Of a stretch of DNA of 64,000 nt, positions 1 to 64,000 are shown piece by piece. The number at the start of each line of letters is the position of its first letter. The first letter of the stretch is position 1. Source of the DNA: Xylogone sp. PMI_703 (Eukaryota; Ascomycota; Leotiomycetes); assembly GCA_021399445.1 (NCBI GenBank), contig JAJTUQ010000003.1, forward strand, positions 7,564,001 to 7,628,000, written 5' to 3'. The position numbers and the translations under genes were made by a program. The notes beneath the pieces were generated by a model. It searched no databases, was not told the origin of the DNA, and worked only from the letters and a program-made list of their open reading frames with translations.

Positions 1-1056
1 AATGGCAAGCATGCCGGTCTCATCTGCCCTCTGTTCTCGGTACTCTTCATATCGTTCCTGTCGGATATTCATTCGCTCGAGAAAGCGCTTGGGTGTAGCG
101 GGTGGCTCCTCAACAACAAGTGGCGAACTGTGCGCCATGTAAGTGATATCTCCATTAGCATCGGTAGATTCCTCAATAGTTAGCACTGCAGTATACGTTC
201 GATGTTGTGGAGACTGCGATTCTGCGGCTTCTGCTCCAGCCGCAAGTGACTCAGGTGTGTCCATTGGTTTCGGAGGTGGCGGTGGGTGGAATGGCTGGTA
301 CTTGCTTGAAGCTGTGAGGAATTGTGTTGGGAATTGGATGGCTTGGTTTGGAGGGCCATCAAGATGATGTGTCTCTGCTTTCCTGTATGATTCGGCCGTT
401 ATGGCAGCCCGCAATTCGTCTGTCTCTGGGTTCCATTGGTCTTGCTGGCCTGCTGCTTTGGCATTGCCCGCCGCTAGATCGAGACTTTCGAGAGTATTTG
501 TGAGAGTGGTGATGACCTCGGACGCTTTGTTGGACTTGATTCGGCTTGTGAAAATTGCTGCAAAAGCTTCATCCGTCACTACTTTGGGGAAATTCTGCGT
601 AAGGGAAATGGGACGGTGGAGGGAGAAGAAAGCCGAAGCGCAAATCTCTGTGATCTCATTAGGATGCGGCCATTTTCTAGGAGAATATATATAAATCCGC
701 TTACGATTTGGTGCAATATGCTGTGTACTAGGTACACTAGGAAGGTTGTGCAGTGTCTCGTCCTTCACCCTGGAAGCATAACCTGCAGACTCTTCCTTTG
801 TCTTCCTTCTGCCTGTTCGACCTGACTTCTTCCCACTCTCTGGTCTCTGTGCCGGAGCTGCCGCAACATCCTGGCCACCGGTTACTCCTTTCGAGCCATC
901 TGGCGGGCTGGAGGGTTTCGATGACGAGTATCGACGCTGATGGCGGTATTTCAATGCTCGTGATGTCGTCGCTCGTGGTGCTGAAGATGTAATGGAGGTT
1001 GTAACAGGTGTTGACGGGGCCGATATGGCCACTCGCCGCACTGAAGACGAGAACAT
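1..1056 (-). CDS. Mitochondrially targeted protein of unrecognised family (3' end outside window)
   Basis: An open frame on the minus strand runs uninterrupted from an ATG at 1056 to the left edge (352 codons visible), with no intron seen. An in-frame stop lies a short way upstream of this ATG. The N-terminus (MFSSSVRRVAISAPS, then many R, S, T and A and an RRYSSS segment) is rich in basic and hydroxylated residues and lacks acidic ones, as expected of a mitochondrial presequence. The body has a well-formed region beginning IYIYSPRKWPHPNEI at about residue 130, followed by a helical part and a proline-rich tract (PPPPPKP). The last visible part, RFLERMNIRQERYEEYREQ, is charged and probably helical. 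I do not recognise the family. A mitoribosomal or mitochondrial-translation protein is only a guess. The coding call rests on frame length, codon composition and the presequence. Confidence 0.75.
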   Translation of the reverse strand, partial: MFSSSVRRVAISAPSTPVTTSITSSAPRATTSRALKYRHQRRYSSSKPSSPPDGSKGVTGGQDVAAAPAQRPESGKKSGRTGRRKTKEESAGYASRVKDETLHNLPSVPSTQHIAPNRKRIYIYSPRKWPHPNEITEICASAFFSLHRPISLTQNFPKVVTDEAFAAIFTSRIKSNKASEVITTLTNTLESLDLAAGNAKAAGQQDQWNPETDELRAAITAESYRKAETHHLDGPPNQAIQFPTQFLTASSKYQPFHPPPPPKPMDTPESLAAGAEAAESQSPQHRTYTAVLTIEESTDANGDITYMAHSSPLVVEEPPATPKRFLERMNIRQERYEEYREQRADETGMLAI

Positions 1057-1850
1057 TGCGCCTTCAGACGTTGGGAATATACTCCGAGTATGTTGAGATC
1101 CAAGTCGTCACACCTTCGAGGCTTTCTTTGCCGTCTGATTCTCGCGAAACCGGCTGGAGCATAGCCGTGCGCCTGAGGCCCTTGCTCAATCACGTGTCAC
1201 TGCCTTGTGACCCCTGAACGACTTTTGGACCCCTCGTCTGTATGGACCTAAGAGATAAACGATGTAACGATATTGACGTAGGCTTGGGGTTCATATGCAA
1301 AGGCTCATGCTGTTGTTATCTATTACGGAAGGTATTAACATCACCAGACTTGTTGCACGAACTTGGACAAAGGCATGAATGAATTAAATATTACTCTGAC
1401 ATAAAACAGTAGAGATGTGGTCGGCGCAGTGGAACATACGTGGTCAGCAACGTGAGTAAGCTGAGCTTGGTGACATCAAAGAACGCGCAACCAGCCCATT
1501 CCTCTCCAATATGACCAGTTTAACAAGGGATATTTCTCAAACCAGCCCTTTGATACCCTGACATAATCACCACTAACCTGCATGTCATGTTCCCACCAAG
1601 CTTCTGACCTGCTCGTTTGTGTGTGAGAGGCCGCCTCAGGGCGATGCAATCCACAATCCAGAGACAAAGGAAACATGAGTTGATTGGAAATGTAAGTCAG
1701 TATACAGAGTACACAAGGTAACTTCTGTGGTTTGATTTGCCGTAGATCAGAAATGAGGCATAATGTCTGTACCAGAAGCTGGTATTGCTGCTACTTTCAA
1801 TTACCAGAAGGCAACAGTAAGCCTGGCCGGCATTTGCATCGTTTTACCTT
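1057..1850. other. Intergenic region, nothing recognised
   Basis: About 0.8 kb between the start of the left-edge gene and the 3' end of the serine-rich membrane protein gene. It should hold the promoter of the first and the 3' UTR of the second. Short open frames here overlap on both strands and show no protein-like character. No RNA gene or repeat was seen. Confidence 0.5.
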
Positions 1851-4800
1851 CTAAGAAGCGTGACGGCTGAAGACAACGTAGAAGATGCCACATGCAACAC
1901 CAATGATAGTGCAAGCAGCCCAGATAGCTGTCAGCCAAAAGGCTACTCTCTTCTGACTTCTTGCAAATCCCTCAATCTTCCCCTTTGTCCACCACACCAT
2001 AATTCCATCCAAATAACCGGTTGCGTAAAGAAGTAAAAGCGGTGGGAAGAGATTGCAGATACAGAGAACAACGATGGAAATTCTCCGTTCACGCCAGGCG
2101 ATCTCAAGATCTCCGACAGCACGTCTGACCCTGTATACATGAGGACTTTCGACGGTCATTCGGGGGAGTCGTCCTGAACCTCGTCCTATAGCTGCAGGTG
2201 TTAGGGTTGCTTGAGAGTCATAAGTTCCGGCAGCTCTGGCATCGTCGCGCATCTTCTGTAATTGGGCGTCAGTGTACAACATTTGCCAGTCTGTAGAGCT
2301 TGGAGGTCCGGGATGGTAGGGGCGGTAAGAAAGGCCATTAGATTGATGTTGAGCATCTGGCGTCGTTGATGAAAAATCTCGCCTGAAGTTAGGGTCATGA
2401 ATTGGCTGAAGATGATGAGGCGCCATTGAGTCGAGTGTGGGTGAAGGTCCAGAAGTCAGAAGAGAAAATGGGCGAAATGCATTTTGTGTATTATCATCCG
2501 CACCTGCCTGGCTGGTAACATTCTCTGTGTTGTTATTAATCTGCAATCTGTTCGAGCATCTTTGTTCAGAAACGGAGCGAATATTTCGGTATAGTGCTCC
2601 TGGTGGCTCTCTTGGTAGCTGTGCATGGCCATTGCCTGCTACATGCCGGATACCTCCCTGAACTACATCTCTTTCTAGTGGAGTATGTCCAATCAAGAGG
2701 GAATCGGTACTATCAGTACTGTCGTTAGGCGTGACGGCTGAGTGATAGTCGTGTACACCATTGCCAATGCCTTGAGACGTGAGTTCTTCTCCAGATTCAT
2801 CTCTATATATTGGCAATGGTTGGCCCATTATACCGGCGGTACTCCTATGCCCTTTAGATTCGTCGATCCAATTCACGACGTGCGTAGTATTCGGTATTGC
2901 TGGAGGAAGGTTTTGAAGAGGGATACCTTGTTGTGTGATATCTTCCTCCTCCAAGGAACTAGTTATGCGCAAGCGTGAAAGGTAGTTTCGATTTTTATGA
3001 CCACTGGAACGGCGAACGTGATTCGTTGTGCTAGATGCGTCAAATGTATTGAAGGTACTGAAGCTATTCACATTTGGCGGCGGAGATCTGAAGGGATTTG
3101 TATGATTAGTGAGGGGTCTTGGCCGCCTCATATAACGGCTAGTAGATGACTCTGGCCGCCCAAGGTACCCATTCACTTTACTTGTTCTTCGAGTTGGAAA
3201 AAAGATAGGTATGGGTGTATCCTTGATATCCTTAAGGCCCCTTTGACGAGAATTTCGATTGAAGAAGGAATTCCTTTTCCGTGCTGGAAATTCAAAATTA
3301 TTCATGTTAGGATGAGAACTCAAACTTCCTTCGTCAGATATATTGGCTAGACTGCTACCCGCCTGCTTCACAGCGCCGCCGTACATCCCTCTGACACTTT
3401 GGAGACTTTGCAGTCCGCTCTGTGTAATGCTGTCACCAACAGTTTCCCAGTCGCCATTCCCATCATCTTGATCATGTGAGATAGTATCTTCTCCGCCAGC
3501 AAGATCCAGCTGATTGAAAGGCGTAGCAGGTGGTGAATCAGGAAAATACGCATCGTGGAATATAGGAACACGCACAGTATTCTGATGATGAGTGCTGACC
3601 CAACTTGCTGCAACTGCACCTTGTTGGTAGAACGTTTGAGTGTGTTCAGAGCCATTAGATAGCTCGCCTTCATCAGAATTTTCTACTTCAGATCTCAATT
3701 GTCTATCTGGTGATGCTAAAGGTAAAGACCGGTTGTGGATATCAGGGGCGCTGCTTTGAAGGTTAAGACCCTCTCCAAGCATGTCCTGGGCTTCCGAACT
3801 TCCTTCACTGAAAGCACTATAGCTACTAAGTCGTCTCAAGGCACTGCTAACGTCTCTCTCTAGTGGCATTCTGTTTCCAATATTGGATAGACCAGGCTCC
3901 TCATTCATTGACTGATTAGGAGTTTGTGGCTGAGGAGACCTGAATGGGTTGTTTGATGTCACTGTGAGCGGAGAGATGGTAATAGGCAGTTGATTTCCTG
4001 GAACACGATCAGCGACTGTTGATCCGGAATTGTTGTTGAGAGTATTATTGCTATTAATGCTGCACCGGCGCCACAAATTAGGCAGAGCAGCACTGACTGG
4101 ACGGCCGTTTCTTGTGATCATCCTTTTGGATCTGCGCAGAATTCTGGCTTGGCGCACAGATAATTGAGGGATAGCTGCCTCCGGACGTGCAACATTGCCA
4201 ATACCAGAAGATTCAGGGTCAGACTCATCCATGGCTGATTTACCAGGCTTTGTTTCCTTGGAGAGAGAAGATGAATCCATTCTTTGATGACCATCTTCGA
4301 GCCCACTGGAGCTGTTATCCGAACTATATTGCATATAGCGCGTGTATAGGTTACCCAAGGTACTTCCCTTGATTGGCGAAGACGGCTCGTCAGGAATGAC
4401 ATGAGTTGATAATGGTTGATTAGAAGATGATGGCAGATCTCCAATTTCAAAGGATCTTCCGTCGGGAGCTGCTTTGGTACAGGTCAGTTCGATGTTTTTA
4501 CTCGGCTGCTCCGAGGCACTGCTATTAATCAACATAGGGGTTGGTGTGCCTTGTATGGAGCACTCAGAGACAGATCCATGACTGGTATATGTTGTGTTTG
4601 TGAATGTTGTTGAGGCGAAATTATTCTTTGGCTGGCTTGAAAGGCCCCCAAGCGCTCCTTCTCGTGGTACTGTCGTATCAACATCATGGTGGATGCAGTC
4701 TTCGCCGATGTCCTGGAGAGATTTATCCTGCAATACTTGACGGTCATGGTTCAGCGTATCACTATTGAAAAATGAAGGGATGCGATATCTGTCTCTAAGA

Positions 4801-5087
4801 GAACCCGAAGTGATTGATGAATGAGCAGTTGGTAGGTCATCAAAGACTGTTCTGATTGGCGTGCGGTTTCGTATTTGAGAGGTGGCAAGTTCCTTCTCGA
4901 CTGGAGGTCCAGATGCAGAGGATGAGATTCGACTATACCACGACTGTGCAGTGTTCTGTTGTTTGTTTCTAAGGCCCTGAGGCGTTATTGGTTGTAACTC
5001 GCATCCTTGTGAAGGTTTGATCGAGGATACATCGCAATCATGATGTTTCTCTTGAAGATTAGTACCTATACCTTCTTCTGGCTCCAT
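1851..5087 (-). CDS. Large serine/asparagine-rich protein with two C-terminal membrane helices
   Basis: Single-exon gene of 1078 residues. The first ATG in the frame is at 5087 (MEPEEGIG); the frame extends ten codons further upstream without an ATG. Residues 1 to about 990 are low-complexity and rich in S, N, P, T and Q, with short repeated NPFRSP-type motifs (three occurrences), so this part is probably disordered. The C-terminus has a conserved-looking basic stretch (RVRRAVGDLEIAWRERR) followed by two hydrophobic helices at about 1003-1021 and 1049-1073, separated by a basic loop. This suggests a membrane-anchored protein with a long disordered cytosolic N-terminal part. Many filamentous fungi carry proteins of this shape. 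I do not recognise a characterised family and assign no function. The length, lack of stops and the membrane segments make the coding call secure. Confidence 0.85.
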   Translation of the reverse strand: MEPEEGIGTNLQEKHHDCDVSSIKPSQGCELQPITPQGLRNKQQNTAQSWYSRISSSASGPPVEKELATSQIRNRTPIRTVFDDLPTAHSSITSGSLRDRYRIPSFFNSDTLNHDRQVLQDKSLQDIGEDCIHHDVDTTVPREGALGGLSSQPKNNFASTTFTNTTYTSHGSVSECSIQGTPTPMLINSSASEQPSKNIELTCTKAAPDGRSFEIGDLPSSSNQPLSTHVIPDEPSSPIKGSTLGNLYTRYMQYSSDNSSSGLEDGHQRMDSSSLSKETKPGKSAMDESDPESSGIGNVARPEAAIPQLSVRQARILRRSKRMITRNGRPVSAALPNLWRRCSINSNNTLNNNSGSTVADRVPGNQLPITISPLTVTSNNPFRSPQPQTPNQSMNEEPGLSNIGNRMPLERDVSSALRRLSSYSAFSEGSSEAQDMLGEGLNLQSSAPDIHNRSLPLASPDRQLRSEVENSDEGELSNGSEHTQTFYQQGAVAASWVSTHHQNTVRVPIFHDAYFPDSPPATPFNQLDLAGGEDTISHDQDDGNGDWETVGDSITQSGLQSLQSVRGMYGGAVKQAGSSLANISDEGSLSSHPNMNNFEFPARKRNSFFNRNSRQRGLKDIKDTPIPIFFPTRRTSKVNGYLGRPESSTSRYMRRPRPLTNHTNPFRSPPPNVNSFSTFNTFDASSTTNHVRRSSGHKNRNYLSRLRITSSLEEEDITQQGIPLQNLPPAIPNTTHVVNWIDESKGHRSTAGIMGQPLPIYRDESGEELTSQGIGNGVHDYHSAVTPNDSTDSTDSLLIGHTPLERDVVQGGIRHVAGNGHAQLPREPPGALYRNIRSVSEQRCSNRLQINNNTENVTSQAGADDNTQNAFRPFSLLTSGPSPTLDSMAPHHLQPIHDPNFRRDFSSTTPDAQHQSNGLSYRPYHPGPPSSTDWQMLYTDAQLQKMRDDARAAGTYDSQATLTPAAIGRGSGRLPRMTVESPHVYRVRRAVGDLEIAWRERRISIVVLCICNLFPPLLLLYATGYLDGIMVWWTKGKIEGFARSQKRVAFWLTAIWAACTIIGVACGIFYVVFSRHAS

Positions 5088-6681
5088 AGCTAAGCCAGTT
5101 GGAGTAGATGAGATCAAAAAGATGAATGAGAAGTTCTTGAAGTCATCGAACTTGGAAACAGGTTGAAGGACTATTGATAAATTATGAAGAAGGTACCCTT
5201 TGTTTGATCTTATTTATCAGGACAAAATAAGAATCTTCGCTCGTGTACAAGACGAAAAGTCAACCATGAGAATCTGCGAGTGGATAGACCTATAGGAAAG
5301 AAAACACGCGGTACATAGTTCTCAGATAAAGGTAAACAACGAGAGTCGCAAGCTGGGCTTGGTACGACCGTCACGCTGCCTTTTAGTGACGAGTACATCG
5401 CTCAGGGCCTTGAGAATCACTAAGAGAGGGAGAGCGACTACAGCTTGATTTGACTTCAAGGGCCGCTACTCACCAGCCGTCCACCATAGTATAGACGGGC
5501 AGATAGCATGTGTTGAAAAGCCAACTGTGTCTACGGACATGGTGACAAGGTTTGCCGGAAAGTATTCAGAGGTTTATAGTTAATCATGAAGACAAGCTGA
5601 GAAATATACTAAATAATTTCTCCTTGATCATATTTAATTCCTGCTTCAGTACATTGAAGAAGACTAACTTCATCTTCAGATACTGAAAGTAGCATCAGAA
5701 AAGTAAGAGAAATAGACTCCGAATTATGATATGATGGAACAAAGAGAATTGTGGAAAATGAAAGTTGATCTCGCCCTTGATCTCAATCTAGACAAGCGTA
5801 AAAAAATACATTGCCTGAAAAAGGCATACTTATTAACTGATTCCGGGACCGAGAAAAAAGAGGGGAAGCAGCATCCATAGCGAGCACTCCCGAAGTTGAG
5901 CACGGAATCGGGCAGCAAAGCGAAATACCGCGATGAAGAGTGCCGATTGATTAATCATAACTACTTGTACATGACTGAGGATGATTATAATTTTGATTCT
6001 CCGGCTATGGCGGGATGATCGCTACATCCATCGATTCTAGATTCGAGATCCTAGAGCAGCCCCCAACTTCGGTCGGGCTGTAGCCAAGCACTAGCATGAA
6101 ACATGCAGCGTGAACCTTCCAGAACTGCTGGAGTCCAGCATTGCAGGACAAATACTGTACAAGAGCCGATGTACAACTAATTAGCTGGGATTGAAGGTAC
6201 GGTACACCGAAGCAGCCGTGGACTCACGGTGGATACGGAAAGGAGAGCCGGACAAGAGGACGCGAAGGAATATAATACCGGTGAAAGTGAGAAGTGAGAG
6301 AAATGAGAAAAAGTGACATCCAGGACGTTCGCAGGAGCAGCCCTGACGCCGGCTAGGGGTTGTGGGAGGGCACGGACAATAGACCGGCCCGTTCGACGGT
6401 CTGGAACGTGGCTTTCTGGCCTTGCGCACACGCCCATCGAGATCGCTGATAGGCCCCACTCCGCTCCCTTCTGGATTGCTTGCGCTGCGTACGACTGTAC
6501 GACCTCTCCGCCGTACGTACAGGATTAGAAGCTTCCATACCTTACCTTTTTGCACCCGACCTTGGCTGCCTTTTTTTTTTTTATTATCTCCTCCTTCTCC
6601 CCCTACAAAAATGCCTCCTTCTCCCACTTATCAACCTCCGTAAGTGGTGCCAATCCTTCCTGTTGAACGCGCCTTCAAACC
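5088..6681. other. Intergenic region between divergent genes, with a poly-T run and GTAC cluster
   Basis: About 1.6 kb that must hold the promoters of the serine-rich membrane protein gene and the F-box gene. A T-run lies at about 6571-6582, just upstream of the F-box start. Several GTAC tetramers cluster at about 6488-6521. No convincing gene, tRNA or repeat was found; the open frames here overlap each other on both strands. Confidence 0.5.
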
Positions 6682-8864
6682 ATGGACGCCCTTCCCTCGG
6701 AAATCATTCTCCACGTTGCGCTCTGTAAGTCCTGCCCGCCCACCAAAAAAAAAGCTGCCTGACATGCAACCCCCGCAAATACGAGCGAGGTACGAGGTCG
6801 ATGGCTGACATGAACAACTCCCAGTCCTGGAACCGCGCGAAATTGTAACCCTCCAGCTGGTGTCCAAGAGATTCTTGCAGCTCTGCCGCGACGGTCGGAT
6901 ATGGCGAGAGCAGTGCTTCTTGACCTCGACCTTCCTCGCCCGCTACCGGGAGAGACAGGAGCGAGTGGAGAAGATCGCGGGCGGCCACGCCAATTGGATG
7001 CCCTATGGTGGTCGCCAAAGCCCGCTGAGCAATGGCACGGCTGTCGAAGCTATGGCGAGGGCGATGGGCAATTCCAATCCGCTGAGCGACCTCGCTGGAA
7101 TGCAAGACGGCACTTCACGAGCTCACCAGTCTGGGTTGGGGTTGGCACCAGAACCCGTCGCACATCTGAGTGAGAACGTCCGAATCAGAGCCAACTGGGA
7201 CCCAAGTTACCCCGGAGAAAAGGTGCGCTGGTATGATGAATACATTGCCCGGAACTCGACGATTTCTCTGAGCTGGCTGCAGCAGCCGCGAGATGTAGAA
7301 AGTTCGTCAAAGGAAAGCCTGGATATCTCTGGCATGGGGCTCTACACTCCTCCTGGCGAACTGGCTGCTACCATGGCAGTGGCTCCGCTGGATGATGGAA
7401 GCGTGAGTATCTGGGATCTAAGCGGCTCTATTGCGCGAAAAGGAAGTATCATAGCTCGGTCCAAGCCTGGCATTCTCTCCATCGATGAATTTCCTTCTGG
7501 AACCCATACCAAGCGCTCCGAAATGGTGAAAGCTGGGGTTACCGAATGCATAAGTGTTGATAGTGTCCTCAAACGAGCCTATGTGGCTGTTCAGAGCGGT
7601 ATGCCATACATTTTATTGCGGTACTCCCATGTAGCTGTGTCGTGGCTCCATGCCAAAACTTTCTATTTTCAAAATTTTCCCTGATCAATGACAATTGGCT
7701 AATAGTGTCAAAGGTCTTGTCGAGGTCGACTTGGAGACCTTGAAGCCTGTAAGTTACGAAATGTTTCCATTTACTGTGACTACTCTGTCAACCGCCCACC
7801 ATCCGGTTCCGCTTACGGTTGGTACGAACCTATCCATCTATCTACATGATCCTCGCGAGACAAGGAGCTACTCTGCATCAGAGCCCGAACAGTTAGACGA
7901 TGTAGATGGTATTGTTCCTCCCCGGATAAGAGCCATGGCGGGTTTATTGAACCAGGAATACACGCCTCGTTATGCTCACCTCTACCAGCCTGGGCCACTG
8001 AGTATCCTCCACATGCCGACCCCCAGTCCTTGGGACGGTGGTGGTGACATATACATTGCTGGGCGCTTTCCAAGTATCCTTCATTATGATCGGCGATTTT
8101 TTCCAAGGCTGCAGGATACCATCCACAGTGGTGCTCGCCTATGCGCTATGGCATATTTACCCTATGCTGTGGGTGAGGACCTAGACCTTGCTCGACGTGG
8201 TGAGTTGTCTGTCGAACGTGCATGGGAGTCCAAGTCCCACCCGGGGCAAACTCTGATTGCCTGCGGAGAATATAACACCAAGGGATCCCTGGAGATGTAC
8301 GGACTTCCATCTACTGGTGAGCAAACGGACCCGGATCCCAGGCCTTACAAAACCACTCCTTCGGTCATGCAGAATCGTCAAACTTCGTCTAGCTCAAAAT
8401 TACTTTCTGTTGCCAACCACGGAACACGTATTGTCGTCTCTGATGGAAGTGGTAACGTGAAGTGGTTTGAGAGAGATGGTTTTACAGAGGTACGGCGCTG
8501 GAACATTGCACAAGAGACTGCAGAAACAACGCACCGAAGCATCTTCGGAAGCATGAGAGACTATTACAGGGAGACCGAAACGGGCGATATCGCCCTAAAA
8601 CTCCTCCCCACCGGCAGCGCTGAAGGATCCGTGAACGAGGATAATCTAGTTTTGTGGACTGGCGAGAAACTGGGACTCATGCAATTCTCTCCTCATCCTG
8701 CGTTTGACCAAGACCATTTCGAGGAAGTTCTCGGGGAAGAAGACGCCCTGCGAGAACGGGAGGCACGCATCTATGGAGAGACGATGCGCAGGGCCTTGAT
8801 CCAGCAGGCCAACGAGGTCAGATATGTACAAGGTCTCGGGCTTGGACTTGCTGAAGGTGTTTGA
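6682..8864 (+). CDS. F-box protein, probable SCF substrate adaptor
   Basis: Three exons: 6682-6724, 6825-7598 and 7714-8864, giving 655 residues. Joining exons 1 and 2 restores an F-box at about residues 4-46 (LPSEIILHVALFLEPREI, then VTLQLVSKRFLQLC and RIWREQCF). This motif binds Skp1 in SCF ubiquitin ligases. The second intron uses the AG at 7712-7713. The AG a few bases upstream, at 7704-7705, would lead to an early stop, whereas 7713 restores VQSGLVEVDLETL. The rest contains WD-like fragments (SVSIWDLSG) and a region that may form a beta-propeller, but repeats are too degenerate to count by eye. The C-terminal helix (EEDALREREARIYGETMRRALIQ) is charged. The substrate is unknown. The F-box assignment is firm; a full WD40 propeller is inference. 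Confidence 0.88.
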
Positions 8865-10317
8865 GCTGCTTTTTATTGCCTGCGACAACGTTACTCATCA
8901 GGATACCGGTAGCCCGGTTCTGGAGGCCATCTAACGGGATCGGACGATGGGTTACTGGACGTGCTGCTCTGGCACCAACGTTTGGTGCCAACATGTACGA
9001 CAATGCCCGACCTGATGCGATTTTGTAATATGGATGGTTTGATTCCATTGTGTACAACATAAGTTACCCGACCAATAATAGGGCTGTCAGGCCTGGGGTT
9101 GAACAAACCAGCGGTGCGGACGGGAAGGATATTAAATTAATGTACTCCCGAAGCCATGGTGGCGCCCAGGGGGGCAAAGGGTGCAGAGCCGCATATGATT
9201 GAGGACGTGACGTGTGGCCGGGCGTGAAGCTGTTGTTGGAGAGATTCTGGAGTGATACGTGTATACGGGCCAAGGATTTTGCAGGACGGACCGGAGCGCC
9301 TGGTGTTGAGGGGGAAAAAGCTTTCTCGTGACCCAATCTTACAGTGTACACAGGACCACAGGATACATCTGCTCGTACTGTACGAAGTATCATCTGTATG
9401 TATGAGGAAACCAGCTCGACGAACGACGGATCAATGCCTCTCGAGGCGGCAGATTTCTTCGCACTGCAATGCCACGAGCGCGCTAAATATTGGCTGTGGT
9501 CGCTGGGATGACAGGCTGCGACGGGGCCTAACAACCAATCCTTCGGGCGAGGCGAGAAAATCGGCGGTGAGGCAAGCTGCTGCTGGGGCCGGCACGCCAT
9601 TCACAGGCGCCCCTCGAGCTGTAACGTCTTCTGCGTCTCGACGCCGTGCTTCCTCCTACAGCAATCATGCGCGGGACCACGGCGCTACAACCAGCTCCGT
9701 CCTCAACTCTTCTTCTGCAACCTCATCTGGGCGTTGCTCAACCTGGCCATCTCCACCGTTGCAAAAAAAATACCGTAAAAGAAAACACAGAGCATGAACG
9801 ATGAGCGCTCCAGTTTGGGGATCGTATCGTCGAAACCATGGGTGGGATTCCCGGCCTTGTGTGCCGCGGCGAGTGGGAAACCGGTAATTACACGGGTTAC
9901 AGAGGGAGCTTTCTGCTGAGCAGCCAGGCTTACGATCATATATACGCCACGTTGAGCAGATTGCGGTGGCCAATTACCCCCCATGCAAGTTGCAGTTGGA
10001 GTTTCTCTATCTAAAATTTTGGCCAAAAGCAACTACAAGTACCTTTATTATCCCGGTTGGGCCCTCTTTTTTCAGCAGCAATGTACTTACTCTTGTCACG
10101 ATGACTTCTGCATGTTCCGGCCATCCTCTTGTTCCGTTCTATAGGCCAGCCTCACTCCCCAAATATGCACCTTCTAGCAAACGCTTGGAGGCGTAAGCAA
10201 TGACTTTTAATATCCTCTGCTACTGTCTTCCCTTCCTAGAAGTAAGGTCTCTCTGTTCTTACCGTTTTTTGTTATTCTTTTTCCCTCCTCCCCCCCATCT
10301 CTCGTCTCTTGTCCTTC
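8865..10317. other. Intergenic region with a short hairpin
   Basis: About 1.45 kb between the F-box gene and the SprT-like gene. A perfect 8-bp inverted repeat with a 3-nt loop lies at 8971-8989 (GGCACCAA, CGT, TTGGTGCC), about 100 nt past the F-box stop and so possibly in its 3' UTR. The rest shows only overlapping short frames on both strands, and I see no gene in it. Pyrimidine-rich sequence at about 10265-10310 precedes the SprT-like start. Confidence 0.5.
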
Positions 10318-11388
10318 ATGGACAACCTTCTCAGGCAGGACTGGGGGGTCCTGAGAAGTACCACAAACTTTTCCATGCCACCTCATGGAGACGATACCCG
10401 CATCACATCCAGTCAGGGTCACAACTTACGGTCATCACGACGGTTGCTGCTCGAGGAACCATTTCATCCACCAGCTCTATATCAGCCGGTCTATCAATAT
10501 GAGGCTTGGAGGCCACCACCACCACTGCCGATTGCGGCTAGGGCTTCCCCAAGCTTACCGAACTCCCCATATACGCCTTCTCCACCTCCACCACCACCCT
10601 CCCAGAACTTCGCTATAGAGCGAAATTCCCACCCTCGTCCTATTGTTTCAGACAATAGTTTGGAACAAAAATACACCGATACGTTAAAGACTTTCAGCAG
10701 CCACGACGCGGCATACAAAGTGCAAAGTCGGCATTCCCGTCGACGTTATGGACGCTCCAGCATCCTTGATAAAGCCCTGGAACGCAAGCTTCCACCCAGC
10801 TTGACAGTCAGCGACCATCAGGCTGCAGATATGGTCAAGCAAAATTTCAAACGTGGCCGTCGTCATCCTCCATGTCCAAGACATGAGCATTATCTCAGAG
10901 GACTCATCAAACGTCAACATGATCTCGATGCGGAGGCCTTGGATGCAATCCTGGTCACCATGGATGCAGTCTTTTTTAACCGCACCCTTTCCGGCCGTGT
11001 CAGATGGAAGTGGTCCAATCCTACCGAGACCCGGTACCAAACTGAATTTGTTGGGGCAACAGCCCTGAGACATGCAGCCCAAGGTGGATTTGAGACCTTG
11101 GTTATTCTATCTGATCCAATCCTTCGTCGAGCAGGCTATTCTCGGAAGCTTCTCCTCACAGCATTTTTGCATGAGTTAATTCACTGCTATCTTTTCATTT
11201 GTTGTGGATTTGAGGCCAAGGTAGAAGGAGGCCATACGAAGGGTTTCCATGATATCGCGGCCACCATCGATGAGTGGATCGGGCCCGGGTATCTCAAGCT
11301 CTGTGACATGGAGGCAAACTTGAGCGAGTTTCTCGAAGAAGATCTACGGATGCAGTGTGGCATGCATTGTGGCACGGGAAGACGATGA
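10318..11388 (+). CDS. SprT-like zinc metalloprotease domain protein
   Basis: Single exon of 356 residues starting at the ATG at 10318. The frame extends three codons upstream without another ATG. Residues 1 to about 115 are disordered, with a proline run (PSPPPPPPSQN). The C-terminal half is a SprT-like domain: LDAEALDAILVTMDAVFFN starts the fold, and the zinc site is HELIH at 285-289 with a third ligand probably H306 in GGHTKGFH. In SPRTN/Wss1-type proteins this fold cleaves DNA-protein crosslinks. Here the domain is close to the C-terminus, and no PCNA-box, UBZ or SHP motif is evident in the short tail, so it is not a canonical Spartan. It ends with a short cysteine/histidine tail (MQCGMHCGTG). 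Proteolytic activity is inferred from the intact HExxH. Confidence 0.85.
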   Translation: MDNLLRQDWGVLRSTTNFSMPPHGDDTRITSSQGHNLRSSRRLLLEEPFHPPALYQPVYQYEAWRPPPPLPIAARASPSLPNSPYTPSPPPPPPSQNFAIERNSHPRPIVSDNSLEQKYTDTLKTFSSHDAAYKVQSRHSRRRYGRSSILDKALERKLPPSLTVSDHQAADMVKQNFKRGRRHPPCPRHEHYLRGLIKRQHDLDAEALDAILVTMDAVFFNRTLSGRVRWKWSNPTETRYQTEFVGATALRHAAQGGFETLVILSDPILRRAGYSRKLLLTAFLHELIHCYLFICCGFEAKVEGGHTKGFHDIAATIDEWIGPGYLKLCDMEANLSEFLEEDLRMQCGMHCGTGRR

Positions 11389-11955
11389 CCACTGCAGGTA
11401 GGCAGGTATGCTCGGGCACATACCTACGTGACCGGCTCACACAACGTTTTGACTTACTCCTTAGCCGAGTATGTCACCTCATTGCCATCAAGAATAATTG
11501 AAAGCAATGATTTCAATCTTTATTTCTACCACATTTTCATTTTATACTTTTCACATGGCGGGATTGGTTTTGGGCGGCTGGACGGTTTATGAATGTATGA
11601 GGTATACTCCATCTACGTTTTGATACCACGGGTCAAGGGTTTCGGGATAGAACTTATACGTTCTTCAAAATTCATTGCACGGCTTTTTTGGGACATGTTT
11701 TCCAACGAAAAGTGGTCTACAACCGCCATTTTTCGTTGGGGGTTGTGCACTATCATACGTTATATCCTACGTTCTTATGTTAATGCATATTTTGTATATT
11801 TAATCATGTTTTTATCTCAACAATCAAATGCATTTGTAACACCAGAGTTTCTCTTCTTTCTGCCTGATTTTTCCTCTTTATGATACGTTTACGTTTCTGC
11901 CTTCCATCTTTCTCATACATCCCATACGCAACAATTAGAGTATCGTTTCTTTCTC
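11389..11955. other. Convergent intergenic region, nothing recognised
   Basis: About 570 bp between the ends of the SprT-like gene and the small membrane protein gene, which converge here. It is AT-rich and expected to contain both 3' UTRs. No RNA gene or repeat was seen. Confidence 0.5.
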
Positions 11956-12345
11956 TCAAATCTTCACTGCTGCCTTCACAGCACCTTTCCACCCCAACCC
12001 AGCTAAGATCAAAAATGACATTGCCCCGCCTCCAAATGTCACAACCGGCTTCGCATCAATCTCCCCATTGAAATATCCAATCGCAGCAGCGGTGATATCC
12101 AACGCGTCAACTGCAATACCCGCTAATAGGGCCCGTCGTCTTGCCTCGGGTGTCTTTGCAGTGTGGAGGAGTAAACCTAGGATAGCATCGCGGCAACCAA
12201 AGAGGCGTACAGCTAGGAGGGAAGAATTTGGAATGGCGAACATGAGAGTTTGGCACGTGAAGCCCGGGACGAGGAAGGAAGCCGAGCCAACTGCTATGCG
12301 CAGAGTTGAGAGGAGTGTGACAGGGAGAAGAGTTGTTGCTGCCAT
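11956..12345 (-). CDS. Small multi-pass membrane protein, DUF4267-like
   Basis: Single exon of 129 residues from the ATG at 12345. It has about four hydrophobic segments: roughly 5-27, 36-58, 70-88 and 100-122. The central RLFGCRDAILGLLL, followed by RRRALLAGIAVDALDITAA, resembles the pattern of small DUF4267-type membrane proteins, where an R-D-LG motif ends one helix and a second helix begins with A-DA-D. The function of that family is unknown and the assignment is by pattern only. The gene converges on the SprT-like gene and its upstream side faces the 3' end of CHK1. Confidence 0.7.
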   Translation of the reverse strand: MAATTLLPVTLLSTLRIAVGSASFLVPGFTCQTLMFAIPNSSLLAVRLFGCRDAILGLLLHTAKTPEARRRALLAGIAVDALDITAAAIGYFNGEIDAKPVVTFGGGAMSFLILAGLGWKGAVKAAVKI

Positions 12346-13099
12346 TTTGTTATATCCTTGCCTTTTTCAAATCCAGACTAATATGTAGGAAAGTGTTCCG
12401 ATGAAGTTAGGTTGATGTAATAAATGATTCAGTTTCTCTGGCAATTAATTGACTTTTATTCGACTTGATATATTTATTATCAACACAAAATCTGAATCTT
12501 CTACAGACAAAGACACAAAGTAGAGTTTCTCTACCCAGATATATAAATGATACCCCGCTCTTCAATCCACCTTATATATTCTTCCTGGCTCTTCATCATA
12601 CTCCTAAATTTCCCGCCTCAAGAAGCAGACGGGGACATAAAATCGCCCGTCTTATGATCCCTTCTGGATCGCACACCTGTAGTATACAAGGAATGAAGAG
12701 AGTAAGTCATTAGGTAAAGTTCATCCGATGTCGTCCAAATCAGGCATAGCGATGGTCCTGCGGACTTTAGAGTTTAGTGGCGGGGTTTAGACGGTTGAAT
12801 TCGAGGACCGAATCAGGAGCTAATGTATAACCATAACCCGGATACGAAAAAGGTCATGCGTGCGATAAAGTACATTTTTTGACCTTAAATGATATTATTC
12901 TAGGCAAAAGGTGATATTTTCATTGTTTGCCTCTATTCCCACATAAATCTCATTCTTAACAGATCGTGGTGCCGTTATCCCCTCCTTCAATTACAGGTAA
13001 TACTATGAATTCCGAACGCCATAAAAGATTCCATGCATTCTCATAAATGCTGCCCTTAACAATGCCAATGCCAATGCCTATGCCAACCCTAATGCCAAA
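12346..13099. other. Intergenic region with a short ATGCCA-type repeat
   Basis: About 0.75 kb between the small membrane protein gene start and the CHK1 stop. A degenerate hexamer repeat (AATGCC/TATGCC units) lies at about 13060-13098, immediately downstream of the CHK1 stop codon. The rest is AT-rich with no recognisable gene. Confidence 0.5.
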
Positions 13100-14747
13100 T
13101 CATGCTCCCGGAACAAATACACCATCCTTACATAAAATGACCATGTGTTTGAAAAATCGCCGCCATTCTAATGGGTCTCCTTTGGTCTTCACGAAGCGAA
13201 CTTCTAGGAGCTCCCCTCCTTCCGCCATGTATTTATCAATAACTATATCTCCAAATAGGCCGCATTGTCTCCCATCGACGGTCTTTACCTTGAACCAAGC
13301 TGCATGGTCTCGGCTGTGGAATCGCGGAGTGGGGATGTTCAATTGGTGCAGAGCGTCATTCAAGAGCTCGAACAAGTGTTGTTCTGGTAAATGAGAAAAG
13401 AACCGTGTAAGTGAGTAGCTGGGCACGATATCTTGGAAGCGCCTTGCATGTTGTGTTAAGCTCAATGGGACAGATGGAGCCGATGTGAATTGACTCATGC
13501 TTGGTTCCTCGGCAAGAGATTCAAGCAGGCTACTTGTGGGTTTATTCATAGCATACATGCTATCATCAGCTTTCGTAGGTTGGCTTGAGCTGAGCAGTGG
13601 AGGACGTTCGAACTCAAACAGCGAGTCGTGAATAGGAGCCTCTGGTTGTGTGAAAGAGAATGATTGATTTGAATCGATGTCCATGATATCCCTCTGAGAA
13701 GCCCGTTGCGATGCTGTTGGACGTTGAGAGAAATCAATTTTGAGACCCTCAAGCATCTTTGTGGCCAAACTAAGTGGATCTGACATTTTACCATCAGTTG
13801 TGAGCAGAGGATTCTTTCTTGTATACCATGGATGCGATCGAATCCGATCAAAAGTAAACCTTTTGTCGGCGTCGACACACATCATACCTCGAAGAAGTGA
13901 AAGCACAGTAGAAGGTAGCTTTTGCCACAAATCATCTGAGCTCCTACCATTCGTTTTGCTATACTCCTCGAATTCCCAGCTTTCCGTCGTTGGCTGATCC
14001 CAAGGCGTGTTTCCTACAAGTAGGACGAAAAGAACAACTCCACAGGACCAAATGTCCACAAGGTTAGCAGCATAGCCCTTAGGCTTAGTTCCCTTGTTTG
14101 ATTGCGAGGCTTTCCCGCATTCTATTACTTCTGGTGCAATGTATGGAGGGCTGCCGCACATCGTTGTGCTAAGTTTCCTATTACCATTATATTCGAAGAG
14201 CGTTGCTAGACCGAAGTCTGCAATCTTTAAGTTCCCACTCTCAGAGAGCAATATGTTTTCAGGCTTGATATCTCGATGGCTAACTCCCTTAGAATGCATG
14301 TAACTCACACCACTTATCAGCTGGGTAAAATAGAAATGGGCGATATCTTCGCTGACGCCGACGTCGGCCTCGATTTTATCAAAGAGGTCACCTCCGGCGG
14401 CGTACTCCATCGCAATCCATTTCCAGATCTCATTCTCTCCGGTCGCAAACCATTCTATGATGTTGGGATGTTGGCCAACATGAGAATGGAGAGACACTTC
14501 CATCTGAATTTGTTTATTTGAAATTCGGCCATGTTTGACAGCATATGCCTTGTGAATAAACTTGACAGCGAATACTGGAGTAGGGTCGGTTGGTGGAATG
14601 GCCTTTTTAATCCTGTAAAATATTAGTGCGTGAATAAAAAAGGACGATATTATGCAGAACACACGATGCGTATGCTCCCCTGCCAATCGTCTTAGAAATT
14701 ATGCGGAATGGCAGGTCCGTTGGAAGTGGATCTAATTGAGACTGCAT
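13100..14747 (-). CDS. chk1: Checkpoint kinase Chk1
   Basis: Two exons, 14747-14665 and 14612-13100, spliced through a 52-nt GT-AG intron that falls within the glycine loop; 531 residues. The kinase domain has GRGAYAS at about 22-28, the VAIK-type lysine K45 (FAVKF), HRDIKPEN at 140-147, DFG at 160-162 and APE at 187-189. The activation segment LSTTMCGSPPYIAPEV is typical of the CHK1/CAMK group. Linker residues about 320-410 are S/T/Q-rich with SQ and TQ dipeptides (TQP, SSQP, SQRA), consistent with ATR/ATM phosphorylation. The C-terminal 120 residues (RFFSHLPEQHLFELLNDALHQL and RRFFKHMVILCKDGVFVPG) match the kinase-associated regulatory domain of Chk1. It acts in the nucleus in the DNA-damage and replication checkpoint. 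The gene is divergent from a UBE2C-type E2 gene across a promoter with cell-cycle boxes. Confidence 0.95.
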
Positions 14748-14940
14748 TACGAGGAAGAACGGTTAGTGATTGATGAACTTGAAGGAAGCAGAGGCAATCA
14801 ACAATGTATCTATAAATGCTAATAATATCATAGGACTAACCATATCCTGTTGTATCCCTTTGATGCCTAATGTGGTTGATCTTTAATTAATGCTCCAATG
14901 GCTTCGATACGTCGCGTGAACGTTTCATAAATGAGTTGCG

Positions 14941-14955
14941 ACGCGTGTCACGAAA
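14941..14955. promoter_or_regulatory. MCB-like and SCB-like boxes in the CHK1/E2 divergent promoter
   Basis: ACGCGT at 14941-14946 matches the MluI cell-cycle box bound by MBF. CACGAAA at 14949-14955 matches the Swi4/6 cell-cycle box. The two lie 2 bp apart in the 454-bp region between two divergent cell-cycle genes. A further CGCGTGAA-like sequence is nearby at about 14913. Function is inferred from motif identity and context. Confidence 0.55.
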
Positions 14956-15201
14956 GCAGGTGATAGGGCAGCCTTGCCTGGCCTCGCCAGGTTGCTCACA
15001 GCAACAACACACGATGCGGTAAACACCCGCCTCCACTCCCACACCGATAGCCTTCATATATTCACTTTTTTATACAAGCGCTTTACTTTTTGCTCCCAAC
15101 ATCTCTAGTTATTAATTGCTCTCATAAGTATTGCATTATCAGCAATTGGAGTTTTGAGGTGTTTCATTTTTTTCTCTGAACAAAGAACGCTTGCATTTGG
15201 A

Positions 15202-15854
15202 ATGAGCTACGCTATGGATGATAGTCAGAATTCAGCGCCAGGTAGCGTTCCTGCTGCTCAAAAGGCCAAACTTGCTCCAACTCGAAAGGGGCCAGATAGT
15301 GGAAGTACCACTAAAAGGTCAGTATTAGCGACGACATAATTATCATATAAATATACTAATGGTAAAGAAGATTACAAACTGAGTTAATGCAACTTATGAC
15401 TTCCCCCGCACCCGGTATATCTGCTTTTCCTTCGGCGGATGGTAACCTTCTCTCATGGATCGCAACCATAGAAGGACCGAATGATACGCCATACTCTGGA
15501 TTGACCTTCAAATTATCATTTGCGTTTCCTTCGAACTATCCTTACGCCCCTCCTACTGTGCTCTTCAAAACACCCATATACCACCCCAATGTGGATTTCT
15601 CTGGGAGAATATGTCTGGATATCCTCAAAGATAAGTGGACGGCGGCGTATAATATCCAGACAGTGCTTTTGAGTCTGCAGAGTCTTCTTGGAGAACCAAA
15701 TAAGTAGGTACCTCTGTGACCAGTGATATCTTCTTTACTAACTTAACAAAGTGCTTCACCATTAAATGGGGAGGCCGCAGAGCTTTGGGATAAGGATCCA
15801 GAGGAATTTCAGAAGAAGGTAACAGCTCGGCATGTAGATATTGAGGACGAGTAA
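15202..15854 (+). CDS. Ubiquitin-conjugating enzyme E2, UBE2C/UbcH10 type
   Basis: Three exons, 15202-15317, 15371-15703 and 15752-15854, giving 183 residues. The N-terminal extension (about 40 residues, S/A/P/K-rich) precedes a complete UBC fold starting at [13 protein letters not shown]. Features are PGISAFP and [19 protein letters not shown], the HPN motif (YHPNVDF) and the active-site cysteine C120 in SGRICLDIL. These are followed by [23 protein letters not shown] and [13 protein letters not shown]. The long N-terminal extension and these motifs match the UBE2C/Ubc11 family, which works with the anaphase-promoting complex to ubiquitinate cyclins and securin. The ATG at 15202 is used; a second ATG four codons later is also possible. 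The shared promoter with CHK1 carries MCB/SCB-like boxes. Assignment to UBE2C rather than another E2 rests on motif pattern. Confidence 0.92.
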
Positions 15855-16522
15855 ATACTCCAGAAATATTATGCAGATATTGCACGTTTCAAGCGTGGTG
15901 TTGGAGGTTGGGTTCGGGTTTTGGAGGGCTTCATTTATGGTCTTGGACGCCTTTTAGCGCATGAGTCTCATCAAGCACGGAACACGGAGTATGAATGCAT
16001 TATGTTTGATCTTGCTTCGAATAGCAAGAAACCTGGTTATGTCATGGGACTAGGCTGTATACGACTACTTGTATATCATTGCTCACAAATCCAATAAAAT
16101 GGTCTCGAAGATTAAATTATTAAATGAGTTCCCTTCAGAGCTCGGAATCACTGAAGAAAGAGGTCATCTGCCACTTTGACAGAATGAGAGGTGCTCAACA
16201 ATTGATATATAGAGAAGCTGCAGCAATTCCAAGAATGATATTTCCAAAGCTGATGATAATTTATGGAAATGTATCGGTAGCTTGAATGCTTACCATATCT
16301 TAGGTGCTATAGTTAGCCTTCGCATTCACTTTAGCACATATCTTCGTCTAATCCCTAGCAGACGTCCCAGACTGAGAGGAATCACACAAGTCAAATAGCA
16401 TATCTCACTATCCGAATTGAACTGAAGTGTTTTGGAAAGCCGAGGTAGATCATTTTATTCCGAAGCTACCAAAGAAAAATGCAACTCCAAGTTCCCATGC
16501 CATACAGAGAATTTTATATCAT
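15855..16522. other. Convergent intergenic region, nothing recognised
   Basis: About 670 bp between the E2 gene and the 3' end of the eL31 gene. It contains no open frame of note, no tRNA and no clear repeat, and should hold the two 3' UTRs. Confidence 0.5.
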
Positions 16523-17065
16523 CTAAGCATCCTCAACCACAGCCGTTTGTAATCCCTTCGCATCCTTAACATTAACAGCTTGGACATAGGAATATAGGCG
16601 CTCCTTTGCATTTTCTTCATCGTTTCTCTTACGGGAGATGCGGACACGGAGTCTGTATGGCACACCCTTGACACCGGCCTCCCAGACCTTCTTGTTCAAT
16701 TGGGGGTCAAGACGAACATCAGAAGTGCCCTAGTAGATGAATTGTCAGCTTTACTGTCATTCTTAAACCCTTTCTTCTCTATAGCCCTGGACCATCTCTG
16801 CCGTACTCCTCCATATTCCAGAGGGGTTCGTACCATAGCCTTGTGTGCGAATGCCTTGATCTCCTTGATTGCTCTTGGTGCCCGCTTCTTGAAGGTAACA
16901 CCATGTAACTAGAAAATCCTCCCGTCAGCATTCTCCTCCTCAATTCGGGTTGCCAGTGATCCAACATACTCTCTTGTGGAGGTGGATTGTGTATTCGCGC
17001 GCGACGACATCAGCGATGGCGGATCGGGTGGCCTTGCCGGCGGGCTTCTTGGTTTTTGTCGACAT
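16523..17065 (-). CDS. rpl31: 60S ribosomal protein eL31
   Basis: Three exons, 17065-16970, 16908-16834 and 16729-16523, giving 125 residues. The sequence runs MSTKTKKPAGKATRSAIAD, then VVAREYTIHLHKRLHGVTFKK, RAPRAIKEIKAFAHKAMGTSDV and RLDPQLNKKVWEAGVKG. It ends VPYRLRVRISRKRNDEE, then KERLYSYVQAVNVKDAKG and LQTAVVEDA. This is the eL31 family across its full length. eL31 is a component of the large cytosolic ribosomal subunit near the exit tunnel. Both introns are GT-AG and fall between codons. The gene is divergent from the Rax1-like gene across a 530-bp region. Confidence 0.97.
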
Positions 17066-17596
17066 TTCTGCAGAATATTAGAATACCGCCTGCACAAATT
17101 CTTGTCAATCACCAAAGGGTCGTGGACGTACTGGAGGAGCTGTGGCCGGTTGCTGTTAAAAGTTCGTGGTCGTGCTCTTCTCAAGTCGGATACGAATTTC
17201 CAAAATGTTGTGTGTGCGCTAGTGGGGAATTAGGCGAGTTGGATTGCCCAAATGGCTGATTATGTTGATGCCTTGTGGCCTGATAAAGAACCTGTTCCTG
17301 AAACCTGAAACAGGTTGTCAACACAACGTCACTCTACATCAAGGAGAATATGCGCTTCGTCTTCGACTTCTTATAAAACACCTTTCAGTGATAAGCGCAA
17401 TTGATGCCGTTTCTCTGGCTGGAGGCTTTTGCGACTGTGGTGGACCGTCATAATTAAAGGGTTGAGCCGGCCTCCTGAACGATTGAACGCGTGTACCCTC
17501 ACACTGAACTTGAACGGATCGTGACTTACCTTCCCTCACCTTTGTCAAATCGCAAGATCAAAACAAGAATTACTCTCCGCAGCGGGGCGATTGAAG
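17066..17596. other. Divergent promoter region between eL31 and the Rax1-like gene
   Basis: About 530 bp upstream of both genes. A 5'-UTR intron of eL31 may lie here, as is common for fungal ribosomal protein genes, but I cannot prove it. No other feature was seen. Confidence 0.4.
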
Positions 17597-18855
17597 ATGG
17601 CGGATCCTAACCCAACACCGTCGCCACAACCGGACCTCAATCGGAATAGACTGCCGACTTTATTTGAAGTCTTGAGCCGAAGAACACTGCCTCCAGTCGA
17701 CCTTTTCTCCTTCTATATATATATGCGAGATCAGCAACGATCAGTCGATTACCTGGATTTCTGGTAGGTGCCTTAGGATATCTAATAACGTTGATAGTCA
17801 GTGTATAGATCTAACGTTTTACCAGGCTTGATGTTGCTCAGCACATGTCACTATGCCGGCATTATGTTCGAGAGCTGCGCCGGTCTGTTATGGTTCGAAC
17901 GCCAGATGGCGAAAGATCAGCTTCGAAACGGTCTTCTGCAATTCTCGAGAACCTGGGTGACATGACCCATCCAGTAGGTGAACCGTCAATGTTCGCTTCT
18001 GAAAAGTCGAAGGACCAGGATGCTCAGATGTCAGCTTTTCTTCGAGAACAAGCTTCTGGCAGTAACCCAGCGGGTATTGGGCATTCGCCTCAGACTAGCA
18101 TTGGATCTTCTGCCCTTGGACAAACAGCTTCAAGTGATCGACCACGACCGAGTTTTATGAGCACTCCTCTCGAGCTAACTTCCGATTCAAATTCTCCCGC
18201 ACACACTGTTGCAAGAGCAGATATCAGGGCCTCAGCTGAGAAGATCTTATACACGTTTCTCCTGCCTGGTGCGGAACGTGAGATCGTTTTACCGGAGTCT
18301 ATTACCTCAGAAATCACGGAATCGATTGAGGTGCATGGACGAGACGATCCCGAAGTCTTTGATGTTGCTAAGGATTACGTATTCCAGGCGATGGAGAGAG
18401 ATGCTTTCCCAGGATTTTTACGCATGAAAGCATTAGGCAATCTAGTACCTCCCTCTATGATGTTAAGATTGGCTGTTGGGCTCCTTGCGATGTTCGGTGC
18501 TTTCTGGGCTGGGTTCATTCTCATCTTTCTAGACTATGCTCGTCACACACGCGTATGGGTAAGTTATTCATAGTTAACCCCTATTTAAGGGGGGGAAAGC
18601 TAATATGGATATTTATAGCTTGTCCTGCCATTCACAGTCGGCGTGTACTGCTTGGCATCTCATCAATACGCTCTTGATCCAGTAATCGCACTTCTCGGCT
18701 TCAGCGAGTACACCTTTATGAACTTCTCACGAATCCGAGAGCCATTTGTCCGCAGATTACTGATCAAACGTGCACTTATGGTGCTTGCTGTCACAGTACT
18801 GATAGACGCTGCTCTTACTGTTCTCTTTGTGTTTGTCCCTGGGAAAAGGCTGTAA
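17597..18855 (+). CDS. RGS-domain membrane protein, Rax1-like
   Basis: Three exons, 17597-17763, 17826-18558 and 18619-18855, giving 378 residues. The N-terminus LPTLFEVLSRRTLPPVDLFSF, then YIYMRDQQRSVDYLDFWLDV, is the first half of an RGS-like fold. A low-complexity S/P insert (about 90-160) separates it from the second half (SAEKILYTFLLPGAEREI, then VFDVAKDYVFQAMERDAFPGFLR). Three hydrophobic helices follow in the last 140 residues (LRLAVGLLAMFGAFWAGFILIF, LVLPFTVGVYCLASHQYAL and LMVLAVTVLIDAALTVLFVF). A split RGS domain plus C-terminal membrane helices is the layout of yeast Rax1, a bud-site-selection protein of the plasma membrane. In filamentous fungi the role is probably in polarity or sensing; this is inference. 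Both introns are GT-AG and in frame. Confidence 0.85.
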
Positions 18856-19236
18856 TTTTGACAGCTATGGATGCTATAGAGCATGTTATATATTTTCTTT
18901 GTGATGGGTTTGGTATGGCGTTTTATTGCATAAATGGGTAGCGGCTGCTGGTGTCCGGACTTGCGGCGTTCTCTCTTCCTGTTTCATTACATCTTTTGTA
19001 CATGGGTAATCGGGGGAAACCACACAGTTTGGGGGTCTATTATTGATATCCCCTAACTATAACTTGTCTTGTACAAGTTGCTCTAATGCTTAACTACTAG
19101 ATAATGCATCGCTCTTATGCGGTATATGTTCGGACCCTACCTTGCCATGTGAGAAGCTCCTCCACAGCAGTTTATTTGCCTACTTCTCCACTCAAAAGGC
19201 AGATATCATGTAGCCAGATTAAGTATTTGTAGGTCC
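18856..19236. other. Convergent intergenic region, nothing recognised
   Basis: About 380 bp between the Rax1-like gene and the CSN7 3' end, holding their 3' UTRs. Nothing else was seen. Confidence 0.4.
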
Positions 19237-20134
19237 TCATTTTCCAAATCCAATATTAGCAAATCCTCTCTTCTTCGAAGCCTTGGGAGCTTCATCCTCT
19301 TCATCCAAATCCATCTTCCCATCGTCATAGTCTGCACCTGCTCCCATCATCCCGCTACCCCTCTTCGCAGCTGGGCCCAATCTCTTCCCACCCCGTCCAC
19401 CATCTAACTTATCTTGCTCATTCTTATCCTCTACCAGCTTATCTACGTGGGCGGCCCAGTCCTTCTGCTCTTTCTTCCGCTTCAGTGCTTCTGCTCTGAC
19501 AGCCACAATCTGCTTTTCTAGATCAGCCAGCGTGCTTTCGCACCGCGACGACCACTCGTTCAGGGCATTGAGCATCGAAGGGATGGAGTTTGGAGGGAGA
19601 TCACGCAGCGGTGAGACTGATGTCACGCAGACGATCTTGTGGTAGGGGTCCAGGGTGGCCGTTAGTAGTCCCGCGTAGAGACAAGAGATGACCAGATCTT
19701 CAAGTTCTCGTTCATCCCGTAGCTCCAGCACCCGGATTAAATTCTCATATGTGAGCTTCGCGGGATCTTTTGCGAGAGTTATGATGGAGAGTTGTCGGAG
19801 TTTCTGTATTTGGGCTTCGTTGAGCTTGGGGAGGTTCGGGGTGACGTAGTAGTCCGTGTAGATGCCATAGCTGAATATCTTTAGCAGCGTGAGATAGGCA
19901 GAGTATTCTGGTGAGTCTGCTAGTCCCTGGACTGGGGCAGTATCGAGGAGTTCGGCAAAGATGTAGGTGTTGGGGTGGGAGGTTGCTCTTATGATTAGGT
20001 CGACGGCTGCGCGGGGTGACGAGGCTGACTTTGTGAGAACGATGAATTGCTAGTAGCGGTTAGAACATATGGGTTCGTAGTAAATGTTCATTCCAACTTG
20101 CCTCCAAAGCATTCAGAGCTCGAGCTTGCTCCAT
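19237..20134 (-). CDS. COP9 signalosome subunit 7 (PCI domain)
   Basis: Two exons, 20134-20102 and 20049-19237, giving 281 residues. Exon 1 encodes MEQARALNALE; exon 2 continues QFIVLTKSASSPRAAVDLI. The intron is of the GC-AG class: the donor reads GAG then GCAAGT and the acceptor CTACTAG. No GT donor restores this frame. The protein has an N-terminal helical repeat (VDLIIRATSHPNTYIFAELL), a winged-helix PCI core (LPKLNEAQIQKLRQLSIITL, then YENLIRVLELRDERELEDLVI) and a C-terminal coiled coil (STLADLEKQIVAVRAEALKRKK). It ends in an acidic then basic tail. This matches CSN7, a scaffold subunit of the COP9 signalosome, which removes Nedd8 from cullins and controls fungal development. The eIF3 and proteasome lid PCI subunits are less likely given length and N-terminus. 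Confidence 0.88.
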
Positions 20135-21736
20135 CTTGGGAGTTGTAGTGTGAGGTTACCAGGTTGATCAAGCTCCGATCATTGGCTAGCTCTCTAGAGT
20201 TGTCACCAGAACCACTAAGCTTTGGCGGGGTGTTGGCGGTCCTACCGCTTCGGGTACTGAAAGCGAGTGGGAAGAAATACTGCGGCAAGTTGGATGGGGA
20301 GTTAATCAAACAAAGGACCGAGCACTTCCGACCCGTATGAAGTTTCTTGGCTAGTTGTTTCATGGAATTTTGATTGAATCTAGGTTTACCGATACGACTA
20401 CGGGGAGAGGGAAGTTTAGGCTATGTATCACACTTGTTTGAGATCCGCCTTTACTCCGTACAGTATCAATCAAGCGAAACGTTTGATGTCTCCATCTTGA
20501 GGCAATGATCTACTACAGTGACAAGTACTGTAGTTCTCTAATAATGAGATGTCCAAAACTAGTAAAGAAAAATATGGTCTCTTTGAGTAGTAACATTGAA
20601 TGTTCAAGCCGGATTCCCCACAGGATTACCTTGAACTTTCCGTATTCAGTAATCTACCGATCGGAAGTAAAGTCGCTTGTGATAACGTACGAGCGTACCG
20701 GCAATACATCTGCGGAAGGAATCTCGTCACGAAAGTGCTTGCAACGCGGACATGTATGCTAGTCCTAGAAAGGCAGAATTTTGGTTAAATTATTTCCGTT
20801 TCATTAATTTGAGCGCAAGGGTTACTAGCACACATGTCCCCGTTTCAATCGCTCTCCAGTAGTGACGAGATTCCCTGGCGAGCCTGCTAACCATGCGGGA
20901 TAATATGAACAAAATACCGTAGAGGCGCCGCAAGCCGCAAGTGAGAAGTGGAAGTACGGATATACAAACCCAAGCGCAAAGCGCACCGCTGGATTGGCTG
21001 AGACCCGAATCTTGAGACGTGACTCCTTAAAAGTACGCAAAGACTACTAAGATAGACACTACTCCGTCAAAGGCGATTCATAAGTAATGGTACAGTTTAG
21101 GAGTAGTGGCGGCACCCGTACGGTTCTGATATATCTATCTCCCAAGTCCTAGGAGCGACTTCTCGTATCGCAACTTGATAGCGGTTATTATCCGCGAGGT
21201 GCCCGCCATTAACAACCGTTAACATCTCTCCTGCAGGTTGAACGCCTGACCTGCCATTCTTGGCCTCTGATCCCCGCAACTGCAGGGCACATAGGTTGGA
21301 ATCTTACGACAATACCTGGCGATTCTCCAATTTCTAAGCGTTAACGTAAAGTCTCCCGGGCTCTGCTGCCAAAAACCAGGGCTTTGAAGCACCCGCCCCG
21401 TAGTTCCGATCCCGCTTAGCGCTTTGTCAGATTGACAACCTCCATCTTTCAGCATTTTACGGAAGAGCTGGCCTCTTTCGATTTCCGGCCCCTTCGATTG
21501 CTTAATATTATTTCATTTCGCGGCATTTGCAGTAGTTGAGCGGTATCTCATTCTATCTGTAAGTAATGGCGGCAACAACGCTATGAATCGTAGCTGATTC
21601 CCCTAGTTATTTCATTTCAGACAGTTCTTCCGGCATCGACTTTTGGATGACGTTTCGATAATCGCATACTATTTCACCTAACTGTTCCTTTTCTACCCCG
21701 CTGCAGGAGTGCCTGCTTCTGTCAGGCACTGTCAAC
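20135..21736. other. Divergent intergenic region with an imperfect inverted repeat
   Basis: About 1.6 kb between the CSN7 and copper ATPase starts. The open frames are short and mutually overlapping, and no gene is supported. It contains the inverted repeat at 20718-20874 described separately. Confidence 0.5.
20718..20874. repeat. Imperfect inverted repeat with conserved arm ends
   Basis: The left arm (20718-20763) and the right arm (20824-20874, read on the minus strand) share a perfect 13-bp outer block, GGAATCTCGTCAC. They also share an inner block GGACATGTATGCTAGT (one mismatch in 16). The middle parts of the arms differ in sequence and length, and a 60-bp loop separates the arms. This could be the remnant of a small inverted-repeat transposon or a duplicated binding site. 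Confidence 0.65.
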
Positions 21737-24700
21737 ATGGCGCCTGCGAAGCTGAAGTTACCTTCTCGAGACGCCGGCTCTGCGTCCCGCCTACTGAACA
21801 GCGATTCGGCGCAAATGGCCACAACGACGCTGAAGGTAGGCGGCATGACCTGTGGAGCATGTACCTCATCCGTCGAATCGGGCTTCAAAGGAATAGGAGG
21901 AATTGGGAACGTATCCGTGAGCTTGGTTATGGAGCGAGCGGTGGTTACCCACGATCCGCAGAAAATTACCGCAGAGGAGATCCAGGAAATAATTGAAGAT
22001 CGAGGGTTTGAAGCCGAGGTTCTAGCAACAGACTTGCCGTCGCCTATTTTGAGTCGAAAAGAATATATATCCGACGACGAGGACGAAGCTACGCCAAGCG
22101 AACAGCTCTTAACAACGACGACAGTGGCTATAGAAGGCATGACATGCGGGGCGTGTACCTCAGCCGTGGAGGGTGGCTTTGAATCAGTTCCAGGGATCAA
22201 ACATTTCAGTATATCACTTTTATCTGAGAGAGCCGTCATTGAGCATGATGAGACACTCCTTTCTGCTGCGCAGATTGCCGAGATCATCGAGGACAGAGGA
22301 TTCGGGGCTACCATTGTGGATTCTCAAAAATCCATTCCTGCACCTCGACCACGTAGAGATGTTGCCGCAAAAGAACAGAAAGTATTGACAACTACAGTAT
22401 CAATAGAAGGGATGACCTGCGGAGCTTGTACGTCTTCTGTTGAAGGAGGCTTCAAAGACATCGATGGAGTCTTGCAGTTCAATATTAGTCTTCTAGCGGA
22501 GCGCGCTGTTATAGTCCATGACCCAACAAAGCTTTCTCCCGATAAGATTGTCGAGATTATTGAAGAGAGGGGATTTGACGCAAAGATCGTCTCTTCTGCA
22601 CAATCAACCTCAAATTCAGCAACCACGGGCAACGTCACTCTAAATTTCAAGATATTTGGAGTGAAAGATGCAAGTGCTGCTACAGCCTTAGAATCAAAAT
22701 TGCAGTCACTTTCTGGAGTCACAAGTGCAACGCTCAACTTCCCAACGTCCAGATTGAATGTTTCCCATAAGCCTGGTGTTCTTGGCATCCGGACTATTGT
22801 CGAGTTTATTGAGGCTCAAGGTTACAACGTCCTCATCGCAGACAATGATGACAACAACGCTCAGCTTGAGTCTTTGGCAAAGACTAAGGAGATTACTGAA
22901 TGGCGCAGGGCCTTTCAAATATCCCTAGCCTTTGCACTTCCCGTTTTCCTCATCAGCATGGTTTTCCCTATGGTGATCCCAGCCTTGGATTTTGGTTGCA
23001 TGAATATATTTCCTGGGCTATACCTTGGTGATATTTTATGTTTAATTCTTGCAATACCTGTGCAATTTGGAATTGGAAAGCGTTTCTATGTATCGGCATG
23101 GAAATCCATGAAGCATGGATCCCCAACTATGGATGTTCTAGTTGTACTCGGAACTTCTGTAGCGTTCTTCTTCAGTGTTGCGGCGATGATAATTTCGATC
23201 ATCCTGCCTCCACACTCCCGACCTAGTACTTTGTTTGACACGAGCGGTATGCTCATTACCTTCATTTCACTTGGGCGCTTCCTAGAGAATCGAGCTAAGG
23301 GGCAAACATCTACCGCACTATCACGCCTCATGTCACTTGCCCCATCTATGGCAACAATATACGCAGATCCCATTGCCGCAGAGAAGTCTGCTGAAGGCTG
23401 GGATAGAGCAATCGGCGAAGGAGAGAAAAACGACTCTACAAGCGAGGGCAACGCGATAGAAGAAAAGATTATTCCCACGGAGCTTTTAGAGCTCGGTGAC
23501 ATTGTCATATTGCGTCCAGGAGACAAAATCCCTGCCGATGGAGTCGTTACTCGAGGTGAAACGTATGCCGACGAAAGTATGGTAACGGGAGAAGCTATGC
23601 CAGTTCAGAAGCGGAAGGGTAGCTCAGTTATTGCTGGCACAGTTAATGGCGCCGGCAGAGTTGATTTCCGTGTCACGAAAGCTGGTAGAGATACTCAGCT
23701 CAGCCAAATCGTAAAATTGGTACAAGCCGCGCAGACAACAAGAGCTCCAATCCAACGCCTAGCAGATACCATTGCAGGCTACTTTGTGCCAACTATCCTC
23801 TCCCTTGGACTCCTGACTTTTACTGCTTGGATGGTCCTTAGTCATATCCTGACAAACCCCCCTAAGATCTTTATGGATGGAAGCAGTGGCGGCAAATTTA
23901 TGGTTTGTGTCAAGTTGTGCATCTCTGTCATAGTATTTGCCTGTCCTTGTGCACTAGGTCTTGCAACGCCTACGGCCGTCATGGTTGGGACAGGTGTTGG
24001 TGCAGAGAACGGCATTCTAGTTAAAAGCGGCGTAGCGCTGGAAACCGCTACTAGAATTACTCAAATCGTCTTTGATAAAACGGGAACTCTGACCGTTGGC
24101 AAGATGTCTGTCTCTGAATCCAGTCTTGTGCCTGCATGGGATTCTAGTGATTGGCGACGACGGTTATGGTGGACAATTGTAGGTCTCGCAGAGATGGGAA
24201 GTGAGCACCCTATTGGAAAGGCTATGCTCCTCTTTGCCAAAGAGCAGCTTGGGTTAGGAATTGACGGAACTCTTGATGGTAGCATCGGCGACTTTGTTGC
24301 AACAGTTGGTAATGGTATTAGTGCCCTTGTCGAACCTGCTACAAGTGGTGAGCGGACAAGATACCGTGTTTTGATCGGCAATGCCCGATTCCTCCAAAAT
24401 AACAAGGTCACGGTTCCTCAAGCGGACATCGATTCCGCAGAAACACAATCGGGAGGGTCTAAAGCTTCTTCCGCTGGTACAACGAACATCTTCGTAGCAA
24501 TTGATGGCTCCTATGCTGGCCACCTAGCCCTCTCAGATACTGTCAAAGATACAGCGCGTACTGCAGTAGCAGCCCTTAAGCGGATGGGTATCAAATGTGC
24601 CATTGTTACCGGCGATCAACGTTCAACAGCACTCGCTGTTGCACGCACAGTTGGCATAGATTCTGAGAATGTGTATGCTGGTGTAACCCCTGACCAGAAG

Positions 24701-25261
24701 CAAGACATCATTCGCAAACTCCAAGGCAAGGGTGAATGTGTTGGCATGGTTGGAGATGGAGTTAATGATTCTCCTGCGTTAGCTACAGCCAACATTGGTA
24801 TTGCAATGGCTTCCGGTACTGACGTTGCGATGGAAGCCGCCGATGTCGTTCTTATGAAGCCAAACGACCTCATGGATGTGCCAGCGTCAATACTGCTCTC
24901 CAGATCAATCTTCAACCGCATCAAACTTAATCTTGGTTGGGCCTGTGTATACAATATCATTGGCTTACCTTTTGCAATGGGCATATTCTTACCCTTCGGA
25001 ATGCATCTTCCTCCAATGGCAGCTGGAGCGGCCATGGCAGCAAGTAGTGTCAGCGTCGTTGTAAGCAGCTTGTTGCTAAGATTCTGGAAACGCCCTAGGT
25101 GGATGCAAGATGCTTTGGCAGAGGAGAAGGGCCAGTTGAGAAAGAGAGGAACAGGATGGGGCCTTGCTGGAAAGGTTACAGACATAATCCAAAGCCTTTC
25201 AGGGAAGAAGAACCAACAGAAAGATGGGTATGTGCCATTGAATAACCTAGATGCAGTATAG
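21737..25261 (+). CDS. ccc2: Copper-transporting P1B-type ATPase, Ccc2 type
   Basis: Single exon of 1174 residues from the ATG at 21737. Three heavy-metal-associated domains carry GMTCGAC motifs with metal-binding cysteines at C39/C42, C137/C140 and C228/C231. A fourth HMA-like fold (about 296-365) lacks CxxC. The ATPase core has the actuator loop TGE at 617-619, the CPC ion-binding motif at 736-738 and DKTGT with phosphorylated D780. It also has the SEHP motif (H824, P825) typical of P1B pumps and GDGVNDSP around D1007. About eight membrane helices surround these. In fungi this pump loads copper into the late secretory pathway for laccases and the iron-uptake oxidase. The family assignment is firm. 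Length exceeds yeast Ccc2 because of the additional HMA domains. Confidence 0.97.
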   Translation: MAPAKLKLPSRDAGSASRLLNSDSAQMATTTLKVGGMTCGACTSSVESGFKGIGGIGNVSVSLVMERAVVTHDPQKITAEEIQEIIEDRGFEAEVLATDLPSPILSRKEYISDDEDEATPSEQLLTTTTVAIEGMTCGACTSAVEGGFESVPGIKHFSISLLSERAVIEHDETLLSAAQIAEIIEDRGFGATIVDSQKSIPAPRPRRDVAAKEQKVLTTTVSIEGMTCGACTSSVEGGFKDIDGVLQFNISLLAERAVIVHDPTKLSPDKIVEIIEERGFDAKIVSSAQSTSNSATTGNVTLNFKIFGVKDASAATALESKLQSLSGVTSATLNFPTSRLNVSHKPGVLGIRTIVEFIEAQGYNVLIADNDDNNAQLESLAKTKEITEWRRAFQISLAFALPVFLISMVFPMVIPALDFGCMNIFPGLYLGDILCLILAIPVQFGIGKRFYVSAWKSMKHGSPTMDVLVVLGTSVAFFFSVAAMIISIILPPHSRPSTLFDTSGMLITFISLGRFLENRAKGQTSTALSRLMSLAPSMATIYADPIAAEKSAEGWDRAIGEGEKNDSTSEGNAIEEKIIPTELLELGDIVILRPGDKIPADGVVTRGETYADESMVTGEAMPVQKRKGSSVIAGTVNGAGRVDFRVTKAGRDTQLSQIVKLVQAAQTTRAPIQRLADTIAGYFVPTILSLGLLTFTAWMVLSHILTNPPKIFMDGSSGGKFMVCVKLCISVIVFACPCALGLATPTAVMVGTGVGAENGILVKSGVALETATRITQIVFDKTGTLTVGKMSVSESSLVPAWDSSDWRRRLWWTIVGLAEMGSEHPIGKAMLLFAKEQLGLGIDGTLDGSIGDFVATVGNGISALVEPATSGERTRYRVLIGNARFLQNNKVTVPQADIDSAETQSGGSKASSAGTTNIFVAIDGSYAGHLALSDTVKDTARTAVAALKRMGIKCAIVTGDQRSTALAVARTVGIDSENVYAGVTPDQKQDIIRKLQGKGECVGMVGDGVNDSPALATANIGIAMASGTDVAMEAADVVLMKPNDLMDVPASILLSRSIFNRIKLNLGWACVYNIIGLPFAMGIFLPFGMHLPPMAAGAAMAASSVSVVVSSLLLRFWKRPRWMQDALAEEKGQLRKRGTGWGLAGKVTDIIQSLSGKKNQQKDGYVPLNNLDAV

Positions 25262-25668
25262 GTGTGGATTAGGTGAAATGTGTATATAAAGTTCAGTGGA
25301 CGTTTAGTTGTACATATTATGGGATTGGATAGCGCATCGCGGATATTATCGAATGAGACTTAGGTAGCCACAAATAGTTCTATTTAAGAATGCTATGTTT
25401 TCTTTTGTCGCTATTTGTCTTTCAACCTGCATATGTAGCGGTTCTTGTGCCGATCTGATATCAATCCTCTGTCTCGGCAAGAGAGAGGAGCCGACTTTAT
25501 CAACGCGATGACGTTTTGCCGTCTAACCTCAACTTCCACCTCGCAACAAAGACGGATCGATGCTAGGGAGTACAGCAACAACTTGCAAGAAAAAAAGGCC
25601 GACGCTCATTTATCCGACTCAATTCAACTTGTAAGATTTAAATCAATTGATGGAAAATCTTAGAAGTC
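25262..25668. other. Intergenic region, nothing recognised
   Basis: About 400 bp between the copper ATPase stop and the DUF155 gene start on the same strand. It holds a 3' UTR and a promoter. No repeat or RNA gene was seen. Confidence 0.4.
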
Positions 25669-27615
25669 ATGGCATCCGCTGTCGCGACTCCAAAAAGAGG
25701 TCCCTCAGTCCTGGTAAGTACCAGCCAGTAACCTTCGAAAATATGCACTCGCTGCTGTCCCTTCAATATGCCTTGCATTCAGTCATATCCGTATATATAT
25801 TCTGGTTCCTAACTCTTATCATCAGGTAACTGATTCTCGCGAACGATTCAACCCGTCTCGAATCAGTCCACAACGTCAAGCCCCAGGCCCAGCTCCCCGG
25901 ACGCGACTCATCTCCGTCGACAATGTCCTCCAGTATGCGAGTGAGATTCCTTCAGGACAGGCAAGAGGACCTCCAGCACGCAAACCACCGATAGCCAACC
26001 AGCGCCGATCGAGCACAGGGAATACATTAGCAGGCCCACGAGTAGCACCTCAGAATATTCCTGGACGAACCACAAAAGTTAGCGAGAAGTTGGTATTAAT
26101 CCCGGAGACTCTGACTGAAAAGGAGGAGGCACTAGCACAGACACATGAGGAGGAGGTTGGGCCACTTAATGACGAAGAATTAGAGATCTTGAGAAAGAAG
26201 GGAGGGGTGCGTGGAAAGAGCTATGCTGAACGATTACCGAAAGCAAAGAGAGCGGAGAAACTGGCGCGTGTTACGGCATATTGTACTGCGCAGGGTTATA
26301 AGCTGAAAGCTACGGCAACGTTTGTGAAGGATTACCATGGTGCAAAGACGAAGTTATATGACGATTGTCTGTATACTGTCTATCACTTACCTCTGCTACC
26401 CGGCACGGAGAGGTTTAGAATCAAGAGTAGTCCAGTGCTGAAGAGGCCCGGCGGAAAAGCTGTGCTGGATGAAGAAATCGAGAGGACAGAGAGGAGAATC
26501 TATCACGAGGGGTATTTTGATGATTCTTCTACATATGGTGTTCGAGGTGGAGATATGAGTCCTCACGACGGGAGCGAAGAGACGAGAGCAGCTAGAGAAG
26601 AGACCGACGGGCGAGGAAGGGAGGAGAATCAGGAATTAGACCACGGACAACGACCAGAAAGCCCCAATCGCATAGCCACGGACGCTACTGCATATGCTGA
26701 AATGTATGTCTTTTCATACGGTGTAGTGGTCTTCTGGAACTTTACCGAACATCAAGAGAAAGACATCCTGGCCGATTTAACTTTTTCCGAACATAATACC
26801 GGGGTTTCGCTCGTTTCAAGGCCCTTGGATGAAGACGATTTCGAAACGGAAGAGTTACACTTTGAATACAGCCCGTATGTAGATCGACCAAGAGTATTCA
26901 ATGATATGATCACTCTTAGGAGTGGCGATCATATGATCAAGTTGGCTATAAGCCATGCTATAGCACAGAGTACGAAGTTGAGTTATTTCGAGGAGAAGAT
27001 GTCGGAAACCATGTTGGACGCGCAGTATGTTCCCAAAAGGCTGGCTCTCACAGGACAGCTTGGAATGTCGAGGAAAGAGATTGTCAAAATCCTTGGACGG
27101 CTATTTAAGAGCCGTGTAGATGTCAACCTCTGTAAGTCTACACTGTCTTATATTTATTTTCCCATGCACCAGACTAATAACTTGTAGCATCTAATGTTCT
27201 TGACGTACCAAACTTCTTCTGGGATTCCGAGCCTACTCTTCATCCGCTATACTTTGCAATCCGCGAGTACCTAGAGATCACACCACGTATCAAAGTCCTT
27301 AACGAGCGATGTCGGGTATTCCTTGATTTAGCAGAAATCCTGAGTGATAATATTGCAGACGCCAAGATGAGCAACATCACATGGATCATAATCATCCTGA
27401 TTGTGATCAGTATTGCTGTCACCGTGACTGAAGTTGGTTTGAGATTTGGTTTGTTGCAGAAAGGGAAACAAGGAAGCATCAATTTGCCCGGCGGTGGTGA
27501 AGATGGGGTGGCGATGATCCAAAGCAGGAACTGGACGCGTGCAGACTTTGATGGACCGCAATTAGAGGCTATTTGCGGAGCTGATATTGTGGGTAGGACA
27601 TTTGCTGAAGCTTAG
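25669..27615 (+). CDS. DUF155 family protein (Rmd1/Rmd8/Sif2 type)
   Basis: Three exons, 25669-25713, 25826-27131 and 27188-27615, giving 592 residues. The N-terminal 130 residues are disordered and basic. The DUF155 domain starts near KRAEKLARVTAYCTAQGY and includes AEMYVFSYGVVVFWNFTEHQEKDIL, read here as its typical YVFSYGVVVFWN core. It continues with LSYFEEKMSETMLDAQ and FFWDSEPTLHPLYFAIREYLE, then VLNERCRVFLDLAEIL. A single hydrophobic helix at about 514-532 (ITWIIIILIVISIAVTVTEV) closes the domain. Yeast Rmd1/Rmd8 and fission yeast Sif2 have this layout; the biochemical role is unknown, with links to sporulation and vacuole or membrane biology. A 60-residue tail follows the helix. Both introns are GT-AG and in frame. 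Confidence 0.88.
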
Positions 27616-29193
27616 GTTTGGGATTATTCTTTCAGGAAGAAATAAAAGTTATGGGCGTTTGCTTGGAATGGAGAATCGCAATGTCAGGCCGTTTGGGAGT
27701 TCTTATGATTAATGCCAAGTTTGTTCTTAGGAAGGAAAAGCTTGTTGAGTCAATGAAAATGGATGCATTACTAGCATAGCTACTTTCGTACTAATTTAGA
27801 TATAGCCATTATCATATCGGATGGGCGCTGAAAATGTGACATTATTTTATATCTATCTTGATATCTATAGTACATCATGGAGATTTGGAGACTAGGATAG
27901 CAACTGAATAAAAGTTGAGATGAAAATGACAAGCAACTTCCCTTGAGGAGCAGAACCAGCATATTGCGAGGCATGGGTAGAGCTCAAGATCCAGCCATCT
28001 GGAGAAGCAATACTGAGTGTAGACAAGTCTAAACTCTCCGCACCTTGTTCTATACCAAAATGGATTCTGGGAGTATCAGAGATACCAGATCTCCAATGAC
28101 CCAGCCAACAACAGAGACACTCTTGGCAGATGGTTTAGTGGAAATAATGAGAGGTCAAATTAAGTATCAATTGCAAGAGATTGATGTGCGTAACGCTGAT
28201 AAAAATACATCACCCCAAGCCCCAAGGACCAATATTCCTATACCAATTCGCAACACCAAATTATTAGTAGTATCCCAACCCACAAAAAGACGAAATGCAG
28301 AAACCCACTGACCTAAGAAAAAAAGAAAGGTGAAGCGCCGTCCTCAACAGAGTAATCGGAATCGAATTGTACCTCTCCCCTCTAGAAGAAGAGGAAAGAG
28401 AAGCACGCCGCGTATTGCACTAAAGTGTCACGCCTGCTCAGCGCACACAATCTTCGCAACGGCCCTCCCATAGGGTATCCTGAATGAAATCAGGACCCTG
28501 CTTTTCTGATGCCAATTGCAGACGTGGGATCACGTCGAACCCTCACGGGCAGCAGCCCCAGACACGCAAGTGGTGAATGGCGCTGTTTTTCTTGAAGAAT
28601 ACTCCGAATTTCTCATATGCAAATAGGTAATGGGAGTGAAACAAAGGTTCCATTCCATTTGATATCTAGGTTTGGAAAGAACCTGGATATCTGTTTGTAG
28701 CATAGAAACGCAGCGTTGAAGAGGACGGCGCTTGGGGAAAGAAAAAGAAGAGAAGAAGGCGCACGCGGGGCAGAAAATTTCAGATATGACTCGATAGGCG
28801 GGTGGTTGCACTTTGAGCTAGTTCAGGTACCCGTAGGAGCTTTCTGGATTCGGTATGTAAAGTACACCGGAACGCCGTCAGTCACCTTTTTCTCGGCTTC
28901 GTCGGTGCGGGTGTTGGGGTGTGCCACCCCATAAACACAGCCACAAGTAGTGACGACGACAAAAGTCTTGGGGTCATAAGTCATAACCGGGACTTCTAGA
29001 ACCAACGTACGAGCTATTCAATCACGAGTTTATAAGTACAAAGGAGCGTTCGGACCCCGCTTGCTCGGATCAATTCGAGTTTCAACTGATTCTTTGATGT
29101 AATTACGACTCTTCGCTCCAAGCTCTCTCTCTCTTCCTACCGTACTACTGCAGGCACAGGATTTTAGTACGAACTTGATCGCAGCTAATAATC
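27616..29193. other. Intergenic region; one small unproven ORF
   Basis: About 1.6 kb between the DUF155 gene and the zinc-ribbon gene. A 53-codon minus-strand frame from an ATG at 28984 to 28823 has plausible codon use but no recognisable motif, and I do not call it. No tRNA or repeat was seen. Confidence 0.4.
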
Positions 29194-29782
29194 ATGTGTA
29201 TTGTGTTCACCTGCGGGGAACAAGGTATGTGGTACCTGCCGAGCGCGCGCAACATCAAAAAGAAGGATTGATGATTGATGTGTCGGCGAAACACAAGGCT
29301 AACGTGGTGCTTGAATCTAGAGTTCCAGCGACAGGTCCAAGGCTATGAAGGAACCGTGTGTCGATGTCACAATTGTGTACGTAGATATATGCCCGGCGCA
29401 GCCCCCCTCCTCTCTTATTTGTATCACAGTATCACCAGGTTCCCGGGTTTCAGTTAGCTAACCGTGGGTTTCTTGTCAAAAGGGTAACTACTCCGCACGA
29501 GTGGTGAAGCGCAATCCCTGGTTCACATTCTGTTTCATCCCTGTCATACCGCTCAGCATGCACGGCTACGAAGATGTCGTCTGCTCCATCTGCCGGTTCT
29601 CGGAGCCGCTTCAGAATCGTCCGGATGTGATGTCGATGCGTGGTGGAGGGAATGGGATGCCGTTGCAGAGTCCGCCGCCTGGTGGTGGATGGGGTGGTGG
29701 AGGCCCTGGAGGAGGAGGACCACCGCAGGGATGGGGAGGAGGAGGGCCGCCCAAGCCGCAGGGGGATATGCAATATAGGTGA
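29194..29782 (+). CDS. Small zinc-ribbon protein with glycine/proline-rich tail
   Basis: Three exons, 29194-29224, 29321-29376 and 29483-29782, giving 128 residues. The spliced N-terminus reads MCIVFTCGEQEFQRQVQGYEG, written here as one motif, then TVCRCHNCGNYSARVVKR. Cysteines CxCHNC and, after NPWFTFCFIPVIPLSMHGYED, VVCSIC form a zinc-ribbon-like set typical of a short fungal family. The hydrophobic stretch between them (FTFCFIPVIPLS) is characteristic of that family and could touch a membrane. The C-terminal 40 residues are a GGGGPPQG low-complexity tail. The function is unknown. Both introns are GT-AG; neither exon 1 nor exon 2 is long enough to be found as an isolated frame. Confidence 0.82.
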
Positions 29783-30798
29783 TGAGCAGGATGAATTGAA
29801 ATATTTGAAGGGATGATGAGAAATGTGAAAGATAAGAGATGGGGTGCTGTAGGTTATGATTCGGGAGGGTTTTCTATCAGGATCATCTGGGCTGAGAGAG
29901 AACGCAGAGAGGAAGGGTGTTTTCGATATTGAATCTGATGATTGTGGTTGGCTCAGGGATTTTGGTTCAATGGCGTTAAAAGCGGTGTTGCTGGTTTCAT
30001 GAATATGATGGAAGAGATCTGGGGATACCTATCGCTGTGCATAACTCGGATCTTTCAATATTTACAGATGCATTCTCTCGCAAGCTCTCTTTTATTCCGA
30101 TATGCTTGGTTTGCACTGAGTTTTCCATTCAATGCTTTTTTGGTGGCATGTGGTCCTTACCAAGCAAGGCTTGAGCCCTATGATACACTTCCGTTTGGAT
30201 GTCAACCTGAAAGAGGACAAGAAATATGTTTCAATACGTCTGATTTGGAAGTAGTATTACTTTCGTGTGGTAACCAGTCTAGAGATTATTCAATGGAAAA
30301 GAAAAGGAAAAAGGGCACATAGCGTGGGGAGAGTGGCACTCATCATCCCGAGGTCGAGCAGGCCGGAGGTGCCCGAAGGCTGTCTTAATCGTTAATCATC
30401 CGCGCGGTGGAATTAGAGTTTGTCAGACGGGACGGGAAAGAAAAGCCATTATATCCACCGAAATCGGATGAGGCGTTGGTCTCGTGAGGAAGTAGAAGCA
30501 GGATCAAAATCAGAGAATCAACAATCTCTTGGTCATGGTTATTGCAACAGTACAGCAGCAGTAGAGAGTATCTTATTATTCCCTGTTTGAAATTGTACTC
30601 GATTGAATTGACATCACACATATGATTCTAGCACCCATTCCCACAAAACAGTTATAAAAAGCATAACGGTGTTTGAAATTAGGGTCCAGCCCATCCCGCA
30701 GCATCTCCTCGGGGAAGAGCCCATGCTGTGTGCTCCATGGTGGAGAGACTAGAAAATGAAATGAATGAACAGGATCCCTCTCTGGCTACGGTACTGGG

Positions 30799-31173
30799 CT
30801 TATCACAACCATTGGGCGTCGTTGATTGGTGGCAGCGTTCCTTATCAGCGACGTTGCGCGCCCAGCCAATCCCCAGCGCCGTGTGGGACTGAGCCCTGTA
30901 AGGCCCCCAGGCAGCTAATCGCTTTTAGTACCTATCAACTAATTTACTGGTATCTACAGTAATACCACCAGGTAATCGCATCGAATTACGAGCTGCAATC
31001 TCCTCATCAGGCCAACCTTGCTCTTATCGCGCACACATCTTTTGCTCCGTGCTGTAATTACTACACCAGTTCCAAATCAGCTAAGGGGGAAAGGAAAACC
31101 TGGGGGAGAGGGTCTCACTGCATCACTGCATCTCTGCATCTCTGCATCTCTGCATCTCTGCATCTTTCTTATC
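30799..31173. promoter_or_regulatory. Four GATA-type sites upstream of the urea transporter gene
   Basis: CTTATC, the reverse complement of GATAAG, occurs at 30799-30804, 30841-30846, 31023-31028 and 31168-31173, all within 900 bp upstream of the transporter ATG. GATAAG-type sites are bound by AreA/Nit2-type GATA factors that switch on nitrogen-source uptake genes. Regulation is inferred. Confidence 0.45.
31118..31165. repeat. Octamer microsatellite (CTGCATCT)6
   Basis: Six tandem octamers, the first CTGCATCA and the next five CTGCATCT, lie about 530 bp upstream of the urea transporter ATG. They may be within the promoter or 5' UTR. Confidence 0.9.
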
Positions 31174-31693
31174 TTGGGCTCCAGTACGCAACGGGTATGA
31201 CAGCACAAACGACACCCCATCTGTTTATCGCAATCTACGCATCTACACTGCCAGAATGCACAACCCCATGTCTCGCACTGTGCAGATCTCCAATCTGGTT
31301 CTCCCACCAAAAAACCCCATCTTGCTTTCCCTGTTGGGTTGGGGCTGGACTGGATGGATCTTTTTCGTCATGGCAAGAGTTGCATATGGAGCCAATTGCA
31401 CGATTGAATGCAACTGGTAAGCAAGGGTTCTTGTACTGTAGGTGTCTAGTCTTCTTCGCTATCTACTATCTACCATCTGCTCTCCACTGTACGTACTATC
31501 CATCTGCAGGGTCGCTGCCCCAGACCTGCGGGTTGGTAGTATATTATCTCTGCTTCTCTTCCCTGTCGTCGAAACTTTTTTACCCTTTCCTTCTTTCTCT
31601 ACTCCAGCTGTCTTCTTATACCTCTTCTCAAGGCTGCAAGCTTCTTCTCTCCTTTAACTCTGCCCGAGAAACTGCAGTCTCCTCCTGCCCACA

Positions 31694-34171
31694 ATGCCCA
31701 TTGCGCCTCCCCTCAACCATGGTTGGGGCTATGGCATCGTCCTCGGTCTCGGTGCTCTCTTCGCCTTTGGCATGGTAGGTTTTCACCCTCCTTCTTCTCC
31801 TTCTTGTTTAACCATCTCTTAACACCTTCTACACACAGATCCTCGTGACATGGATTCTCAAGCGCTACAATCACGAGCTGCAAACCTCCGAAATGTTCAG
31901 CACGGCCGGCAGAACAGTCAAGTCAGGCTTGGTGGCATCGGCTGTCGTCTCCTCCTGGACCTGGGCCGCAACTCTTCTCCAGAGCTCCGGCGTGGCCTAC
32001 AAATATGGCGTCTCGGGTCCGTACTGGTATGCCAGCGGTGCCACAGTGCAGATCTTGCTCTTCGCGACCATTGCCATTGAATTGAAGAGGAGAGCTCCCA
32101 ATGCCCACGTACGTCCAATGCGCCCATTAACCCTCAACCCTATCTTTAAAGCCCGTAAGCTCACAATTGATGTGTAGACCTTCCTCGAGGTTGTCCGAGC
32201 TAGATATGGCACGGCTACCCATATTGTCTTCATCGTCTTCGGCCTCATGACCAACATCCTCGTTACGGCAATGCTTCTGACCGGTGGTTCTGCGGTGGTC
32301 AACTCCTTAACTGGGATGCCAACTCCTGCCGCGTGCTTCTTGCTGCCATTGGGCGTCATCCTCTACACCATGTTCGGTGGAATCAAAGCCACTTTCCTTA
32401 CTGATTGGGTATGAATGATGTCTCCAAAATCCTCCACCTCATTCTGTGTCTTGCCTCCTAACACCCGCTGGCAGGTCCACACTTTCATGCTGCTCATCAT
32501 CATCCTGGTTTTTGCATTCACTGCCTATGCCACAGGTGATAAATTAGGCTCCCCTGGTGCCGTATTTGACCTTCTGGTGAAAGCTGCGGCGGATCATCCA
32601 GTTGATGGAAACCACGAGGGTAGCTATCTTACCATGAAATCCACACAAGGCGGTATATTCTTCGTCATCAACATCGTCGGCAACTTTGGCACGTTAGTAT
32701 TCCCTCCCTAGTATCATGTTATTTTACAGGGAAAGAAAAAAATCAATACTGACTGAGAACTAGTGTCTTCTTGGATAACGGTTACTACAACAAGGCCATC
32801 GCTGCCTCTCCAGTCCATGCTCTACCAGGATATATCATGGGAGGCATCAGTTGGTTCGCAATCCCTTGGCTCTGTGCCACTACCATGGGTCTTTCAGCTC
32901 TGGCTCTCGAGGGAAACCCAGCCTTTCCAACATATCCAAACCGCATGGATCCTGCCGATGTAAACGCCGGTTTAGTTCTTCCATACGCTGCCGTGGGATT
33001 ACTCGGAAAGGGGGGCGCTGTGGGTACGCTCTTGATCGTCTTCATGGCTGTTACTTCTGCGACATCTGCCGAACTCATCGCCGTGTCTTCAATTTTCACC
33101 TATGATATCTATCAGACCTATTTCAACCCTTCCGCAAGTGGTAGACGCCTGATCTATACATCCCATGCTATGGTTATTGGTTTCGGTCTGTTCATGGCTG
33201 CATTCTCCGTCGGATGTGAGTATTGGTGTTCTGTCATCGTATCTTTTACACTCATATGTTAACAATGATTGACTTAGTGTTCTACGCCGGTGTCAGTATG
33301 GGCTACCTCTACCTCATGATGGGCGTCATAATCTCTTCCGCAGTTATTCCTGCGACACTCACCATAATGTGGGCTGGTCATAATAAATGGTCGGCAACTC
33401 TTACACCACCCTTTGGCCTTGCAGTTGCTCTTATTGCGTGGCTCGTGACCGCCAAGAAAGAGTGCAATTCACTTGATGTCGACTGTACTGGATCGAATAA
33501 CCCGATGTTGGCAGGAAATGTCGTGGCTTTATTATCACCACTGGTGTTTATTCCTATTTTTACTTTGATCTTTGGTCTAGGTAAGGTTCACCACAGAATT
33601 TGGTGCCTGCTAAGAAGAAACTGGCTAACCTACGCATTGATCAGACCACTACGACTGGGCCTCCATGGGTTCTATTCGCAGAGGCGATGACCATGACCTC
33701 GCCGATCCAGCGCATATGGACCTGGAGCAGATCCCAGGAGAGCACGCGCAAACTGCCGAGGAGCTTGCTGCCGAGCAGACACAACTCCTTCGCTCCTCTA
33801 AGATCGCCAAAGGTATGACTGTGCTCATGACTCTCGCTCTCTTAATCCTCTGGCCTATGCCCATGTACGGCAGTGGCTACGTCTTCAGCAAGCCCTTCTT
33901 CCGCGGCTGGGTTGTGGTGGGCATCATATGGTTACTTGGCAGTTTACTCTGCGTCGGTGTATATCCGATATTCGAAGGTCGACATGCACTTATCGGTACT
34001 GTCAAAGCTATCTATCTTGACATTACTGGAAAGCAGCACCCTAGCAAGTTCCATCGAGCCGAGGCCACATTCATCCAAGGGAAATCAGAGAGTGGAGATA
34101 ATACCCCGCCGAATGAGACAAGTGATAAGGAGAAGGAGATTACGGAGAAGACTACCACTACTACGGAATAG
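31694..34171 (+). CDS. dur3: Urea active transporter, Dur3 type (sodium:solute symporter family)
   Basis: Seven exons: 31694-31774, 31839-32108, 32178-32408, 32475-32692, 32764-33215, 33278-33580 and 33645-34171, giving 693 residues. The N-terminus ([21 protein letters not shown]) is typical of fungal Dur3. Conserved blocks are [21 protein letters not shown] with [49 protein letters not shown] and [23 protein letters not shown]. Later blocks are [20 protein letters not shown] and HYDWASM. About 15 membrane helices are expected. Dur3 imports urea, and polyamines in yeast, at the plasma membrane by proton symport. All six introns are GT-AG and close in frame. The C-terminal cytosolic tail is acidic and threonine-rich. 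Upstream GATA sites fit nitrogen regulation. Urea as substrate is inferred from family. Confidence 0.93.
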
Positions 34172-34897
34172 ATGTGGTTGGATACTAACCTGGTCTTACA
34201 ATGTCTTTCATTTCTTCTTGCGAGATATAGAGAGCCTGTGTCTTGGGTTAGGGGAACGAAACAAAGAGCTCTCGGAGATGCTCTTTAGAAACATGATGAT
34301 TTTGATTTTTGATTTAATGATACCAAGCTGTCAGTTTTTGCTATATATACCCCACCATGTAGCAAGGAACACCAAGAGCAATAATACGTTTTGTGTTAAA
34401 CATTTCTTTACTATATTTACGCCTGTCATGCTCATTAATCCTGTACACTTGAATTGTAAGCAATACTATCACGCCAGACGATACCTCGGGATTTGAACCA
34501 GAAGCACTTATGCAACAGCTCCTACTTAGTGCGAGTCATGCACGAGGTACCCGTCAGGTCCGCTTGACGCTTCTCCAACCCCACACCACCACTTGATCTA
34601 CACCCCATCCCTGCCCCGCATTCGTCATCGTACGTGCGGATTAATCTTCGAAGAACTCCTTCTTCCTCACCATCTTATAAATATAAAACAATATCTATCA
34701 ATCAAAACACAGTACGCAGTTGTCTTTTAATTTTCTCACAAAACAAATTAAGAAATCAAAGACAAAAAGAAGTCCAAGTAAACCAGATTTTCGTAGATAA
34801 AGCACTCCAAAAGGAGAGGAGGAGCTGTGATCTGCGGGTTATTCGGAGATAAGATAAACAACGGAGAGTAAGAGGTAAGGGAGAAGAAAGAAGAAAG
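34172..34897. other. Intergenic region, nothing firmly recognised
   Basis: About 0.7 kb between the urea transporter and CinA-domain genes on the same strand. A B-box-like GGTTCAAATCC on the minus strand at about 34488-34498 was examined for a tRNA and rejected. The last 250 bp before the next gene are purine-rich and probably 5' UTR. Confidence 0.4.
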
Positions 34898-36068
34898 ATG
34901 GCGGCCACAAAGGAGTTCCCGCCCACGAAGGTTATCGATATCGTTAATGAGGTGTCGAGTTTGTTGAAGGAGAGGAAGGAGACTGTCAGTGTTGCTGAGA
35001 CGGTGAGACCCTTCTATTTTATTTTTCTTTGGGAGGTTTAGGGAGAGGGACATTTTTGTTTCATCTCTTTTCATTTCTTTCGTGTTTGGAGCATAGAGGC
35101 TATTTAATAGAAGAAGTAATGTGTGTCACTTTTGTTTTCTCTTATTAGATCGGGTTCAAGTCGATGATCTGGTTATCTCGAATCCTTTCTTTTGTCTAAA
35201 CAAGTTAATCATACGCTATTCATGATTCTCTATTTTTATTCTCTTACTTCCAATAACGTTCTGTTCAAAAAAGCTAACGAGTTCATGGACAGGCTGCTGG
35301 AGGAATCATCTCTGCCGCTCTGCTTAGCACCCCTGGAGCAAGTAGTTTCTACAAGGGCGGCTTAACGGTGGCTATTTCCCCCCTTTATGCACACACTCAA
35401 GTACTTGAACTTCAGACTGATGATTGCACATAGCTCTACACCTTAGAGTCACGAGTTGCTTATGGTTCGTAGAGTTTGTCTTGAAAACCCCATACATTCT
35501 TCTCTGAACCCCTTTACTTTATCTACCCTTGTATTTAAGAATTCTCGAATACTTGAACCCTACTCTAAGATACTGAATGAATAATATACTGATCTATGAT
35601 CACAGGCGGCTGGACCCAAGAGAATGTCAAAAACTACAATGGCCCAACAACAGATATTGTAGCCGGCCTAGCATCCCACGTTCGGTCGCAACTAAAGAGC
35701 ACGTACACTATCTCTGAATCAGGAACGGCAGGTCCGACTGGTGGGCCCACGAATAGACCTCTGTAGGTCTCTTCTTTTTTTCCCCCTTCTCCGCATAGCT
35801 CTCGTTTGTTTTTAGGAATAGGTCCACTCAAGGGCAAATTATTAGGGGAGAGAGAGTTAGGAGTTGACAACATTCCTGACATTGGCTAACACTCGTCTCA
35901 ATCCACTACAGAGGATACGTAGCACTGGCCGTCGCTACAGAGAACGGGACCTACAAAAGGGATGTGACTACTGGTCTTGGTGGTGACAGACAAGGCAACA
36001 TGGTTGCGTTTGCCGTGGAAGCCTTGACGTTGTTGAGGGATGTCATCAAGGGCGAGGCGAAGCTGTAA
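34898..36068 (+). CDS. CinA C-terminal domain protein (NMN amidase-like fold)
   Basis: Five exons: 34898-35002, 35293-35367, 35434-35464, 35606-35762 and 35912-36068, giving 174 residues, which is the length of a stand-alone CinA C-terminal domain. It reads VSVAETAAGGIISAALLSTP, then GASSFYKGGLTLYTLESRVAYG. GWTQENVKNYNGPTTDIVAGL and SESGTAGPTGGPTNRPLGYVAL follow. The AET..GG, GG-Y and GxAGPxGG signatures correspond to the fold that in bacteria deamidates nicotinamide mononucleotide. Whether the fungal protein does so is not known. Exon 3 has only 31 nt. The second intron starts GTGGCT, a weak donor, but the joined frame is convincing. Confidence 0.88.
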
Positions 36069-36313
36069 GTTTATCGAGCTTAAAGAAATAATAAAATGGC
36101 CTTTTCATGAACCTATGTTTGCTGCTATTGCCTGTAATACACATTATACGTTTCGCCAATTACGCATAGAGAAGAATATTCTTTAGCTCTCGTAGTTATA
36201 GATTATTGATTGCTCTATAATTATGAGAAATACAGTTATAGAGACTCAGGTCACCTCCCTTTACAACTGCCTTTTCTCTGCTACCTTTCTCTTATTTGTC
36301 CCCCAAGATGATA

Positions 36314-36676
36314 TCAGTTGGTGTAATCGATCCACTTCCCGGTAACACTATATTTAATCGTCTGGCATTCGTTGTCGTTATGACCAGCATATAGTGTCCC
36401 ATAACATTCGCAGAAGAACAGAAGATACTGTTGATTCCATTCACGCGGACCTCCATCACAGACTCTAACATCATTGGTTGCGTCCATCATAGCAATGAAT
36501 GATCTAGCGCCATCTTCAGGAGGCGCTGGCTCGTCACATTCTGCGTAAGACACACCAGTCTGAGATCCAGACTGGCTCCCGACGTAATTTTGACAATTCT
36601 CATCTGAGTACCAATTGATTTGCCAAGCAGTTGCTAAAGGCACCGAAAAAGCTAGAGCAAAGTTAAGGAGTCTCAT
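36314..36676 (-). CDS. Small secreted cysteine-containing protein
   Basis: Single exon of 120 residues from the ATG at 36676. The first 17 residues (MRLLNFALAFSVPLATA) form a clear signal peptide with a likely cut after ATA or ATAW. The mature part is about 103 residues with six cysteines (DENCQ, AECDE, RVCDG, FFCECY with two, NECQT), an even number that suggests three disulfides. It is rich in aromatics and N/D, with no membrane segment. This is the profile of a secreted small cysteine-rich protein, and candidate effectors of fungi have this shape. I do not recognise a family. It lies at the edge of an AT-rich gene-free block, a setting where such genes often evolve quickly. Confidence 0.72.
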   Translation of the reverse strand: MRLLNFALAFSVPLATAWQINWYSDENCQNYVGSQSGSQTGVSYAECDEPAPPEDGARSFIAMMDATNDVRVCDGGPREWNQQYLLFFCECYGTLYAGHNDNECQTIKYSVTGKWIDYTN

Positions 36677-37969
36677 AGTGGAACTTTCTATTATTCTGGG
36701 AGGGAAATAAAATTAACACATCTCTTGGTTAAGGGGCATAGTTTCAGTTATTACCAAAGAATTGGTTGTAGTTGTTCCGTAAAAGTTATTTTTCTATCTT
36801 TTGGACCGGTAAAATATAATTTGAATAGTAAGATTGAAGAGTGATTTTGTTGAGTATTTATATTCTTTCCTTACAGTACCATTAACCAAGTGATATTGTT
36901 AACCAGCTGTATCTTTACTGTTACTTCATAACAGTACTTTTCGATACTTTTCTAATGAGAACAATTAATCTTATATTTAACTAGTGCTTATAATATATTG
37001 TAGCCTTCTTCCACCTTATAATACTCCAGTGCATAGTAAGGTTACGTCCAGTTGTCTTGCTTGCTAATTAGTCTTTCGCTATTCTATATAAACTCTGACC
37101 CGACGGCCGACGGGGACGGACTTTACTCAACGAGGACCATAGCCATCAACTGTTACGGAGGTACAGCAGGTAGCTACGGGATCTGGGCACGCCTTCATGT
37201 GTTATCTTTAGAAAGGTGCCACTCTGAAATTCATGTTCTTCCAAAGCTATTTATTCTCCTCATCCCCGTGTGGAAGCTACCTGGAGGTTAAGCACCTTCT
37301 GGCCTTGTAGCATGCTGCACAAGCGTATTTGCTTTAGTTACCACCCGATCCCGATCCCAGGCAATCTGGTTCGCAACTCTACTTCCAGGTTTTTTAGTGT
37401 TCTGAGAACTTTGCTGTATTAAGGCCCGTTTTCCATATAGAGTAAAAGGTCTTACATTGCTAATCTGTTTAAAGTATAAGATGAACATGTTTTGCTCACA
37501 TTGTAATAAAAATAAGTGTAATGGTAAAGTCTTAGATAATAATAATCTCTGTATAAACCTTTATAATAATTCGCTTCTTTTCAAATTTCAATCAGATCTA
37601 ATAAGGGATCAGTAGGCTAGATAAGAGTATTGGCGACGCAGTAGTAACGTAACAGCAAGGTATATTAATTTTAGTCAGGCAATAGTTCTGAATAGCATAT
37701 AAAAAGCTTCTTCTAACCCAATTCACTCTTCTTTGAATATATATTAATTAAACAGTTCCCTATAGCGCCTCCTGTGCTTGCACCAGCACCTGCCTCTGCT
37801 AGTAGCCTTGCTGCTACTCCTTAGCCTGGCTGCAGAAGACATCCATAGTAAAGGTGTTCCTTGCATCATATTTTATTAGCAACGGGTCTTTCATCATGCT
37901 TTTCACGATCAGTATGAGACAGTATTGGACCGTAACTGAGACACAAGGCTCTTATTACTATATAAGCTT
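36677..37969. other. AT-rich gene-free block, possible transposon relic
   Basis: About 1.3 kb, visibly richer in A and T than its surroundings. It has many TA dinucleotides and no open frame of note. A short non-AT island at about 37756-37820 reads as a P/A-rich peptide (APPVLAPAPASASSLAATP) before a stop. This may be a worn remnant of a coding sequence, possibly an old repeat mutated by RIP; that is inference. Confidence 0.45.
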
Positions 37970-40742
37970 CTAATCTACGTCTCCTTCATCACCCCCAACA
38001 TTGAATTTCTTCCTTCCCCCACCACTAAGCTGCTGTAATGCAACCGTATTAACCTGGTTTCCAACCTTCTTCTGCATCCTCTCAATTTCTTCCTCGGCAT
38101 CCACCGCGTCCTCAGCCGCAAACTCCAGCACAAGTCTGCGGCCCAAAAGATGCGTATCTCTGAGTGCCTCCATCGCACTTTCAGCCTCCTTGACTGTAAC
38201 AAAGTCCGCAAATGCAAATCCACGAGCCGAGTTATCAATCTTCTTAGGTACACGTACAGAGCGGAGTTGGCCATAGGCTCCAAATAAGGATCGAACATCT
38301 TTTTTAGTTGCTTCGAAAGGCAAGTTCTTGATGATGATCTTTGTTCTCCGACTGGCCAGTTTCTTGGCTGTGTCTTCTTTTCGTCGCTCTTCAGCTGCAT
38401 CAACGCCGCGATGAGAGGCTTTGATTACAAGTTTATGATTGTCGAGGTTATAGCCGTCCATTGCCTTGAGGGCCGCTTGGGCTTGATCTTTGGTTCTGAA
38501 TTCCACGAAGCCAAAACCCATACTGAGAACCTGACCGGGTTTCTTAGGATCTTTCTTTGTATTAACGCGGGCAGAGATGAAACCGTTCAGAGGACGGAAT
38601 ATATCGTTCAGTCGTTCAGTCGTTGTGGCGAAATTCAAGTTCCTGACATAAAGGGTACTGGTATCAACAGGCTCGTCTGCTTCCTTGCCCAGTAAATCAG
38701 ATACGGATAGTTTGGCATTGGGCCCTTTATCTGTGGCCGTGGCTTGAACAGCAGTTGAGACTGCCGTAGTGAAGAGATCCTTTGGTGCCTTTTCCAGGAA
38801 CAGTACCGAATCTTTGAGTCGACGATAAGCTAAACTTGCAAATGCTGCCCTAGCATGAGTGGGTTGTGCAAATTCAACAATTGCGATAGTCCCGGAAGGA
38901 GGCATCAGAACTCGAAGCACCGATCCAAACTCTTCGAACATCTTTCTCAATTCCTCAAGAGTCATGCCATACGGAAAATTCTTGACAAGAATAGCCGTGT
39001 CGCCTCGTTCACGTTTCTTAAATGCATTGAGATCAACACCATTGTTCGCAAAGTAAGTTTTCGTTTCCTGGATAATGGAAGTTTCAGCAATTGCTTGCTT
39101 AACACCAGCATCTGCGGATGTGGGATCTAGCAAATCTGATTTTGAAACGCCCAATCGCTCCGCAACCGCAGAGTTTACTGCATCCTGATTCATATAGAGC
39201 GAGTTCCAGTTGAATGTGGTTGACGCTGCCTCCGCTTTCTTTTTGATTTGCTTTTGTTTCTTGAGCGGCAACTTCGATATCACAAACTCGTCTAACTTAT
39301 TCTCTTTCTTCGCTGCAGCGGGCAGTATATGAAGGAGCCTTCCTTGGAAAGGCTCACCATCCAAGTTATGGAAGGCTTCTACCGCGGCATCTGGATCTAT
39401 GTATTGTACAAGTAGGAACCCTTTGCTCTTCCCAGAAGCATCAACAGGAAGATGAACCTATATAACGGTGTTATTAGTAACTCTACGTAGTGTATGATAC
39501 CAGTAGTCACTGAAGCAGCCATAAATGTTTTCAGAAAAGACGAAGCATCTACTAAAATATTCGTTCCAGGTTCACATCATATGCATAAGCATAAGCTGTC
39601 CCTATCTGGATATTCATCATGAAACAGGGAGAGAGAAAACAACGAAAAATAGCCGCCTACCTCCTCTAGTGATCCAAATGGTTTAAAATGTTCTCTCAAA
39701 TCATCCTCAGTTGCACTGTATGGTAGGTTACGAACAAAAAGACGCCCGTTACTCCTTATTTTCTCGATGGTAGCATCTGTATCATCTTTCGTCTCGGGTT
39801 GCGCTACAAGATTTTCATCGTCGTTGGCTATCTCAACATCATCCCGAGCAGGCGAAGGCTCATCATCGGACTTGGGAGCATCCTCAGTAATGCTATCTAC
39901 AGGCAGTGATGTTGCAGTTGTAGCGGGTATCTCCTCGGGGTCCATAAGATCCAGTAACCTGTTCGTTCGACTCCGAAGCCAATCATCATCTGTAGCTTCT
40001 ACAGGCACTGCGGCCGGTTCGGGAACAGCCACCTCTATCTCAGAAGCTTCCTCAGCGATTTGAGGAGCGGTAGAAGTAGTGATAACAGATTCAACAACAT
40101 CCACCCTTGGCGGACTTTTGTTTCTGGCTTTTTTCGGAACAACTTCATACTCATCGTCACTCAGCCCTTCTGGCATCTCCATTGCCTGGATCTTCGATGG
40201 TGGTTCTTCTACATCATCCACAGCACCTACTACAGTCCAGCTCTTCTGCTTGGATACTGGTTGCATCACTTCCAAAAACTCTTTCAACTTGTGATCTGCC
40301 TCATCAACCTCATCACGTTTCCGCTTTGTTGAACTGTTTAGAGAGTCCGTTGCCGGAAGTGTTGGCTGCTCTTTCAACTTCTCTTGTCTCTTTCTCTCCC
40401 ATTCTTTCTCTCTTTGAGCCTTCCTGGACATGGGCAAAGCTGCATCAGATATCTAGGGAAGAATTAGGTCCATTACTCTCAGTTTCAAAAATTTTCACCT
40501 ACGGGTCTGGCGATTTCCACAGCAATCTTCGACATCCGTATGAATGTGCGATTGAAGTATTTGACAGCATTTTCAGCATCTTCTGGAGTCTTGTATCCAA
40601 TATATCCAATTCTTCTGTGGGCTATCAATTTTGCATCGGTGATTGGCTGCTTCACACTGAAATGCTTTCTAAATTCATCTTCGGAGATGGTTGGGGGCAA
40701 CCCCTTCACGAAGATGCGAGATGATGCTATTGCAGCCGGCAT
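37970..40742 (-). CDS. mrd1: Multiple RNA-binding domain protein Mrd1
   Basis: Three exons, 40742-40503, 40452-39661 and 39457-37970, giving 839 residues. There are five RRMs. RRM1 (about 9-80) begins SRIFVKGLPPTISEDEFRKHF. RRM2 (about 315-390) has GRLFVRNLPYSATEDDLREHF and is split by the second intron. RRM3 (about 499-575) has AILVKNFPYGMTLEELRKMF. RRM4 (about 612-695) has TLYVRNLNFATTTERLNDIF. RRM5 (about 717-795) has KIIIKNLPFEATKKDVRSLF. A charged linker with SRKAQREKEWERKRQEKL lies between RRM1 and RRM2. The number and spacing match yeast Mrd1/RBM19. Mrd1 is a nucleolar factor that binds pre-rRNA and U3 snoRNA during early 40S assembly. The gene is divergent from LC8. Confidence 0.94.
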
Positions 40743-41170
40743 TGCTGGTCTGCTCGGCGTGAAAAATTTCAACCCATTGAGTACGTTATAAGGAACTTAA
40801 ATCTTTCCGTGAGGAAAAATATCTTTAGATGTCCCACACGCACGGACCCGCTTTGACAGCCTCGGAACTAAGCCTTATCTGGCGGCAGGGGCGGTCGGAT
40901 ATGTGCTCTCGAACAAAGTCTCGTGTGGGGACCAGGCTGAACATCCTCTCCTGAAAGAAAACAAAGGTCGCAAGGCACAATAATAAAGCGGTCAGAAATA
41001 TCTGCTCTCTACAAATACAAACTTCCACCTGTATGTAACTTTTGGCAAGCAACTCATATTTTACTCCCGAATCTCAAATTCAACAAAATAAGAGAAGAGC
41101 TAACTTGTAGCCTTGACGATTCCAGCTTCCTCAAGACAGCTTCAATCCAAAGAACCTCGTTCCAGTCAAT
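40743..41170. other. Divergent promoter region between Mrd1 and LC8
   Basis: About 430 bp between two divergent starts. It holds both promoters and 5' UTRs. No specific element was recognised. Confidence 0.4.
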
Positions 41171-41900
41171 ATGTCTCCAGATAAGCCAGGAGTCCCAAAA
41201 GCGGACAAACTGGAGGGTACGTATCAAGGTAGAGTATAAGCTCATCTTGTTTTCAATTACTTGTCACTCATTCCGTTCCGTGGCTAACTAAGGTTTACTT
41301 TAGCCCAGATTAAGTCTGCGGATATGGTGAGATACACGCGATTGAGATTATGACGATTTATTTTTCATCGTGGCACAGACTAATGCTATGGATAGACCGA
41401 GGATATGCAACAAGAAGCTATTGATGTTGGTACGTTGAAAAGGCGGAGTTCGAGATTGGCGCTTCCGGATGATGTGAGACTAACTCAGAGTTTGAATAGC
41501 ACAAGAGGCGATGTCAAAGTTCAGCATAGAAAAGGTGAGACTTGCTTATTCAGGCCCTAGCCAATAGTTTACTGACCGCTCTGCTCAGGATATTGCGCAA
41601 TTCATCAAAAAGACTGTTTGTCCACCTGTCACCAACTGCTTCTATTGTCCAAAACCTAACTATATAATTTCAGTTTGACGAGCGAAAGGGCCCGACATGG
41701 CATTGCATCGTAGGAAGAAATTTTGGATCATTTGTTACACATGGTTAGAACCTACTCCTCTTTTCACAGAGCCCTCACGGCGAGGCTGTATCTCCAGTCG
41801 TAAATCGTTGGGATAGCGATTAACTGACCATACTGCAGAGACAAAGCATTTCATATACTTCTATCTTGGACACTGCGCCATCCTCCTATTCAAGACCCAG
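41171..41900 (+). CDS. Dynein light chain LC8 (DYNLL type)
   Basis: Seven short exons: 41171-41216, 41304-41326, 41396-41429, 41500-41534, 41589-41615, 41674-41743 and 41839-41900. Together they give 98 residues. The product reads AQIKSADMTEDMQQEAID, VAQEAMSKFSIEKDIAQFI, KKTFDERKGPTWHCIVGR, NFGSFVTHETKHFIYFYL and GHCAILLFKTQ. This is the highly conserved LC8 fold end to end, with a 10-residue N-terminal extension. LC8 is a homodimeric hub that binds short TQT-type motifs in the dynein intermediate chain and many other proteins. All six introns are GT-AG and keep the frame. The exons average 42 nt, so exon-by-exon gene finders can easily miss this gene. Confidence 0.94.
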
Positions 41901-42560
41901 TAGATGTTTTCCGCGTTCGAGAATCGGGATCGGTGTCAAGCTGACAAAAGAAAAAAGGGCCAGGACATGGAATATATACGGTATTGAAATTGATGAGATT
42001 TCTAACGGGGTCAAAAAGCTAAAGAGGTCTATTTTTGGACCCAAGCTATGAGATCCTTTCATATGGTATTTGCTTTCGCAATGCCTGCTTGACCACAATC
42101 TTGCTCAGTATGATTAATTGTGCATTTACTCGATGAGAATGTATTTCTGGCTAATTCTATTAAAACTGTTCGGGTAATGATACCAATAAGCAATCTATAT
42201 CGACAGACTTTGACTTCAGTACGTGATACGCAATATTTCATATGTTCAAATTTGGAAAGTGGCAGGTAGCAGATATCCCTTAGTTGGAATAAGATGCTTC
42301 GCTTTCGTCATGCTAGAAACGAGACCAGATAACCAACGTAGGTCTTAGTTTTCTGGCCTGATTATGGAATATTGAAGTCTTATATCATCATTTCCTTGAC
42401 TGTCCGCTATATTGTAATTACAATAGATTCTAGTTCCTCAAAATACATGAGATGGATGATCCCAAAGATAACAGACCTAAAATACAAAAAAAAGGGTTCC
42501 AGATGACAAAAGAGTTCGGGCCATGCAGCTATTATTTAATGCTGCACGCCCTACATCTCC

Positions 42561-42587
42561 CCTAACTGTATGTTGAATACAGTTAGG
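42561..42587. repeat. Perfect 11-bp hairpin
   Basis: CCTAACTGTAT at 42561-42571 and its exact reverse complement at 42577-42587 flank a 5-nt loop (GTTGA). It lies 660 bp past the LC8 stop, near the left end of the gene desert. Confidence 0.9.
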
Positions 42588-43368
42588 ATTGGCATTTACC
42601 TCCTCGCCCAGCAACAGTTCGACCTGACATTACACCATCACGGCACTCCCTGCTACTTTGTGGGATGGTGGTTGCTTATTTGAGTATATATAGAAGCTAG
42701 ATTTTTCAAAATGACGCTAGTGACGGTAAGGTTGAGGGTGTATGGTATAGTGGCGTCCTGATTTGCTGTGGCATAGTAGCCGTAAGTCTCACAGAAGCAT
42801 ACTATTTTGCACAACTTACTCTCATTGCAGTCTTTGGGCGCTTTGATCTATGAAATACCCCTCAAAAGTCCACTGTAGAAACCACAGCAACCCGCCAAGG
42901 TCCAATCAAGAACGCTAAACCCCGTCGTCCCATCTACGCTGCCTCGAAATCCCCTATATCCTACCCCCTGGCCACCTGACTTCCCAAAACGGAAATCCAC
43001 AAACCTCATACACTATCTATATAACCCCAAATAACAAACAAATACCTCAACGGTGGAGAATCGGTCGTTGTGGCACACTGGTATTCGCATACGGCGCCCA
43101 GTTCTCTGGGAGTCTCCTTTACCTTGGTGGACCACTCTGCCCTAATATGTATATATTTGAGATACTCGTATATATGTATATAGGGATATTGCTGATCGGT
43201 ACATCGCCCCCAAAGTATAATTCCCAGGAGCGTCTCTGCGGGGGGTATTTTTTTGCTCTTCAGCACTATTGATTTATTATTTTTTTTTTTAAAAAAACAA
43301 GGGGTTCTTTTTTTGTTGTTGAAGCTATATTTATTTAATGCTCATACAAGTGTATCTGCTATTTATTT

Positions 43369-44992
43369 CGTTGCGAGTCTGATATACAAAATTCATCACT
43401 ATACTTCTCAGCGCACTTCCATATCATGCCGAGGATATTAGTGAAAGTTTTCCGCCTTAGACACGCAACGAAAGATTGGCAAGGTAAATGTATGGTTTTT
43501 CTTGGAGATTGGGGGACTTGGTCGAAACCCTCTTTTTCACGTCGTCAAATTACTCTTCTCTAAGGCCGACGTTGTAGGTAAGGATACAAGGACAGTCTTG
43601 CTTTAGATGTGACAACGGAAGGCTAGAATGCACCAAATGAAGGGCTCCTCAAAATCTGCTGATAATGGCATTTCCTTGTTATATGGTATCCGCAACAAAG
43701 GCTGATGGTGACACACAAAGTCATTTTATGTGTATGCAGCCAGTGTCTAGTTTCGTTGCAAGTCTAGACAACAAAATCCGTCACTATATTGCTCGGCATG
43801 TCCTTTTGTCACCAATAACCACATGTAACTCTGATCGTTGCGGATCTGGGAATCACAAATCTTCACTATAACTCTCGGCACAAAAAGAAAGCTAAGGGGT
43901 TCATTCTATCATTTTCAGAAAAGACATCTTCTGTTGCGAATCTACGTTTTCGAATTCTTCACTATAACTCTCGGCGTAGAATTACAGAACGTTGCGTATC
44001 TGGAAGCTAAAGCCTTCATTACATCATCAGCATGGAATGCTGATCGTCTTTGTCACTGAAATACGTTGCGAATCTGAGGTTCAAAATTCGTCACTATCAT
44101 TCTCGGCGAGGTATATAACAGGCTACAAAGAGCCATCTCAACCGTTGCAAATCTGAGAATGAAAATTCTTCACTATATCTCTCGGCATGGACCTAGATGG
44201 AGAAGACAACTTCACGTTGCGAGTCTGTGTCCTAGAAATCATCACTATAAGTCTCGGCGCAGATGGACACAGAAAGGAGCTTTTCGTTGCAGATCTGAGT
44301 CTTTGGATTCTTCACTATAACTCTCGGCATTGAGGATGGAGAAATTGGTTTTATGTTGCGAATCTAAGACTTGATATTTATCACTATAACTCTCGGCATG
44401 AATGACCTCTCAGCTCTCTCCATTCATAGAGTATCATTTAGACCGTTGCGAGTCTGAGAACTATAAACCATCACTATATCTCTCGGCACAAGAATCAGGA
44501 TCAAAAGTGCATTTATGTTGCGCATCTGAATCCTGTGAACTTCAACTTTGTACAAGCTTTGTTCGTCAATTCTAGGAGATAAATCATGATTATAACAACT
44601 GAAATTTCGTTGCGGATCTACGCAGAGGAATACATCACTATATTACTCGGCATGCCGAACCACGAGACAAGGAAGCTTTCGTTGCGTCTCTGAGTCTCAG
44701 AAATCATCACTATATTTCTCGGCGCAGGGTTAAAGGATCTAGGACTCCATTCTCTGGTTGCTTTATGCAAGAAAGAAAATCGTTGCAAGTCTTAGAGTTC
44801 AAAATCTTCGCTAGATCTCTCGGCATGGGATGAGATTCATTTCTCTATCATAGATAATGAGATATTGCGAATAGCTCTTCAATTCCTCACTGTATCGCTC
44901 GTCACACAAAGCCCCTGTTTCTGTAATGCCAGATCATGTACTCACGTTGTACATCAGAGAAACGTAAAAACCGTTACCTGAAACCTCAGCAT
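43369..44992 (+). repeat. Interspersed array of about 17 copies of a 47-bp split element
   Basis: Each full copy has a 12-bp left arm (consensus CGTTGCGAATCT), a variable 14-bp centre and an 18-bp right arm (consensus N then TCACTATAACTCTCGGC), plus about 3 bp (often ATG or GCA). Plus-strand copies start at 43369, 43754, 43836, 43932, 43990, 44064, 44143, 44215, 44285, 44354, 44444, 44516, 44608, 44680, 44781, 44863 and probably 44945. One copy is inverted at about 43424-43470. Copies at 43990, 44516, 44863 and 44945 are degenerate. Start-to-start distances between neighbours from 43754 onwards are 58 to 101 bp, so unrelated spacers of about 11-54 bp separate the units. The arm spacing is kept exactly in 12 copies although the centres differ. 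The function is unknown. Confidence 0.9.
43424..43470 (-). repeat. Inverted copy of the 47-bp element
   Basis: Read on the minus strand this is CGTTGCGTGTCT, a 14-nt centre, then TCACTAATATCCTCGGC and ATG. It matches the array consensus with a one-base deletion in the right arm. It faces the first plus-strand copy (43369-43415) tail to tail, with 8 bp between them. Confidence 0.8.
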
Positions 44993-47900
44993 ACGGACAT
45001 GCGATCCCGTGTCTCCAACCCGAAACAAAAAGGAAAAAGAGCAACGACTGAAAGAACCACTAAGCGTGTTCTAGACCTCCCTATGGTCTCAGAATCACAT
45101 GGTATTCACCACCTCTTTCATGATATCGTTCATCTTTCCTTTGTTTTTTCGCACACCCACTTTAATTTCGTTATACGATGCAAGAAACAAGAAGGAAGAT
45201 GGAGACAAAAAAGGGAATAAGCTCCCTACTAACTTATCCCAACACCCATTCAGGGGATCTATATGACTAACTAACTAGCTGTGTCGTGCATGGGGGACAT
45301 AATAAGCATAACCAAAGAAGGTTAATTAAACAGGCACGGTTCAATACAGCACACACAGTAAGACACAGGAGGGATACAACAATACCCCAAAAAAAAGGAG
45401 GGTAGAGAATATACACAGGCCAGCCAAGGGATCAGCAACCTTCCGGATTCAGACGTGAGATAGATTGAAAGAGACAAGGGGATGTAAGAGTAGATTGGAA
45501 CAGGGTGAGATTTTAATATATACACTTACATGCATATAAATCCTAAAAAAAATGTATGGCATGCAGAGTAAGCACCTGCTGTATGCGTGTGTTCCTACAA
45601 GTACTGTAGATGTGACTTAGATATTATGAGGGTACCGTTTGTTTATCTTCTTTCCTTTTCCAATATCTTATTTCGGCGTCCGAGATGGGGGGTTCTAGAA
45701 AAAAGGGGGTGCAGAGGGTAGGGATTGAGGAATGGATGTACAGTACTGTTACTTGCATGGCGATATGCAAGATTTTCGCATGGATTAAAGAAGAAGATGC
45801 GGGAAGCAAAATAAGGAAAGGAAAGGGAAGAGGTTGATTTGAATACCACTCTAGAATATGATAAGCCCCCCGCTTCGGATTTCTCTATCTGGTCGGAGGT
45901 GTTTACTAATTCAGGCAAAAAAAGGAAGAAAGACAATGAAATCACATCAGCCAGCTTCGATATACGACGCAAGATATTTTCCGTATATTGCTTTGTAACG
46001 GGTACGCCTCGGCGAGTGATGATTACTTGATTACTTGTACAGTAGGTATATCGATGTCTTTTTACCCCGCATATTACTGTACCCCCAACGACAAAGTACT
46101 GGTAAGGTTAACCGACTTCAGACTACGCCAGGAATGTCCAACCAGGAAAAGAATTTCAGTCCTCAGCTTTCTAGCTGGAAAGAAGAACCCAAGTAAAATA
46201 GGATAAAATCAAGTATATGGGAAGGCCACCTGTGTGCGCTGAACTCTGTTGAGGAGCACACAGTACAGCTTTTGTTGAAATCACACGTCATCATCTTCAT
46301 ACTAAAGTATTTGGTGGGTAGGATTTTTGTAAGCAAGACCACGTAAAGGGACCGTACTGTACCCAGTGTACCTACGTTGCTAGCTCCGTGAATGTACTTG
46401 TACCCAATGTGTTGTGCGTACAATAGTAAGCCACATCCAATTTCTTCAGGTCGGTGGATAAGAAAGTCAGTATGGTTGCCGTCTTTGCCATGGCGGTGCA
46501 CCGAATGTCGAGATTCTGCTTGTACATCCGCAGAACCGCAGCAACACAGCCTTATGCCTGTTTTCGGGGTTCGACTGGCATCTACGGTACTGCGCTGTAC
46601 AGATACGAGTGAGGTTCGGCTGCGGATTGCATACATACGGAGGTGCTCCGTACACACTTTGTCTACACAGTACCGGTAAGTACCAGCACATTTGATGTAC
46701 CTGACAAATCCAGATGATCATTATGCACCGACGATCTCCATCGGTTCTGCTGCCTTCCTCGCCATCCATCTCAATCTGGGGAAGGACAAGAGCATATCCC
46801 CAAGCAATATATCTGAGATAGCCAGTGTTGCTTTGTAATTGATGACCCTGTGGTGCCTGTGTATGGGTACTTGTACAGCAACTTGTCTGTATTAGAAATA
46901 TTCTGCCAAAAAGATCACCCGCACACACTTGGAGGAGTCACCGAGAAGTCCGTCCAGCGTCCAGACCGAACGGGGGCAATTGCCGTGCCTGATTGGGTCT
47001 CCGCGCGAACGACTAAGCTCAGGTGCGTCAGCAGATAATTGTGGGTCTCGCGCACGCGGATTCGGTGGGTTGGGCCAGGGGGGGGGGCGCGGGCCGAGGG
47101 CTTGCGCTAGACCAGGCTGGACTGGATGGGGCGGGCTCGGCGAGAAGGGTGCTGGGGTTTGGTTCGAGGGGCACGTACGGAAGTAGTCAGTGGCACTTTA
47201 CAGAAGGTCTGCTTTTGCTGTTGCTTTCCAAGCGCCAAAGCGATGCGCTCGTGGGTGGTGTGAGATGCGGAGACGGCTGCGTGAGTGCCAAATGCCTTTT
47301 GGTGCTTCAGTGCCTGTGGGATCGTGTGCCGCCCGGCTCCGGCATGTACAAAGGTCTCTGGGTACTGTACATAGTTAAGTCCCCTCCTCTAGTATGAAAC
47401 TCGTACCTGAGGTGCGGAGGGTACACGTACCGTACCTTACAGCAGAACTTCGTCAAATGACAAGAAAGCGAGGCAATCAATGGGAATTGGATACACACCT
47501 TGGGTGTTGTGCAGGCTGATTAGGGTAAAACGACTGCAGCCGGCTGAGCCGTACAGGACTCCGTAAGGTGGAATGGAAGGATGCGCTTTTCCTATGATTA
47601 TTTGCCCGGGTCCAATTCGCCGAGAACAGAGCAGTCATTTGTGAGGGGTTTGTTCGGAACCTGGATGGGAGTGAGTAGCGAGCAAAGAGCTACTGTACCG
47701 GTATTATATCGATCGATCTTGGCGGTGGTGGGGAAGCGCGGCTTCCAGGCACTTGCAGTTCTACAGAGCGTACGTAGTCGACTCCGGCGCATGTCATGCT
47801 GTCTCACAAGTCTAGCGTAGAATACCTACCGTACGCAGCAGTCCTGCTTTGTAGAGCAGAGTGGATTGTACTGCAATGGACTGCACGTAATGTACGACGG

Positions 47901-50900
47901 GCCCGAGTCGCACGGAATTGCGAAAGACAAGACTTCGGAGGCAGAACAGCAGATCCAGGTTGTCGATATCTGCGAATTAACGTTAACGCACGGCTACTGC
48001 GTCCACATACCCGTCCTCTGCTCCTCCAGCTCAACCCTCGTTCGTTCGCAGGTCTGGGTGTGGCTTTTCTCCAACCGCGCTCTCTCTGTCTCTGGGGTGT
48101 GTGTACAGGAACTGGGGCGCCACTCGCTGGAGGCCGACTCTCAGGTACCGCTGTAAAAATTCCGGTACTGGTACTCGTCTGTCATCTGTCTTGTCTGCTC
48201 GTCAACGCCGTGCCGTCCTGAAGCGTGTTCGTCTGTTATGTTGCCGCAAGTCATGGCTGGCTGCTGACTGAGGCGTAGTAGCATTGCTTTTTTTCCCTCT
48301 TCGCCCGGAAATGGCTGTGCTTCCATCTCATAAGGCTGATGGTGCTGTCCCAGCGTGGAGAGGAAGAGCTCCCAGCGCTTTATATAAAAAAGAAAGCACA
48401 AGGCACTAGACGGCTGCTGGCTCATGCGCTGTGGGCAGTTGTGTCTCGCTGGCTGGCTAGCTGGCTGTCTGCATCGGGGCACTGTACGGTACAGCAGTAG
48501 TGGGCCATCAGCGGCACTACAGCTAAAAACCCATCTCGTCGTGGGACAAGTTTTGCTTCTGACTTCTCTGTACAGCTTGGTTGACTTACAGGTGCTGCAG
48601 CGCATATCACCTCCCCGAAATCCCCTAGGACAGCCGTCTACAGCCTCTCTCCACGGCCCACTGTTACACTACCGCGAACCACGTCCCCCTACTGTGTACA
48701 AGAACGCCGCCAACCCGCTCCAGCACCGAGGGATTTGCTGTACGGCACCTTAGTAATTGCATTCCTGTTCGCGCAGTCGAGTAATAATTCGAGACATGAT
48801 TCCTCCCCTCATCCTGCCCTGTATTTCCATGTGTAGTCGTGCAACCATAAGCAGGAAATCCGTGGGTAACACGAGGGATTGTCGAACAGCCCTCCCTACT
48901 CTATTTATATGGGCTCAATGGGCTGCAGACTCGCCCAGCTGAAGGAAGGGCAATAGTAGACGACGGAGGTGGCACCCCAGGCCGGTGGTTGGCCAGAACC
49001 CGCCCAAGCGAAGGTCGATGAGCAACCACGGGATGGGAAGTCGTACATGCATGTCTGAGGTGCAGCATGGCCGTCTCCGGTGAGATCAGATCGAGAAGTC
49101 TTGTCCAGAGCTGCTTCACCGCGAGGGCTGTCGGAAATACGGCGGAGCAATGGGTAGTGATACTGTACCAATTTGTGTGCGCGCCGCTAGGGAACGTTCC
49201 ATCATGACCGGAATATGCGATTTGAGATAAGATTTCCCTTGCCTCCATGCAAGGCCCGCGATGATTATGGAAGTTATGGGCACTGTACGAGCGTTTCTCA
49301 CTCTTCAGCGTCGGTCGACTTATTGGGCTCGCCGATGTAGTCTGGCGGCACATTATTGGAGTGTGATAACTAGGAAAGAACCCAGTTACGCGTAGGGTTC
49401 CTCACTCGCTCATTCGCTTCCCGCGCTCTCGGAACTGGCAGTCTGTGGCAGACGTGCAGCGGGATACGTCACGACCAGCAGGCACAACTCAGCAGCAGAA
49501 ACCTTTCGCTGGGAACAGCGCCCGAGCCCCGAATCCACGATATGTGCATAGCCTTGCAATCAACTCAAATAGCTGTCGATGGAAGATCAGTTGCTGCCGG
49601 ACAAGCCGGCTACATCAAGCATTTGCCTGTGCTCTCTGTCTCTCGGCCACGGGCAATGCATGGGGTTTGCCACTTTTCCAGGTTTGCAGGGCTCTGCATC
49701 TCGGTCAGAAGACTGCAGGATCGCAGTGCATGAGGGCAAGGAGGGCCAAAAGAAAATCATAAGCACAGAAGCATCCAGTGAGCCGTTCGTGCATTTACTT
49801 TTTCTAGGTTTGTGCCTAACGATTAGATGCTCTGAAATACCAGCAAAGCATTCCCCCCACCTGGTTCTTTCTACACGCCATGTTATAGCTGCGAAATTGG
49901 GGGAAGTCTGAAGCAACGAGGATGATCAAAGTACAGTACGTTCGACCCGAGGATTACCTATTACTGAGGGGAAAAGTGAGCGAGGGGAAAGGCCGCCTCT
50001 AGCTTCCGGCGTGCATACCGTCGATGTGCCCGGCCGGATATCCACACTTCGGAACGCGCTGTGCTGTTACTGTACCTCCGTCTCCCTTCCTGAGCCTGCT
50101 AGCAATTGAGATGCAGCGAAGTGGGCTGGGTGGTGTGGTTGTCAAATAAGAATGGACATCTGAATGAAGAGAGAACAATAAACGGCAGCTGCATGGAAGC
50201 TGTCGTAAGAATCTGACAACGGACCCGTTGCGGTTTGTTTATCTGATGTTGGATTCGCTTGCAACGCCCACCACCATTTCTGGCGAGCTTATTCTTCTTT
50301 GCTGAGAGATGTACCGGTGCATCTCACTCCCGGACTAATCCTCTGCGCTGCCGTGGGTCGATTGAAGGGCTGGCTCGCTGGTTTTCCAGGCGGTGTAGTA
50401 GTTGAAGTCGGGCAGAGTGGATAGGAAATCTACAGCGGTCGAGAATCTCCTCACTAATGGCATGCGGTCCGGTAATGGTCCTTGCTGTTCCTGTATAATA
50501 ATAATTCGCATGGGAAATCCACAGGCGAGCACTCCGCTGGAAGGCGAGCCCTTTCCGAAGCGATTCGATGGGCAGGGATGAGCTGATTACAAGCGACGAT
50601 TGCCGTTACAGATTGGAGATTTGTGGTATGTTTTGGTGGCATCTAAAATCGTACCTTTTTCGTCTGCCGGAAATTTTCTGAGATTAGAAACAAGACCCTT
50701 GGGGATCGTGACCGGCAGATTCATCTGGGAGTTGTGCGGCAGAGCCCGACTACCCAGGTAAGATCTCAACTACTACTGTAAATGGCGTATCTATTAAGCA
50801 TCGCGGTACCTATTGTACTCGTATTTCAACTTGTACTGTACTTATTCTTTGAAACTGCAACATTTCGTCGTTGTTTTACCGAGTGTTTCCCCCCCAGATT

Positions 50901-51081
50901 GATGGTGGCGAACCTGATGTGGTTGGGAAGGATCCTCCCCGCTCCCTTTCATTAATGTATGACCGGCCAGATTGGGATGAAAGCCGGCTTGATACAGCAA
51001 TTGCTGGCAGTCCGAGTTATCCCTTGGACTAATGGCCGCCGCTCGCGCCGACACAGCGGTAGCTTCTCGACTAGTATGGAG

Positions 51082-51111
51082 CTCACCAGAGGTCGCCCGT
51101 CCTCTGGTGAG
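51082..51111. repeat. Perfect 11-bp hairpin in the GTAC-rich segment
   Basis: CTCACCAGAGG at 51082-51092 and CCTCTGGTGAG at 51101-51111 are exact reverse complements around an 8-nt loop (TCGCCCGT). The surrounding 200 bp are GC-rich. Confidence 0.9.
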
Positions 51112-52850
51112 AACTGCGGTGGAAACTCGCACCAGACGACGGCGTGCACCGGCTTGGAGACTGCACCTCGCGACTCCGAGGGGAAACGCCTCCAGACTAC
51201 TACTTGTACTCAATGGTTCTAGGATAGACCCTTTGGCTGCACCTGAAGTGCTGCTGCTTGCTCATTCGCTGGGACGGGGTGTTTGTATCGTTCCATCCAG
51301 TCCTCTCTGCCCTCGGGGTCTTTGCCGCTGTAACTTTTTTTCTGCGGAGCAAGTGACCCAGGTACAGTAAACGACGCAGTGCAGAACGGACGGTAGTTGT
51401 TGACGGTGAAAAGCCACACCACGAATTCAGTATTCCAGCATTGCATGGGGGACCGTCCTCTGCGCGCTAGAAGGAAGGCCGATGGAAATTGTTCAGCTGC
51501 TCGAGGCCCAATTGTTGCTGCCACTGCCCTCTGCGTGCAGTTGTATGGCTAATTGGGCACTATTGATGTTCATTGGATGAAGGCGCAAATATGACAAAGA
51601 TGCGGGACAACCTCGTCCCAAGTTTTTGGTGGAAAAGCCACGGGCTTCGACAAATCCCCAGCGCGCCCAGGATGGATATTGTATTGACTCGTGGTAGCAG
51701 GGCTTCTCCACACGCTGGAAAAGAAGGAACCGTATACGATGAGGAAGGGCGAGGGTACCGTGCCATACCCGTATTCTCTACCACAGCGATATGTATTTAT
51801 ATCGACCCCGTCGGTTGCATTTCGATGGCGGTGCTCTTTCGTTTCAGCAATTCGGGAGCTGCTTAGTCAAAGATCGCCGCGGCACGACAAGCTGCATCGC
51901 CCCTCCATATATATATCTCTGGACCTTTGTCGCTGAGGGCGCTTCCACGTGTGTGGCTGGGCCGGCATGCACGTACACGAGGGCGCCTTCTGAGCAGCAA
52001 ACTTTTCTGCTCAGCAGGAGGAGGAACCTACTTGGTCGCCAGCGTTGCATGGAGGTCGTCACAGTGCCCGGCTGTCGAACTGGTTGTTGCGCTGCGAGCG
52101 AGGCCCTAGGAAGGCTGACGGCATTCCGCGACGTTAGGATGGGTATTCGGACTGGGACGAACTTTCCATCCCAGCCCATGGCCGGGCCTGCACCCACCGT
52201 CATCCTAACCGTATTGCGAGGGACCTCGTTCTCCACTGCACGTAAGGCACGCGTGGTACAAGGCGATACAAGGCGCACAGGTGCTACATCACGTACGACC
52301 ATGTACCAGAAAGCCAGGCCAAACTCGGGGTCTGGTGAAGCAAGCCCCAGGACGGGCCCAAGGCAAAGAGAGATATATAATATGTACCGTATATATGTTT
52401 TAGTTTGCTTCATCGAGTCAGGCAAGGCGGACGCAGCGAGAGCGAGAGTACCTGGCGACTCGTGGTACCTTGGGAGATGTGGGCAGCTGGTGGTTATTTG
52501 TAACCCTCCACCAAGCAGAGCCAGCATGGGCATCGACATCGTCGTCACTGTCACCGTCACCAGCACCAGTACCAGTACCAATACCAGCACCCAGCACATA
52601 CCGTACGCCGACGGCCGGGTCTACAGCAGCAACTAGAAGCGGGCACCAGGGCATGGAGGAAAAGCAGGTGGTGCGTCCCCCTGGCGGGCGCGGGTTGTGG
52701 ATTAACCTCTTTTCTGCTACTGTAAGTGTGTATGCAGAGTGAGTGCGTGAGTGTGTGGGTGTGCGTGAGAGGATGAGAAAGTCGAGGGTTGCCAATAATG
52801 TGCATCGTGTGCAGCGAAAGAGGCACTTGAAGTCATCGAGTGGTGTGTCC

Positions 52851-52880
52851 TACTGTACTGTACTGTACTGTACTGTACTA
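52851..52880. repeat. Pentamer microsatellite (TACTG)6
   Basis: Six tandem TACTG-type units, the last ending TACTA. Related fragments (TGTACTGTACTG) recur near 53060, and TACTGTAC pieces are scattered through the whole segment. Confidence 0.92.
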
Positions 52881-54056
52881 GGTTTGGCTTTTGGGTATTA
52901 CCGTATGTTCGATGACTGAGATGGCGCTGGAGGGGGAAGAGAACAAGAAGAGTGTACCACCAAGGCCTCAGAACCTCGGAATGCCTGAATAATTGTGTTG
53001 CCTCAGTCCGCGGGCGCCCCAAGCTACGGGCGAGTGCTGCCACTGTGCTGCCACTGTATTGTACTGTACTGTCTGGTACCTGTCGGGCTGCTGGAGCGGT
53101 GCCTGTATAGAGTATCTTGCTGTACCCGCAACGAGCGCCAGTACAGTAACAAGTACGCTGTGGGTGGTGGCAGCAATCCCGGGCTTGCTCCCCCGAAGAA
53201 GCGCCCCTTGCCAGCTGGAAAGCCGGGCTCGCGGCACCAGCGAATCAGCAGCGCCCACCAGCAGCGCAGCAAGCACGCAGCAGAAGGGCCAAAAGAGCCC
53301 ACACCTCTCTCGCTCTCCCCCCCCGTCTCCAGGCCCACTCCCAATTGCGGTATGGGCTGGCCCTTGCTAGCCCGGTCGTAGCCAGGCCCATGCTGCTCCC
53401 CCATCGCCCACGGCTCCCATGGGTTATGGGATCACGGCTCATGGCTGTCATGGCTCTTGGCCCAGACAGAACGGGCCCATGAGCCTGTAGCCCAAGGGAA
53501 CAACGCCTCGCTCTCTCTCTCACGTCTCTCGCTCTCCAAGCCAAACCTTCTTACCTCTTCCCTCCCCTCACAGACCCAACGACATTCCTCCACCACCACT
53601 GCTTGCTGCAGCTCTTCAATTCACCTCCTCTGCATGCCTTCCTGACTCCTGCGTGGCCGTGTGAGCGTCGTGGGTGTTGGCATTGTCTCCCTTCGAGTTG
53701 TCTCTGTCTTGTGTCTGCCGTCTTCATTCTTCCCATCTTTGTATCTTTATCCTGCCCGGCTTCATCTGTCGCGAAAAAAAAGGGACCCCTTCTTTGTATA
53801 CCGGCGGCAATCACCTCCACACCTCCGTCATCCCGGGTCGACGAAGCCTTTTCTCACTCCGGCTCCCTCTGCTCGCCCTTCAGCAAATGGACCACAGTGC
53901 CGTCTTCATGCATCCCAGATAACACTGAATCGTCACCGATTGTGACCTGGCACCGGGCCAGAAGCACGTCTTGACGACCATTCGATTGCCGAAACCCCAA
54001 AACCTCTCCTCGTCCGCCCTCCTCTCTCCCTCATCCTCCTCTCCCAGGGCCTCACG

Positions 54057-56293
54057 ATGCCCGCCCTCGTTATACCAGAAGCCGGCATGCGGCTGGGGAG
54101 CTCTGCCTCTCGGCCGGTGCCGGCTGTCCCAGAAGTCTTCGCTCTGACGTTGTCGGATGCCGTTGTCCAGGAAATGATAAAGTGTGCTGAGAGTGGGAAG
54201 CAAATTCAGTTGTCGCTAGGGGACGCTCCTGTAAGAGATTCTTGCCCAGATTCCTTTTTCAATAAGCGTTCCTAGTTTGGTCGTGTTTTTTCAGTATTGT
54301 TGGGGTGAATTTCTATTGTGACTGGGATATTGGCTTTTGAACTGGGCACGACAATACTAACATGGCCACCACCTCAAATAGGCCGTTCTTTACGGTTCAA
54401 AGGTGCAACCTCTTGCAACAACTGAACTCAAGTTCACCCAAGAACTTTACCACACTTCTACCGAGTCGAGATCGCCCAATATGCCTATCAAGGTCACACC
54501 TCGAACACATACACGCTGGCTGAGCACATTTGCTCCTAAGGGCTTTGAGCTGGGCAAGCGGCCGGCCCCAGCTGCTGCTCGTACGCCAGCATCGACAACC
54601 TCGCAGTTGAAGGACGACGCAATACCAGCAGGCGGCGATGCTGCACTGGCACAGCTGCAGCGGGAACTAGCTACCGAGAATGCGAAGAAGGCAGAGAATA
54701 CGCAAGTGTTTGCCCGTAAAAGAAGCTGGGAAGGTAAAGCTAACAGATCGCAGGACGAAGTTGATAGCTGGTTTGCCCGTGCCTGGACGTCGTGGAGCAA
54801 AGTCGATGAACAAGTCGAAGCTACTGGGGCGCAGCAGTGCTACACCAAAATCCATGCCCACCAGTCCAGCATTAAATGGCGTGGCATCACCGTCTTTAGG
54901 ACCGACCTCTGTTCCCCTGTCTCAGCAACGAGCTGAGCAGGCCAAGGCGACTCGACGACCGATTGTACACTACCTAGCCCTGGCTCCTATGACCGAGAAG
55001 GAGCTCCAGGAGAAGATTGATGGATCAGATAATGATATAAAGCAGATGTTGGAGAAAGTTGGAGATCTGAAGAGGGATACAGGAAAATGGGAGTTACGAA
55101 AGAACTTCTGGAAGGAGCTAGATGTGTGGGCTTTTGACTACGATACCTCCGATGATCGCCAACGAGCAATTGATAACGCCGTTAGGCAGTACGACAAGAT
55201 GAGAATTGGCGTCAGCGAGCCAGAATGGGAGAGACTACTACACAAATCGGAACGAGGCACTGGCAAATGTTTAAGCAAGCTTCAGGCTCAGATTGCAACG
55301 GGTTCAGCTCGGCCTCCAAAATCCCAATCCCAGCGAAATGATACCTCGGATCATGGCACTCCTCAGGGTGACGACGACGAAGATCTCTTTGGAGACAAGC
55401 CAGCTTCAGAAGGTAACGATGAAACTATGGCCCGATCTTCATCTCAGCAGCAGCAACCGGCCCCGAAGACGAAGAAGATCAGCGAGAAGGAGGCACAAGT
55501 AAAGCGATTGCTCTCTAAGAACCCCTTGAAATCCGCTGTAAAGACTTCACCAAAACCTGCTACGAAACCTGCCTCCAAACCGGGACCCAAACCAGGTGCC
55601 AAGAAGGAAAAGGCTCCAAAAGCAGGAGGACGAATACTATCTTCGGAGTTCGTGAGCGACTCCGATGATGATAACTATGCAGTACCTCAGAAAACCACAA
55701 CCCCAACTGTTACCAAACGGGCACGTGAGGAAGATACGACTGCAAGTAGTGATTCGGGGGTCCCACTGAGCAAGAAAGTCAAGAAAGATCTACCCACTCA
55801 CCGTGCCTCAGATGTCAGCCAAACTTCACGATTTACAAACACCTCACTTTCATCTACCTCAAACAAAACCAAAGGCACATCCCCTCAGAAATCCTCGCCT
55901 CTGGCTTCGTCACCACCAACCAATGCTTCCGACATGGATAACAGTTCCAGCAATACCTCTTCCTCCACTTCACCTTACCGACATGTCCCTTCCGAAATCA
56001 AGGCCAGACGCAAGCACGATAATAACGGCGATGGTATTAGACGTCACCAGAAATCCTCGAGCAGCGTCTCATCCACGTCCTCTACTGGCTCCCGTTATCT
56101 CAAGCCCGAAGTGTTGGATCTGGCTCGCAAGTACAAGATGTTCTATCCGAAATACGAGGCATTACATCGGAAATTATCAAGCATGGGAGACCAAGGTGGT
56201 TACGATCCTGAATTGCAGGTGGAATTGATGGATATGCACGAGAGACTCAGCAAGATGAAGTCGGAGATTATTGCTGGTATCGTGGAAGCATGA
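54057..56293 (+). CDS. RNA polymerase II elongation factor ELL-like protein
   Basis: Exons 54057-54230, 54382-54701 and 54754-56293 give 677 residues. The first intron is a clear GT-AG. A frame change between about 54700 and 54760 requires a second intron. GC-AG with donor AC then GCAAGT and acceptor at 54753 gives AENTTKLIAGLPVPGRR. A GT-AG alternative, 54706-54760, gives AENTQLIAGLPVPGRR. The N-terminal part (FALTLSDAVVQEMIKCAESG and IQLSLGDAPAVLYGS) and the middle RPIVHYLALAPMTEKELQEKI, written as a winged-helix-like segment, then WELRKNFWKELDVWAFDY, resemble the ELL N-terminal domain. A long basic disordered linker follows. The C-terminus (LDLARKYKMFYPKYEALHRKL, then LMDMHERLSKMKSEIIAGI) resembles the occludin/ELL coil. 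ELL stimulates Pol II elongation in the nucleus. Confidence 0.8.
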
Positions 56294-57110
56294 TTTGCAG
56301 GAGCAATCTGGCGAGGGCTCGCATCCATTGCTGATCCTCTGCCTTTCAATACCCCTTTATTTATATTGTCTTAACAGCATTGCAGGCGTGGGAAGGATAT
56401 ATCACTGAAACGATCGACTAATGAATCGACGATTCACAGCATTGCATTTTCAACGTATGGGAAAGGATAACGGCGTCATTGGGACGGAATCAGGATTGCT
56501 CACAATCCCACCAAAATCAACAGAAAATCGGCGCCTCTCCCCCGTCTGGCTAGATGGGATTCTATTTTCCCTTTTTTTCCTATTTTGCGTTGGTACCATA
56601 AGCAGCTATATTGGAGCAGCTTTTTTAGATTTTCTCTCTAATGGCCTGGTTATTTAAATGTAGTAACCCTGTTAGTCATGGCCTCAAATTCTAGATACAA
56701 TGGAAATATGAAAACATTGAAACAAAGCAAAGAACTGTATGCACTGATTGCTCTTTGTACTCATCGTACATAATGAATGAAGATGTATAAAGTCAGTAGT
56801 GATGGTTATCATTATTACGAGCCGCCAAATTCTGAATAAGTTGCTATTGCTGGATATTGAGGAGGTCAACGTCTTTAATGGTGCAATCATGCATAAGGAA
56901 ACGGCTGAGGGGCGGCAGGAGGGGCTCTTTAGTTCCTCAGGCACTAAATATCGACTTCGGGGTTCGGCCATAAGAAAAGGTACAGGCGTACCGACGTCAT
57001 CCCGGCCTCCAATTCCACTGCTCCACTACCTCGAATATACCCGAGTCTCAAGTCAATTCTTGGTCAATTGACTTTCCTGCCATCCTCTATCAGCTTCATA
57101 GATTGCAATC
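56294..57110. other. Intergenic region, nothing recognised
   Basis: About 0.8 kb between the ELL-like gene and Mcr1 on the same strand. Frames here are short and overlapping. No RNA gene or repeat was seen. Confidence 0.45.
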
Positions 57111-58320
57111 ATGTTTGCACGACAGGCATTTAGATCGGCTCAGCCATTGAAGAGCGTAAGTACCATCATTTTTCATTGTGCACCAGTGTATATATGACTC
57201 GGGGCTTTGATTGGTAATGAGCTCCGGAGGTTGGAGCTTGGTCGCAAGCCACGCCATTGAGTGCGGATAATCACAGAAAGAAGCTCACATCACGCATAGC
57301 AATACCGTAGATATGCCACTGAGGCAAAATCAGGTGGTTCCAACACCTTGCTCTATGCAGGTATTGCCGCCGTTGTCGCTGGAGGAGGTTACTGGTGGTC
57401 CACGCAAGGATCAGATAAGAATCCCCGGAGCAAAACCACGGTGCCGGCAGATGTACCAGCTGCCACGAACAAGGTTGCTTTTACAGGAGGAGATCAAGGC
57501 TTCATCAGCTTGAAGCTTGATAGCGTCGAGGATCTCAACCACAACACCAAGAAGTTCCGTTTTGCCCTGCCAGAAAGTGACCAAGTCAGCGGGTTACATA
57601 TCGCATCTGCTCTCTTGACCAAATACAAGACTGCTGATATGGAAAAACCCATCATTCGGCCTTACACTCCTATTAGTGAAGAAGGTGAGTTCAATAGATA
57701 AGCGTTACTAGGGGAATTAGTTCGAGCAGGTCTAATAGCACTTTAATCTAGGCGCGAAAGGTTACTTGGACCTCCTCGTCAAGAAATATCCCGAAGGCAA
57801 AATGTCTGTCCACATGCACAATCTCAATCCAGGCGACCACCTAGATTTCAAGGGCCCAGCCCCTAAATACCCTTGGTCCCCAAACAAACACGATCATATC
57901 GCTCTCATTGCCGGTGGTACTGGCATAACACCCATGTACCAAGTTGCCAGGGCTATTTTTAGCAACCCCGATGACAAGACCAAGGTCACACTCATCTTTG
58001 GCAATGTGACTGAAGACGACATCCTCCTCAAGAGCGAGTGGGATCACTTGGAAAACACCTACCCTCAACGATTCCGCGCCTTCTACCTCCTTGACAAGCC
58101 TCCCAAGGACTGGGTGGGATCGAGTGGATTCATCACCAAGGAGCTGTTGAAGAAGGTTTTGCCAGAGCCAAAGGAGCCGAACATCAAAGTGTTCGTCTGC
58201 GGTCCGCCGGGTATGTACAAGGCTATTTCTGGAGGCAAGAAGAGCCCAACGGATCAGGGAGAGTTGGAGGGCATGCTGAAGGAATTGGGTTATTCTAAGG
58301 ACCAGGTCTATAAGTTTTAG
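57111..58320 (+). CDS. mcr1: NADH-cytochrome b5 reductase, mitochondrial (Mcr1)
   Basis: Three exons, 57111-57155, 57300-57684 and 57752-58320, giving 332 residues. The acceptor at 57297-57299 (TAG) gives the presequence [20 protein letters not shown], then ATEA; a second TAG ten bases later would break the frame. A hydrophobic anchor ([17 protein letters not shown]) lies at about 30-47. The FAD domain has RPYTPIS and [18 protein letters not shown]. The NADH domain has [35 protein letters not shown] and [15 protein letters not shown]. This is the Mcr1 layout. Mcr1 sits in the outer membrane and intermembrane space and passes electrons from NADH to cytochrome b5 and D-erythroascorbyl radicals. 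Both introns are GT-AG. Confidence 0.95.
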
Positions 58321-58993
58321 ACTTACAGAGAACGAGATATATAAAATGCGACGTGGTTGATCACGGATCATTATTTAAAATCTTCGCGTGTATCATAAAT
58401 CTAGCGGATAAAGAGAATAGACCACTCTGAAATTTCGAGGGTTTTCGTTCATGTGATGCGGCTGTTGATACTGATATCAAGATTTGTCTACAATTCAGGA
58501 GAGCCAAAATGATATCCGCATAAAGCAATCTATGGATGCATTTCGCATGGGAAGATCAGAGATTCGTAAGCGCAAGAATACTACGCCCGGCCTTCAAAGA
58601 ATGTTAGTCCGTCGGCAGATGTGATGTACTGACAATATCTTCGTTTGGTCTGATAATCCATTGTTGTATTTAAAATTAGGCTATGAAGAAAATCATTCTC
58701 ACAAAGAGCCCATCTGCATGAAAGGACTTTGTTAAGGGGTGGTTTTCTCCCACCACAGAGGTCTCTCTCGTGTTACGATATGAGGGAACAATGAAGTAAT
58801 AAAAATAGATTCAAAGAACTACTCAACCGCGAATGTGTCTTCAAGAAATGCATAAGAATGCACAACTTGCTGTTCCCAAGGATGTCCGCCAGTTTCGACA
58901 TTTTGTTGGAGTATACATACAAAATTCGCATCCGTCTTCCTGGTCACCCCCTAACTCCAGGAACACGATCAATCACATACCAGTCAAAGCAAA
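58321..58993. other. Intergenic region, nothing recognised
   Basis: About 0.67 kb between Mcr1 and the charged low-complexity protein gene on the same strand. Nothing was recognised. Confidence 0.4.
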
Positions 58994-60271
58994 ATGGGGA
59001 AGTCGAAGAAAACGGGACCAGTTTCCAGGAGGAAAAGCCAGCCAGAACCCCAGTTCATAAAAGTCATATACACCTGCGGCCACCAATTCACCGAAAAAGG
59101 CCCCCTTTTCAAAGGTATATATGGCACAAACTACGATCCCACGGTTCTATTCCAGGACGCGCCGTACTTGAGTGATCGGTCATGTATATATTGTCGGCCT
59201 AAATACCTCGACCAGAATGAGGAGGATGGACTTGAGGTTCCCGAGAACTTAGCAGCTGGATCGAATGAAGAAGATAACGACAAAGATAGGGCAAGTGGAG
59301 AGGGGAGCCCTACACCAGCAGTTGATATTGATGGGCTTCCTGTACGCAAAAACCAAGGCAAGCGTAGGCCGAAAGATAAGAAGATGGGCACAATCGATGA
59401 AGGAAATGAAGACGAAGGGTACAGCAGTGGGGATGATTATGAGGATGCCGAGGCTGAGGAAAATTTGGAATTGGGAAGCTCTCCATCTGGGCATCGAGGT
59501 AAACGTAAGAAAAGTGGCAAGGCTAAAGAAGAAACAGATGATGCTTATGAACCGGGTATGGATGCGGAAGCAGATGATGAAGACGATGACGATGACGGAG
59601 AGGCATCGATCAGAACAGGAGATAGCAGCCCTGAAGTGAAGCCGAAACGAAAGACAAAAGATGGAAAGAAGGACAAAGGGGATAAGAATAAGGGAAAGAC
59701 CAAAGACAAAAGCAAAAGCAAGACCAAAGCCAAAACCAAAACCAAAAAGCCTATCAAGAGAAAACCTGAGGAATATGAGGAAGACTTCATCGACGACTCA
59801 GATGTCAGTCCACGATCCAAACCACGCCGAAAGAAGCGCAAGGTTAAGGAAGATGGAGAGGAAGCGGTCGACTATGATGATGACGACAGTAATAGATCCG
59901 AGTCTAGTTTTGAGCCAGGTGAAGGTACTTCTTCTTCATCTTCTTCATCTGATGAAGAGAACAAGACTGTTGACCTTGAATTGGAGGAAGAAGAAGAGGG
60001 GGAAGAGGAAGAGGAGAAGGAAGAGCCAGAGGTTACTCCCAGGAAACGGAAAAGGAAATCAGACAAGAAAGGTAAAAAGAAACGAAAGACGGATAAGGAT
60101 ACTAATACGGGCCTATTTGTAGCTGATGAGAATGATGATCGGAAGGAGGATGATGAGGCCGATGATAAGGAGAAGGATAAGGATGAGGATGACCATGAAG
60201 AGGATAAACCGAAGAAAAAGTCAAGGGTTATCCAAGGGACTTGGGCTAATCGGCTACGGCCACGAAAGTAA
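58994..60271 (+). CDS. Highly charged low-complexity protein with N-terminal Cys/His motif
   Basis: Single exon of 425 residues from the ATG at 58994. The first 80 residues look folded: FIKVIYTCGHQFTEKGPLFK, then YGTNYDPTVLFQDAPYLSD and RSCIYCRPKYL. They contain CGH and CIYC, which could form a zinc site. Residues 80-425 alternate long acidic tracts (EEEEEGEEEEEKEE, DADDEDDDDDGE) and basic K/R tracts (KTKDKSKSKTKAKTKTKK). Several basic clusters could be nuclear localisation signals. The profile suggests a nuclear or nucleolar protein with disordered histone- or RNA-binding regions, but this is inference from composition only. I recognise no family. Confidence 0.8.
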   Translation: MGKSKKTGPVSRRKSQPEPQFIKVIYTCGHQFTEKGPLFKGIYGTNYDPTVLFQDAPYLSDRSCIYCRPKYLDQNEEDGLEVPENLAAGSNEEDNDKDRASGEGSPTPAVDIDGLPVRKNQGKRRPKDKKMGTIDEGNEDEGYSSGDDYEDAEAEENLELGSSPSGHRGKRKKSGKAKEETDDAYEPGMDAEADDEDDDDDGEASIRTGDSSPEVKPKRKTKDGKKDKGDKNKGKTKDKSKSKTKAKTKTKKPIKRKPEEYEEDFIDDSDVSPRSKPRRKKRKVKEDGEEAVDYDDDDSNRSESSFEPGEGTSSSSSSSDEENKTVDLELEEEEEGEEEEEKEEPEVTPRKRKRKSDKKGKKKRKTDKDTNTGLFVADENDDRKEDDEADDKEKDKDEDDHEEDKPKKKSRVIQGTWANRLRPRK

Positions 60272-60526
60272 GCGGTTCCTCCTAGCTATATAAACAAATA
60301 CCATCTATGTATCGTTTAGACTATAATTCCATAAAGCTTTTCGTTCAGGAGATCCTGAAATAGCTAGTAAACTTTTAGCTTTAGTGTTGGCTTTCCTCAG
60401 TTGGCTCTGGGTATTCTAAAATAAAAAGGCAAGAAGGGTGACCCAAATCCATTAGCTCATCACAGCGTGGAACAACTTCATCACTTATAACAATCAAACG
60501 CCGCCCACCAGTTAATAAACCGACCT

Positions 60527-62582
60527 TTAAGGCCCAGCACCACCAACAGCGTATGTGAACTCTTGCGCCTCGAGAATCCTCAAATACTCTGCTGCATTCC
60601 GCCACCTACCTCCGAGTCTACGCAGATTGTTTCTCAGACTATCCAGCGATAGCTGTGAATTCGCATCGCCGCTCTCCCTAACCCACCACGCGTGACTCGC
60701 TGCTCCACAATACAAAGCATCCATGATAAAGGGGCTAACCTTATCTATATCCTGTGCCAGTGGCATGGCACTGTTTAATTGTTCCGAAAACTCTTGAATT
60801 TGCTGTGATACACGCTTCAATCCATTTAAGGCGCGCAGCTGCGCCTCCGCAGCATCACCGGTGAGCTCAGGGCCCCCGGTTTGCAAACGAGGGCAAGAGT
60901 AAGGGTCGCAAATAGCAGATATGGAGCTAAACGCTACCGCTAATGCCGAAGAAAGGGTAATAACATCACCGGATGAGGCCGATTCTTCTTGTATTGTTTG
61001 TACAAGAGATGTGGCACGATCAAAAATATGAGTCGCATCATCATACTGCTCCTTGTCTGAAGGAAATTTTGCTTCGTGATGGGCGAAGGTTTTACCTAAT
61101 AAGTGGGAGGCCTGGCAAAGTCGAGGAAAGGGGGCAACAGGTTCCACATATGGGCTTGAGAGAGTTTTGAGGATGCCCTGAGTCATATTTCCTTCATCCT
61201 ACGACTAATCGTCAGTGCTGGTCCTGCAGCGCAGTGTTGAAAGACATACCCAGGCGGTATCATCTACTGGCAATGGATCACTGTCTCTCGGTTCTTGATT
61301 GGTCAGTATATGCGACTGGCCACCAGTAGAAATCATCCTGTGAATAGTAAGAGGGCTTTCTCATCCTTGAAATTCCAGCGGTAATCCTCACCTGTCTACC
61401 ACTAAAACTCCCCACCAAGTACGTTTTCTCTCTTCTTGCTCCGTCCATGTCGCCTGCTCTCCTTAGCTACTGTTTAGTAACAATAAGATTTATATTCAAT
61501 TACCGGTCGTCCCAGAAGCTGTGCTGCACCGAAAGTATTAACACCAAGCATATTACCATACCGGATACTCCAACCCGAAGACATCCAAGCAGCAGGATAT
61601 ATTGCTTGACCATATTCATATAGTGTTATCATAAGATTGGCTTGGAGTACGATCAGCGAGACCATTCCGGAGCTTTCCATTAAGGAGATGAATCTTTTCG
61701 CCGATAGATAAATAGGGTTCTGGGAGCATCCGAGTCCGTCCTGTGGCCGTGATGTAATCAGCTTCATGCAGAGGAATAGCAACGCCAAATCTGGACCCGC
61801 TTCCCAAAGAGGATTGACCATATTTCGGGTCAGCCTCTTAGGTGATACAATTGGAAACCATTTATGTATCGTTGCGAAATAATCAGAGAGAGCGGCTTGA
61901 ATGGAAGGACCGTCGCCAAGAAGTTCGAGAACATCCTGCAGAGAGTTAGTATTAGTCACAGCCTTGGACGGAGCAGTTTTGCAATTGACACGGTATATAT
62001 GCGGGACCAATGTTTCTTAAGTAGGCATCCGTGATAGTGTATTCAATAGCATATTATATGACTTACAACTGGTATTTCTATGTTTGGTTTTGGCACAGCA
62101 ATCCTACTAGAGTCAACTCTCATTTATACAGGGGTACCAGTATATATCGCCGCATACCTGCCGTATTTGAAGGTCTCACTATCCAGAAATGCAATGACAG
62201 GAAAACTGTTCTGGATTCCTTGCCATGGTGCATCTTGAGGAGGCGCAGCGAACCCGACTGGTGGTCCCAACGTATCGGCTGTCAGTCCCGTTGTAGCAGG
62301 TGTAGGATACGGCGTCGGAGAATTTATCCCAAACCCTTGACCACCACCATTCAGCCTCGCCTCTAGCTCTGCTAGCTTCATTCTCAGAGCGTTGAAGTCC
62401 TCATGAGATGGAGGGGGTGTAACTTCAGAGTAGTCGCAATGCCGGTTCATTCGCTCGCAGAGGGAGCATGCTGGGAGGGCCTTGTTGCACTTTCGTTTCT
62501 GCTTGCGGCACGTCATGCAAGCCTGCTGAGCTCTGGAGACATTGGAAAGGTCAGAAACCCCTGGGCTGCCGTAGATTGACAT
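60527..62582 (-). CDS. Zn2Cys6 (Gal4-type) fungal transcription factor
   Basis: Six exons: 62582-62158, 62103-62067, 61935-61504, 61453-61392, 61337-61250 and 61198-60527, giving 571 residues. The zinc cluster is complete: C22, C25, C32, C39, C42 and C49 in CMTCRKQKRKC, then NKALPACSLCERMNRHC. A short coiled coil (LRMKLAELEARLNG) follows for dimerisation. The middle region holds the fungal-specific transcription factor domain (ALSDYFATIHKWFPIVSPKRL, WSIRYGNMLGVNTFGAAQLLGRP, TWTEQEERKRTWWGVLVVDR, MISTGG). Exon 2 has only 37 nt (RIAVPKPNIEIPV) and is needed to keep the frame. All introns are GT-AG. The gene regulates transcription in the nucleus; its targets are unknown and no biosynthetic cluster flanks it. 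Confidence 0.9.
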
Positions 62583-63044
62583 CTTGAGTCCGTTGGAAAC
62601 ACCTAGTGGGGCATTGAGGTTGCGGTTGATCAAGCTCTACGCTTGCTATGATCGGACTGGACAGAATCCATGGGACAATTAGCCAAGCCAATCCCAATCA
62701 GGAATTATGAATTATGACCTGCGAATCGGAATATGGAATGTGACTTACTTGCCAGGTCCTTTCACATCAACAGCCACAGTGATTTTGCGAGGTAAGCTCA
62801 AACGTGCAGGTGAGGTGGACGTTGCGGCCGTCGTGCGCCTCGGCCGCTAGCTCAATCCACTCGACGGAAGATGCGTGCGCAGTGGGGCTATTATATAATA
62901 AAGTTCCGATCGCCTAGATTGCCGAGCGCGACTAGTCAACATACAAATCTCCGTATCTTCGATGACAAGCTCATCTTTATCATTTCAACTAAAATAGCAG
63001 GTATTAGCACAGCATGATCCGGATCTATTAGCTATCATCTAGCT
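62583..63044. other. Upstream region of the Zn2Cys6 gene
   Basis: About 460 bp between the start of the Zn2Cys6 gene and the stop of the right-edge gene, both on the minus strand. It should hold the regulator's promoter. No specific element was recognised. Confidence 0.4.
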
Positions 63045-64000
63045 CTATATTATATTTTGCGTCTGAATAGCCTTATTGATTAGCAATCTCCTGATATCGT
63101 TCAGGCTTGGACGTTTTGCGACGAAATCGTTTCCTTCAATCTTCAAGTGATGAACTATACTATCAGAATCAATCTCAGATTCAGGCCCATCAAATCGGTC
63201 CTGGTCCCCCGGTCTAGATTGTACTCCCCCTTTTCTTTCTAGGCAACCATGGCTTTTATCGTATTCCTGCATTTCGGAGGACTTGCCATTAGATTTTTCA
63301 GACTTATAGCTCTCAGCAGTATCTTCAGGATCATCATGTACTAAACGTCCTATGCCTGAATACCCAAATCCCGCCCACCATTTCTCTATTTCATCCAGTT
63401 CTGCTTCGTCGATTTCCCATAGGCCCTCTTCCTTTCCTTCTGTGTATGTTGTCAGTATTCCCGATACAGCCATTTCAAGTTCCTTTTTATGCTCACTTAG
63501 CCCCCCTGAATACGCCACATCATGCACGGCAGCTATGTCAGGAGATGCAAAGGAGTCCCCAACTTTCCACTGTCTGATAGGATATGGCTTGGGGCGCCTT
63601 GAAGATCGCTTTGGGATTGGAGGTTTCTCCACATTCACTTGTGTGACCGGTGATATGGCAGGATGCTTTGTGTTGGGGATGTGTGGAAGAGTGAGCACGT
63701 TATATCGTTCCCGTAATACTGGCGGAGGATAAGGGAAGCTCATATTTTTGATTTCCATCCCTGGACTTCGAGTTGGTGAGTCTAGGAGACTATCTCTCTT
63801 TGTATTGGATTCTTCATGGCTTTTGCTCCGAGCTTCAGCACCACTAGTTGTGATTGCAATAGTGGGAAGTTCCAGATATTTAGAGAAGTAAGAACGGGTC
63901 ATAGGGCTTGAGGTTGGTGTATCGGTCCATGTGTAGAGTACATCATCTCTCTGCAGACGGTTAGTCTTGCTCGAGAGCGAGAAGTCTTCTGAAACAGTTA
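63045..64000 (-). CDS. Unrecognised protein, 5' part outside window
   Basis: An open frame on the minus strand enters from the right edge and stops at 63045, giving 317 visible residues. An ATG at 63902 is internal: the frame continues upstream through VSEDFSLSSKTNRLQRDDVL and YTWTDTPTSSP without a stop to the edge. The sequence is rich in S, P, E and K. It has a more ordered segment (SGGLSEHKKELEMAVSGILTT, then EEGLWEIDEAELDEIEKWW and GFGYSGIGRLV) and a C-terminus SLNDIRRLLINKAIQTQNII. The WEIDEAELDEIEKWWAGFGY patch looks conserved and probably helical. I do not recognise the family. Confidence 0.7.
   Translation of the reverse strand, partial: TVSEDFSLSSKTNRLQRDDVLYTWTDTPTSSPMTRSYFSKYLELPTIAITTSGAEARSKSHEESNTKRDSLLDSPTRSPGMEIKNMSFPYPPPVLRERYNVLTLPHIPNTKHPAISPVTQVNVEKPPIPKRSSRRPKPYPIRQWKVGDSFASPDIAAVHDVAYSGGLSEHKKELEMAVSGILTTYTEGKEEGLWEIDEAELDEIEKWWAGFGYSGIGRLVHDDPEDTAESYKSEKSNGKSSEMQEYDKSHGCLERKGGVQSRPGDQDRFDGPESEIDSDSIVHHLKIEGNDFVAKRPSLNDIRRLLINKAIQTQNII

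Follow-up and report, generated by a model that had tools for sequence, protein, structure and literature searches.

The window analysed here is a stretch of 64,000 nucleotides (C19:7564001-7628000) in an assembly of 50.1 Mb and 25 contigs. Its minus strand carries a nuclear RNase P RNA gene (28341-28681) and the snoRNA Afu_335 (39529-39624), which lies between two RNA recognition motif frames that probably belong to one gene. The window also encodes a copper ATPase whose best named relative is a partial Scytalidium lignicola protein (85% identical), the next named relatives being, as we judge from their names, Leotiomycetes. An array of a 47-bp repeated element occupies positions 43368-44901, and repeat-induced point mutation indices are similar in the array and in the remainder of the window.

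The array comprises 14 full copies of the element (13 forward and one inverted) and three partial ones. The 13 forward copies, from 43368 to 44826, were recognized by a gap-free 47-bp profile made from copies of the window, the inverted one by nhmmer, which allows gaps, and the partial ones by nhmmer run on a region of 2.8 kb alone. Copy 1 (43368-43414, plus strand; 52 bits with the profile, nhmmer E 6e-10) is paired convergently with copy 2 (43426-43471, minus strand; nhmmer E 1.6e-4; inverted repeats I3-I6), which is one base shorter. Copies 3 to 14, all on the plus strand and found by both profile and nhmmer, lie at 43753-43799, 43835-43881, 43931-43977, 44063-44109, 44142-44188, 44214-44260, 44284-44330, 44353-44399, 44443-44489, 44607-44653, 44679-44725, and 44780-44826. 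The partial copies, also on the plus strand, consist of a left arm only at 43990-44011 (nhmmer E 2.8e-4 on the 2.8-kb region), a weak left arm only at 44517-44533 (E 0.035 on the same region), and a weak centre and right arm at 44874-44901 (E 0.01, likewise). The profile scan found no place scoring like an element copy in the rest of the 64 kb, and shuffled-sequence controls gave no match in 1.47 Mb with the profile or in 0.33 Mb with nhmmer. The array reported in a preliminary description of this DNA is thus real, and its estimate of about 17 direct copies holds for the total, although one of the 17 runs in the opposite direction; nhmmer did not detect, in the 2.8 kb, the degenerate copy near 44945 that the end point given there would imply.

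Adjacent full forward copies are separated by 22-54 bp, except for three of the 12 spacers (85, 117, and 338 bp), each of which contains a partial or inverted copy. The spacers had been described as unrelated, but not all of them are: of 66 pairs, 2 show similarity at p ≤ 0.01, where 0.66 would be expected, and a 353-bp part of the array that includes spacers aligns at 67% to an array at C1:5.97 Mb. The layout of the element is TCGTTGCGNATCT, 8-9 free bases, and AAATCNTCACTATA-NN-TCTCGGCGT, with 26 columns above 1 bit. The 14-bp variable centre initially proposed therefore reduces to these 8-9 free columns, its last letters (AAATC-like) being conserved. An extended profile indicated that conservation reaches no more than a few bases beyond the 47 bp and that the upstream edge is T-rich. 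The exact length is kept in 209 of 229 full copies and the others are off by 1 or 2 bases (nhmmer), a count somewhat favoured by the use of gap-free copies to build the model.

A two-arm search of the genome, as the preliminary description had proposed, showed that the element is widespread. A 35-place pattern with up to two mismatches gave 196 matches against 0 for the reversed control (about 100 matches were individually listed, among them all 88 exact ones), and the right arm alone gave 285 against 47. Grouped by hand, the 88 exact matches correspond to 27 places, and all 88 are located on six large contigs that represent 41.8 of the 50.1 Mb (83% of the assembly); by hand arithmetic, the chance that all 27 places fall on these contigs is about 0.7%. 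Other patterns bring the total to at least about 33 places by hand count. The 26 arrays that were read, including that of the window, contain 236 copies at E ≤ 1e-3, about seven further places being unread. The arrays read, out of some thirty scattered over the genome, hold 3-18 copies each, mostly head to tail, and in 14 of the 26 all copies run in one direction. The exact pattern was absent from viral-contig and genome-contig collections, neither of which includes a fungal set; in the viral contigs, the left arm by itself matched 76 stretches once each, which we take as chance. The frame read across an array had no protein relatives at E ≤ 1, and no comparable element was apparent in the literature searched, most of it available without subscription.

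The left arm also occurs with other partners. Searched as TTTTGTTGCRNRTCTG, it gave 163 genome matches against 1 for the control (about 100 of them listed), and the right parts that follow differ: besides the element of the window (family A), we found a family B, whose right part is TCAGAATTTCAATACGAG-like, and a family C at C22:1364 kb, while a looser form of the left arm opens a family D at C22:1350 kb. These sister families have the left arm in common but not the right arm. A and B arrays are found together at C12:88 kb and at C1:5420 kb, and single left-arm copies are also found inside other dispersed repeats. The combination of a common left arm with differing right parts suggests related readers, that is, proteins that would share half of their recognition. 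In family C (L024, 5394-6738), units are often about 93 bp apart, and TGCAYGT and ACRTGCA appear by eye, uncounted, to change together in some copies, as in a hairpin or a palindromic site. One of two U2 snRNA genes has a B array (L048, C1:4851.6-4852.2 kb) starting about 240 bp downstream, perhaps by chance. Two dispersed repeats were noticed as well. One of about 210 bp, unrelated to the element, has copies at window positions 42507-42697 (+), L014 4149-4362, L021 4328-4496, L018 4132-4208, and L019 5985-6171; it gave 40 matches with the L014 copy and 36 with the window copy, both of which have a TATA-like end, TATTTGRGNATATATAGAAGCTA. Several of its copies are near A or B arrays and one is inside an A array. 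The other, of about 345 bp (L042 554-898 and L044 296-637, 86% identical), has one left arm near its edge, and L061 resembles it by eye.

Since array blocks have been duplicated, the divergence of the element can be compared with that of its surroundings. Our comparison uses 46 alignments of duplicated blocks, each of at least 140 bp and with both classes of positions; 31 pair blocks from separate arrays. The share of differing cells is 5.5% for conserved columns (168 of 3041), 26% for intermediate columns (282 of 1102), 35% for the free centre (453 of 1280), and 26% for spacers (1123 of 4287); because some alignments overlap, these cells are not independent. A constant box within a drifting unit is the pattern of a satellite that carries a protein-binding box. 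Local alignment understates spacer divergence, and part of the excess of the centre over the spacers may thus be artefactual. The 5.5% is not explained by detection bias: under a neutral simulation in which an identical threshold for detection was applied, 3510 of 4000 pairs were kept and their divergence was 23.9%. Among the 30 of the 46 blocks that were inspected, one (L034/L016) opposes this trend, with 0.19 for the arms and 0.08 for the spacers; it contains low-scoring copies. Gene conversion between copies should carry the centre too, as it lies between the arms, yet the centre is the most variable part. Selection in place would be the simplest reading of the conserved columns. The preliminary description had held that spacers homologous through ordinary tandem duplication of a longer sequence would speak against a discrete element: a longer unit was indeed copied, but mainly its 47-bp part was kept.

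The spacing between copies is helically phased, as expected for a cluster of cooperative sites. Start-to-start distances of copies in the same direction range from 58 to 475 bp within arrays, with one of 2559 bp, and show peaks near 60, 72, 82, 90, and 100 bp, with no distance of 64-68 bp. For 112 intervals, the Rayleigh statistic R reaches 0.35 at a period of 10.25 bp, with p about 1e-4 relative to jittered data. When intervals were thinned to one per spacer-homology cluster (n=73), R was 0.32-0.37 at 10.5-10.75 bp, with p between 0.0004 and 0.0026 across five draws, giving a period of 10.25-10.75 bp overall. With gapped copies included, R is 0.32 near 10-10.25 bp (n=143), a value without control. 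Family B behaves similarly (unthinned, n=40: R 0.59 at 10.75 bp, p 5e-5). As for junctions between opposite orientations, 7 of 10 convergent ones, from six arrays, measure 56-60 bp, and the 12 divergent ones extend from 67 to 510 bp.

Several explanations that dispense with a selected protein-binding site were weighed against these data. Growth of an ordinary minisatellite, in which a unit of 60-100 bp was duplicated and drifted without function, would account for blocks that are homologous within and between arrays, spacers included; we nevertheless give it very little credence, as the conserved columns are about five-fold less diverged, the exact length is kept across a free centre, and the one-turn spacing persists when each spacer cluster contributes a single interval. 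The repeat-spacer appearance led to the element being called CRISPR-like, but an RNA-guided memory array with unique spacers, of this or another type, has next to no chance of being correct. CRISPR arrays resemble the present ones in having repeats with differing spacers between them, whereas the element lies in fungal nuclear DNA, its spacers are far from near-constant in length and some are related to each other, and no RNA structure or PF07282 effector accompanies it (PF07282, the one RNA-guided nuclease family searched, had 0 matches in the genome). Comparison of the window array with its own genome, a check suggested with the earlier proposal, gave 58 matches (its match to itself among them), every one of them at an array of the element, although very short spacer matches would escape such a search. 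The idea of a structured RNA with pairing arms finds no support either: no base pairs were predicted from 13 copies, the 30 strongest column pairs among 202 copies include no stem-like one and mostly link near columns, and no Rfam family exceeded its gathering score in 35 loci, which comprised arrays of A and B plus two stretches beside them, or in 18 other loci, and none matched near the window array. Each copy could also be a small snRNA-type promoter, with an upstream element and a TATA-like CTATAA at a fixed distance, making a short RNA from its own spacer. The left arm, fixed gap, and TATA-like right core, the mostly directional arrays, the T-rich upstream edge, and the TATA-like TCAATATAA upstream of the U2 gene that was read are compatible with this possibility. 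We consider it quite improbable, since the 231 bases up to that U2 start (one of two U2 genes) contain no left arm within one mismatch and, at two mismatches, only occurrences in pyrimidine runs, the RNase P RNA gene of the window has no scoring full element in its vicinity, no strong start signal follows the element, and the conserved CTCGGC after the TATA-like core would be left unexplained.

The arrays might instead be relics of DNA transposon ends, the arms being transposase-binding sites in terminal or subterminal repeats. In family B, inverted arms often stand some 110-135 bp from each other, as in small inverted-repeat elements (L040, L041, L043, L049, L055, and L058), left-arm copies sit within the ~345-bp dispersed repeats (L042/L044), and array blocks recur at other loci. 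Moreover, a family of transposon ends would give the same left-arm pattern as the sister families, and for that reason we retain this explanation, while regarding it as unlikely. A neutral relic is not expected to show the difference between 5.5% in conserved columns and 26% in spacers. The uniform direction of 14 of the 26 arrays also counts against it. The 52 flanks (up to 1.5 kb) of the 26 A arrays share no common border, the single flank-flank match being an unrelated dispersed repeat, and the borders of B arrays, viewed by eye at eight loci, show no clear target-site duplication. No transposase was found among the 27 Pfam-matched frames (60 scanned) beside A arrays and in the window, and no match to the subterminal repeats of a known transposon was found, in a comparison made without a transposon library. 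Such subterminal repeats resemble the arrays as short repeated sites for a DNA-binding protein; the arrays differ by the lack of shared ends and of a clear target-site duplication and by their strong constraint. Two transposon types were considered as owners and rejected. A transposon of the piggyBac type with a PF13843 transposase frame (L060/L057, C19:4372500-4376800) interrupts a B array between element copies and has terminal repeats of its own and TTAA at both ends, indicating that it is a guest in this array. The genome also contains 118 DDE_1 matches, which we take to be pogo-type transposons: neither arm was present around the three that were read, and 73 of the 118 are, by hand count, outside the six large contigs, where no exact site was found.

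Sixty frames beside arrays and in the window were scanned, and 27 had a Pfam match at E ≤ 0.001, some of them below Pfam's cut-off. These matches include an rhp7-type DNA repair protein, a tRNA endonuclease, NAD kinase, queuine tRNA-ribosyltransferase, Urb2, a gamma-tubulin complex protein, and a HET protein, and no common theme emerged among neighbours with a Pfam match. A bias of gene orientation towards 3' ends was dropped: Pfam-matched neighbours face the array with 12 3' ends and 10 5' ends, in a hand count that includes matches below the cut-off and omits one weak match and one non-nearest gene. A link to tRNA genes or TFIIIC was also discarded, as ARAGORN, set to the bacterial code and so perhaps overlooking some genes, called no tRNA in 24 array loci. 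As for the protein that would read the element, we considered a C2H2 gene at C21:1858 kb (L141 1063-1929, minus strand) with nine fingers, eight of them at an 84-bp pitch, and TGEKP-type linkers. It is the only long C2H2 array among the 45 zf-C2H2 matches listed (150 of 230 candidates scored). Judged by hand with the finger recognition code, this protein presumably reads a G-rich site, which mismatches the element, and it was rejected as the reader. At another locus (L009), an A array lies between two Myb-like frames (PF22980; 3269-3679 and 5467-6513, both on the minus strand) that are weakly alike; the first of these matches is below Pfam's cut-off.

The arrays are probably selected homotypic clusters of a long composite protein-binding site, filled in all likelihood cooperatively and acting as a chromatin or regulatory platform; this is the explanation that we favour, with a confidence somewhat above even. 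Among the options in the preliminary description was a site of fixed length bound by a dimeric or multi-part protein, and the exact length, strong constraint, and one-turn spacing support such a putative site. The element, its spread, its constraint, and its phasing are observed, and from them we infer the binding protein, its cooperativity, and its role as follows. Each 47-bp copy would be one site for a dedicated protein or a fixed complex, which would grip the left and right arms and skip the centre, as multi-module DNA-binding proteins can. Copies tend to lie on one face of the helix, and this alignment, together with the mostly fixed convergent distance, suggests that neighbouring molecules probably touch, the array being filled cooperatively. 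Arrays probably grew and spread through the copying of units of about 60-100 bp, after which selection would have kept the site while the spacers decayed. The arrays are intergenic and occupy at least 27 places on the six large contigs, where a filled array could serve as a platform. Its most likely role would be that of a cis-acting chromatin or regulatory platform, such as a boundary, a silencer, or an enhancer cluster, and a meiotic platform is conceivable as well.

Known systems share some of these features. Alpha satellite with its CENP-B box also keeps a short protein-binding sequence constant in drifting repeat units; here, the site is 47 bp long, many spacers are near-random, and the arrays are short, intergenic, and spread over large contigs. 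Homotypic clusters of transcription-factor sites are similar in their many noncoding copies and one-turn spacing, whereas the present site is far longer, the arrays contain 3-18 copies that are mostly head to tail, and their nameable neighbours lack a common theme. In C. elegans, the motif arrays of pairing centres are read by the related proteins HIM-8 and ZIM, and these motifs have one half in common and a second half that varies, like the sister families; here, however, no family is chromosome-specific, as each of the six large contigs carries exact sites. To our knowledge, long sites kept nearly letter for letter amid drifting surroundings are rare in fungi, and we know of no chromatin-organizing protein with a 47-bp footprint in this fungal group.

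The 47-bp element provides an exact bait for finding its protein, and the approximately 30 natural arrays, which differ in size and orientation, are material for testing function. More broadly, and only tentatively, the element and its sister families may belong to an undescribed genome-wide system of Leotiomycete fungi, in which related proteins would read bipartite sites with a shared left half and a differing right half and load cooperatively on one face of the DNA at 27 or more intergenic platforms, thereby organizing chromosomes or setting chromatin state.
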